Shown: in pieces, positions 1 through 64,000 of the stretch | Numbering within the stretch: the stretch's first letter is position 1 | Layout of the letters: each line of letters opens with the position of its first letter | Source: Cladocopium goreaui | Taxonomy: Eukaryota > Sar > Dinophyceae > Suessiales > Symbiodiniaceae | Direction of reading: 5' to 3' | DNA: 64,000 nt | Assembly (NCBI GenBank): GCA_947184155.2 | Contig: CAMXCT020001813.1 | Location: 335,907 to 399,906 of the forward strand | Notes under the pieces: generated by a model | The model's input: only the letters and a program-made list of their open reading frames with translations | The model's database searches: none | Told to the model about the DNA's origin: nothing | Program-made: the position numbers and the translations under genes

Positions 1-90
1 TAATTTCCACTATATTATATTACTATATTAACGATATAACTTTTATAAGAAAAAAAACATTGTGATTTTCACCAAAGCTTGGATTTCCAG

Positions 91-584
91 GAACCAGGTG
101 AAGCTGCACGAGGCGATGCTCTTCCTGCTCCATGCCCGACCCAAGGCGCGGAAAAGATTCATGGTGGGTCAATGTGGGCCAATGTGGATGTCGAATCAAA
201 TTATGATGGTTAATGATGGTTAATGATGGATAAATTATGGATGAATGATGGATAAATGAATCACAATCCCTGTATGTTGCACGAAGTTGGAAAAAATTCA
301 ACCAGTTCTCCTATCAATTTTTGTCAGCGCTAGGTGAATGGTGGGTAAAAATTGGAATTTCAGAATATTTGAACATTCGGAACCCCCATGAGATGCAGGG
401 CTGGGTATTGCGCAAGGTAAATGGTAGTAGATGGCTCACTCAGAACATATATCGCCATGCTCAAGATTGAGCGATGAAACCAGAAAGATTGGGGATGCTC
501 GAAAGAAAACTGAAAAAACATGAAATAGTTCCCCAGCCCAGCCTAAAACGGAGGCTGCTGCTGCAACAGATGGATCTTCCGCAG
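91..584 (+). CDS. Fragment of an unrecognised multi-exon gene (three candidate exons)
   Basis: Three GC-rich islands have plausible splice borders and compatible phases. Exon 91-163 follows a TTTCCAG acceptor, reads NQVKLHEAMLFLLHARPK and on, and stops at a GTGGGT donor. Exon 399-416 (six codons, GWVLRK) lies between a CAG acceptor and GTAAAT donor. Exon 542-584 (PKTEAAAATDGSSA) follows CAG and would end at a GA donor. The gene probably begins left of the window. I recognise no family; the translated part is basic, then Ala/Thr-rich. Each exon is short, so chance is a real alternative. The exon model is inference; only the open frames and the splice-like dinucleotides are seen. Confidence 0.35.
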
Positions 585-2160
585 GAATAATGAAGCTAGA
601 ACTGTCCATCTTTGTACGCAATGTATTATATACAGATGGATATGAATGATTCTTAATTCATGCTTTCAACCTCTGGTTTCAGGACCAGATTAGGTGGGGT
701 CGTCATAGTGATGTAATCAAGAGATGGTTGATGTAGAAGTGGAATTCTCATCATCCACTCTGTAAACTGTTTTGACAATCACCAACACTATTGTCCCCAA
801 AAATTTCAATGTCATTCCTTTCCCCAATAATAGGCACCCTCGGAAACAAGTTTATTACTGGCTTTGTTCATTTTGGCACCCCATACCCTCCGGCCTCCGG
901 TAAGTAGACATGGCAGTGGACAGTACACCATTTTCTTCAATGATTTCCCGTTAAAAACCTCCATGGAGTAGATCAAAAGAAGACTTCCCTTCCCATGGAT
1001 TGATTACCGAAGGGTAAAGGGATGTAAAAGGGATGTTTATTGATAGATGGATGGGATTTTCATTGCCAGCTTCAACCAGTGACAGGACTTGACGCAGCAG
1101 GGTACCCCAGAAATATGGGTCAGAAATGGGATCTTTTGTCATCAAAAACCATGGGATACCATGGGGGCATTAAACCAACTATTTGCAGGGATATAATGGG
1201 ATATGATTAGACTATAACACCAACAAAATAATATGGCTTGGCAAAAAATGGTTTACAAGCCATGGGATTCTTGGGTGCCCTCTTCTCAGACAGAGGCTGG
1301 CTTCTGTTCAAAAAGATGTTAGTCGAGATGGAAGCAACGAACAACGAGATGGGGTTGACCATGACAAGTTGGACGTTTTTTTTCACCATTTAACATGAGA
1401 ATATCGCGAAGAAAGGTCTGTTTCTAGACCAATTCTGATTCCAGATGGTCACCAGGGTTATTCCAGACCATGCGGATCAAGAAAACCGTGAACATCTACT
1501 GGGCCCTTGTCAAAGCGCCGATTTCCTTGTTTATTTTTGTTCATCACAGCATTTCTGGGGGTTTCAAACCCCCATTCTTGGTGAAATGCTCCCACTGTTG
1601 CATCCACTGATGGGATTTGAGCAGTGTTCAAAACCATGGTGGGTTGATAGGGGATTATACTACCCAGTATATTGGGGCGAATAATCCAATAGGGAAATCC
1701 CGTTCTTGACCATCCAATAGGGTCAGGGGTACCAGTGGGAGCTGAGGAAATGGGAGCTGAAGGAGCTGAAACAGCTCCTACTAGACCCAGCGGGGGCACT
1801 GAAAGGGTTTCGGCAGTCTTGGGTCCTGGAAACCTTGGGTCCCACGCACTACTTTTAGATGGGGGTTCCATCAGGGATTTACAATGGAAAATCCTATTAA
1901 AATGAATGATTTGGAGGTACCCCTATTTCAGGAAACCCATTATTTGTATGCATAGCATCACAAAAGTAGCTGGGGGTGCTGCAACTGTGCCACCACAGAA
2001 TCACTAGAGTTCACCTGGGCTACTTCACCAAGTCATGTGGCGGGATGGTCCGTATGCCATTCCTGAAAGAATTCACTCTGGGTCTGATTTAGTTGAGCCT
2101 AAATTCTGTTATTAACATCCCAACCACTGGGGTTATCTATCTTATCCTGCGGATTTCTAT
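585..2160. other. Stretch with no supported gene
   Basis: AT-rich sequence resembling intron or spacer. It carries several ATGGGAT-type words and an imperfect GGAGCTGA repeat near 1736-1775. The open frames on both strands here have no coding-like composition or splice-site support. Confidence 0.5.
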
Positions 2161-2189
2161 CGGCTTGATATCTTCCACGGATCCATTGG

Positions 2190-2425
2190 AGATCCACACC
2201 TTGGCTGTGCCGGCCTGCAGCCTGTTTCAGACGCCCGTGACCGGCGATCTCCCGCTCGGCGTTTCTCCTTTCGCTCGCGCCATGGTCCCAGGTATCGTCT
2301 TGGCGCCCCAGTGCAGCGCTCAACCGGATGAGATCATGGAGGATGTCCCAAGCTTTCCAGAGCAGTTGCTGGACGAATTTCTGAATTTCATCCAGTTTCG
2401 AAGAAACCACGATAATCAACACTAG
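2190..2425 (+). CDS. Candidate exon, strand uncertain
   Basis: A GC-rich island open on both strands. The + reading contains IHTLAVPACSLFQTPVTGD and PDEIMEDVPSFPEQLLDEF, ends in a TAG at 2423-2425, and agrees with the orientation of most genes here. The - reading is also helix-like (contains EIQKFVQQLLWKAWDILHDL). No chained neighbouring exon settles the strand, and no family is recognised. If + is right, this may be the last exon of the gene that starts left of position 91. Confidence 0.3.
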
Positions 2426-2638
2426 GGTTGATAGATCTTTCCGCAAAACATAGACAGTTTGACACCATTTTTGAGCAAATCTAGTGGGTATGTGGGTACA
2501 TGTGGGTATCCACACAAGGAATCTCCAAGGATTTTTAATTTTGTTTGTTTGTTGGAAGATCATCCTCGATCTGGGTGCTTTGACGATGGCACGAAAATCA
2601 GAATCAATCCATTGATCTTTTTGAACTGCCAAACCAAG

Positions 2639-3692
2639 GGGGCTCTTCGTGGGTCCCAACGTCACTTGCTCGGTCCAACCACAACTGGAGGAGGATTTGG
2701 AGAGCGTTGTTCCTGGTGCTCTGGAGGAGGTCGGTTGTATCAACAAGGATTGGCCGCTTGACCAAGTGATCCAACTTATAGGGGACCAAAAAATCCCCAC
2801 CAGAGTGATAAACCCACCAGTGGTATGGTTTATGGATGTTTATAGTATTATAGAATATTATAGATGTTTATACTATGCACCACTGGTGCTTTTATACCAA
2901 TCCCCAGAGGTTCACAGTGCCTGAAGCAGGCGAGATTTCGAAACTCCTACCATTCATGGACCGGCTTCGACTTGGACATTCCCCGCTCTCCGAATCGGGT
3001 CCTGCACGAAGACAAGCAATGCGAGATGAAGCAGTTCCTCACGAAACTCCAGGTTCGATACATATTTTTTTGAGCACCGGGATTGCCCAATCTTGGTTGG
3101 GAAATACCCATGTTCAAGATGGTAGAAGGGGATTTTCGAGTGCCAAAATGCTGAAATTCTTTCAAAAACTACTTGGTGATCATCCACAATTGACCCAGTG
3201 GTAAACTGATTTGGATCTTGAAGTTCGAAGAAACGAATGCATAGATTTTGTTCTTGAAAGCCAGGGAATGGATTCTGTCATTCATATCCAGCATCTGATT
3301 GCAACTTTTAATACCATTCTTATAGCTTGTCTACCAAATTTGGTTTGTCAAGTCCCACATCATTGGGGAAACAATGGGAAACAAATCCTATGTAACTAAC
3401 CATTTCGGGGTTATGGTTATATTATATATATATATTTTATAACCATTTTCAATTATGGGCTAACCACATAATGATAGTTCCCACACGTTGAATTGCATCA
3501 TGTCATTATGCATTGGATAGTCCCCAGATTAGACTCACGTAATCAGCCGCCCCATGTCGAGGAGAAGAAGCATGTCTTGAAGACTGTTGTTGGGATGAAG
3601 CGAAAGAACGACTTTGGAGACAGGGAACTTTTTAGCCAGACACGTTTTTTTTTGTGTATTTTGCAGGCTTCGACGGATTTAATGCATCACAT
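2639..3692 (+). CDS. Candidate exons of an unrecognised gene
   Basis: Exon-like islands on the + strand. The first, 2639 to about 2797 after an AAG acceptor, contains LEEDLESVVPGALEEVGCIN and has no clear donor. The second, 2917-3052 (or from 2910), contains FRNSYHSWTGFDLDIPRSP and ends at a CAG/GTTCG donor. The third, 3547 to about 3639 after a CAG acceptor, contains PPHVEEKKHVLKTVVGMKRK and joins the second in phase 0. A last piece, about 3667-3694, ends at a strong GTATGT donor; the gap before it would be an implausibly short intron, so that part of the model is doubtful. The codons look protein-coding and the protein would be mixed-charge and soluble. No family is recognised. A (TA)/(CA) tract follows at 3720-3800. 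Confidence 0.4.
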
Positions 3693-3849
3693 AGGTATGT
3701 ACGTATGTACAGAGATATATTTCAATATATATATATATACACACGCATACACATACACGCCCACATACACATATATACATATTCAATCATATTCATATTC
3801 GAGTCGCTTCGCGACGAGAACTGCCCGCACCCAGGGAATAGGAGAGAGA

Positions 3850-4060
3850 GGAAAGAAGCGGGCCTATTTGGCCGTCCTTGGCCTTAAGTTGGGCCGAACA
3901 GGAGCTCACTTGGGCCCAACTTCGGCGTAGCTGGCTCCAACTTGGCCTCCAAAATAAAATGGCGCAACTTGGGCACATTGGGCTTAGCATGCGCAACTTG
4001 GTCCTGGGGGAGCTGGCCCGTTGGGCAGTCCTGGCTGAGATCTAGGAGCTCCAGCCCCTG
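3850..4060. repeat. Patch rich in AACTTGGGCCC-like words
   Basis: The 11-base word AACTTGGGCCC and its complement recur here in variants and again, more densely, at 5460-6130. The patches look like two pieces of one degenerate low-copy repeat family. No coding frame survives across them. Confidence 0.5.
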
Positions 4061-4280
4061 AGGTGCAGGTCTACTTTTTGATTTTTTTGAAGAGGACCCA
4101 AGGGGGTCAGACCCTTGAATTTTATCTCATTCCAATTTCAGGTCAGGCCTGTTGATTTTATCTTTGGAAGGTTGGGCCTTTGAATTTTATTTTCATCCTA
4201 CTCGAGGTTTGGTACTTTTTTTTTAAAGGAGGGTTCAGCCTTAGCTTTAACCTACACCTTTGATTGGAGAGGGAAAAATG

Positions 4281-5290
4281 CCAACCTTGATTGAAGAAAG
4301 CCCCTGCAAAACTGGCATCAATCACAGGTGCATGAAGCTTATTTTGTTGAGCATTGCTGACGTGTTTATCAAACTCAACGTTCAAAGCAAGTCTCCCCAC
4401 CTTGAAACCTTATGGTTTTTGATTTTTAACGTCAAGATATTGAAATTGACCCAGACAAAAAGGCTGCCGAATCCTGTGCTTCGACCTAGCGGGGCGAAGG
4501 TTGGAGGAAAAACCAAGAACAAAAAATACCCATGCCCCCAACCCTGATAGATGAACCCCTCTGCAAAACAGGCATCAAACAAAGGTGCACAAAAATTATT
4601 TTCTTGGGAGAGTTATGACATGTTTCTCTAGCTTTAGCACCGCTGAAGCCCTGTCATCATTATCTTGAAATCAATTTTTGTTGAACTTTCACATCAAGGA
4701 CAAATATTGAAATTAATCCAAAATACAGGCTACCACATCCTGGATACCAACATCTCACCCGGTCCACCTTCTGCTCCGGGATAGTTGCTTTGACCTAGCG
4801 GGGCGCTTGGCCAGAAACGCAGGAAATAAAATCTGTGTCCCCAACCTTGAGATATTAACCCCTCTGCAAATCAAACAAAAGGTGCACTAAGTTTATTTGT
4901 TTGGGACAGTTCTGAAATGTGTACTTGTATTAAATAGGGAACAAATCCAAATCCAGAACAAAGTCTCCTCACTGAAATCCATTGTTTTTGAACTTGCATA
5001 TCAAGGACAAATACTGAAATTGATCCCAAAAGAAGGCTACCAAATCCTGGAAACCAACATCTCACATTGTCCAATCTTTGCTCTGGAATGGTTTGGGCCT
5101 AGCGGAGCGAAGCTTGGAGGGAAAGCCTGAAAATAACATCTGTGTCCGTTAACCTTGATAGATGCATCTCTTTTAAAAAACTGGCATCAAAGGTGCGCAA
5201 AACTTGTTTTCTTGGGAAGTTGTGACAGGTTTATCAACTTTATCTCGGTTCAAAACTCTTTCAAAGTGTCGGACACCTTATCTAAGGCAT
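4281..5290. repeat. Diverged ~260-310 bp tandem repeat, four units
   Basis: Units begin with CCAACCTTGAT-like sequence at 4281, 4538, 4841 and 5150. Each continues through CTCTGCAAAA, a CATCAA...GGTGCAC stretch, GACATGTTT and a CTAGCGGGGCG block in the same order. Identity between units looks moderate, so the duplication is old. No coding frame is shared by all units. Confidence 0.75.
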
Positions 5291-5459
5291 GCAGAAAAAA
5301 CACCGAGGGCTAAAATCCAGGAGGTCCATGGTTAAACGAGATTCACTGATCAAACATATACCTGTTCCAGATCCACAACATGCTCAAATATTTTGAGGAG
5401 CCTGACCTTTGGCCATTTTAGAAGGTGCAACATGCTCCAGGCAGAAATCTGCGGTTTAC

Positions 5460-6130
5460 GCATGCTAGACTTGGGCCCCTTAGATTTATCCATCCAGAAG
5501 GGCTCAGAAGGGGTCTGCTGGGGTCAGGCCCCCCTGTAAAACAGCCAGTTGGTCTACTATTTCAGGGGTTGGACCCCCCTGCCACCCAACGGGCGCAATA
5601 CAGGTCCAATGTGGGCAACATGGCCTTGCACGAACATTACAGCCAAAAAATGTTGGAAGTAGCGGTAAACATGCAAGTCTTGAGCGTGTTGCATTGAGTC
5701 CGCAAAATAAGTTGGGCCCGCTTGGACCTGGGCTGCTCCTAAAGGGGCCCAACTTCGCCCAGGCCCAAATTGCGCTATCTTGGACCCAACTGGATGTCGG
5801 GCTGAAGTTGGGCCCAAGTGAAGCCACGTGATGCACATGGAAGTCCAAATCATGTCCAAAGTGGTGCAACTTGGGACCCTTTGGCGACAGCTTCACGGGC
5901 CCGACGGAGACACAACACTTCAAACGAAGCATCATCGACAGCAAAAAAACGTGGACAATACCAGTGAGAATGGGCGTTTTGAGGATTTCGGATTGGGCAT
6001 TTTGAAGCCATATGGGGCCGAAGTTGCTCCCAAATGGGTCCAAGTTGGGGCTTGCTGGCCGAAGTTGACCTCAAGTGGAGCCGATGTTGCGCAGGTCGGA
6101 TCGAAACGGTGCATTTGGGCGATGCGGGGC
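5460..6130. repeat. Second patch of AACTTGGGCCC-like words
   Basis: Dense direct and inverted copies of the words seen at 3850-4060 (AAGTTGGGCCC at 5709-5719, GGGCCCAACTTCG at 5746-5758, AAGTTGGGCCCAA near 5805). The overlapping open frames on both strands follow from this repetitive GC-rich composition and are not called as genes. Confidence 0.5.
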
Positions 6131-6439
6131 CGATATGCAACATATGCAAATTACCGCAGTCCTCCGCACTTTCTGGCAGCCGGCTGGGTCGAACATGTTT
6201 GTGCCAGGTCCATTCGTATCACTCGCTGCTAAAGTACCACACGGTCTGGGACCTTCGGTGCGGGCGGACTTGTTCATGTTTGTATGCAATGCATGACTAA
6301 AAGCCTATACTATATTCAAGGAAGAGCGATCCTTTTCGCAGGAGATTTGCCACAGAGCCACCAAGGAGAAGACGCGAACGACTCGAGAGCTGCTTATTTT
6401 CCGAACTTCATGTCTAAGCTGTTCGGGCAAAACTAGTGA

Positions 6440-7060
6440 TGTATAGTTAGTGTAGTTGCGACTGGTGCCGAAAAGGCAGCCTTGCCTGTGGCGCAGGCAC
6501 TTTGAGCAGAAAATTTCAGGAATTGATCTGTGGGTCTTCCTGATTCTTTGATAATTTCTGACCCCTTTGCCAGTTTCAGTAAGTTGGCAATTGGGCAGAT
6601 GGTCTTTTCCGCAGCTGGTGCCAAAACAGCAGCGATGCTTCTGCGCCAGCGCTTTTAGAAGAGAATGTCAGGAATTGATCTGTGGGTCTTCCTGACTCTC
6701 TGGTCCTGTCTGACCCCTTTGCCAGTTTCAGTAACTTGGCAATTGGGCAGATGGTCTTTGATGCTGCTGCGTCAGCACTTTTAGGCAAAAAATCAGGAAT
6801 TGATCTGTGGGTCTTCCTGATTCTCTGATCATTTCTGACCCTTTGCCAGTTTCAGCAACTTGGCAATTGGGAAGATGGTCTTTTCCGCAGCTGGTGCCAA
6901 AACAGCAGCAATGCTGTTGTGCGTCAGACGTTTAAGGAGAGAATTTCAGGAATTGATCTGTGGGTCTTCCTGATTTTCAAACCTTTCAGCCAGTTTTGGT
7001 AACTCGGCAACTCGGTGGTTGCTGTCTTTAGGATGGTGCCTAAAAGCCGCTTGCTGCTGT
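6440..7060. repeat. Tandem repeat, four units of ~125-153 bp
   Basis: The word GGAATTGATCTGTGGGTCTT starts at 6519, 6671, 6796 and 6949 (spacings 152, 125 and 153). Each copy is followed by TTCCTGA, a CCTTTGCCAGTTTCAG-like block and, in three copies, TTGGCAATTGGG. Three units are close copies and the fourth is more diverged. The Ala/Ser-rich - strand open frames are repeat products. Confidence 0.85.
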
Positions 7061-7520
7061 GCAATGACAGATCAAGGTCCTTCAAGAAAAGCACAATGAA
7101 TCTAACCTGACCCAGGCGACAACTGTTGCAAAGATGAATTTACCTCATAATTTCCAGGTTTCCAACTTTGCCATGTTGTTTTTTTTGGGAGTTGCTATTG
7201 CTGGGGGTGGAGCAATCCAGCACTCCTCTGAGGAACTCTTTGAGAAGTACGAGTTCAACAACCATGTGCCTTCGCTGCCAGCAGAAGTTTTGCGCGCAGG
7301 ATGTGTTTCCAAAAAAGTATAGGAGGAAAACGCAATTGGTCGCGAATTTCACGGGATTCACTGGAGTGCGATGCGCGGAAAAATTGTGGCAAGAAATTGA
7401 GGGTTTGGCGCTTTCGCCCAATGAATCTATCTATTTCTGCTAATTAACCAGCTAGTCGTCTTTCCACAAATTTGAATCCTCTTGCAATTCCCCTATGAAC
7501 CCCCCACACACACACACACA

Positions 7521-8026
7521 CTTGCTCAGAACAGTCTTTGCGAATTTTGATGTGGAATGCATCTTACGTGCAAAAACACTCCAATTAAACCTGACAGGAA
7601 AGAAGGATCGAAATGTAACATATCCATCTGAACCAAATCGTTCCCTCTATTGACAGCTGAGAAATACAGATTGCGAAAACCGTACAGGCACTGAGATGAC
7701 ATGGAAAGAAAACTGAGCGTTTGGGTTTGGTTTTGACGGAAAAAGGAATCGGCAAGGTGGTTCTTGGGTTAGCCACGTCCCATCACGGAAACAAAAGCTG
7801 ATGCAGGTACGTCCAGCTGGCCAAGCTGGATATCCCATTTCACTGGTAGCTTCGTTGGAGACAGTCCCAGTGAAATGCTGTGTCCCCCTGCTTGAAATGA
7901 AATGAAATAGTGCCGACAAAAATCAGGGAAGTTTTCCATCGTTTCCCGCGTCAGAAACAAAATGAAGAAGGACCAGGTAAAATCGGAAGTAGAAGTTTTA
8001 CATCTTTTCAGATGGTTCACACACAC
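7521..8026. repeat. Direct repeat copy A (downstream pseudo-LTR of the retroelement)
   Basis: About 500 bp matching 12449-12988 in the same orientation with few substitutions and small indels: copy B has ~20 extra bases near 12530 and a 5-base insertion near 12691. Both copies are bounded by CA dinucleotide runs. Copy A lies 3' of the reverse-transcriptase frame, so it is likely the element's 3' untranslated end. Confidence 0.85.
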
Positions 8027-8050
8027 GCCCTGCTGACGCAGGGCTTTTTT
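8027..8050. other. Perfect 7-bp hairpin followed by six T
   Basis: GCCCTGC, loop TGAC, GCAGGGC (8027-8044), then TTTTTT (8045-8050) on the + strand. It sits exactly at the edge of repeat copy A and is absent at the matching edge of copy B. It looks like a terminator, but its role here is unknown and it may be coincidental. Confidence 0.5.
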
Positions 8051-8138
8051 GATACATGGACAGGTGAGTCACGCTCTGATACGGTCAGCTGGTATCGGAT
8101 TATGTAATTAAAAAACAGTGACAAGTTAATTACCAACC

Positions 8139-11100
8139 TCACTCAAGAGTTAACGTGCAGCTCGCGCCCGATCTAGTCGGAGATCTCCGAGATGTCATCC
8201 AGTTCATGATTCTGAGCATGTTGGGCAAGAGTCTGCGAAGTGATAGACAAATGGCTGGCAAGGTGGGCCAGGTCGATTGCCGAGAAAAGCTGGATGGGAT
8301 TGGCATTTGGATCTGCGGAAAGAGTTTCGAGCTTCTCAAGGTTCGGTGCATTATCTGCGTTGAAATGGTGTGGAGTTCCTCATTGGGAAAACCAGCCAAA
8401 GTATACAAGTGAATTAATTGGTCGAGCCCTTGTCGAACACGAAAGTCGGGAAATGCCCCTTTGACAACGATGTGGCAACGAGAACGAAATCCGCTAAGAA
8501 GCACTTTGGGTGGAGAAGCCGAGAACGGAGACAAGACTTGTGATATGTTGGTGGGACCTTGATAGATCAGTTCCAATGGTTTTGTTTCCAGCATGAAACC
8601 GAGGAATCCTTCATCCAGCAGTACTTCATATGGTGGAAGGTCACGAAGACGTGAGTCACCAAAGATGAGGCGGTTGTCAGCATATGTGATATGTCGGATG
8701 AATAAGTGGTGATTGCAAAGAATTTGTTTGAAGTTGATGGACCAGATTTGTTTGCTGATGGAGACAACCATGAGGCAGAGTGCTGGAGATAGTGGACTGC
8801 CCATGGGGCTGCCACTGTCGAATGCATTTTTGGCCCAGAGCAAACGTCTGCATTTTCAATGCTGACTTGAGTACAGTAAATCAGGAACATCTTTGATGAT
8901 GATCTTTCTGGTGACGTTAAGTCGACGGAAGGTGCGTCCCTTGATGATGTCGCCTGGATTGTTCGTGTTTCCTGGATAAACCGAGAATGCTTCGTTGTCA
9001 GAAACATCCATGTGAGGTCTCAGGAAATCCAAGAGCATGAACCATGCACCGATGAAGCGATCTTGATCAATGCTGTTGAAGAAACCAGCAAGGTCTTGAT
9101 TGACCAGAATGAGATCTGCGTCAACGGGTGCTGATTTGAGGATGGATAGGAGTGTGTATACATCCCCGGAAGCAAAGTGATTTGGACATGCCACTGGGAT
9201 CAGTTGAAAGATCATTCTGGCGAGGATGTTGATCATAGGACGAAACGGGGAGTCCACAAAGGAGATGATGGGTCGGCCACTGCGAAATTCTTTCTTCCTT
9301 TTTGCCAGGATATAACCAGCTGGCAATTGTCGTCCGTGTCCTACCGCCCAAGGGTAGGGTTTTCCATGTTGTCGGTGTAGAAGATCGACAAGCGATGTGA
9401 CGATGGATTCAGGATCTTGGGAGACCGGTTCGAAAATGGAGGGATCCTGAAAAGTTTTTTCAATGGCTTGGTGTACAAGCACGGGCAGTAGATTCTCAAA
9501 GAAGAGGCTTGTTTGTCTTCACAATGGAAGATAGCGCCCTCGAAGGTTTTTTGAAATGAGTTGATGGATGATTTCGTGATGTGACAAGTGACGTGTTTGG
9601 AATGCCCTGTCCACAGATGTTGGCTGAAATCGGAGATCTCTGAGTTTGGCATGGACGGTAGGCCATTTCGCTTTGTCCAGCCGTGAAGCCCAAGTTTGAG
9701 CTGGTTTTGGTATTCCTTTTTGGAAGGAAATACCTTGTTCAACAAGGAGCCTTCGGCAATGACAGCCAACTCCTCTGGTACGAGTGAGTGAAGTAGTGAA
9801 CCTGCTAAGACCCAGTGAGGATCTGGTGGATCGAGAGCAGCTGTTTTGAAAGGTTCCCACTTTTTGCAACAACACGTTGCAGGTTGTGTGGTGTACCAGT
9901 CCGCGATGGCCTGCTTGTGATTGCAGAGTTGGTCCAGAACAGCTGCATGTTTGATGAAGACCATCTTGAAAGATGGTGTGTGGCATGGAACTTGGTATGG
10001 AAGAACTTGGAGGTGCCACTTTCGTAGGAACTGTTTCAATTGTTGTTGGAGATTGGGAGTGAGGGACCATGGGGCACGGAGTGCCGTTGCTCGTGGAGCA
10101 GGTTTTCCTTTGCACCATTTGATGGACGCATCGATTGCATTCAGTGACAGGGTGCGGAAGGGCTCCTGGATGTTGCTTGCCAAACGACGGAGAGCATAGC
10201 AGAGGGTGAGACCCCCATCATTGGACCGCAGCATTTTGGTCTGTTCAAATCTGGCTCTCGTGTTGGACCCTAAAGCGTGGATGATGGTCCAAGGTTCCAG
10301 TCGGTTTTGAAACCGTTCTGATGTCAAGATCTGACGAACAAGTGTTGGAGTGAACTTGTGTTTGGCTCGACGCCATAACGTGGCCAGACCAAACTGAGCG
10401 TTTGTGTTCAAGGCAAGTTTCTTGAGGATGTCTTTCTTGGGGTGAAAGAATTGGCAAATGAAGGGATCTGGGTTGCCATTCTTGAATGATGGCCATTTCA
10501 AGACTGCGATAGTCGGCTCTTTCAGTGTATATTGGGATGGGTGCCCAGATATACAGGTTGTCATGTTCCCGCCAATAGCGTAGGGCAAGCTCGGCTTGTA
10601 CAAGTCGTTCATAGGTGAGTTGAAGATACTTTCTGGAGCGACTGTACTCCCTGTCAAGGGTATGATGCATAGTTGGGCCGATGTAGAACTTGGGCTGCAT
10701 GTTCACAATGTGGGTGAAACGGATGTAGACGCTTTGAGACTGGAAAAATGGTGTTGAGAAAAGGTTGTGGGCATGAAGTGTTGATCCCCACACATGTGTG
10801 AGGTCGGTACATCCTTCCAAAATTGACTTCAGCTTCTGGTTCGGTCGAAGACCATGGATTACGGCAAGCACCATCATGCAGGTTTGGATGATGCGAAAGC
10901 CTTGAAAAAGGTGAACGCTAAGAGTCATGGTGAAGGGTGTCAAAATGTAGATGATAAGGATCATCGAATGGAGAATCTGAAGATGGGATTGAAGCACTTT
11001 GTGCTTAAGCTTTCTGCGAAGCCAGGGAGGTAGTCAATTGGTAAGACTGATAGCCGCAGTCATGGCACGCAGGAGGTTCAACACATCATAGTTTTTGCCC

Positions 11101-11930
11101 AAGAGGCTAACCGGTATGCCCATCATGACAGCCACTCGTTCGACAGTTTCAAGGGCTTCCGACGGCTGATGTGACCACCAAGTTTCGGTCTTGGCAATGT
11201 TTTCAGTGAGAACTTTCCTCTTTGGCTCAGACAGTGGAAATTCTTTGAGCCATTTGGCGAAAGCTCGCGCAGACAAGGTGGTTGGCATGTGTTGAGCCAG
11301 CCATGGATTGACCGTGGAAGGGCAGACCAACAGGCTGGAAGGATCAAATGCTGGTGTTGGTGGAGGTGTTGGGCCCGTTGAGTTGTTCATGAGGGCCCGC
11401 TATATAGGTGTATTCGCAGGGCTAGATGCCGATGGACCCGTTCTGGGTGGTGTAGAGTTGTCACCAGGGTCTTCACTTGCTCTTGGTGAGGTCGAAGGAG
11501 TTGTTTCATGCGGCCATGGCTGGGACAAAGGGACAGAAGGTGTGCCTGGAGAGCACAGTTGTGTTGGTGGACATGGCATCGTCGGTGAGCAGGGTGGAGT
11601 GGCTTGGCGTGATGGTGGAAGATATGGCAAGGTTGGTGGAATTGACGGAGGAGGAGTTGGTGGAAATTGATGAGTTGACCAATTGGTCTGCATCATGGAT
11701 TGGGACGGATTCATCATGCGTCCCATCATATAAGGTCCCGGCTGGTTTAATGCCAACTGAGGTCGAGCCTGAGGGCGCGGCATGTTCTGAAAGTGCAAAA
11801 TCGACGAGTTCATAGGTCCACGCCATCTCGGAAAGAATGGTAGTTCTGGACGAGCAGCATGAACTTGTCCACGTGGTTCGGTTCGATTCCGCACAGGCGC
11901 CGGCGATCGAGAGCGATCAGAGTCAGCCAT
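8139..11930 (-). pseudogene. Penelope-like retroelement: Pro-rich N-terminus, GIY-YIG nuclease, reverse transcriptase (decayed)
   Basis: One long - strand frame, broken. From 11930 a Pro/Ser-rich region runs to a TAG at 11400-11402. The same frame continues to a TGA at 11034-11036 and on into a GIY-YIG-like domain at about 10730-10465: VYI, then FYIG, a following Arg, and LEMAIIQEWQP carrying the expected Glu. Frameshifts near 10470, 9525 and 8865 separate this from the reverse-transcriptase segments. Those show SGRPIISFVDSP (about 9275), NQDLAGFFNSI with the motif A Asp at about 9095, GSPMGSPLSPALC at about 8813, and YADN at about 8678 where YxDD is usual. RPIxS...SP with a GIY-YIG nuclease is typical of Penelope-like elements, and nuclease-before-RT order is that of the permuted (Chlamys/Naiad-type) branch. 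Two stops and three frameshifts mean this copy cannot make the full protein. Confidence 0.85.
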
Positions 11931-12149
11931 GTTTTGACAAACTCGAGATGATCCAACTAGGAAACTGCGAGTTAGATTTCTACAGAGAGAGGTTGTTAAC
12001 AGAAAACCAGAGAAATCTACTTAAACAAGAAGCCAAAACCAAAGTTCAAGAAACACGTCACAAAATAATGAGGTATGCAAAGTAATCAGCAGCAATATCG
12101 TCACTCCCAAGCGCAACTGCAAAATGAAATCAGCGAAATGAAATGTTCT

Positions 12150-12339
12150 ACTAGTAGTAGTAGTAGTAGTAGTAGTAGTAGGAGGTAGGAAGTAGGAAGT
12201 AGGAAGTAGGAAGTAGGAAGTAGTAAGTAGTAAGTAGGAAGTAGTAGTAAGTAGTAGTAAGTAGTAGTAAGTAGTAGTAAGTAGTAGTAAGTAGTATTAA
12301 GGTGTAGTAGTAGTAGTCGTCGTCGTCGTCGTCGTCGTG

Positions 12340-12374
<35 letters not shown>

Positions 12375-12375
12375 T
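12150..12375. repeat. TAG/AAGTAGGAAG microsatellite
   Basis: (TAG)n runs, then GTAGGAAGTAGGAA-type repeats and a short (TCG)n island. It lies between the retroelement's N-terminal end and pseudo-LTR copy B. The poly-Leu open frame on the - strand is an artefact of this tract. Confidence 0.95.
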
Positions 12376-12448
12376 GCATTCACATTCTGCTTAGAAAAGC
12401 ATTCCCCGAAGGGTTCATGCCACCTTGACGAATCCAGCATGAATCACA

Positions 12449-12988
12449 CACTTGCTCAGAACAGTCTTTGCGAATTTTGATGTGGAATGCATCTTACGTG
12501 CAAAAACACTCATTAAACCTGACAGGAAAGGGTCGATGACAAGATCCGAGCAGGATCGAAATGTAACATATCCATCTGAACCAAATCGTTCTCCCTCTAT
12601 TGACAGCTGAGAAATACAGATTGCGAAAACCGTACAGGCACTGAGATGACATGGAAAGAAAACTGAGCGTTTGGGTTTGGTTTTGACGTAATTTGAAAAA
12701 GGAATCGGCAAGGTGGTTCTTGGGTTAGCCACGTCCCATCACGGAAACAAAAACTGATGCAGGTACGTCCAGCTGGCCAAGCTGGATATCCCATTTCACT
12801 GGTAGCTTCGTTGGACACAGTCCCAGTGAAATGCTGTGTCCCCCTGCTTGAAATGAAATGAAATAATGCCGACAAAAATCAGGGAAGTTTAACATCTTTT
12901 CCCGTGTCAGAAATAAAATGAAGAAGGACCAGGTAAAATCGGAAGTAGAAGTTTTACATCTTTTCAGATGGTTCACACACACACACAC
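12449..12988. repeat. Direct repeat copy B (upstream pseudo-LTR of the retroelement)
   Basis: Matches 7521-8026 in direct orientation over its whole length, and lies upstream of the element in the element's own direction. It would be the 3' remnant of a 5'-truncated element inserted head-to-tail, a usual arrangement in Penelope-like elements. Past 12988 the flank differs from that of copy A, marking the truncation point. Confidence 0.85.
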
Positions 12989-13276
12989 GCACAAATGCCT
13001 TGCTGAAACTTATTCGAGGGTGACGTACCTACAATCCTGCATCCTATAAGCAGCAAAACCAGTGTGAAAGAGCTTCCTACCTCAAAAGATGAGACACCGA
13101 TGTTGAGATTGGTTGCAGCAAACAGTATGGGGATGGAAGCTTGCTGTCATTTGCATGCTTTTGAACTGGGTATGGGTCAACGCTTGGGTTCTATAAGCCT
13201 CCACAAATGCTTGAGTGGCTGGGCTGCGAAGTGCGAGGCGTGGCATGCCGAGCAAATGTATTTGATCCATCCATAT

Positions 13277-13378
13277 GGGTGTGTCTGAAAATAGTGTACC
13301 CCTAAACCCAATGGTTAATGATCGTTATCCCTATTAAATGGCTATAATTGGGAATATACCCTATTTTCAGACAAACCC
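13277..13378. mobile_element. 102-bp element with 18-bp terminal inverted repeats (family 3)
   Basis: The left end GGGTGTGTCTGAAAATAG (13277-13294) pairs with CTATTTTCAGACAAACCC (13361-13378) with one mismatch. The interior is AT-rich and has no coding frame, so this looks like a non-autonomous inverted-repeat element. Single ends of the same type occur at about 18430 (ATTTTCAGACATACTC), 24430 (ATTTTCAGACACACCC) and 47738 (ATTTTCAGACAGACCC). No target-site duplication is obvious. Confidence 0.7.
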
Positions 13379-13389
13379 ATGTGTATACA

Positions 13390-13980
13390 CATGTACACAT
13401 ATAAATGCTGTATATATATATATAATATGTATACGTAGATTTATATATATGTACACCTCCCAACTCAGCTCACTCTTTTCTGAAGGGCGGGGGCCCATAC
13501 CATGGGCCCAAAAATGGGGTCATGAATTTGGATGCTGGGCTTCTTATACACAACTTTTTGGCCCGGAGTTTGGCCACCCTTTCGCGGCCGCACGACACAA
13601 ACAGGAGCGCTCAGTACGGGCAGCAACGACAGATCCACTGGTATGGGCGCATCCACCAACGCAAACTGGCACCTTTTCCCATGACAAACCTTGTAATTTT
13701 AAAACGGCGAAGACGGAGAAGGCCCTCCTCCACAAAAAATTGCTGCTTGGAGCTCCCCCGAAGAGGCTGACTACTTGTAAATATACAGTCAAACCCGCTG
13801 CTCTTCCTCCATGATGTTTGTGTCAGCTCCTTCAATCTGCATGCTTGCTTCTGAACAGCACGGGCTGCCTTGCCGCTTTTGAGACTTATGTGGTTCCTTT
13901 TCGTTTTGTGCTGCGAATCGGGCCCTTTTTAGGGCTGTGGGCATGCATACATTTTGCCTTCCTGACTCTGTACCCTCAAC
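13390..13980. other. Stretch with no supported gene
   Basis: A (TA)-rich piece at 13408-13450 precedes ~500 bp of mixed composition. This part is open on both strands, but no splice-supported exon could be chosen. Confidence 0.4.
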
Positions 13981-14410
13981 GTATATAGATATATAAGATA
14001 TAAAAAATATAAAACATATATAAGATATATATAAGATATATATATATATAAGATATATATATATATAAGATATATATAAGATATATAAAAAGATATATAT
14101 AAGATATATAAAAAGATATATATAAAAGATATATAAGATAATATATATATATATATATGATATATATAAGAGATATAAGATATATAAGATATATCAGATA
14201 TATAAGATATATATGCATATACATAAACATATACATATACACACATACATATATATATATACATATACATATATACACATATACATATCATATACACATA
14301 TACATATATACACGTACATATATACATATTCAAAGATTCAAACACATAGACATACATAGATATGTATACGTGTATTTACATACATACATGTACATGAGTG
14401 TATGTTATAT
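13980..14410. repeat. TA/TATAAGA and ACATATAC low-complexity tract
   Basis: Repeats of ATATATAAGATATA grading into CATATACACATA. The Tyr/Ile-rich open frames on both strands are products of the repeat. Confidence 0.95.
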
Positions 14411-15305
14411 AATTACACTTTTCTGGATGTTAGAGGTTATCTTTGCATTTTATGGTTTGAAACCCTTCCAACACTCGTGCTGGGCATCCCACAATCTTGA
14501 ACATACATCTTGCAAAGTCATTGGTTGCTATGGTGACTCAATAAACACATTTCAGTCAACGCATTGAAAATCTTTGAAACGAATTGGCTTGAACGCTGAG
14601 GCGCTTCAGCTGGGGAACTTAGCCAAAAAGGGTGGAGGAAAGAAAAATCCGGGATTCACAGCAACAAACCGGATTGAAATGGGGTATTCATGGGATATTA
14701 ATGGGATAATTTCACGAGATGTTTCGGCAATTGCTTTTACTGGAAATCAAGTGCTTGATTAGGGTGGAACATCAGAACCTGGTGAATTGTCGGTAGTTCC
14801 TACCGGCCAGTTGCGCCTGGAAAGTACACATCACTGGATAATCTCACAATGTTTATGAAACATTTGTTATACCATCAGTGATAAAAATTCTTGTTGATCA
14901 AACTTCATGCTTTGCAGGGTACATTTGATATGCTTACACCCCTCATTTTGATCCACCCGGTATTAATTCACCATCAGTGGGGCCCGGTGCCCACCCCCAA
15001 AGTCGTTTAAATCCCCGCTTTGTTTCTTTTTTGTGGGTCCAGGGATGCCAGGTTTTTTTTTGGCAAATCCCATGGCAAATCGCCGTGATATGCCATATCT
15101 CCCCATATTTTCAATGGCCATTGCAAGTATCTAAACTGGAGGTACTGTATCATATGTTTGGCCATATTTTGGGGGCGTATCCCCTTGCATAGCCCTAAAA
15201 AATATCGACCTTTTTTCTATGGTAGGTCCTGGTAGGTACCTCCAACCTAGGTTCCTGAAATGGCGATATTTGTCCCGAATTGTTGTTGGTCCGGGTGATT
15301 CCCAG

Positions 15306-15439
15306 GGCCTTTCTGGAGTTTGGTTGGCTGGCGCGGCAGCTGAAAGCGCCCAAGCAAAAGGAGCTTGGTTTGGTCAAGTCGGGGGATCCGACCCAGAAAT
15401 CTGGGATGGCCATTGCTATGGAAAATGGCCCCATGAGAG
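15306..15439 (+). CDS. Candidate exon of an unrecognised gene
   Basis: Follows a CCCAG acceptor with G as first exon base and ends at a GTGATT donor. It contains AFLEFGWLARQLKAPKQKEL and then GLVKSGDPTQKSGMAIAMEN. Length 134 nt, phases 2 in and 1 out by this model. The last ~30 bases resemble the CTATGGAAAAT core of the inverted-repeat family found just downstream (15471-15498), so the 3' border is uncertain. No family is recognised. Confidence 0.35.
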
Positions 15440-16304
15440 GTGATTTACCTACTAGAAACTAGGGAATTTCCATAGCTATGTTGAACTACCAGCGGGTAGA
15501 CCGGTGATTTTGAGGGGGTGACAGTTTTGACCCATTCCCAATGAGGATCTATGAACACCCAGGGGATTCCCAGGGGAGTTTCTGGGCTGGGATATCATTG
15601 TTTGGTTGATCTGGCGACAAGCAAATGAGGATTTCCTGGAGTCCTCAGCAGCAAAAATTGGGTAGTGAGAAAAAGGTATTGGCTACAGTATCATAGCAAT
15701 CTTGCAGATGCCCACGGGATGCCCACGGGATGCCCACGGGGACATCTGGGGGATGATGGTGATGTCCCATCTGAGGTGAGTTCTTTGTCACCATGGATTT
15801 TCGCTGAGAGAATGGAGGTTTTTTCATGGGAGAATCCTCAACGGTGTATGTTTCAGCCATGTTTGACAGCGGAGGGTATCCTTTAGTAACTTTAGTATCA
15901 CCCATTGTTGGACGGCGGACCTTTACCTGGTGACCATCCTTGGAAGGAGAAGATGAGCTTGGAGTTCACACAATTTCTTTGTGCTCTGCTGGTTTTGCCA
16001 GAAGCCTCCATTGACTTGAAGGCGGGGAGGAGGTTGAGACTGGAGGTTCAGACTGTGCAATACTGGGAATGTGCAGTTGACAGATGATTTCATAGGTCTT
16101 CATGGTTCTCTGGTAGGTTTTCACCAACATTTACACATGTTACGCTCCCTTCCTTCGAGTTGATGTTGGATATAGAGCAGATGGATAAGACTTGCACCAG
16201 AGAGATGGATAGCCCCATTGTAGGTTGGTTCGATCGCCATTTCTTGTCGGTGAAGGCCATTTTGTTTGCTAAAAAATCAGACTCTGGCGGATAACCCATC
16301 CATT

Positions 16305-16460
16305 TTAGCTCAGTTTCTGGACACTTGAGGCAGCCATTTGTCGCACCATCACCTGGGCCTGTTCAAAGCTCAGAGGTTCGGATCGGATCAGAGTCCATTT
16401 CGGATCGATCTGAAGAAGTCGGCTGGTTGCCACCATGTTTCGGCAGGTGATTTTGTGTGA
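16305..16460 (-). CDS. Candidate terminal exon on the - strand, strand uncertain
   Basis: The - strand frame reads through KITCRNMVATSRLLQIDPKW and SFEQAQVMVRQMAASSVQKL to a TAA at 16305-16307, with coding-like amphipathic composition. The + strand of the same bases is also open (contains FWTLEAAICRTITWACSKLR), so direction is not secure. No family is recognised. A spliced-leader-like word lies at its edge (see rejected list). Confidence 0.3.
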   Translation of the reverse strand, partial: SHKITCRNMVATSRLLQIDPKWTLIRSEPLSFEQAQVMVRQMAASSVQKLS

Positions 16461-16589
16461 TTTTTCGGCACAAACCACTCTCAAAAGCTCAAAGTATCCT
16501 GGCAAGAGACCCCAAACAGTGTGGGGGGAGTAAAAGGCTAATGTATTATGATGTTGATGAAGATGTTAACTTTGATGTTGTTGATGTTG

Positions 16590-16672
16590 TTGTTGTTGTT
16601 GATGATGATGATGATGATGACGACGACGACGACGACTCTACGACGACGACGACGACGATGATGATGATGATT

Positions 16673-16715
<43 letters not shown>

Positions 16716-16722
16716 CGAGGAC

Positions 16723-16814
<92 letters not shown>

Positions 16815-17030
16815 CGAGGACGATGATGATGACGACGACGACAATGATGATGATGATGATGATGATGCTGATGCTGATGGTGATGGTGATGGTGGTGATG
16901 ATGGTGATGATGATGATCACGACGACGATGATGATGAGAGGAAGATGATGAGAGGAAGATGATGAGAGGAAAATGATGAGAGGAAGATGATGAGAGGAAG
17001 ATGATGAGAGGAAGACGAGGATGTTGATGT
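16590..17030. repeat. GAT/GAC trinucleotide microsatellite with a GAGGAAGAT minisatellite edge
   Basis: About 330 bp of (GAT)n interrupted by GAC and GGT, then 12-base GATGAGAGGAAG units at 16929-17005. The 163-residue Met-rich frame on + and the 266-residue Ile/Ser frame on - are repeat products. Confidence 0.95.
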
Positions 17031-17110
17031 TAAGGAGGACGAAGATGAGCAGGTTGAGGAGGATGTTGTTGAGGAGGAAGACCGATCCCAAGACCGGGAA
17101 GCACAAATTG

Positions 17111-17400
17111 TGCGAGCCTGCGCAGGCGAAATGCACATGGACAGAGTACAACAACCATTTTGTACGGAAATTTACAGGGAAAACGACCGGGGACACCTCC
17201 GGGGACATCGTTTTGTGCGAGCTGCGCAGTCGAAATGCACATGGACACGTCACAAAAACCATTTTGTACGTAAATTTACAGGGAAAATGCCGGACCCGTA
17301 TCCCGCGACACCCATTTTTGTGTGAGCTTGCGCAGTCGAAACGCACATGGACATGTCACAACAGGCATTTTGTGCGGAAATTCACAGGGAAAAAACCGGA
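17111..17400. repeat. 105-bp tandem repeat, three units
   Basis: Units begin TGCGAG or TGTGAG at 17111, 17216 and 17321, exactly 105 bp apart. Each has CGCAG-CGAAA-GCACATGGAC, CATTTTGT and an AAATTTACAGGGAAAA-like block. Because 105 is divisible by 3, frames stay open across units on both strands, and this should not be taken as coding evidence. Confidence 0.85.
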
Positions 17401-20140
17401 CGCTTCGGATACCACCTCGATTGAACACCGGGCCCTAACACCTACCGTAAGAACTCCTCAGTGTGGACACACTGTTTTGGGAAAAACTCTAATCTCAACC
17501 ATATTTTCCCACATCACAATTCTGAAGCGAAATTTCATGCCGCTGGGCATGGCTGGGCATGGCTGGGCATGGCTTAAAACACAAAAAACACACGAGGTTC
17601 GGGGCAGCTGCACATGGCGTTGCTGGCTGGGGCCATAGCAATTGGCACCTGGCTTGCCCACCCTCCGGCAATCAACCATGGCTGACTGGAAAATCCCTTA
17701 TAGTTGGAGGTTTAATGGGACAAATCATCTATAAATTTAAGAATGGCGGATTTTCCATTGCCATGTTGCCGCAGGGTAAACCCTGATGTTTTTGGTTTTC
17801 TCAGGTATTTCCGACAAGATGCGATGTGAAACATCCAAAGAGTTTCAAGGGTTGACCATCTAAAATAGGGCCAGAAGTTCGAAGGTGTTGTAGCTGCATT
17901 GCGACTGTTGCGGCAGCATCGCTTGTCGCTTCTGAGGTTCCAACTTTGAGTTCAGTGTTGAAGCAGCCGCTTGGGTGAACGGTGTTGGTGATGCTTCAGA
18001 ACCCGGGCCTCATTTAATCATTTGGATGCGTCTCTAAAGGGATGGAATCTGACTGCAAATCTCAATTTCCCTCGTTGACTAAGTTTGGGTTAGATCAACC
18101 ACTTTTAACAAACATATCCCCTTGATCCCTTGATTCTTATCTACGTTTTTCGGCTTGAAACAGGCAATGTTTTTTGCCCCCATTGATTGTTGCTGAATCT
18201 CTCCTTGACTGGCAGTTCACCCACAGTTGCCAGTGATGGTAAATAGGAATCCCTTTTGGCAAAGGTCACAAGTCCGGTAGTCACTGTTTGTAGGTCCAAG
18301 TTACAACTGTTTGATACCCCTCTTTTTGGGCGAAACATGGCCCAGCAGATCATTCTTGCTGCACCCCCAAATCCGATGCTGGGCCATCATCATTTTCCCA
18401 ACATCAAATGGCCATTTGGGGAGTATGCCCATTTTCAGACATACTCAAATATCATATCAAGTCAATTAATCAGTTATATATATATATACATATATCTTAT
18501 ATCTCATTGTATCACTATGATATTCCTATATTGCACCCGTTTGATACCTGAAGTCTGGGGGGTTGAAGCCACCAACTACCACTGGTTCTTTTTCAAGGCG
18601 AAACATCTTCTTGAAAACCTGCGCCACAGTGACTCTGGTGAATATGACCAAGTGCCACGAGCTTCTGGGCCTGCAGATGGGCGGCCGTTTTCGGTTTGGT
18701 TGAGTTTTTGTTTGTTGGATTTTCCAAAGAATATGCGTGACGCTTGAGGTTTTCAGGGTTTGGTGTGTAGAAAAGAGTAAATCATGGGAATGAAAGCTGT
18801 ATCTCAAGGGATACCCGCAGTACACGTCGTATACTTTTTACACCAATGGGCTGACCCACAAGACCAATTCAAAGGCACCGCTAGCCGCTAGACTTCTGGA
18901 GCTGAGAAGCTTCGGGCGACTGTTGAGCATGTCGACCCAAGGGCTGGACTCCACCATTGGAAGTCAGCAGTTTTGCAATGTTTTGCAGTTTTGGTGGACT
19001 CAGATAGACTTCGTGCCAGTTTCTTTGTTGAAAGTTTTTGTTTGAGACCCACGATGAATTCCTCGAATTCAGATCATGTCATGATGCCGCTCTCACTGGG
19101 ACGGAGGCCAGTGAAGGACGTTTTGACCAGGATGGATGCAGGGGCTCCTAGTGACCAAGGCAGCACTAACCCCAAACCCGTTGATGGATCAAAATTTGGG
19201 GCATCACCAGCCTGCAACTGCAGGCCCAAGTGGGTCAACAGCTGCTTATGTTTGTTGGAAGTTGAAGGGACAAAGTTATTTACAGGACCCTGAAGGTATT
19301 TTTTGGGGCTAAATCCCTGCAGAGGCATCACATGATATCCCCACCATCCCCATTTCACCATTGGTTTTACATGGTTTTACTATGTTTTACTGTTGAAATT
19401 GACTATATTTGGAAGATTTTGGGTTCCACCATTTTAGGAAAATCCATCATTTGGAGGTTTCAAAGCCATGGTTTCATTCCAAAACACATCCCAGGCCCAA
19501 GCGACTTTGGTGGAACATTTGGGCATCCCTGACGATGACTTGTCGGGGACCATAGTTGGACCTTTCAGGATGCCAATGACTGGACCTTTCAGAAAGATAT
19601 CTTCATTACTTGAATCATCTTGAATCTCATAAAATTATATAAAATTATATAAAAAAGATCTATTTGCCGCCTGGCTTCTCATATCATGACACCGCCGCTC
19701 TCACCTCTCCGGTTGAATCTGGCCTGCAGGATCTACTACACTTTGATGTTGACCACAAGCTTGTCGAGGTCCCGAGCAGTCACAAAACACCTGGCTTGAA
19801 AAGCTTGCCCACGGGCATGAACCGCCTTCTACATCTTTGTTGTTTCTATCATTGTTACATGTTGCCAAATTGCTGAACATCCAGCAATTTGGTGGTTTAA
19901 ACATATTTAAGCTAGCAAACATTCTCAACCATTTTTTCGGAGTCACTCACTCTCGAGCACCAGCAACTCTGACCAACCTCAAACTGGAATGGAGCATCAT
20001 CTGCGCGAAGCCGCGAACCACTGTTTCTCACTTCGCAAACCCAAACCATAATCAACTTGGGATGATTCGCATCGCAGAATTGACCCAAACATCAATTGGA
20101 TTTCATGTAAATTTTCTATGCTTTGCTTCGTGATTTGCTG
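17400..20140. other. Stretch with no secure gene
   Basis: Intron- or spacer-like sequence. It holds a family 1 inverted-repeat motif (about 17748-17781), three GGGCATGGCT copies (17546-17572), a short TA tract (18475-18500) and scattered exon-like islands (for example 18600-18740) without a clear pair of splice sites. Confidence 0.4.
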
Positions 20141-20149
20141 CCCAACTCC

Positions 20150-20450
20150 ACATGGCAAATTCTGTTCCGTCGGTGGATCCAGCAGGACCACCGCTCAACG
20201 CTTGGCACTGAAGAAGTGTGGGGCAGTGGAGGAATTGGTGCACCTCCTTCAGATGACCTACAGCGTCCCTCGGACCTGAAACGTGGAGCTGCGAGGCAAC
20301 GAGACAGGGAATCACCGAGTTCTAGGGGTTTGATGTGTAGGAAAGCCATGGAACCATGGAAAGCCTGGATTTCGGTGTTGGGGTTGTCACTCACTGAGTC
20401 GATTTGGAGTGAAAAATGAAGGTCTGAACCCCCTCGTTGGATTGTCCCAG
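20150..20450 (+). CDS. Possible exon, frame and strand uncertain
   Basis: A GC-rich island open in several frames. One + frame contains RLALKKCGAVEELVHLLQM, which resembles the second and third helices of an armadillo repeat, but a single repeat is too little for a family call. Another + frame and a - frame are also open through the same bases, and no neighbouring exon fixes the phase. Confidence 0.25.
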
Positions 20451-20859
20451 CCATGAGTCATATGCCTTTCCTGAAACTCTTCCCTTGAGCTAATTCTAGG
20501 CTCGCTGTGAAGATTCCGAAGTTTGGCCCTGGGTCAGTTCACTATGGTAGCCTGGTGAACATTAAAATCCGTGACAAATGGATGTTGATGAAATATGGTA
20601 CCTTCTGGTTATTTGACGTATCGATGGAAAATCACTATTTTAATTGAATTGGCAATCATTATATATCATCTGTGAATGAGCCATTTACTATAGCTATGTT
20701 CAATAGCCAGAGGGTATATATAATTGGTTTTCACATGTCCCCATGAGTAGAATATCTCTGCAACGTCAGCGGTTGGCATGCATGGGCACATTTACATCAA
20801 TAAATCGATGAACAAGCAGAAGGACAGCGAAGAACAATATCACACATCATTCACAATAT

Positions 20860-21710
20860 ACACATAATATATATGTATATCTATACATTATATATATATA
20901 CATAATATATATATATATACATAATATATATATATATACATAATATATATAGATATATACATATGCATACATAAGAGTTACATATATATACATATATACA
21001 ATATATATATATATATATACATAATATATATATATATACATAATATATATATATATATACACATAATATATATACAATATATGTATATAATAAATAAATA
21101 AATATATATATATATACATAATATATATATACATAATATATATATATACATAATATATATATACATAATATATATATATACATGATATATATACACATAA
21201 TATATATAATATACGCATTATATATATATGCATAATATATATAATATACATAATATATATAATATACATAATATATATATAATATACATAATATATATAA
21301 TATACATAATATATATATATACATTATATATATATATTTATATTCACATAACATATATATATATATATATGAATATTGATAGTATATATATATATATTCA
21401 TAATATATATATACATATATATATATATTCATAGTATATATATATATATATTCATAATTTATATATATATATATATATTATGAATATATATATATATATT
21501 TATATTCATAATATATATATATATTCATAATATATATATATATTCATAATATATATATATATATATTATACACATACATTATATTGATACATGTATAATA
21601 TATATATATATTCATAATATATATCTATCTATATATATATTATACACATACATTATATTTCTACATGTATAATATATATATATATAATATTATATATATG
21701 TATATCCACT
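20860..21710. repeat. 850-bp TA-rich satellite-like tract
   Basis: Irregular units of about 16-24 bases such as ATATATATACATAATA and TATTCATAATATATA. Tyr/Ile-rich open frames on both strands are artefacts. The tract ends a few bases before an exon-like island at 21720. Confidence 0.95.
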
Positions 21711-21719
21711 GCCTCCCAG

Positions 21720-22725
21720 GAGAGCAAGGATCACCTGTTGGCCGAGCTGGCCAGCAGCGTTGGGCAGCTGTGTAATGAGGAGGAGCAGCACCAGGGTTGA
21801 TGAGTTTGGACCCAGAAGAGGCTGGTCACGTGGCTAGACATTGACAGTGTTTCACAGGAATCCCAATAGTTACGAACTGATTCAGGATTTCGCAACCATC
21901 CACAGTATGTATAGATATGTTGAGTATTTAAGCCATGTAGAACAGAGATTGAATATTAACAATATTAAATACCTGCAAGAAGGGTTCCCAAATGAATCAG
22001 TTTACAATTAGAAACGGTTCTTCTGGGGGTATTTCATAGTAGGGGAACTCTTGCTTACAGGAGGGCGCAAAAAGTTCAGTTTTGAACTCCCAAGAAGGAT
22101 TTCTACATATATGTATATATATATACATACATATTTTGTCATCATAAAGAATTGGGACTGAACTGGCGCGAGGTTTTGCTCCATGCTTTGCTGAGGAAAA
22201 TTTATCATCCCTGGACTCCAGGACATTCGATGCAGTATGGCGGAAGCAAAGCACCTCGGTACGAAAACGTGGGTTGGCCAACTGGTTAGGGTACCAGAGG
22301 TGCTACTGTGATCATCGAACGGGTCGCAGCATGTAACTGCAGAGGCACCTTAGGAACTCAAGGGATCATCCCGAAGCAACTGGAGACCGGCTGATTGTCA
22401 TCAGGGATCTTACCATGGCGGAGATCAACAAAGAAAGTGCCTAGATCAACTAGGGTTCATGGTAGATTGGTAGATGTATCTACAAGACTATCATTTATAG
22501 CCTATAATAGGGTTAAAAGTTAAAACGCCTATCATTTATAGCATAAGCTTTGAGAGATAGAATACAAACTTCCGGACTATACACCTACTTTCCACACGTG
22601 TGCATTCTGGCCTTCGTTTCTGTCAACCACAACGATTTGCCGAGCCGAGGGTCTTCCGGCGTTTGCTGAGCCTCTACACCGACTACCCGTGCAGTTCTCG
22701 TTTGAGGCCTGGCGGTCTGCTGAGA
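21720..22725 (+). CDS. Candidate exon pair of an unrecognised gene
   Basis: Exon 21720-21795 follows a CTCCCAG acceptor, begins with G, reads ESKDHLLAELASSVGQLCNE and on, and ends at a GT donor in phase 1. A second island from 22645 after a CCGAG acceptor joins in phase and reads AEGLPAFAEPLHRLPVQF and on; its donor is unclear. The first exon has an amphipathic-helix look. No family is recognised. The bases between are intron-like, with a TATATG tract near 22110. Confidence 0.4.
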
Positions 22726-23160
22726 TGGCAATCGGGACTCAATCTATTGATTTTATCTATGATTGTCTAATTGAAATCCAAGATTTTGAACTTCGAAGCA
22801 AGATAACCCTCACCCCGTTGCCACGGACGTGCCAGGGCAAAGCTAATGTTTGCCATTCGGCAGCCGGGGGCACCCAGCCATTGCTGGTTGATCTCACTAT
22901 TTCTTGTGGGAGAATATCAAGCAATCAATAATGAACACTGGTAACAATGATATCACACATTGCTGATTGATTGCTGATTGATTGCTGATTCATATCCTCC
23001 AAGAGATCCTGATTTCAACGGTTTATGCCCAGCTTGGGATGTGCTGTGAAACCAGGTTCTGCATTGCTGGCAGTTCCACATCAGAATCCTTGCGGGATGT
23101 CGGAGAGCCCAGAAACCCATGGTTTTATATCCACAAATTTGGGGGTTTCCTAAGTCATGG

Positions 23161-23229
23161 GGGTACCCCAATAGCTGGATGGTTTATAATGGAAGATTCT
23201 ATGAAAATGGATGATAACTAGGGGTTCCC
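23161..23229 (+). mobile_element. ~70-bp inverted-repeat element (family 4), copy 1
   Basis: Starts GGGTACCCC and ends GGGGTTCCC. It contains TGGATGGTTTATA and AAAATGGATGAT and matches the reverse complement of 57598-57666 along its length. Non-coding. Confidence 0.6.
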
Positions 23230-23989
23230 AAATAGACAGGTTTCCTGCGATTTCTTACTTCAATCAAGTCTCGGAATTCAAGTTTCACCCGAGAATTCCT
23301 GCGTCGGGTTCGACATGGCCAAGGGCTGACCAAACATTCGATTTGGGTTTCAACCTGACCCCAGAGCGGGTGACGTGTATATAGACCATTATAGACCCAG
23401 TACTGAACCACGCTCAATGTTACATTTTTAGAAAGCGTAGAATCTTGTTCCCCCCTGGGATGCCAAAGGCTCAATGACCCCTCTCAAAGAACCAGTAGAA
23501 AATCAAGCCACAACAAGGAAAACATACTCATTCTGAGGCTTCTATCTCCATTTTCCGGGGTCCGGGTCATCATTTTTCGGGAAAAGAACAAAAAAGTCCT
23601 CTGCAGATGATCTCCAAAGTCATCAACTTGCCTTGTAAATGGGCGATTTCACACATATATATATATATATATTCACAGCTTCAGGGGATATTACCTAAGT
23701 TTTGACTTGTATAAATAAAGTACCTTAAAAATCTTAAAAAGTTAAGACAACAAAACCACATTTCTAAGGCTCCAAATGACTCTCGATCAATACCTATTAA
23801 TACAGTTTCTTGGATCAAGATCCATCTAGCCATTTCGATGTGACCACCACATCGCAAGTGACAAAATGCACAGTTTTGGCGAGTTCAGTTTTCGCTGAGC
23901 CCAGGATGTAGCTCCTATACTGCCGCAGGTGATCGAGGAGATGGGGTCTTAACCATCTACACTGGAGATATAGAATGGGGACATATGTG

Positions 23990-24230
23990 TGTATATATAT
24001 ATTATTGTTGTTATTGTTATTATTATTATTATGATTATAATATATATATATAGATATATGTACATATATCATATATGTACATATATCATATATGTACATA
24101 TATCATATATGTACATATATCATATATGTACATATATCATATATGTACATATATATATATATGTACACATATGTATATATATATATACATACATATGTAC
24201 ACATATGTATATATATATATACATGTATGA
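23990..24230. repeat. TA/CATATATGTA tract
   Basis: Repeated GTACATATATCATATAT units. Open frames here are artefacts of the repeat. Confidence 0.95.
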
Positions 24231-24556
24231 CCAAGGATGATCTGGGGGGGGAGCCTCAGATCCAAAGGAGCTGTCAGAGCTGGTTGGAGCCTCAGTAGCG
24301 CCCATGGTATGCCGCATGACTGGGTTAGGTGACACTCTCCGCTGGATATGGGATTTATGGATAATATACACAAAAAATCATATTTCTTCATATTTACATT
24401 TATGTTCATTGATTCAAGTTTGTACAGATTATTTTCAGACACACCCACCTGGCATATAGTTTCTTATATATAAAGCCATGACCCATTAAACCACAATGTT
24501 TGTTGCTTAAGCTTCCCATATATATTCTGTATTCCCTTTTGTCAACGGATCGCCAG

Positions 24557-25150
24557 GTGCAGTCCAGTCAGTCCTTCGACACTTTGGATGGTGACTTGGT
24601 GCAGAAAAGGATGGCAACACCTTTGGGTTTGCGAGCCCTTTTTCACCGCCAGAGGTGGGCCATGTGGACCTTAACTATGGAATCAATGGAATCAATTAGA
24701 GCCGAAAAGCATCCAATTTTGAAGTCTTGGGTTCAAATGTTGAGGCAGAGATTCCATCCCTTTTGTTTTTTTTCTCCCATCTGAGCATCACCCCGGCTTC
24801 GCAGTTGCCAACTGGGATGATCCTCAAAAAAAGTTGGTGATGCACACCAACTTAGTAAGCAACGTCACTGGAATGTTGGTTAGGATTGGGGTCACTATCC
24901 CAAAAAAACCTTGTTTCAGTTTGATGAATGTAAAAGATTCAGCTGCCGGCTGCAATATCGACATTTTTCACCGTCTAATGAGAGAGACACCTTGGAGTTA
25001 CTCAGTGTGGATGAAAATAGGGTCCCCGGAATTTTTGATTGTCCCACAGTCCCACATCCTTTGGTACTTTTGGGCAAAACCACATACCCGTCAAGTGAAA
25101 CTCTGAAGCCCACGCCGAGCCCCTGCCCAGATGATCAAACGGATTGGTTG
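24557..25150 (+). CDS. Two candidate exons of an unrecognised gene
   Basis: Exon 24557-24654 follows a CGCCAG acceptor, reads VQSSQSFDTLDGDLVQKRM and on, and ends at an AG/GTGGGC donor in phase 2. A further open stretch, 24920-25150, lies between TTTCAG and a consensus-like GTGAGT donor and contains PSNERDTLELLSVDENRVP. The second begins in phase 0, so the two do not join directly; either a linking exon is missing or one is false. No family is recognised. Confidence 0.35.
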
Positions 25151-26614
25151 GTGAGTTCTGCCAGGGCTCTCGGGATGTGATTTGTGTGACCTGCCATGTA
25201 GCTGATGGATTTTTGGATTTTTTTGGACATGGATTTTTTTGGTCCAATTTGGAACATGGAAAAGGATGGAACTTTTTAGATACCAGTGATACCAGTCTGG
25301 AAAATCCAGGTTTTCCATCTTTTTCGGCCTCCAAATGTGGGATGGTGAGGTGTTGTTGCTCTACACGCTGGCCATAGATCGAACTCTGCTCGAAGAGATG
25401 AGGCTCTGGGGAAAATGATGATCCGATGATCCATTGGAATCGAGGGTAACCGTATTACGGTAAACCATGGTAAACCCATTTTGGTTGGAAGAACAGTGGC
25501 AGCATTTTGCCAGGCCGCTGAATCTGAGGCAATCATAGAGTAGAAATCCCCAAAAATCTTTCTCCATGGCAGTTTAGTGGTGTTGACAAGCCATTTGCGA
25601 ATGACATAAACCAACGCGTACGGGACTTCAGATCACTGTGGCTGTACGCGCAAGCGATCCACAGTGATTTCTGGAGGCTTCCATCCCAACATGTTCCCCC
25701 TGTCCATGAGATCTTTCCGGTTCAAATATCTTCTTATCTTAGGAACCTCCCAGGCATGCCCGTTCGATATGGCCGAAAAATCACAACAAAAACTTCCGGG
25801 ATTCCGATTGTCACTCTCCAAATCCAGTTTTTCCGTGTAGATTTTCCATTTACCACTGGACATTTTGGATATTCCCATTGCCGGCACGGAAGGGATCCCG
25901 AGCTCCAATTCAAAGAGACTTTGCTGAAGCTGCGCTTTTCGCCCTTAAAAGAGCTGGAGAGATGGGAGCTGCTGGGAAGCGAATTTTGGATGTAGCACAT
26001 GATCTATATACAAACTCTTGGATGGCCATGCTACATTGATCTGTGTAAATGTGTGTTCGGAGCTTGCCCTTCTGTTAATCTTTCCAGATTTCAGCGGGAA
26101 GTCCTTACACGCAACGTACTTTGCGGCTATCAAGCCATCAACATCCATCAACCATGTTGGTTTCAGTCCTGCAAAATTTGTCTGTTGCAATCCCGAATGA
26201 AACGCTCTCCGGTGGTTGTCATCCATGAATCCTCCACAGGACGTCACGCGCGAGCGCATCATTGAGCTTTGAGAGCTACTGCGAGGCATTACTGGGAAAC
26301 CCTGAGGAAACTGAACAAAAGCGAAGAAAAGGATCTCTCACTAGTCAAAATTAGGATTTTACATTATTTTATCAATCAAAAGTTTAATGTCGTTTCGACA
26401 TGATTTCAGCAACACGAGCTGCGGTTGAGCCCAGAATAACATCTTCGGGCTTCATCATCCGGATCGGCTGCTTCTCCATCAAATTCAGACCCAGTAGCGA
26501 CAAAGTGGTCATTTTGACCATGACTTGTTGGCTCAGGCTTAAGCCTCCAAAATCTGTGGTTCTTAGCTCAACCCATGGGACCCATCCCCTAACCCATGGG
26601 CGTTATGGGATCAG

Positions 26615-29600
26615 TCCATCCAATCCATCCGTGGAGGCGACGCTGAGGCTCGGTAAATACTACCAGCCCTGGGGACCAAAGGCTGTCCCGGAGCCAGCGA
26701 GCGAAAGCCGCGCCGCGCCGCGCCGGTGGAGTTTGGAGCGTCAGAGTAGTTCAATGGGAATATCACCTTCAAATGGGGAGAGATTTTCCCACCAGCATCT
26801 TTTTTGAGGTTGTAAGCATCAAACGTATATGATTATAAGGAATCCATTGTTGGGGATATGCCAGCATATAATGATATGATATGATATGATGATAAAACAT
26901 CTACCAGCTGGATTTTCATCAACCAATCACGCTCCCCGAGAATCAGGAGGAACCAGGGGATACTAACCAGTACTAACCAGTACTAACCAGGGTCCGACAT
27001 CACATCCCAACTAGGACCTTGAGTCTGCCAGGTGAACCAACTGGAAGCCCTGCAGGAGGCGGAACTGCCCTGGTGTCAGAGGTGCAAAATCCGCAGATCG
27101 TCCCGAGCGGCGAGTCGTCCTGAGTTATGATTAAGATGACTTAATGAACTGATATGAACTGTTAATGATAAAATATGATAAAATATGATAAAATATGATA
27201 AAATATGATAAATATATGATAAATATATGATAAATATATGATAAAATATGATAAATATATGATAAATATATGATAAATAAGTACCGGAGCGGTGAAAACC
27301 CAATAGAACCCAATAAAACCCAATAAAACCCAGTGATACCGGGCACTCAGTGGGGTGATCCTGCAATTGCTATTGATGTGACTCTCCTCTTCCAATGGGT
27401 ATATGGGGATTGGTCGAAGATCAGAACCCGTTAGTTCAAAATCAAAGCAACTGATCCATTTGCCGGGACGTTTTTTTTTCTTCTTTTTCAAATGGGGATC
27501 CGAATGTTGATCTACATCAAAATGGATGGGTCAAAACATGTCAAAACCAATTAGTACCATACCATCTTTGGTTTTTTTTCACATCCCCATCTTTCGGCTC
27601 CATCGGCTCCGCCAGGATTGATCTCACGGTGAACAAACTGAGCTCCGTGGTTTCTCTGGCCGCCTTGGGGCGCTTGAGATTCGCCTGCTTCGCGACCAAC
27701 GAAATCACGTCCCTGGAGGCGTGCCCGAGATGCCGTGGCCGTGGCTGTGGGGTGTCCACGGCCACTGGGGGAATGTTCCAATTGGTGGTTACAACATGTT
27801 ACAAAGACGTTGCCATTTAGAAGCATCTCACAGCAAAGTGGTGCTGAACGGTGAGTAGGTGGGATATTTTTGCGAGGGGGGTATGACGTTAACTAGTCCA
27901 CTTAGTTCGTAAGACTAACGAGTCTACGCGTGATATCCCAGTGAAAACAGGATATCACGGTATTATCATACTTGATCATTTACCGAGATTTCTTACTTAT
28001 TTCCATGACTGTCCCACCTAGTTTGTCTGGTGAGAAAGAAGGATTATGATCAGGAACCTGGATTTCCTTAGCAAAAAAAGTGGGTAATAAACTCCACAAC
28101 CAAGCGCAAACTTGTGTAAAGCATGACTCGCTGCCGGCTTTATATCTACACTAATCATATATATATATATAATATACATATCAATATGTATGGATCAATT
28201 GGGTACCCCAATAATTGAATGGTTAAAAGTTCAACACAAAAATCTACCAAGCCATCTGTGGTCCAGGTCTCTAATTTTGACCCATACTCATATCATATTA
28301 TATATATACATATAATATAATTATAGATAGATATACTATGATATACACATTGCTTTCACCTACACTTAGGATGATGATAGTAATGGACGAATGTTTGGGA
28401 TGAAACCTGCCAGGGCTTTGGAGATCATCCTGTGCTGGAAGAGTTGCAGCTGCAGGTAGGCGGTGATTTGGTGGGAGCAAAACATCCAGATTGGCATGTC
28501 ACGTCTGATTGCTGGGGGATGATTTTTTGTATTGGTTCTCCCTTAAAAAAGCTAGAAATGCTAGATTTTGGATAGTGATTGGCATAGAAAAGGAGGGATT
28601 CTGCAGGTTTTGATGAACACTTAGTGATCACGCCAATGTGGATAGGGATCCCTGCTGTTTTGATGGCGACTCTCTCGTCCGTCTGGTGGACCTCTGTATG
28701 GATGTACTTCTTGAAATGGGGATCCTCGATTGCCAGGATTGCCAGCAGGGAGGGGCGTATTGTGACAGGTACAAAGTAAGATTTGAAATGGGATTTTTCA
28801 CGATTACTGCAGGATAGGATACAGAGTAGCATGAATGCACAGCTCACAGGAAGCCTTCAAAAGAACATGGGAACATCCAAAAAACACTAGGTCTTTTAAC
28901 TAATAAGGTATGGGTTTGGAGGTATCACCAACAATGGCCAGATTCAAGATGTGATCAATAACGCTGGGGATACATTGGGTCGGTGGTAAATACAGGTTGC
29001 GTATTGGAAAAGGCACCAGTTGCACCGTCTGATAGCCATCCTCTGACGGCAGGAGAACCAACTCACGTCGTTGAAGGGCTTGGGATGCCTAAAGAGTCCA
29101 TGGCCTCAGCAGGCCGTGGCTCACCAGTTCCGTGGGGCGCCGTGGGGCGCCGGGGGCACTGTGAGCCGGCGGAGCCCAAGGTCTCCGGTCGCTGGTGGTG
29201 TCCAGCAACCAACTCACCTCCCTGGAAGGTTTGGATGTGCGGAAACTCAGGGACTGGAAGACGAGGCCACAACCTTTTCGACACTGGGGATGGGGATCTT
29301 CACCTCTGGGGATGGCTATCAGATGTGTGCCAACAGTGCTGGGTCGAGGCCTCAACCCCCCCATGTTTTGCCGGGGTCCGAAAAATCATGTTGCACCCAT
29401 CCAAGATCTGAAAAACAGGCACCATTTGGGTATGGAAATTGGGTACACCCCCTGGTCATCAACTAATAACAACAATTATGATTGACATGATTGATCAGTG
29501 GACGGAATGGGGTACACCATTGTTTTTTAATGCTCAAAAATCCGATACATCCATGAATTTAACTCCCCGTGATCCCCATTTTTTGTTGGTGATCCGATGG

Positions 29601-31534
29601 TTTTTTCCACCAGGCCCCAGTGTTGAAGAAGTTGGACGTCAGTGTGGCAGCACAGTCGAGCATCGGCGTGCGAACCACGGACCTGAACCACTAAAAACTG
29701 GGGAATTGACCAGCAATCCTCGGGGACACCGGGAACATGTGGATAAAATTGGAATGTCACGGGGATAGAATTCAATCATAGAATGAGCAATCTGACCGGG
29801 TTTGCATGGCAAATTTTATAAAGGCTGGAACACCATGGGATTGGATATGGGGTAGCCTGGTCCTTAGGCAATGGTTCTGGTCCTTTATTTGTGACCAGTC
29901 ATTTGTGGTCCTAACTTGAGGCAAAAACCAGCTGGCTGCCCTAGAACATCTGGACAAAGCTCCAGCTTGCGAGGCGCTAGCCACCATGATGTGGGGATAT
30001 GATGGGATGTATTCTGAAAATTACTCAGTATATACGTGATGTTTGTCCCAAAAACGGGCAATGTTCCATGGAAAAGTGAACAATGTGGAAGAACCATGTT
30101 GTTTTTCTTTCATTGAAAACTACAAACCCATAGACGAAGCAACATGAGTGAAAGGATCCATTTCCAAGACCTCGTTCTCTTCTCGGCCGCAGGAACTGAT
30201 TACTTTTAGCGCTGAATTCGCTTTCAAGCCATGCGCTTGGTCCATAGAAATATAATGTTTGGGGTTGCCTCCCATGCGAAAGTCCACACTTGTGCGGCTC
30301 AAACCAACATGTTTGCCACTTGCATAGTGAATCGCATTTTGTTTGGATGCTGATTTCCTTTCTTCTTTGGGACTCCTAATCTATATATTATATTATATTA
30401 TATTATATATTATATACCAGTAACCCATTTGTCACTTCTATTTGAGGATGAGTCCTCAGTCTTCAGTTCTCAACATCCAAAGAAGGATCATTTGTCGTTT
30501 CACCTTTGCTTGAAAGCGACAAATGACTATTGCAAGGGTAAATGAATGATACTGGCAAAAATCATCAAAAAACATGAAAAATCTCGGTTCCCCTGGAAAA
30601 ACACACTGAAGCCCCGGATGAAAACACTTACCTTCCGGTAAAGCCTGGAAAATCCCCCATGATTTTCCCGGTTTCGACATCTCCCTATAGTTGGTTTTTC
30701 GCCATGGAGCTGATGACACTGGGAGCGTATCTATTATTCTATTGTTATTTTATTCGTATTCTATTCATATTCCATGATATTCCCTTCATATATCCCTTTA
30801 TATCCCCATTAAAAAACACCATTTTGCTTGGGAAAAACCAAGCGCGAAAATCCCAATGGGCTTGACACAACAACACCGTGAAGGAGCTGGATGTCTCTGA
30901 GAATCAGCTCAGTGCAGAGGATCCGTGCGATGCCTCAGATGGCTGTGCTCATTGATGGATATGCTTGGGATATGGTGGGCTATGATGGGAGATTCCATTA
31001 TTATTATACCATTATACCCCACCATATCCCAACCATAGTATCATTATATGGGGTATGATATTCCATTATAATAGGGATACCTCGAAGATAACCTGGTGAT
31101 TGGAATGGGATGACACGGTATGACCATTTCTATCCATTTCTTAGTAATATCCCTCTTTTTTAGTGGTTTCAATGATATGCATTATTTCTTGTAGGTACAC
31201 TGAACCATCCCAAGAAAACACAGAAATTCTTGCTCAAGTGTCAGCGTACAAAATTGCCCCGATTTTGTTATTCCTATAACTCATACAATTGCAGCAGTAC
31301 TTATTCAAATATCCCAATCACTTCCCAATCACTTCCCAATCACTTCCCAACCATATCCCAATCATATCCCAACCATATCCCAATCATATCCCAACCATAT
31401 CCCAATCATATCCCAACCATATCCCTTAAGACATCAGCATTTCTTCTTGTTTTCCATGACCTTCGGAGTTTTCAGGAACCTGCCGGAGCTGAAACGCTTG
31501 GCGGGCGAGAAGATGTTGTGCCCTGGCTGCCCTG
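26615..31534 (+). CDS. Leucine-rich-repeat protein gene (SDS22-like ~22-residue repeats), ten chained exons, ends uncertain
   Basis: Exons on the + strand: 26615-26652, 27024-27081 (or from 27032), 27616-27718, 28414-28455, 29053-29095, 29181-29236, 29614-29641, 29921-29973, 30884-30924 and 31476 to about 31534. Phases agree at each join, and splicing rebuilds leucine-rich repeats whose conserved Asn recurs about every 22 residues: TVNKLSSV, FATNEITSLE, LQLQENQLTSL, LVVSSNQLTSLEGL, LDVSKNQLAALEHL, LDVSENQLSA. Most exon borders cut within a repeat. Donors are GT except GC after 27718 and 29973; most acceptors are AG followed by G. Such proteins act as curved protein-binding scaffolds (SDS22, dynein LC1 and U2A' have this repeat type), but the specific partner cannot be told. 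The start is not found. The 3' end may include 32196-32240, 32880-32933 and an exon at 33261, where two frames remain possible. Confidence 0.8.
31319..31430. repeat. CATATCCCAATCATATCCCAA minisatellite
   Basis: Short tandem units of ATCCCAACCAT and TTCCCAATCAC, about 110 bp, just upstream of an exon of the leucine-rich-repeat gene (31476). Confidence 0.85.
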
Positions 31535-31642
31535 GTTTGGATTTTTTCCTATGGGATATATAATTATGATAGCTATGTTAAATTACCAGAGGGTATGTAA
31601 AATGAGGATTACTAGATTTCTAGGATTTCTATGAATATAGGT

Positions 31643-31734
31643 ATGGGTCAATACCTATAGATACATTTTTAGTGGGATGAACATCCATTTACCAGCTATT
31701 TTGGGGTTCACTAGGTACCAGGGTTTTGACCCAT
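31643..31734. mobile_element. 92-bp inverted-repeat element (family 2), copy 1
   Basis: The left end ATGGGTCAATACC pairs with GGTTTTGACCCAT with one mismatch. The interior is homologous to 51437-51533 over its whole length (shared GATGAACATCCAT and CAGCTATTTTG). Non-coding and non-autonomous. Confidence 0.7.
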
Positions 31735-31833
31735 CCCCATATATGATATGATATGTTTTTCATTATTGATAATTACACTGGACTCAACTGGTAAGGATAT
31801 AATCACATATATATATACTTATATACTTATATA

Positions 31834-31940
31834 TACCCTCTGGTAAAGTAACATAGCTATGGAAAATCACCATCTTGAGTTGGAACATAAACTATAAAAG
31901 GACCATTTTCAATAGCTATGTGAGAAATTACCAGAGGCTA
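31834..31940. mobile_element. 107-bp inverted-repeat element (family 1), complete copy
   Basis: Left arm TACCCTCTGGTAA followed by ACATAGCTATGGAAAAT; right arm ATTTTCAATAGCTATGTG followed by TTACCAGAGGCTA. The arms pair over roughly 35 bp with small gaps, and ~20 bp of single-copy sequence lies between them. Single arms of the same family occur at many other places in the window. Confidence 0.75.
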
Positions 31941-32189
31941 ATGAATTGGGAGAAACATGAATCCTGTGTTCATTCCTCTTTTCCTAAAGGGGTATTGCGG
32001 TATTCTATGGTATTCTGCTTCCGACAAAGTCACGTCGACATTCATCTATATGAAATGATCATGGCCCCGGAATGATACCCGGTATGATAGTGAAGGTAAG
32101 GGCGGCAGCTGAAAAACATTGCAAACTTCAGAATCCAACCAAAAAAAAGACAATATAATACATATGCCACCCAAAAAAGATCCCATTTC

Positions 32190-33331
32190 TACCGAAAAAG
32201 TCAAGGCACTCCTTGAGCATCTCGGGCAACACTGGGGACCTACGCATCGAGGTCAAGATCGAGGGATGTTGAGCTGTTCGCCACGATGCGAATGGTGGTG
32301 TGACTAGGATGGATTTAACCAACAAAAATGGTAGAATCAACGGGATATCAATGGGATATTCATGGAATGTTCATGGAATATTCCATGGAAATATCCCCCT
32401 AATTCTCCACGAATCCCGTGCCCTATTCATATCATTCAAACACCCCAAGAAAACATGGTGGATGTAGGGGTGAAATCATGGATTTGGGACCATACAACGG
32501 GGGTCTTTGATATTAGGATGGGAAAACTGGAATGCCACGGAAAATGGGTGGAATATTCATGGAATTTATTGAGACCCTTTGGTGTCATCAGCTCGCTTGG
32601 GGGGTTTCTGGCTGGGAAATCATCAAACTTGATGGTGGATGTTCAATTCACCGAATTTCATATCTGGGATCCAGGCCAGTGTACATCCTGGTTTCCCATG
32701 GGGTTTTGTGTTGAGAATCCTTTGCTTTCCAGAATTAGTTTAAGGGAAAATTACAGGACAACCCTACTTCTTGAATTCTCCTGGATGGTAAAGATTTGGA
32801 TTGCATGTACACATTTGCTTAGAATTAGCCAGAATAATATCGAGACACCTCGTATGCTGTCGAGCAGCAACTAAGGCCCTTCCGCTTGTTTGGATTCCTT
32901 TGGTTCCATTTCGATCTCTCAACAGCCCTGGTAAGAATCGTGACCCATCCGCCATGGGCATCGATGCCGAAGCGCTGCTACTGACACGGCCTCTGAAAAC
33001 ATGGAGGCTCTGTAGCTGGGCCATGGAGCTGCCACGAAGTTCCCTGGGCTCCAAGTACTCCTTGTTGTTCCACCTCTTGGAGTCACCTGGAGCCATTGAT
33101 GGATGGATTTTTGGGAGGATTTTTGGGGGTCAATGATAGAAGTTGAGTGCAAAACAACTTTGATTTGGGGAGCCGATTTGGCACATGATGGAAGTTGATT
33201 GGACCAACAAATGGGATGTGTGCGTGTGGGAACCTTAGGTTCCAGCTTGTCGTCACCAAGGGCCGGGGAGGAAGTTCAGCTGCCTCTACTCTGCTTGCGA
33301 GATGCAGACAGAAAGCTTTGTGATGCGCTGA
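32190..33331 (+). CDS. Candidate exons, possibly the 3' part of the leucine-rich-repeat gene
   Basis: Exon about 32196-32240 after GTCAAG contains HSLSISGNTGDLRIE, similar to a leucine-rich-repeat strand, and ends at GTCAAG. Exon about 32880-32933 after CTAAG contains ALPLVWIPLVPFRSLNSP and ends at a strong GTAAGA donor. An island from 33261 after CCAAG is open in two frames: one contains RKFSCLYSACEMQTESFVMR before a TGA at about 33331; the other contains AGEEVQLPLLCLRDADRKL and stays open. The first frame fits the phase of the preceding exon; the second might join the exon at 40149 across the minisatellite. Confidence 0.35.
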
Positions 33332-33339
33332 GTCCGTCG

Positions 33340-34295
33340 TACCAAATGCTGAAGCTGGGACGATGGGATGGCTCAATGGGGAAACCAACCATACCAAGGT
33401 TGAAAGGGTGGGAAAATCTATAGGAAACCGTGGCAGTTCCCATCAAATATGGGAGTTTCCTGCACATGTTGGGTCAAACCATCCCAATGAACATAGCTCT
33501 GGATGACTTACGACTGCACCCTCACTACAAAGATGGTTAGGTTGTGAGTAACCAGCCCTACCATGGTTTCAGCCGAGGCGGGGCCCCGCCACCTCTGCCA
33601 ACGTTAAACTTCTAATCTTGTGCATAATTCGAAATTTGGTGAACATTATATACATAAAGATATTCATTTCAACCAAGTAATTTAGATGAACATCAATATC
33701 AATATCAATTTGTTGTTTAAGCATACACATGTTGGCTTTTGTTTTTACAGATGCTTAGTGCTCCAAATACCATCTTTTTGAAGCTGGAACTATAGTCCCT
33801 CATCTTACTGGTGCTAAAGGTTTGGCATTAAGTCATTCTGCATCATTTCCCTTGGTTGAATCAACCACTTTTGTGGTTTTCACGTGTCAAACGTGGCTTT
33901 CCTATGCTTTTTACCCTCTGGCAAACTAAGAGTTTGCTATGAATCATCATTCTTAAGAAGGGTAATTCATCATTTTTATCATCATTCTTAATGGCTCACT
34001 TTCCATCGCAAACGGTTAAAATGAGCAGTTCATAAAACCCGAGTTATCCCATTGATAATAGGGGAAACTAACCCCACTTTCCAACCAGTTTCAGTTACGA
34101 ATCATGGAATCATCATTTATAATCATATACCATCCCCATTCCAAATGGATGATTTATTTGGCTTGTATATGATTCATTATAAATGATGATTCCACGGATC
34201 GTAAGTGGTCATCTATAATTATCTAATTGATCTATCACCACATCCAAATAGTATTTTTAACATATGTAATTTTAAACCACTAGATTTACATTAGC
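33340..34295. other. Stretch with no supported gene
   Basis: AT-rich sequence leading into the minisatellite, with a family 1 inverted-repeat motif at 33911-33941. A short GC-rich island at 33571-33600 after TTTCAG could be a small exon but cannot be phased. Confidence 0.45.
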
Positions 34296-37200
34296 CATTA
34301 TTAAACCATTGTTAAGCCATTGTTAAACCAGTATTAAACCATTGTTAAACAATTATTAAACCATTATTAAACAATTGTTAAACCATTGTTAAACCATTGT
34401 TAAACCATTGTTAAACCATTATTTAACCATTGTTAAACCATTGTTAAACCATTGTTAAACCATTATTAAACCATTGTTAAACCATTGTTAAATCGTTGTT
34501 CAACCATTGTTAAACCATTATTAAACCATTGTTAAACCATTATTAAACCATTGTTAAACCATTGTTAAACCATTACAAAACCATTGTTAAACCATTGTTA
34601 AACCATTATTAAACCATTATTAAACCATTGTTAAACCATTATTAAACCATTGTTAAACCATTGTTAAACCATTGTTAAACCATTGTTAAACCATTATTGA
34701 ACCATTATTAAACCATTGTTAAACCATTGCTAAACCATTGTTAAACCATTATTGAACCATTGTTAAACCATTGTTAAACCAGTGTTAAACCATTGTTAAA
34801 CCATTATTTAACCATTGTCAACCATTGTTAAACCATTGTTAAGCCATTATTAAGCCTTTCTTAAACCATTGCTAAACCATTGTTAAACCATTATTAAACC
34901 ATTGTTAAACCATTGTTAAACCATTGTTAAACCATTGTTAAACCATTGTTAAACCATTGTTAAACCACTGTTAAACCATTGTTAAACCATTGTTAAACCA
35001 TTGTTAAACCATTATTGAACCATTATTAAACCATTGTTAAACCATTGCTAAACCATTGTTAAACCATTATTGAACCATTGTTAAACCATTGTTAAACCAG
35101 TGTTAAACCATTGTTAAACCATTATTTAACCATTGTCAACCATTGTTAAACCATTGTTAAGCCATTATTAAGCCTTTCTTAAACCATTGCTAAACCATTG
35201 TTAAACCATTATTAAACCATTGTTAAACCATTGTTAAACCATTGTTAAACCATTGTTAAACCATTGTTAAACCATTGTTAAACCACTGTTAAACCATTGT
35301 TAAACCATTGTTAAACCATTGTTAAACCATTATTGAACCATTATTAAACCATTGTTAAACCATTGCTAAACCATTGTTAAACCATTATTGAACCATTGTT
35401 AAACCATTGTTAAACCAGTGTTAAACCATTGTTAAACCATTATTGAACCATTGTTAAGACATTATTAAACCATTATTGAACCATTGTTAAACCATCGTTA
35501 AACCATTGTTAAACCATTGTTAAACCATTGTTAAACCATTATTAAACCATTGTTAAACCATTATTGACCAATTGTTAAACCATTGTTAAACCATTATTAC
35601 TCCATTGTTAAACCATTGTTAAACCATTGTTAAACCATTGCTAAACCATTATTAAGCCTTTCTTAAACCATTGTTAAACCATTGTTAAACCATTGTTAAA
35701 CCATTGTTAAACCATTGTTAAACCATTGTTAAATCATTGTTCAACCATTGTTAAACCATTATTAAACCATTGTTAAACCATTATTAAACCATTGTTAAAC
35801 CATTGTCAAACCATTTTTGAACCATTGTTAAACCATTGTTAAATCAAAGTCAAACCATTGTTAAACCATTGTCAATCCATTGTACAACCATTGTCAAACC
35901 ATTGTTAAACCATTATTGAACCATTGTTAAACCATTGTTAAACCATTGTAAAACCATTATTAATACATTGTTAAACCATTGTTAAACCATTGTTAAACCA
36001 TTGTTAAACCATTATTAAACCATTATTGAACCATTGTTAAACCCATTGTGAAAACATTGTTAAACCATTGTTAAACCATTGTTAAACCATTGTTAAACCA
36101 TTGTTAAACCATTGTTAAACCATTGTTAAGACATTATTAAACCATTATTGAACCATTGTTAAACCATCGTTAAACCATTGTTAAACCATTGTTAAACCAT
36201 TGTTAAACCATTATTAAACCATTGTTAAACCATTATTGACCAATTGTTAAACCATTGTTAAACCATTATTACTCCATTGTTAAACCATTGTTAAACCATT
36301 ATTAAACCATTGTTAAACCATTATTAAACCATTATTAAACCATCATTGAACCATTGTTAAACCATTGTTCAACCATTATTACACTATTGTTAAACTATTG
36401 TTAAACCATTGTTAAACCATTATTAAACCATTATTGAACCATTGTTAAACCATTGTTAAACCATTATTAAACCATTAAACAATTGTTAAACCATTATTAA
36501 ACCATTGTTAAACCATTGTTAAACCGTTGTTAAACCATTATTAAACCATTGTTAAACATATCAAACAATTATTAAACCATTGTTAAACCATTGTTAAACC
36601 ATTGTTAAACCATTGTTAAGCCATTATTAAGCCTTTCTTAAACCATTGTTAAAACAATATTAAACAATTATTAAACCATTGTTAAACCATTGTTAAACCA
36701 TGGTTAAACCATGGTTAAACCATTGTTAAAACAGTGTAAAACCATTGTTAAACCATTATTAAACCATTGTTAAACCATTGTTAAACCATTGTTAAACCAT
36801 TGTTAGACCTTTGTATAACCATTGTTAAGCCATTGTTAAACCATGGTTAAACCATTGTTAAACCATTGTTAAACCATTATTAAACCATTGTTAAACCATT
36901 GTTAAATCGTTGTTCAACCATTGTTAAACCATTATTAAACCATTGTTAAACCATTATTAAACCATTGTTAAACCATTGTTAAACCATTACAAAACCATTG
37001 TTAAACCATTGTTAAACCATTATTAAACCATTATTAAACCATTGTTAAACCATTATTAAACCATTGTTAAACCATTGTTAAAACATTGTTAAACCATTGT
37101 TAAACCATTGTTAAACCATTATTAAACCATTGTTAAACCATTGTCAAACCATTGTGAAACCATTGTCAAACCATTGTTAAACCATTATTAAACCATTGTT

Positions 37201-40112
37201 AAACCATTTTTAAGCCATTGTTAAACCGTTGTTAAACCATTGTTAAACCATTGTAAAACCATTGTTAAACCATTGTTAAACCATTGTTAAGCCATTGTTA
37301 AACCAATGTTAAACCATTGTTAAACCATTGTTAAACCATTATTAAACCATTATAAAACCATTGTTAAAACAACATTAAACACTTATTAAACCATTGTTAA
37401 ACCATTGTTAAACCATTGTTTCACCATTGTTAAACCATTGTTAAACCCTTGTTAAACCATTGTTAAACCATTGCTAAACCATTGTTAAACCATTGTTAAA
37501 CCATTGATAAACCATTGTTAAACCATTGTTAAACCATTGTTAAACCATTGTTAAACCATTGTTAAACCATTGTTAAACCATTGTTAAACCATTGTTCAAC
37601 CATTGTTAAACCATTGATAAACCATTGCTAAACCATTGTTAAACCATTGTTAAACCATTGTTAAACCATTGTTAAACCATTGTTAAACCATTGTTAAACC
37701 AATGTGAAACCAATGTTAAACCATTGTTAAACCATTGTTAAACCATTGTTAAACCATTGTTAAACCATTGTTAAACCATTGTTAAACCATTATTAAACCA
37801 TTTTTAAAACAATATTAAACAATTATTAAACCATTGTTAAACCATTATGAAAAATTCATTATTACACCATTGTTAAACACTTGTTAAACCATTATTAAAC
37901 CATTGCTAAACCATTATTGCACCATTATTAAGCCATTATTAACCATTGTTAAACCATTATTTAAACCATTATTAAACCATTGTTAAACCATTATTAAACC
38001 AGTGTTAAACCATTGTTAAACCATTATTAAACCATTGTTAAACCATTGTTAAAACAATATTAAACAATTATTAAACCATTGTTAAACCATTGATAAACCA
38101 TTGTTAAACCATTATGAAACAATTATTAAACCATTGTTAAACCATTGTTAAACCATTATTAAACCATGGTTAAACCATGGTTCAACCATTGTTAAACCAT
38201 TGTTAAACCATTGTAAAAACAATATTAAACAATTATAAAACCATTGTCAAACCATTGTTGAACCATTATTAAACCCTTATTCAACCATTGTTAAACCATC
38301 ATTAAACCATTGTTAAACTATTGTTAAACCATTGTTAAGCCATTGTTAAACCATTGTTAAACCATTGTTAAACCATTTTTACACCTTTGTATAACCATTG
38401 TTAAGCCATTGTTAAACCATGGTTAAACCATTGTTAAACCATTGTTGAACCATTGTTAAACCATTATTGAACCATTATTAAACCATTGTTAAGCCATTAT
38501 TAAGCGATTGTTAAACCATTGTTAAACCATTGTTAAACCATTGTTAAACCATTGTTAAACCATTGTTAAACCATTGTTAAACCATTGATAAGCCATTGTT
38601 AAACCATTGTTAAACCATTGTTAAACCATTGTTAAACCATTGTTAAACCATTATTAAACCATTGTTAAAACAATATTGAACAATTGTTAAACCAGTGATA
38701 AATCATTGTTAAACCATTGTTGAACCATTGTTAAACCATTGTCAAACCGTCGAAAACCATTATAAAACCATTGTTAAAACAATATTAAACAATTATTAAA
38801 CCATTGTTAAACCATTGTTAAACCATTGTTAAACCATTGTTAAACCAGTGTTAAACCATTGTTAAACCATTATTAAACCATTGTTAAACCATTGTTAAAC
38901 CAGTGTTAAACCATTGTTAAACCATTATTAAACCATTGTTAAACCATTGTTAAAACAATATTAAACAATTATTAAACCGTTGTTAAACCATTATTAAACC
39001 ATTGTTAAAAATATCAAACAATTATTAAACCATTGTTAAACCATTGTTAAACCATTGTTAAACCATTATTAAACCATTATTACACCATTATTAGAACAAT
39101 ATTAAACAATTATTAAACCATTGTTAAACCATTATGAAAAATCCATTATTAAACCATTGTTAAACAATTGTTAAACCATTATTAAACCATTGTTAAACCA
39201 TTGTTAAGCCATTGTTAAACCATTGTTAAACCATTGTTAAACCATTGTTAAACCAGTGTTAAATCATTGTTAAACCATTATGAAAAATCCATTATTAAAC
39301 CATTGTTAAACACTTGTTAAACCATTATTAAACCATTGTTAAACCATTGTTAAACCATTATTAAGCCTTTATTAAACCATTGTTAAAACAATATTAAACA
39401 ATTATTAAACCATTGTTAAACCATTGTTAAACCATAATTAAACCATTGTTAAAACAATATTAAGCAATTCTTAAACCATTGTTAAACCATTGTTAAACCA
39501 TTGTTAAACCATTATTAAACCATTTTTAAAACAATATTAAACAATTATTAAACCATTGTTAAACCATTATGAAAAATTCATTATTACACCATTGTTAAAC
39601 ACTTGTTAAACCATTATTAAACCATTGCTAAACCATTATTGCACCATTATTAAGCCATGATTAAACCATTGTTAAACCATTATTTAAACCATGGTTAAAC
39701 CATGGTTTAACCATTGTTAAACCAGTGTTAAACCATTGTTAAACCATTACTAAACCATTGTTAAACCATTGTTAAAACAATATTAAACAATTATTAAACC
39801 ATTGTTAAACCATTGATAAACCATTGTTAAACCATTATTAAACCATGGTTAAACCATGGTTCAACCATTGTTAAACCATTGTTAAACCATTATTAAACCA
39901 TGGTTAAACCATGGTTCAACCATTGTTAAACCAGTGTTAAACCATTGTTAAACCATTCTTAAACCATTGTTAAACCATTGTTAAAACAATATTAAACAAT
40001 TATTGAACCATTGTTAAACCATTATCAAACCATTGATAAACCATTGTTAAACCATTGTTGAGACAATATTAAACAATTATTAAACCGTTGTTAAGCCAGT
40101 GTTAAACCATTG
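34296..40112. repeat. 5.8-kb minisatellite of the 11-bp unit TTAAACCATTG, with higher-order repeats
   Basis: Roughly 530 head-to-tail copies of TTAAACCATTG and close variants (ATTATTAAACC, AACAATATTAAAC). Because the unit is 11 bases and carries TAA on both strands, all six frames are closed throughout. A block starting CCATTATTGA recurs at 34691, 35009 and 35327, exactly 318 bp apart. Longer duplications are also visible: about 34487 and 36901; 35451 and 36123; 37841 and 39563. The unit is not a telomere repeat. CATGGTTAAACCATGG palindromes occur near 36690, 38165 and 39690. Confidence 0.97.
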
Positions 40113-40148
40113 GTTGTTTTTTTTAAATTTTTGATCTGTGGCTCCAAG

Positions 40149-40242
40149 GAAGGCCCTGCCGGGCTCATGGGCGGACCTGCTTCCAGATGCGTCCCGCTTG
40201 GTCGATGGGAGGCGTCACCAGGACGGTCCCTGGGATGATTAA
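40149..40242 (+). CDS. Candidate terminal exon just after the minisatellite
   Basis: Follows a CTCCAAG acceptor with G as first exon base. It reads KALPGSWADLLPDASRLVDG and on, to a TAA at 40240-40242; a GT at 40226 could instead be a donor. Composition is clearly coding-like. It needs two bases from an upstream exon on the far side of the array, so the minisatellite probably lies within an intron of this gene. Which upstream exon it joins is not determined. Confidence 0.5.
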
Positions 40243-40975
40243 TGGGATGTACTATATAATTGTATATTGTATGATATTGTATGATATATATATACATGAT
40301 ATGCTTATGTACTAAAATATGTATATATATATAAACATACTTATGTACTTATATATATATATATAATCGAAGGAAGTTTAGAAGTCAAACTTCCGACAAT
40401 ATGGACAAATGAAAAGCAGTGGTGGGAAGAGTCATAGAAGAGAAGAGACGAAGAAAGAAGATCAAAAAAGAGAAAGTCTCAGAAGAAAGAAGATCCAGGT
40501 GCGCGAAAAGGTAGGAAAGTCGCGAAACACTGTGTTTTTCCAATGATTTGTGGCTCCGGAGGGTCAAAAAGTATGCTGAAGTGTCGTTTTGCGTGGCAGG
40601 CGCAATGGATTGTGCACCGTATTAAAAGTGAGCAAAACGTGAGGGTTTTGTATCATTTCCAAAAACGATGGCAGGCGTGGGGCATTTGAAGAGGACCTGC
40701 AAAGATGCATTTTCCCTCGCGGGCGCAGTACAAGAGACATGTTCATCAGAGCTGTTAGGAGGTCAGGGCGCTGATTTCCTGAGAGGGGTTACATTTTGGA
40801 GCATCAGATCTTCAGTTTTGGGAAGATGTTTTTGAGTGACAGGTGCAGCACTTCGTATGACCTGGCCTCACTTTTTCGTGGCAGGCGCAGTACTTTAGAC
40901 AGGTGGAGTGGAAAAATTGCAAAACGCATTGGTACGAGGCCGTCAGCTCTGCACTCAACTTTCCATTTTTGAAGG
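40243..40975. other. Spacer, no gene seen
   Basis: A TA tract (40255-40370), then ~500 bp with recurrent GTGGCAGGCGCA-like words (near 40592, 40717 and 40880). No splice-supported exon. Confidence 0.5.
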
Positions 40976-41160
40976 AAGTCTCGCAGACTTGTTTCGTTTT
41001 TGACGTTGTCAACTTCGATAATTGAGGAAGTCTCGCAGGATTGTTTCGTTTTTGGTGTTGTCAAGTTCAAAAATTGAGGAAGTCTCGCAGAATTGTTTCG
41101 TTTTTGATGTTGTCAAGTTCAAACCTTGAGCAAGTCTCGCAGAATTTCTGCGTTTTCAAG
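40976..41160. repeat. 52-bp tandem repeat, four units
   Basis: AAGTCTCGCAG starts at 40976, 41028, 41080 and 41132 (52 bp apart). Each full unit continues TTGTTTCGTTTTTG, GTTGTCAA, TTC. The last unit is partial. Confidence 0.9.
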
Positions 41161-41219
41161 CTTGCAGGTAGACAGACAGGCAGACAAACAGATAGATAGA
41201 AAGATAGATAGATAGACAA

Positions 41220-42170
41220 TTGCAACTACAACTACCACTACACTACACTACTGCTACAACTACAAATGCAAATATACTACGCTACATTACACTACACTAA
41301 TTACACTAAACAACGCTAATTATATCTAATTACGCTACACTACGCCAATTACACTAATAACAACAACAACAGCAGCAACAACAACTACTACTACCACAAC
41401 TACAGCTACAATTACAACTACACTACACTAATTACACTGCAGCACACTACAACTACAAACACAACTACAACTACAACCACGCTACATTACACAACACTAC
41501 ACTACACTGATTACATTGCGTTACACTACAACTACAACTGCAGTTGCAGCTGCAACTGCAACTGCAACTACCACTACATTACACTACACTACGCTACGCT
41601 ACGCTATGCTACGCTACGCTACGCTACGCTGCACCACACTACCCTACCCTACCCTACCCTACCCTACCCTACCCTACACCACACCACACCACACTACACT
41701 ACACTGCACTACCCCACCCTACCCTACCCTACCCTGCCCTGCCCTGCACTGCACTGCACTGCACTGCACTGCACTACACATACTACACTACACTACATTA
41801 CACTACACCACACTACACTAATTACACTGCACTACGCACAACTACACCTAGACTACACTACAGCTCCAACTACACTACACTACACTACACTACACTACAC
41901 TACACTACACTACACTACACTAATTACACTGCACTACACTACCTTACGCTAGACTACACTACACTATACCACACTACACCACACAACACTACACGACACT
42001 ATGCTGCACTACACCACGCGAATTACACCACACCACGACTACAACTGCAACTGCACTTGCAAATACACTAATTACACTACATTGCAGCTACAGCTCCACT
42101 ACACTATACTACAACTACAGCCACAACTACAACTACAACTACAACTGCGCTACACCACACTACATCCAGC
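41220..42170. repeat. CTACA/CTACAACTAC minisatellite, ~950 bp
   Basis: Pentamer and hexamer units ACTAC, ACACT, ACAACT, CCTAC and CACTG in blocks. The Thr/Tyr/His-rich open frames are artefacts. The tract ends about 125 bp before the predicted start codon of the next gene. Confidence 0.95.
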
Positions 42171-42295
42171 AGTTGTGGTAGGGTGATCACTGCAACCATT
42201 GCAACCATTCCAAAAAAACACAACTCCAACCACCTGCCGGTCCATCAGTGGATTCGCTCTGCCATCCGTGATTCACAACAACCAACCTCTCCTAT

Positions 42296-44974
42296 ATGTG
42301 TCCTGTCTTTGAAACTTCCGCCACCGCCTTGTGCGGCGCTATTGGTAAGATACTTTTGTGTTGCATATTAACATATATAGTTTGGGATGTATTATCAAGA
42401 ATATTCTCCCTATTAATGAATCAAGTATGTGACTAACAAAAATCGTTAATGGTCAAAAAACATTTGGGGTGATGTTTTCCTATCCCAGCGCCCTTGGGGT
42501 TTCAGCGCTATGGTCAAAGGAGTCCTTCTTCTATGCGCACGGGCTAAACAGCTTCGCTCAGAGCCTGTTGGACTACCTCCGGTCAGAGTTCGCGGACCCG
42601 GCCGCACAGCAGCACATGCAATGGACTGGATGAAGGGGATCAACACAGTTCCGCTCTACTACGGGTGGTTCTTACATTCTGGTAATTCAACAGATTGCAA
42701 AAAAAATGCCAATTTATGCATGATTCATTTATTGGAAATTGTTATTTTCCATAGTTAGATGATCAAAAGGTAACATAGGGTAGCCCTTTTCTCGTGTTTG
42801 GTTCAGGGAATATTGCGATGATCTACATGGTTTGTTTAATCACAAAATCCACCCAGGTTCAGGGTTGGCGAATGGATTCTGGGTGAAGGATAACGACCCA
42901 ACCCATATCATGGGCCACCACAGGTGGGCGAGACATTTTGGTCATGAGCAATTAGCGAACCCTGAAAATCTTACCCCCATCAAGGTAACAGTCTATTTTG
43001 CAAGTCCAGAATCCTTGGAGTAATGCTTGCCCAGTGCTTAAACAACTGTTTTTTGCCCCAGTGATGCCATGTCATGGTGGGTTGCTTTCCTTGATGGCGC
43101 CAAGACTTGCAATCCAGCCCAGCTTTTTGGGTTTCTACGTGTGTGTGATTTTTAGCGGAGTTCAGTGAACAAAAACCAAGTTGGCTAGTGTAGTCTTCAG
43201 ATGTCTTTAGCTTAAAAGGAACGGTTCCCTGTTGGTGCAGGCAGAAGTGTTGACACGTCCGGAATTTTGGGAGCATCGCAACTATGGTGGCTCGATGACG
43301 GAAAGCGGTTCTTGGATGAGGGTTGTTCCAACCTGGAGTAATCCTCAAAAAATGGTGATTTCATGGGGTGGCTCACCACCTTTTCCTGATGGTATGCGAT
43401 CTCTTCCTCTTGCTGAACGCAACAATCGACTTTCTCACTCAAGAAGAGGACCATAAATTTTGGGAGTTCATTTGGGCGTCAACATTTCTGGGTTCAGTTT
43501 GAACCCCTCCTTTCATGCGGGTATCATTGACCACAAGACCGGAGCCCTCCTCACATCCCAACAGATTTGAAGACATTTAAATTACTGAAACCAAGTAAAA
43601 AAAAGAACAACCATCCCCAAGCCAAAATGGGTTGCATGTTTGCCATCCCCAAGTCATTGTAGCAATGGCTTAGCACAAGAGATTCTCTTCACCTTTCGGG
43701 ATGTGATTCGACAAGCTGTTCAAAAAATGGCCCTCCGACTCCGAAGTTTGACCCAAACATTGGATGATTTGTAGAACGACCCAAAAAATGACAAGGTCCA
43801 AAGGGATTGACTAATTATTGACTTTCCCCATACCATATCCCTTTCGTTCGATAGATTTGAATTTGGGAAGGGTTGATTTTCCACATTTTCACATCATTGA
43901 TGGCCCTTTGGGAAGATTTTTTATATTGATGCTTTGATACATCTAGATTTCTCATGTTTTTTTACATTCCGATGTTTGTGGCAGGTTTGTTCCAGCATCT
44001 CCCGATCAAGATTTGTAGCTTCAGACTTGTATCTTCAGCTCAAAGTCTCCAGTGATCTTCCTTGACAATCGACCTGATATAATTTGGTATCTTCATAAAT
44101 ACCCAGGAGTTTTGCTGAAATACCTATGACATCCTGTGACCATTGCAGGATTAGCCCTTGGCTCCCAGGTGCTCTCATGGTGCAGGCCTTTCACCTCAGT
44201 GCCTACGGTCCCACGGAGCACGACCTCAGCGGTGCCTTTGTCAAAGGCACAGCGGAGCTGCGGCCGCGCGAGGGACGTGCGGAACTGGTGGGGCGTGTGG
44301 AACTGCAGTTTGCGGAGAGGCTCGAAGGCAGGTGCCAACCTGGCTGGATCTGGGTTGAGTACAAGTTCACAGACGAAACTCTTCTAGAATGCCTGGGCTT
44401 AGGATTGGATTCCTTTTTTTGGGTTTTAGTTACTGGGGGTATCTTTCATAGCAGGGGAATTATTCGAAAACAGCAGTGCATCATGGATGGCCATTCAGTC
44501 CAACTGGACTGGAGGCGACGCCTGAAACCTGGACGTATTTCATCAAGAATACAAGAACACAGGACTGGAGATATTCTGAACAGGCAGTTTGCTGTGAGAA
44601 CTACGGGGGTTGTTTAGATCCGTGGGATTGAAACCAGTTGAGGGTGCTGAAAAACTCCACCTCCAAGTACGACTCCAGGGCAGCTCTGGATTCATGCAGT
44701 TCCAGACTCTGAAAGCAGGACCTTCAGTGGGGACAAGGTGCCGAAACTGATCAGTGACCGGCCAAGACCGGATGGTTTCGTGCTCAAAATATCTCAAAAT
44801 GACCAAACATTTGTGGTTCCCCTTGTTATTGGGCACTCCTTGAGGGATGGGATGGCGCCACATTTTCAGCACTTCGGCCTCGACCAGGTCAGCTTTGACC
44901 TGGGATGTCGAAGGCTAAGCCGCCTGTCTGGGAAAGCGCTGGAACAGCTCTCCGGCTGGCGTGGCTCGAGATGA
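42296..44974 (+). CDS. Unrecognised 283-aa protein, six exons
   Basis: Exons 42296-42344, 42506-42628, 42857-42984, 43241-43337, 44169-44327 and 44679-44974 join in phase (852 nt) from ATG to TGA. The start is supported by an in-frame stop at 42269-42271 with no acceptor between. Splice types in order: GT-AG, GA-AG, GT-AG, GT-AG, GC-AG. Without the GA donor at 42629 the frame meets a TGA at once. The protein begins MCPVFETSATALCGAIAL, then KESFFYAHGLNSFAQSLL, GFWVKDNDPTHIMGHH, RPEFWEHRNYGG, FHLSAYGPTEHDLSGAFVKG, and ends RLSRLSGKALEQLSGW. It has no obvious transmembrane stretch and I recognise no family. The last exon's 3' half is GC-rich and open in other frames, so the final ~40 residues are less sure. 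Confidence 0.65.
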
Positions 44975-45526
44975 TTTGGATGGGATGGACACTCTGGAGC
45001 CCTTACAGCGGCATGGGCTACCAAAAAAATCGGGCCTCTAATCAAAGATTCCTCGAAACGATTATGAATTGCTTGTGGTTTGGCACACTTTTGACCCGGT
45101 GACTTGGAGGACTCCAAAGTTTAGGCAGTTGTTGATCGCAGCACCAGATTTGAGGCGATATCAGCATTTTCCTAGGATTTGCCACATTTTTTTTGGATTT
45201 TTTTGGTATATCGAATCTATCGTATCACATGTTTTTTTGACGATATGAACTTGTTGAGATTTTATTGTGCAAGTGACACCTGCATTCTGAATGGTTCCAT
45301 TGGCGTCTATTTCATAGTTGATAGGCAGATTTGGAATGCTCGCAGAAACAAGCAAACTGGTCATGTGTCGTAATGAATTGATGAATGATTAGGAAATATC
45401 CCGATATGGTATATACTGTATATATCTAAATGTATATGTATATGTATCTGTGTATATATATATTATGTGTAAGAAACACATGAATCCATTGGCAGATGAA
45501 AACCTTTCAGCATCTGTGACTGCTAG

Positions 45527-45746
45527 GCATATTGGCTCCTCCCGAAGTGCCGTCGGAGTCCGCCGGGTTCTGGGAGCGGCGCTGGTTCCGGGTGGTGCTG
45601 ATGTGCCTGCGCAGGGTGATGCCGCAGGTGGGTCTGGAAGCTCTGAACCTCCAGCCTTGTGCTTTTTTTAAAGCATGTATAAGTGTTTGTATACGTATAT
45701 GTCTATGTCTATATGATTTTATCTGTATGTCTATGTCTATGTTTTG

Positions 45747-45777
<31 letters not shown>

Positions 45778-48700
45778 GTATATTATATATGTAAATAAAT
45801 GATGTTATATCTCCTCATGAACCGTTTGAACCACATCCAGAAATTCCCAGGTGCCAACGCGGAGGGTCTTGCACTTCGCACGCCCGCCCTTTCCGCAGCA
45901 GCCGGTGCTGATCGGCCTGAGCCATGATCACATCGCGTGGCAAGACATGGACGATCTGCGCTTGCTTCATCTGCTTTTTTTTTGGCAGCAAAATACGAGG
46001 GGAAAGTATTGGGAAATACGCATCTGATATGATAGTAACAATTATGAAAATTATACATATACATCTATGTACACATTTTTTCAAAAATAATTTTGGTCAC
46101 TTGAAACCAAGTCGAAGGAATGGGTCTATGCAAATCCAAAGCTTGATGTGCTGGAAAGCAGTAGCGACCTCAGCAAGTTTTTTCTTGGTTTTGGCAGGAC
46201 TTTGCGAAAGGAGACATGAACTTATATATCAGTTTGATTTATTGGATTATATCCTTACCATTTGAGTTCAGTGGAATCATCAACAATGGAAAAAAACATC
46301 ATTTGGAACTAAGGTGAGGAAGAGTTGATTGACCTAGTCAGCCAGTTGCAAGGCTGGGACTTGCTTCAGCGTTTGTGACAACCCCCAAATTTTGATGGCC
46401 AAAATACTCATGTTCCACAACATTACCATAAATTGAAGCTAAGGATATTTTGAGGATTTTTTTCCCCCAACATTAACATAAATTCCAATAGGGACTTTTT
46501 CCATCTTTTTCCCCATTAATCCCCACTTTTGAAGGACAAACTCGGGTTCCTTTCTTACCCTGCCAAGGCTACGGTTGCCCCTTTCGCCTTCCCTTTTGGC
46601 TCTCCGAACTTTGAGTTCTTCTGGCGCCTTGGAGCTGGTGGTTTTCGACGATCGAAACCGATGCCATGAATGATGCGGACTTCGACCTGGAACACAAACA
46701 TGCCCCTTCTCTTGGTGATAAGATGGAGGATTAACCATCCGTAATGTTCGTTGAAGGGTTCCAATGGGATATTTGATGCTTTTCAAATCGTACAATAGTC
46801 GATTTCTGAATGTCGACAAGCGGACTTGGTTGCCGATGCTGGACGGAGTGCTTCATGGGACGTTGCGTTGCTGAGAAAAGTGAAGACTCGCAAGTGGTTT
46901 CAACGATGTGCCATGCTAGCAGATACAAAATGATGCACATGGGGGTGGATTACCCAGAGCGGGTAGCGTAGTAAGCAAGACATCATTTTGGATTCTGGGC
47001 ACCAAATGTAAAAAGTTGCGAAATAAGACTATATCCAGATCCAGTATCAAACCATATCAAACCCACGTGGAGAGCCACTGTCAGACCCCATTTTCAAGCC
47101 CATTGATCAGCAGTAGGTGCCTTGGTTCGAAGATGCCCAGCCAAGTTGGTTAAACATCTGGACTTGTGAGGGGTTTTACCAGGGGGATCTAGATATTAAG
47201 CAATGTATATGACTGCTTGGTGGTTTCAATTCTTTCGACTTCGCATCTCAAGAAATGGACGCATGCAGCATGTGAGGGTTCAAGCTCTCCAAAAGATTTC
47301 CCCAAATCGCATTGACCAGGAACTGGGTTGTGGGTCAAAACTGCTGAAAAAATGGGCCGGCCGATCACATATAGTAAATGGCTTAACTCAAGGTTGGGCA
47401 GAAGAACTTGCTAGATTCCCTGTAAAATATTCAACCTGGAATGCCATTTAAAAACAACCCTGAACTCAATAAAGAGAACACAGCCCCCACCAAATTTCAG
47501 GGGAAAAACGAGGGTCTCTTGGAATTACACCCTTGGCATGCCTTAAGCTAACCCAGTGAGACGAAGGTTCTCCAGACGGCGTCGTGCCAGGTGGTGGTGG
47601 TCGCACCCCAAATTCAGACCATCGATGGAGAGTCCGGGGTCACTGCTCCCATCCCCACCATAAAAGAACCGTCCCAAAAGATAGAAGAGTTATTCCCTAC
47701 ATTCATTTTGGTTGGGTTGGATTATAGTTGGATTCCCCCATTTTCAGACAGACCCGCTTGTTTGTAGTTTTGTGGATATTAACAAGTTTTGCTTCAGAAT
47801 TACTGCTGGCGGCCCCAAAAAAGTGTGATGGTGATCTATCTACAGTTCCAACTTTTTTTGGAATCATTACTGTAGCTATCCCAAAAATGAACAGATCCAA
47901 CCATAAAACATTCAAACTCATTGCAGCGCTTCAAGAATGGCAAACCAATTCTTTGGGTCCCATGAGGCCGGTGACGGAGGAAGATCGAGAAGCAGCAGTC
48001 GCCAAGGTGGGTCAGCACCATCCCATTCACCAAGCATGACTTGGGGGGTCATGATAGACATCCAACATCCATCAACATCCCATTTTCTAGGGATATCGCC
48101 AAATATCGCCAAACAATCAGGCTCCCATTGGGGATCCTATAGCCTATAATTATCCCATGATCCAATGCTATCCCATGTATTTCCAGATCGCCATAGGGAT
48201 TTCCCATGTCCGAGCATTTTCCCATGTCGCTTTACCACTGCCATATTTTCCCGGGATCGGTATCCACTGTGGGGGGAAGATGATGACCAGTTTTTCGGAG
48301 AAATGCATAGAAACCTCTATCCTCAAGATGTAGGTCGACCTCTACCTATGTACCCACCGAGTCATTTTATTTTTTTGATAGGACAATATATGTGTATCCG
48401 ATATGTAAGATATACAATGTATACAATACAATATATATATATATCATCTACACAATACTCATCATATATACATTTACATAGATCCACACATATATACATA
48501 TACAGATACATTTATACATATACATGTACATATACATATACATGTACATATATATACATATACATAATACATATACATACATATATATACATACATATGT
48601 ACATATATACATCAGTACACATATACATATATACATATGTACCCAAGAAGAAATGCGCATGACAAACACGCAACAAGGGAGGATTCCAAGTAAACTATAG

Positions 48701-51203
48701 ATCTTGGACCTTAGCGAATCAAAGTTGGTTTGCAACCAGTGTATACTGTAACTGTGGTCTATGGTAGTAGATATATCTGTACTAACATGGGTTTATAAGT
48801 CAACTTACAACTGTGGGGGCCGGGTACCATCTTGTAGGATTGTTTTTCTCCTGATCACACCTAGATTTGGATATCTGAACACATCATCAAACTCAGGGTT
48901 TTCAGTGCCCCAAAAAACGGAACTGACCAACCGACTCTCGCTTCGAGGCAGAAGAACTCGCTGAGGCGGTGAAAGCCAAGGCGACGCGCTGTCCGCTGTT
49001 GATCGATGGGTTGCTGAAGATGGACACGGCGATGTTTACGAAGAACCATTCATTTGATTATAGTGAGTTGCCCTGTTTATGTTTGATGGAATTGATTATA
49101 GTATTGGTATATTCAGTATTATGAATAGGTGTTTCATGACTATAGGTGTTTCAGAATTCATAGGTAGTATACCAACGATTTTCCAGTATTACCGTAACAA
49201 TGGTTATCATGAATTATGACAATGGTGAAACATCTATAGTAACTACTTGACATATCTTAACATCTACATTTAACAACTATAGTAACATATAGTAACTACT
49301 TAACATCTATTGTCAATATAATAACGGCTACTAAGAATTGATGTTCGAATACCCATCGTCCACATCTCAGGCAGAGGCGGACGAGGCTGCGCGCATTGCT
49401 GCGGAGGACGTGGCATCAACCCGATGGCTGCTGGATATCTCCAAGCTTTGGTTGGCTATGTATTATATATATGACATATAATGATACATAATATATGATA
49501 TATATATAATAGATAATCATCCTGAAGTAGACAGAGATAGAATATTGATTTTTCAAAACTCCCCACTTTCGAGTGGCAATCATCCTGAACATTCTATCCA
49601 GGAGGAAGCAGCAGCAGCTGCTGCTGCGGCGGCGGCGGCACAAGAAGAGGAGACGGGATGAGCCGCTGCGGTTTCACATGCTACGGATGTGCCGACGGGT
49701 GCTTGAAAAAAACACAAATTCAACGCATATATTGGAAATAGATGGGACCTTTATGGAATTTTTGTTGCAGCTTGGAGTTGAAGGTTATGTAGGGGCATGT
49801 TTTTTTTTCCCAAACTGCACTCAAACTTGGCCAATATGATCTGATCCAATGTTGGAGGTGAGGAATTTGAACGGCCACAATGACATGGTGAGTCGTAAAT
49901 TGAATGGATTTTGATTGCCTTGTGACAGCAGCAGAGATCAAACATGTGGGGTCTGGGTGTGATATTTGAGGGGATCCAGCTATTCCAGCGGTTTGATGTG
50001 AACATCTAGGCATCTGGCACAGGCAAAAAATTAGGTTGAAATTCAGAGTAAGGCTAGTTATCCTCTGGTAAACTAACATTTTTTTTTTGGGGACCATAGT
50101 TCATAGCAAACTATGAACTTACCAGAGGGATCCAGAGGGTATGTCTTCACCAAGGGCCCAACACATCCAGCTCCATCCGTTGCTTCACCTGCAAAATTGC
50201 AACCCGAAGCGTTGAAAAGTTCTGCCGCTGGATGGTGATGGTGCTGGTGCAGCAGCAGAATCCGATGTTTCATGTATCTTTTTCAACATCATCCAGCGAT
50301 TTTAAGTGATGCGCGCCACTATGTGAGGTTTATGAACGTTTATGAACGTTTATGAAAAACGTCTATGGTACATTCCAACAGATGATTGCTGAAGATCATC
50401 TTCCCCCACTCTGTTGGATCACCAAATGTCTCCCTGGTCCCTTAAATGTTGCCAGTCCTGGCCAGATCTTTTCATACCGACCTGTTTTCCGGATGTGGAT
50501 TTGGTGGAACGGGGCAGATGCTCCCAAAGGACTTATATTTTTGTGTGGCGAGCCACCAGGTTTAACCACCTTGTTGCTGAATATATATCTCCATGCCCTG
50601 TTGCTTATATCATATCCATAGAATATCGGGGCTCCCTGTTTATGATCTGCTTCATAATTCCATCCAGCTGTAGATATCTCCACAAAACCAATTTGCTCGC
50701 CAGGGGGGCCCTACCTTCAATTATTGCTAGTACTACGACTATGTCTTACTACTATTATTGTCGTGGTCCTTCTCCTCCTCCTCATTATCATCATAATAGT
50801 AACAACAATAACAATAATAACACTTATAACAGAAATAACAACAATAACAACAATAACAAAAATAACAAAATAACAAACATAACAACCATAACAAAAATAA
50901 CAAACATAACAAAAATAACAAAAATGACAAACATACAAAAATAACAAAAGTAACAAAAATAACAAACATAACAAAAATAACAGAAATAAGGAAAATATAA
51001 ATAATAACAATAGTAACAATAATACTGTAACAATAACAACAATAACAATAATGATAACAAAAATGAAAAAATAACGAAAATAACAAAAAATAAAAAATAA
51101 CAAAAACAACAAACACAGCAAAAATAGTAAAACATATGAGTAATGACAATACCAACAATACCAACAATATCAACAATATCATCAATATCATCAATATCAT
51201 CAC

Positions 51204-51234
<31 letters not shown>

Positions 51235-51411
51235 GTCATCGGTAATTCAATAATATTACTATACCGCCATTATCGGGTGTTTCAACCACCACAACGCGCT
51301 CCAGTGACGGCCACGCCTTGTGATGTTTTGGATGACTTCCAACCGCGGCCGTTTGGGCAGAAACAGGGCATTGTCAGGCGCTCCACGTCGCGCCAGGACC
51401 CGGGAACCTGA
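45527..51411 (+). CDS. Unrecognised multi-exon gene with an Ala/Glu-rich region near the C-terminus, start not found
   Basis: The 3' half is well chained: exons 47927-48006, 48948-49062, 49375-49409, 49602-49656 and 51305-51411 join in phase to a TGA at 51409-51411. They give GPMRPVTEEDREAAVAK, AEELAEAVKAKATRCPLLI, KADEAARIAAED, a run of ten Ala flanked by Glu, then TPCDVLDDFQPRPFGQKQGI and a basic tail. Introns are GT-AG except the last, which starts GA (49657). An exon at 47557-47627 joins upstream through another possible GA donor. Candidate upstream exons are 45527-45627 (contains GFWERRWFRVVLMCLRRV), 45851 to about 45955 (contains PVLIGLSHDHIAWQDMDD) and an island from 46568. The helical, charged Ala/Glu segment suggests a coiled or disordered linker. 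No family is recognised. The stop is only 237 bp from the SmD1 start codon. Confidence 0.6.
48405..48645. repeat. TACATATA low-complexity tract inside an intron
   Basis: CATATACATATATACA-type units between exons 47927-48006 and 48948-49062 of the gene above. Its open frames are artefacts. Confidence 0.9.
50058..50142. mobile_element. ~85-bp inverted-repeat element (family 1), second paired copy
   Basis: Left arm TTATCCTCTGGTAAACTAAC; right arm AACTATGAACTTACCAGAGG followed by GATCCAGAGGGTA. An inner hairpin (CATAGTTCATAGCAAACTATG region, about 50094-50114) sits between them. It lies in the last intron of the preceding gene. Confidence 0.6.
50790..51240. repeat. AAC/AAATAAC and ATC microsatellites
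   Basis: (AACAAT)n and AAAAATAAC units, then (CATCAT)n at 51185-51240, within the last intron of the preceding gene. Phe/Leu/Val-rich - strand frames are artefacts. Confidence 0.95.
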
Positions 51412-51436
51412 CTTTGGGGTGAATCGTGATCTGGCT

Positions 51437-51533
51437 ATGGATCAATACCTATACATACCATTTTTAGGATGATGAACATCCATAAATCCCAGCTATTTTG
51501 ATGTGAACTACAGGGGTACAAGGTTTTGACACA
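51437..51533. mobile_element. Inverted-repeat element (family 2), copy 2
   Basis: Homologous end to end with 31643-31734: ATGGATCAATACCTAT at the left, GATGAACATCCAT and CAGCTATTTTG inside, AGGTTTTGACA at the right. It lies in the short spacer between the preceding stop codon (51411) and the SmD1 start (51648). Confidence 0.65.
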
Positions 51534-51647
51534 CTGCCATTTGTCCATGAGGGGCTGCAGGTCAACATGTTTCTGTCATTTCAAGTCGCGCAGTGAGAGT
51601 GAGACGTGAGGATCGACAAAGAGGGGAAGGCTCAGTGACCTGAAATC

Positions 51648-54600
51648 ATGAGACTCGTCAGGCCCGAGAGGGTCCATCTTGAGGGTTAGTCACACCAATG
51701 CTATACGTATGATGTTTAGGTATGGAAATTTAGATTGCTTGCAGCATCGATGATTTGTCGCCATAGCTGCTTCTGTCGAGAATTACACAAGTTTCCGCAC
51801 AAAATACACATAGCTTTACTGTACACCCACACTTCAATTTTCGTGCTTCCGTTTTGGTTGGTTGCTGACTCACATTGTTTGATTCTTTGTGCACAAAATG
51901 CTGGTTCAAGCTCATTGGCTTGTCGTATGATAAGCTGGTTCATTGGATTGTCGGGTTACAATCGGTCAACACCCAGGTGGGTAGTATCCGCCTCATGTGA
52001 CAGTTATAAAAAAGGTTACAACTACCCAATACCTGATTCTGATAGCTAATGGATTATGGGCCCAATATCCAATGAATTGTATACCAATACCAATTATAAT
52101 CGGTTATAACCTACCTATTGGATTATAATAGTGTCTGTCACCTTTTTTACCGCTCTAAAATTTGTGTAGCGGGTGATGAATCCCCGATCTTCGCCGACTT
52201 ATCAAGCTTCTGTGAAGATTGGATCCATTAGGGAGATGGGATACTCAATCTGATATTGATATATTGATATATGATATATTATATAAATTTATATGATCAA
52301 TATTGAATAAACAAGACTTCACAAGAAACTTCACTGTTTTTGATATGTGTTGATTCACTGACCCCCAATATTTCCTGCATTTTGATCTATATCCATGAAA
52401 CTACATGACTCTTTTCAGACTCGAGACTTCTGAAATTGGCCTCAAGTGAGATACAGGTGAACGGATGATGTCTCCTCATTGTTGCAAGTTGAACCAGTTA
52501 CAGTAATCGTAGGTGAAATCTCCTTTTGTTGTTGGTTGGATAGTTGGATCCCGCATTCTTGGTGCCCAACATCCCATTGTTTTGGGTGTTACTTGGACCA
52601 TCCATGTAAACATTCTTTTTAAGCCAACCATCCTGTTTTTTCACCAATGGGTCACTGTATACCCTCATGTTTGATCATTTTTCGCAAGTTCCATCCAACA
52701 TTTCATTGGTATTCTCTGAAAATGTTGGGCAAACCCCCCGTCCATCCACTGGTTCATGATCATTTCCCCTATTATTTAATTGCTATTTGGGGGGCACATC
52801 CCATATTTTAATACACATCCACATCATATAGTTTTTTTTCTTTCATGATCTTTTTATATCCATGATATCATATCCATGATATCTCTATTAGTCTATGATA
52901 TCTCTATGATATCCATTCATTTCGTTCATTTTATATCCCGGTCTTCTATTTTTTTCAGTGGAAATCTCCCTTTTTTTCCATTTTTTCTGTAAAATCCCAT
53001 AGGTTCTTGATGAAGCTGAGCAACGAGAGCGTCGTGGTGGAGCTCAAGAACAGCACCGTGGTGCAGGTCCGGAAGAGCTGGGAGAGCTGCGCAGCCCCTT
53101 TCAAAAAGGCGTTGGAAGGTTGGAAAAATGGTGGGATATCAAGGGGATATCAAGGGGATATTTCTGATACATGGAATATGGATGAAATTCATGGTGGAAT
53201 ATTTAAGATTGATACCTTCGGGTGTCAAGCATGGCTGGGAAAGCCCCGAAGTAGCCCATTGAGGTCAAACGCATCGAAGTCAATGGATGATGCTCCAGCA
53301 AGCCATGTTTGATAACACCGGAGTCAAATCGTTCAGAATGGCTTTTTGTGACCAATAGAAATGGGGACTTCAAAGATTAAAATTGCACTGTAGCCTCGCC
53401 CACACTGGATCCCATCCTCGTCTCCGAAGGGACAGCTGAGCGATTCAACGCTACAGAATTTCAGCCATTTTTTGAGAAAATCATCTCCAACTTTCAGATT
53501 TCGTCCACTTGCCGGTTGATGGTGGATGATGGTTGTGGATTGCCAGTGATCTTTATCGCTTTTCCATTAAATTGACATGGTCTTTCGCCCAAGAGTGAGA
53601 GGTCCCAGGCAACCCAGGCTTATTTTTGTCAGCCCCAGCCATGCCAAAATGTGAATGTCCTGGACAGGGAACTATCACCGGTGCGGGTGCTTAGATTTGG
53701 GCGGGGACATAGATGTCCATTGATGTCCATTTATAAAGAGGGGTACATAGCTCCTGTGAACATTTTTGAAATATATATGTATATATTGTATATATTGTAT
53801 ATATATATATATATGTATGTATGTATGTAATGTAATGTAATGTAATGTAATGTAATGTAGTGTAGTGTAATGTAATGTAATGTAATGTATGTATGTATAT
53901 GTATAATTATGTATACATATGATCTATAATTTGATATTTTAGGAAATGATGGAAACCTTGGTAAGCGTACAACTCATTCCCGTGAATTCTCCAGTGACCA
54001 TGTGTCTCACTTCAGTGCGGCAGCCCCGGGCCTCCTGGACTCCAAGGTGTGGATATGTCGATGAACGTGCACATGAAGAACATCAAGTTCACCGTGAAGG
54101 GCAAACCTCCGGTTTCCATGGATCACCTGACCATCCGAGGTAACAACGTACGGCGGGGAGGGCCCAGATGGCGGACGTTGGATGGGAGAAATTTCTTGGA
54201 TCGCCATCATGGGAAGAGTCCTGTAGCATTTTCACTTCTTTCTGATTTCAGAGTCATCACTTTTTTGCCTCAAAAAAAGTGCAATTCACTAGCTCAATCC
54301 AGCTGAATCCAGCTGACTTTCTGATTTTTCTTGATCATACCCTAATTAAACATTGACTCTCGGAATGACAATTTGTTCTTGTAGATGAACATTGTCTTCC
54401 AACCCCTCATGTTAACCTCCAGTAAACGAACATAACTATGGAAATCCATAGGTTTCCCTTTCGGAAAAGATCTAGAAATGCGCCAGCGAGCGATAGCCAA
54501 GGTATGTCATCCTCCCTGATAGCATTCCCTTGGACACTTTGTTGGTGGACGATGCCAAGCGTCTTCCCAAGGCCTCCGAGTATTGAAATTGCTTGATTTA

Positions 54601-54827
54601 TGGCAATTGATAGGGTACTGATAGGGTGCCGTATTTTTTTTGGGTGTATATATATATATATTATAATATGGTAAATCAAAACGATGTACCCAGATTGATT
54701 TCCTGAATCTTTCAGTCGCTGCTTAGTGGTGAGATGCCCATTTGCCGACTCAGTGGATCCGCAGGTGAAGTCACTTGCAGGCCGCGGTCGAGGCAGAGGT
54801 CGTGGCCGTGGCACTAAGAAGAAGTGA
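51648..54827 (+). CDS. SNRPD1: Small nuclear ribonucleoprotein SmD1, complete, six exons
   Basis: Exons 51648-51661, 53003-53066, 53668-53680, 54047-54152, 54502-54571 and 54765-54827 total 330 nt, giving 109 aa plus TGA. The protein follows SmD1 from end to end. It starts MRLVRFLMKLSNESVVVELK and continues GTITGVDMSMNVHMKNIKF (Sm1 motif, to about residue 45). LTIRGNNVRYVILPDSIP (residues 58-75) carries the Sm2 IRGxN motif, then LDTLLVDD, and the C-terminus is an RG-repeat tail ending TKKK. SmD1 is one of seven Sm proteins that ring the Sm site of U1, U2, U4 and U5 snRNAs; the RG tail is a known site of arginine methylation. Introns 1, 4 and 5 have GC donors, 2 and 3 have GT; exon 3 is only 13 nt and supplies GTITG. 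Human SmD1 is 119 aa, mainly through a longer RG tail. Confidence 0.96.
53820..53890. repeat. TGTAA pentanucleotide repeat within SmD1 intron 3
   Basis: About a dozen TGTAA/TGTAG units after a TATATATG tract, between the 13-nt exon and exon 4. Confidence 0.9.
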
Positions 54828-54839
54828 GCGACGACAAGG

Positions 54840-57700
54840 GGTTGACGGGGTTGGGTCTGCCTCGAGGTTAGGTGCACTGGGTATCCGTTCTTTACGCACA
54901 GGTTGCAAAAGAACGGTGAAAGGCTACAGAACCAGCTAAAAGCAAGAAAATACCGTAACATCACCAACTCTTGTTCCACCATAGTGGTTGGAATGTCAGG
55001 GTTTTGTGTTCTGCAGAGTCTCTCAACCCCGGCGTTGGTTTTGATGCTGCAGAGCTAGACGGCGAGCAATGCACAGCTTGTCCGCGCTCCAAAGGTTTGA
55101 ACGAAAACCAGACTGACATGCCATGCAGTTGAGCAAATTTCACATCATTTTGGGCTAAAAGGAGCAACACAATTTTTTGTAAGTTATGGATGAGAGAGCC
55201 ATTGAAATCATCCTACCACGAGTTTCCCATAGATCATGATAGAATATCCCAACCGCAAACTCGTCAAATGAGAGTGACGTTCCGCCCAATCCCCATGTCA
55301 ATCTCCCACTGTTGTGGGAGTAGCCAAGAGGTAACCCAGGATTGTGGATTCAGCTAGGATAACTACCGATCAACAATCATTTGGCTGGAACATATATTCA
55401 TTGTACTTTCCCACCACTGAGGATGAGGTTGAGATTTGGGGTTGCCATGAAACGACCAAGATGACACTTCAGAATACACCAAGAGTCGCTGGAGCAAAAA
55501 CGAGCCAAGCCGACGTGGGTCGACGCCCGGACGCCACGTAATGACCACCAGAAGCGGTGCACAACTTATCGACGCAATGAACGCTGCGGAAAAAGGGTGC
55601 CCTCTCAGGCGGTGCTTGGTGAAACACCTGTTGCATACCATTGCCGGGTCTCATATCCGCCAAAGTCTTAGGGACCATATCCGCCAAACAATGGGACATC
55701 AGGCGAGTATCAGACTATTGTTCATGTGTATCACCACATCATAGCTGTGTATCACCGCGGGTCCTTGTGTGCAAACTATCAACAAAAGGCAATAAACAAA
55801 AACAAAACCAGTCCACCTTGCACTTCATAAGACTGAAAAATGGCGACGGAACATGTGAAGCAAGGACCCCAATGTCTTTGACTGTTTCATCAGTTTCATC
55901 AGCAGAATTTCTAGAAATGGAGCAAATTAAAGTATGCCTGCACGACAGTTGCAGACTGCAAGCCTGATGTATTTCAAAGGGTTGTGTGTGTCATTGTACA
56001 TCTCCTGCATTTGGGCTTGTCCAAGAACTTGGTAGTATATTATAGTATATCATAGTATAGTATATTATTGCACTACCAAATATTATAGTATATTATGTAT
56101 ATTATGGTAGTATACAAAATATTATGGTATAGTATTCAATATATTGCACTTTATGACAATTTCAATGAGCAACATGTCAATAAACCATGCAATTTTGAGG
56201 TTTTCCTGGCATTTTCAGAGCAGCCCATTTCGGACATCACCCTTTTTGGTCCCTTGTGGGTCCCTTCAACTGCTGTAGATCAAAGAGGCCCAAGGTTGGT
56301 AGCTATGGCCGACCCTGCCAGATAGGGGTTGGAAGATTAGTTTTCACAATTTTTCACATGTTTCCACCAAAAATTGGTGATTTTGAGGGTCTATGTGAAT
56401 TTACCAGAGGGTAAACATGGTAATTTTCCGTGGACCATCTAAGTTCTTCCAGAGGGTGTTCTCTCTTCCAGGAGCCGAGCAAAGTCTGAGGATGTGCATT
56501 CCAGGCATCGTAAGTGGTTAATAACCATCAGTAACCCATGCATAACTGGGGTACATCTCACACATAGCTCGGTTATAATATGGTTATCAGCAATTACCTA
56601 CGGATCCTAACTGGAATCCAGATCCGAGTAGAGAAGATCATCCAATCGAAGCATTCCCAGCATTGTGAAATTGTCAGTCTCATCTCCAACCACCCCCTTG
56701 CCCGCCGCAGCGGTTTTCCGTTAGCACCTGGACATGTTGCTTCCCTCTTGAAAGCAAACAACATTTGCTTTCTTTAACTCTCCCTTTGGAGTGTGACCCG
56801 GAAAAAGATAGAACAGTAAGCTATCGTGGCATTTTAGTGGGATTTCACTTTCCTACTACCTTTTTGGGGAATTGCCAAAAAACGATCATATTGTTCATCA
56901 CCGCAGAACACCATGGCACCCTTTAGTCGCCCTGCCAAGCTGCTATGTCTGTTGGCCGTGTGCCAGGCTGAGCGTATGGGATATCTTAATTTAACATGGA
57001 AGCCGGACCAGGGGGTCAGGAAACTGATTTTTGTAATGGGTCTGTAGGATACAGTGATTAGTCATGGGAATCAACTAGTCCCTCCCAAAGTTGTTGCCTC
57101 ATTTGAAGCTTTTGGAGGGTTGAAGCCCCAAAATTACTGACGAACCCCATTTTACAAACGCCACAGTGAGATTGTGACAAAGACGCCAACCGAAGGCTAC
57201 TAGCAATCAGAAATGGGATTCTACCTGACTAAAATGGCTTTGTGTCAAAATAGGGCAGTGCCAAATTTGATGGTTCATCATCATTTTCCCATCGCTGTAG
57301 GTGGTCCGGATGCCACAGCGCCCGAGCGAGGCAGTTTTTGGGTGACCTGGAAAAAACTGCAACATTCGGCCAGGAACCCCACGCGCCAAACTGGACGAAA
57401 TCTTGGGCTTAAATTCTCTTCTTTGTGATTATTCTCGGTGCGACCCTGTGAAAACCTAGGTTTTAAGCAAGACAAAACATGGTGACGGGCGGAATGGGAT
57501 GACCAAGCACTGGAGATTCAGAACTGAGGTGTTTGGAGTTGCCTGGTGGCTCCCAACTAGATCAACTAGCACATGGAACTAAAACCGAAGTTATTTTGGG
57601 GATACCCCCAAAATCATCCATTTTAATGGGATTTTCCAGTATAAACCATCCATTTTGAGGGATCCCAAATCGAGATGTCGAAGCATTTCTAAAGCGAAAC
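54840..57700. other. Stretch with no secure gene
   Basis: Contains possible exon islands at 55541-55640 and 57304-57400, both open on both strands, and a family 1 motif near 56391-56413. A TATAGTA tract lies at 56030-56140. Nothing could be chained. Confidence 0.4.
57598..57666 (-). mobile_element. ~70-bp inverted-repeat element (family 4), copy 2
   Basis: Reverse complement of the element at 23161-23229: GGGATACCCCC at one end, GGGATCCC at the other, with ATAAACCATCCA and ATCATCCATTTT inside. Confidence 0.55.
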
Positions 57701-57708
57701 AAAACACC

Positions 57709-58027
57709 ATGCGTCGGCTCCTGCGCAATGGCATTTGGCAGCCGCGCTGCGCCTCGAGCAAGGCGGTTTTGCGTGCTGAATTTCAAGGATTTTTAAGATT
57801 CTGAAATTCTGACATATCTGGCACGAAGTTATACTGATGATAGTCATACTAATAATGATGTCAGAAATTGAAATTAGATGATAGTGATGACAATATTGTA
57901 GTCATAATAGTAACAGCACGAATAATGAGACGCGTCGCAGGCGTGGCCCAGCCTCGCCGTGCTGGCCGTCGATGCTGAGAGCGAGGTGGTGCAACAGATT
58001 CAGCAGATGAAGCCACAGCAGGTCTGA
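57709..58027 (+). CDS. Possible two-exon gene for a 46-aa protein
   Basis: Exon 57709-57762 begins at ATG and reads MRRLLRNGIWQPRCASSK; exon 57941-58027 follows GTCGCAG and reads AWPSLAVLAVDAESEVVQQI, a short remainder and TGA. The intron (57763-57940) is GC-AG, phase 0, 178 nt. The Arg-rich, acid-free N-terminus resembles a mitochondrial presequence and the rest is a short amphipathic helix with QQ pairs. No family is recognised. The second exon is clearly coding-like. The first is open in another frame too, so the gene may instead have further upstream exons. Confidence 0.5.
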
Positions 58028-58089
58028 GATCCACAGCATCCCAGGCATCGTAAGTTGTCTGCAATCCACATATAAATGGTGTATATAAT

Positions 58090-58340
58090 TAAATAAATAA
58101 ATAAATAAATATATATATATATATATCATGTATATATATCATATATATATACATATCATATATATATATATCATATATATATAATATATCATATATATAT
58201 ATATATCATATATATATATATATCAGATATATATATATATATATCATGTATATATATATATCATATATATATATCATATATATATATATATCATATATAT
58301 ATATATATCATGTATATATATATATATCATATACATAGAT
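58090..58340. repeat. TA/TATATCATATA tract
   Basis: Runs of ATATATATCATATATA with ATCATGTAT variants, just downstream of the possible small gene. Confidence 0.95.
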
Positions 58341-58931
58341 ACCTGGCGATATTCGATAGATCTACTTGTAACGGATTGAATTGATATGTTTTTACAACAT
58401 GTTATTAACCACTTGCCTTGCATTGGATGCAGCCCCAAGCAGCATGGGGAAGATAAAGATGGGGATCGTACCTGAGGGGCTGATTTCAGTTTTGTGATGC
58501 ATTTTAGTGTTACAAAAAGCCAGGTTGCATGTCTTTCATTCGATGTACATATTTTGCTTCTTTGTGAGACATTCGGACACGACTTGTGCAACTTGGGATG
58601 AGCTGATCGTGTTTCACAGTAGAAATGGGCCATGGCTTTCACATCTGAATCCCATCCCCTACTCAACACCCCCCGAGAAACCACGGTTTAATAATGTTTA
58701 ATAGGGGATTTCCACATATTTGGCACCATAGAATGGGGGTGTTTAATATGAACCGATGGGATTAGTTGGCTTCGCTAGGTTGAACTGGCACCAAAAAAAA
58801 CATGATTCATCAGATTCATCTATCAAATCTATTCTTCATCCATTATTCCATGAATTTCCACGATTCATCTATGTTCGTCTACCCGGGTAACCCGCGACAC
58901 CCTTGGTTTCACCATCGACGTAAAAAAGGAC

Positions 58932-60745
58932 ATGGAAACTCACCATGGCCAGGTGATGTTGGAAACCTGCGATCAACGGATGAGCTTCGCCGCGCAGGAA
59001 GCGGGCTCGTGGAAAAGGGTGAAATATGGGTTAATTATGGTTAATTTATGTTAATTTATCCAGAGTTTCATGGTTAATGAAGCTAAAAAAACAACAATCA
59101 TGGGTGAATCTTGACATTTGGCAAGTTCAGCCTCTGGAAAAAAATGGGATACTTGTGGAACATCACTATTTGGAAACACGGGTAAATCAGAATAAATCAA
59201 GAGAGGGTATGGAGATCATCCTATGCTACAGGTGGCCGTAGCATGGACTGGAGACCGAAAAAAAAAAGGGTGGCCTTTGAAAAAAACCCAAAACATGCCA
59301 AAACACGTGGGGGCTACTTACTACATAGATATTTGGAGAATTTTGGAGATGTTTTAAAATGGATCCCCAGTCGTCGCCATGGTTTTCAATACCCGGTATA
59401 CCCAACAATGATTTCCATGTGGATTGACACCCCATCACGTAACTCAGCGCGCGAACGCCCACAGGAGAAGACGGGAAAAGATGCTGAAGTGCAACTTAGA
59501 GTTGAGAAGATGGCTTTTGTGTGTCCATGGGGGAAGCCACAGCCATGTGTGGGACAATCCAAGTTCAATCTTAAAACATCAACAGGTGAGCGATGTGCAC
59601 GGAATTTGGGGGTAGTTTGGAGTCTCCAAGCTTGGCGAAAGGTATTGGGACTGTATGGACTGGGTATGGCTCAACAGTACTATTTATCTACCAACTTGGG
59701 TGGTTCGAAACTTAAACACTGCAATACAAATGGTGCTGCGTTTCCAAGGATTCTACGCGTGTCTGTTGTACGTTGTCTGCTAACAGTGGGTAGTGAAGCT
59801 TGATAGGCAACCCTTATGGGCATCTCGAGCTGCACACTGTGGTCATGAGCTGCACACTATGGTCATGAGACGGGCATCATATCATCCATATCTGGTGCAT
59901 AATTCATCATAATTCATCAGATACACGTTTTACTAGGTGTATGACCATCACTATCAGCTAGAATCAGGTCCACGTGACACACTTTTCTGAGATCCCTTTT
60001 CCCTTTTGTTCATGGGTTGATATCCGTGCGTTTGTCGGTTGAATTCACCGTTCGGGTGTCTTTTTTCTCTCACGTCTGAGAGGGTCAAATTCACATTTTT
60101 TGTTGGCGAATTGATATGCATTTTGCATCATTTTGCTACGTAGTTAAAAACATACTTACTGCTTAAATCTCTATTTCTTCGACTGAAATCCAAATCTTTG
60201 CGGCTTGCATCATGTTAAATGCGTAGTCTTGTTGCTTAAATTCCAACTCTTGCTGGTTATATCTTCAGTTTTGTTGGTTCAGTCCTCATATATTTGCGGC
60301 TCAGATAATTTGTGTAATGTGGCAAATCCAATCATAAACAACCAACAAAAAGAGGTACTAAAGCCCACTTGGGGATGGTTTATCATATGAATCCCATTAT
60401 TATCCCCTAGTTCTCCCATATGGCTCTGTGTCAAACCTTCATGGCACCCATAGTAGATGATGATCCATCCACATATAAAAAAAATCGAGCGCAATTGTGG
60501 GATGATACCCAGTTCGTTCGATGTTTTTCCCACTCAAACCTCCATTTCTGATGGGGATTTCCCCATAATTTCCTATGATTTTCCCGTTGACATGTCCATT
60601 TTTCATGGGAAATTCCTCGAACAACGGCAGGGCCGAGCGAACCGAGCGCCCGTAGGCTGTCGCATGTGGACGCCATTGCCTTCGTCCATGGTGGCCTGCG
60701 CAGCGCGCAGCTGCGCGGCTTGAGGAAGGCGGCGGAGGAGGCGGG
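58932..60745 (+). CDS. Candidate exons of an unrecognised gene
   Basis: A possible first exon, 58932-59018, starts at ATG, reads METHHGQVMLETCDQRMSF and on, and ends at a GTGAAA donor in phase 0. An open stretch at about 59225-59250 after CTACAG and another near 59450-59560 (contains EKTGKDAEVQLRVEKMAF) may follow. A clear island at 60656-60745 after CCGTAG begins with G, contains LSHVDAIAFVHGGLRSAQLR and an Ala/Glu helix, and ends at a GT donor in phase 2. Links between these are not established, and no family is recognised. Confidence 0.4.
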
Positions 60746-60779
60746 GTTGCCATGGCCGATTTATGGATCTTATGATGTG

Positions 60780-61340
60780 ATATTCTTATCAATGATCTAT
60801 ATCATGGAGAAAATTTCATCTATATTCATATTATGTATCATGGAATATGGGCTAAGGATATCACTAGATGATATAATACTAGTATAATACTGGAATATTG
60901 ATCAATAGATGATAATGGGATATCAATAGATGATAATGGAATATTCATAGATCATAATGGGGATATCATGGATGATTTACCTATTGAAATATGTTTTACC
61001 TATGATAAACATGATGTATCTTGATTAATAGATGATACTCAATGGAATATTAATAGATGATAAAGATGACGATTGTTGATACACATGATGATATATTTAT
61101 GATTTATGAATGATCTATAGATGATTTACCTGTTTAAACATGGTGATTTTATTGGGATTTATATAGTCGAATATGAATGAAATGTGTAGATGATAAACAT
61201 AATGAATATTGATTCATAGATGATACACTGATGACTTATGGATGATTTCATGGAATATTCATGGGATAATACTGGTATAATAAAGGGATATTAACAGATG
61301 ATAAACATGACGATTGTTGGATGATAAACATGATGATGTA
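60780..61340. repeat. AT-rich degenerate repeat of GATGATAAACATGATGA-like words
   Basis: Irregular recurrence of ATAGATGATAA, TGGAATATTCAT and AAACATGATG with no fixed period. No coding frame. Confidence 0.6.
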
Positions 61341-61455
61341 TCTGTTAACAAATTGTGTTTTTTCCACAGTTAAGATAAACTATCGGAGGGTAAATACCTT
61401 TTTGATCATTCTTGTGGTTTGATGGAATATAAATGGGATATTAATTTGTATATTG

Positions 61456-64000
61456 AGTACCTTTTTGATCCTTTTTGTTGGTTTGTGGATTGTCGCTGAC
61501 ATGACGACGCATTGATATTTGAAAAGATTTGAACGAGATGAAACAGTTGGAGCCTGATCAACAATTCAAAGACAGTGAGTCTATTTGGTTGTGCTCCGCA
61601 ACATCTTGGGGTGATTCTGTCAAGCCCCTTTGCCCTACCCACGAACAGATCCAGAGTCTGTGGCAATTCGCCTGCTAGCGACAGCCACTGTTGCTGGTCT
61701 TTTCGCACACCGTTGGCCGGGTGTAGGGCGCATGCTGGGGTGCTCTCCTAACATCAGCTGTGCTGGGGACAGGTTTGGCACCTAGTCTTTCTGGCCAACG
61801 CATCCTGATGTCAGGATGTATGACAGCGAGACGATGCGCTAAGGTGCTCGCTGGGGGCTTCCAGGCTATTCCTGGCCGGCATGTTGTGAGGGGAGGCCAA
61901 AGTTTGCAGATGACAATGTTGCTGATTCCCTTCTTGAGTGGCGGCGTGCCTTCCTATATTATGAACTATGGCAGCTGCGGCCTACTGTTGGCTGTTGTCT
62001 GCCCTTGCCATGTGTCTGATTACCGCTCACAGCAAAATGATAGCCACAATGTCACAATGTTTTTTGAGGGATGTGGATTCCGCAGATGCAGCATCATGAT
62101 GCACCATGCGCATTTATGCTACGTCTGCTAAGTACCTTTTTGATTCTTTTTGTTGGTTTGTGGATTGCGACTGGCATGATGGCGCATGTTCTTGAGAATT
62201 TCAGCGATTTGAACAACATGTAACATGAGACATGTGGAACTTAATCAACAATTTCAAAGACAGTGAGTTTATTTGGGTTGTGTTCTGCAACATCTTGGGC
62301 TGGTTGCGCCAAGAACCCTTGCCCTACCCACAAACTGATTCAGAGTCTGTGGCAATTCGCTTTCTTGCGAGGGCCACTGTTGCTGGTCTTTTCGCACACC
62401 GTTGGCCGGGTGTGGGGCGCATGCAGGGGTGCCATCTCAACATTAGAGTCTGGTGGCTGGTGTGGTACCTAGTCTTTCGGGCCAACGCATCCTGATGTCA
62501 GGATGTATGACAGCGAGACGATGCGCTAAGGTGCTCGCTGGGGGCTTCCAGGCTATTCCTGGCCGGCATGTCGTGAGGGGAGGCCAAGCTTTGCAGATGA
62601 CAATGTTGCTGATTCCCTTCTTGAGTGGTGGCGTGCCTTCCTATATTGTGAACTATGGCAGCTGTGGCCTACTTTTGGCTGTTGTCTGCCCTTGCCATGT
62701 GTCTGATTACCGCTCACAGCAAAATGATAGCCACAATGTCACAATGTTTTTTGAGGGATGTGGATTCCGCAGATGCAGCATCATGATGCACCATGCGCAT
62801 TTATGCTACGTCTGCTAAGTACCTTTTTGATTCTTTTTGTTGGTTTGTATATTGCGACTGGCATGATGGCGCATGTTCTTGAGAATTTCAGCGATTTGAA
62901 CAACATGTAACATGAGACATGTGGAACTTAATCAACAATTTCAAAGACAGTGAGTTTATTTGGGTTGTGTTCTGCAACATCTTGGGCTGGTTGCGCCAAG
63001 AACCCTTGCCCTACCCACAAACTGATTCAGAGTCTGTGGCAATTCGCTTTCTTGCGACGGCCAATGTTGCTGGTCTTTTCGCACACCGTTGGCCGGGTGT
63101 GGGGCGCATGCCGGGGTGCCATCTCAACATTAGAGTCTGGTGGCTGGTGTGGTACCTAGTCTTTCTGGCCAACACGTCCTGATGTCAGGACGTATGACAG
63201 CGAGACGATGCGCTAAGGTGCTCGCTGGGGGCTTCCAGGCTATTCCTGGCCGGCATGTCGTGAGGGGAGGCCAAGCTTTGCAGATGACAATGTTGCTGGT
63301 TTCCCTTTCGAGTGAATGTGGCACGCCTTCCTGCATCGTGAACTTTGGCAGCTGCGGCCTACTGTTGGCTGTTGTCTGCCCTTGCCATGTGTCTGATTAC
63401 CGCTCACAGCAAAATGATAGCCACAATGTCACAATGTTTTTTGAGGGATGTGGATTCCGCAGATGCAGCATCATGATGCACCATGCGCATTTATGCTACG
63501 TCTGCTAAGTACCTTTTTGATTCTTTTTGTTGGTTTGTATATTGCGACTGGCATGATGGCGCATGTTCTTGAGAATTTCAGCGATTTGAACAACATGTAA
63601 CATGAGACATGTGGAACTTAATCAACAATTTCAAAGACAGTGAGTTTATTTGGGTTGTGTTCTGCAACATCTTGGGCTGGTTGCGCCAAGAACCCTTGCC
63701 CTACCCACAAACTGATTCAGAGTCTGTGGCAATTCGCTTTCTTGCGACGGCCACTGTTGCTGGTCTTTTCGCACACCGTTGGCCGGGTGTGGGGCGCATG
63801 CAGGGGTGCCATCTCAACATTAGAGTCTGGTGGCTGGTGTGGTACCTAGTCTTTCGGGCCAACACGTCCTGATGTCAGGACGTATGACAGCGAGACGATG
63901 CGCTAAGGTGCTCGCTGGGGGCTTCCAGGCTATTCCTGGCCGGCATGTCGTGAGGGGAGGCCAAGCTTTGCAGATGACAATGTTGCTGATTCCCTTCTTG
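61456..64000 (+). repeat. Tandem array of ~687-bp units, at least 3.7 copies, continuing past the window
   Basis: Units start at AGTACCTTTTTGAT: 61456-62130 (675 bp), 62131-62817 (687), 62818-63507 (690) and 63508 to the window end. Units 2-4 are nearly identical. Unit 1 is diverged in its first half but close to the others in its second. Two + strand open frames recur: one of 87 codons, start MWNLINNFKDSEFIWVVF (62232, 62919, 63609), and one of 121-122 codons containing GSCGLLLAVVCPCHVSDYR and ending HHAHLCYVC. The extra 3 bp in unit 3 keep the second frame open. The frames overlap each other, carry no recognised domain, and the first is broken in unit 1, so coding is unproven; this may be a gene array or a satellite. 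Confidence 0.85.

Follow-up and report, generated by a model that had tools for sequence, protein, structure and literature searches.

The window, by which we mean the whole stretch of 64,000 nucleotides that was analysed, carries on its forward strand a gene for SmD1, a core protein of the spliceosome, whose coding sequence is predicted to be divided among six exons as follows.

51648..51661, + strand: SmD1 exon 1, 14 coding nt, MRLV plus 2 nt; placed by human-template spliced alignment and a shuffle test
51662..53002, + strand: SmD1 intron 1, GC-AG, 1341 nt; AG acceptor present solely with the GC-AG placement
53003..53066, + strand: SmD1 exon 2, 64 nt; joined frame and spliced alignment
53067..53667, + strand: SmD1 intron 2, GT-AG, 601 nt; joined frame and spliced alignment
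53668..53680, + strand: SmD1 exon 3, the microexon, 13 nt, GGAACTATCACCG, encoding GTIT and the first base of a G codon; found in 12 of 12 alignment runs
53681..54046, + strand: SmD1 intron 3, GT-AG, 366 nt; joined frame and spliced alignment
54047..54152, + strand: SmD1 exon 4, 106 nt; joined frame and spliced alignment
54153..54501, + strand: SmD1 intron 4, GC-AG, 349 nt; spliced alignment and junction sliding
54502..54571, + strand: SmD1 exon 5, 70 nt; 3' border left loose by the protein
54572..54764, + strand: SmD1 intron 5, probably GC-AG, 193 nt; donor uncertain
54765..54827, + strand: SmD1 exon 6, encoding VKSLAGRGRGRGRGRGTKKK and ending in the stop codon; joined frame and spliced alignment

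When joined, these exons give a reading frame of 109 amino acids followed by a stop. The joined protein matches the Pfam LSM family (PF01423) with an E-value of 2.1e-17 and 63 bits against a cut-off of 23.4, and its best match among PDB sequences is 8xi2_c (E 8.8e-44). Sequences named SmD1 make up the 11 best of 41 PDB matches (E 8.8e-44 to 1e-16) and are followed by a putative snRNP protein (7.1e-16), LSm10 (1.5e-12), and LSm2 (1.1e-10), so that the protein is closest to SmD1, ahead of other Sm and Lsm proteins. The C-terminal GRG-rich tail of SmD1 is also present, as AGRGRGRGRGRGTKKK in exon 6. These data confirm the original prediction of an SmD1 gene with six exons at these coordinates, the junctions themselves being predicted. 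The product would be expected to assemble into the Sm ring on snRNA, and dinoflagellates are reported to have conserved proteins of this ring (PMC12787238). The host had also been taken for a dinoflagellate, and this is borne out by the genome (1.166 Gb in 6202 contigs), where the 21-base dinoflagellate spliced leader occurs 251 times with at most one mismatch as against 0 times for the reversed control.

Exon borders were examined with a purpose-written spliced protein-to-DNA aligner that by default allows GT, GC, and GA donors and slightly favors AG|G, defaults that build in the G of the donor and part of the uniformity of AG|G. With a human SmD1 template, the borders of introns 1-4 and the start of exon 6 were identical to those of the model; for intron 5 the donor was placed at 54577 instead of 54571, and the alignment ended before the non-conserved end of exon 6. 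Restriction to GT donors lowered the score with this template from 307 to 294, with loss of the MRLV start and of the V of NNVRY. We also shifted each donor together with its acceptor, over at most 8 bases and with the protein unchanged. For introns 1 and 4 an AG acceptor was present solely in the GC-AG placement, and GC donors are thus firmly predicted at both. When the 2 kb upstream were shuffled 10,000 times, the score of the 14-nt exon 1 was reached 14 times. Retention of any single one of the five introns would end the frame within the retained intron.

The donor of intron 5 is less constrained. Across a robustness set of 12 runs (three templates by four donor rules), it fell at 54571 (GC), 54577 (GA), 54560 (GT, with the intron ending at 54753), or at other sites, depending on the template and the rule, and it sits in a non-conserved linker that differs between templates. 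We chose the GC donor at 54571 because the remaining SmD1 introns follow an AG|G pattern, and consider it probable. As modelled, the donors of introns 1 to 5 are GC, GT, GT, GC, and GC, with AG|G at all five acceptors. The statement that the protein fixes every border thus holds for introns 1-4 and the start of exon 6, not for the donor of intron 5; likewise, of the three GC donors that had been proposed, two are firm and one, that of intron 5, is probable.

The most distinctive element of the gene is the 13-nt exon 3, which was recovered in all 12 alignment runs, including those limited to GT donors. The conserved GTITG was said to be restored by this exon, and indeed, if exon 2 is joined straight to exon 4, the frame is lost and GTITG is missing. 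Thirteen bases are short enough to raise the concern that the match arose by chance and that the real junction is different. To this we assign practically no probability, given the choice of the exon in every run, the out-of-frame alternative, and the outcome of two comparisons: the exon scores 26, against 8 for the runner-up, when the AG-bounded 13-nt candidates within the 980 bases that separate exons 2 and 4 are ranked, and none of 20,000 dinucleotide shuffles of that interval reached the GTITG score of 26, the best shuffle scoring 22. Predicted from protein conservation, the exon lies within the 1-15 nt range of internal coding microexons. It had been called unusual, and no other among the 28 accepted internal exons is as short; exons of 21, 21, and 28 nt come close behind, however, plants are documented to have exons of at most 15 nt, and its rank among the 28 says little on genome-wide rarity as very short aligner pieces were dropped elsewhere. 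A literature search by title and start of abstract, with subscription papers mostly outside its reach, found nothing on microexons in dinoflagellates or in SmD1. The microexon is the sole uncommon feature of the gene, of a known kind, and mildly noteworthy.

Skipping of the microexon would shift the frame and lead, after VQVWICR*, to a stop after five codons. The mammalian SmB gene tunes its own level by a comparable splicing switch, and the early stop could in principle serve in the same way, with skipping producing a truncated SmD1 message and letting the cell tune its SmD1 level. We regard such regulation as distinctly unlikely: a frameshift would follow from skipping any exon with a length not divisible by three and is therefore unspecific, and no regulatory element was identified, although microexons are spliced with reduced efficiency according to the accessible portion of PMC8831610. 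Constitutive inclusion of the microexon is the reading we favor, since its omission would truncate the protein.

To determine whether the GC donors are peculiar to SmD1, we compared them with a control set of 33 accepted introns from elsewhere in the genome, drawn from nine gene copies that represent eight other splicing genes and were selected for having conserved templates. The control donors comprise 16 GC, 10 GT, and 7 GA, and are therefore non-GT (GC or GA) in 23 of 33 cases; the junctions often slide by a few bases with the protein unchanged, as in PHF5A. Lsm6, two SmG copies, Lsm5, Lsm8, SmD2, and Lsm4 together contribute 21 introns (11 GC, 5 GT, 5 GA), PHF5A contributes five (2 GC, 2 GT, 1 GA), and DIM1 seven (3 GC, 3 GT, 1 GA). 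All introns of PHF5A and DIM1 were kept. The 21 from the Sm and Lsm genes were kept out of 44 aligner introns in eight loci, the other 23, among them all nine introns of an Lsm4-like gene (locus L026), being dropped by eye for poorly conserved ends or very short forced pieces. By a hand count the dropped introns contain 10 GC, 8 GT, and 5 GA donors, which indicates that selection is not the source of the GC share. Prp8, considered as a larger source of introns, was located on contig C4179, where the frames of a 7.5-kb stretch were listed, and is not part of the 33-intron count. At the control rate, the chance of finding at least three GC donors among five introns is 0.47. The GC donors of SmD1 are ordinary for the host genome; the claimed reliance of a core spliceosome gene on non-canonical donors is real, but does not set this gene apart.

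Two duplicated genes of the control set bear this out. Tandem SmG copies at C569:574000-589400 (L024 and L025) are identical in protein over 69 residues and have equal lengths for their last three exons, while their homologous introns differ in length and, for one of these introns, a GC donor in one member of the pair corresponds to GT in its counterpart. PHF5A is present as an intact intronless copy (C2503:44335-44646, L067) and as a multi-exon copy (C1468, L068) with donors in the order GT, GC, GA, GT, GC. The spliced part of the latter (91 amino acids) is identical in protein to the intronless copy, with 224 of 273 nucleotides identical, and this second encoding of the same 91 residues supports the frame of the spliced copy across five junctions. 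Another similar multi-exon PHF5A copy is found on C5358.

We also examined the copy number of SmD1. A protein search of the whole genome (E up to 10, best candidates scored) returned, beyond the window gene, one more convincing match, a last exon of SmD1 type at positions 11045-11107 of contig C2855 (L032); the sole other row was a 29%-identical stretch with two stops (E 1.03). The same search gave no convincing match to a second exon 2, 4, or 5, and spliced alignment of C2855:1-18900 found no SmD1 exon beyond that last one. Compared with exon 6, the C2855 exon has 12 synonymous and 0 nonsynonymous codon differences among 21 codons, stop included, and begins AG|GTC where exon 6 begins AG|GTG. 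This pattern points to purifying selection on the C2855 exon, which is likely part of another SmD1 gene whose 5' exons are missing or escaped detection. The window locus may therefore not be the cell's sole source of SmD1. The earlier wording that expression of this core protein depends on non-canonical donors is weakened to that extent. With a further working copy of SmD1, or of its last exon, probably present in the genome, one could propose that the window locus is silent and that SmD1 is made from a gene elsewhere. This is extremely improbable in our estimation: the window copy is intact through its 109 codons, and the searches of the genome and of C2855 turned up a single further convincing SmD1 exon, the last one.

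A potential explanation for the GC donors is a compensating change in U1 snRNA. The 5' end of U1 reads ACTTACCTG in 21 and ACTTATCTG in 1 of the 22 U1 matches listed, and an A-to-G change that would pair with the C at +2 is found in 0 of these 22; with 21 canonical and none compensating, no altered U1 among those listed explains the GC donors. The other snRNAs are largely canonical as well. The U6 sequence TACAGAGA (ACAGAGA) is kept in all six loci read, of 48 matches listed. Relative to the canonical forms, U2 has GTAGTATCTG in two of three copies read and GAAGTATCTG in the third, and the U5 loop has GCCTTTTACT in two of three copies read and GCCTTCTACT in the third.

We then asked how well the donors pair with this U1. 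Over the 26 accepted Sm/Lsm donors, SmD1 included, pairing at +3 to +6 (wobble counted) occurs at 43 of 104 positions, or 1.65 of 4 per donor, where chance would give 1.5 of 4 if equal bases are assumed. These donors therefore have no U1 complementarity above chance at +3 to +6. On the exon side, 17 of the 26 donors have G at -1 and 13 have A at -2. Donor choice thus seems to rest more on the end of the exon and on other factors than on intronic pairing with U1. A weak 5' splice signal has already been published for S. minutum (PMC4083563). The lack of intronic pairing above chance has a possible consequence for the microexon: lying between two weak donors, its inclusion might be sensitive to snRNP supply, in which case the 13-nt exon could act as a built-in gauge of the dinoflagellate spliceosome's own capacity, with skipping shutting off SmD1. 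We hold this proposal to be highly unlikely. Constitutive inclusion remains our preferred reading.

The snRNA genes themselves are clustered. In three of the four loci scanned (L034, L039, L058), all on contig C5084, genes for SRP RNA, U1, U2, U5, U4, and U6 lie side by side on one strand, and the fourth locus, on C12, has U6 alone. U1 repeats every 2.7-4.8 kb on C5084, and on C4692 and C4795, where only U1 and U6 were located, the two alternate.

An introner origin of the SmD1 introns was considered and rejected, as the first and last 60 bases share no exact inverted repeat of at least 7 in any of the five introns. Within the window and the fetched loci, copies of these introns amount to partial matches of 23-40 bp for introns 2 and 4; given that scope, an old or diverged introner origin is still conceivable. 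Just upstream of SmD1, a repeat at 51428-51543 recurs with 83-89% identity in four fetched loci (L024-L027) and with 85% identity at 31642-31703 of the window. Elsewhere in the window, a satellite of 5.8 kb at 34295-40112 consists of about 528 copies of the 11-base unit CCATTGTTAAA, with a GC content of 25-28% and a GC skew of about -0.4. Three similar open frames spaced about 690 bases apart at 61727-63508 have in common the text SLSGQ(R/H)(I/V)LMSG(C/R)MTARRCAKVLAGGFQAIPGRHVVRGGQ, and the middle frame has no Pfam match. Large frames on the - strand at 8139-11399 resemble parts of a reverse transcriptase by eye; four of these tested gave no Pfam match above cut-off. A scan of the window against Rfam returned nothing at the gathering threshold, and Pfam returned nothing above its curated cut-off for ten other window ORFs.

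We conclude, with a probability of roughly 90%, that the window contains a functional, intron-rich SmD1 gene of a dinoflagellate, probably one of the Symbiodiniaceae, whose five introns are spliced by the ordinary major spliceosome and whose 13-nt exon is constitutive. The host's major spliceosome would use donors of the GC, GT, or GA type together with an AG|G acceptor, and the RNA would be spliced as modelled, with the microexon presumably included in every message. This conclusion is based on the full-length protein match, the template-guided splicing, the null tests, the mix of donors elsewhere in the genome, and the largely canonical U1, U2, U5, and U6. The gene model is real; its striking parts are normal for the organism, and the 13-nt exon is uncommon but of a known kind. 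With two firm GC donors and a 13-nt exon, SmD1 illustrates cleanly how annotation by the standard GT-AG rule would break a gene. The side result on donors and U1 carries more weight than the SmD1 gene itself, and the gene set makes concrete the question of how a spliceosome with canonical U1 and weak donors finds its donor sites.

In comparison with known systems, the window protein shares the Sm sequence and the GRG tail with SmD1 (SNRPD1) of other eukaryotes, and at 109 amino acids is shorter than the 119 amino acids of the human chain 1b34_A. Plants are well known to have microexons of 1-15 nt (PMC8831610); SmD1 exon 3 is like these small microexons in being very short, coding, and required for the frame, and unlike them in lying in a core Sm gene of a dinoflagellate host. 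For U1, the genome differs from Amoebophrya A25 and A120, for which the accessible sections of PMC7789003 report that U1 was not detected. A cluster of all five snRNAs is described for S. minutum, and its likeness to the unit on C5084 makes a host from the Symbiodiniaceae likely; the SRP RNA found in the C5084 unit is not mentioned for it in the text we had of PMC4083563. A close likeness is with the GC-AG and GA-AG introns of the Symbiodiniaceae; the original prediction had held GC and GA donors to be known in dinoflagellates, and they are published for Symbiodinium (PMC4083563, PMC11453091). In S. minutum, GC donors are about as frequent as GT, the acceptor AG is followed by G, and the 5' signal is weak (PMC4083563); GC/GA donors account for 25-74% in Symbiodiniaceae (PMC11453091); and the predominant donors in three Symbiodinium genomes are GC/GT/GA, GT/GC/GA, and GT/GC (PMC5177918). 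As far as the available parts of these three papers go, the window genome shares with them a similar frequency of GC and GT, the use of GA, the AG|G acceptor, and the weak 5' signal, and we found no difference, the two firm and one probable GC donors among the five SmD1 introns being near the 16 of 33 for the genome.
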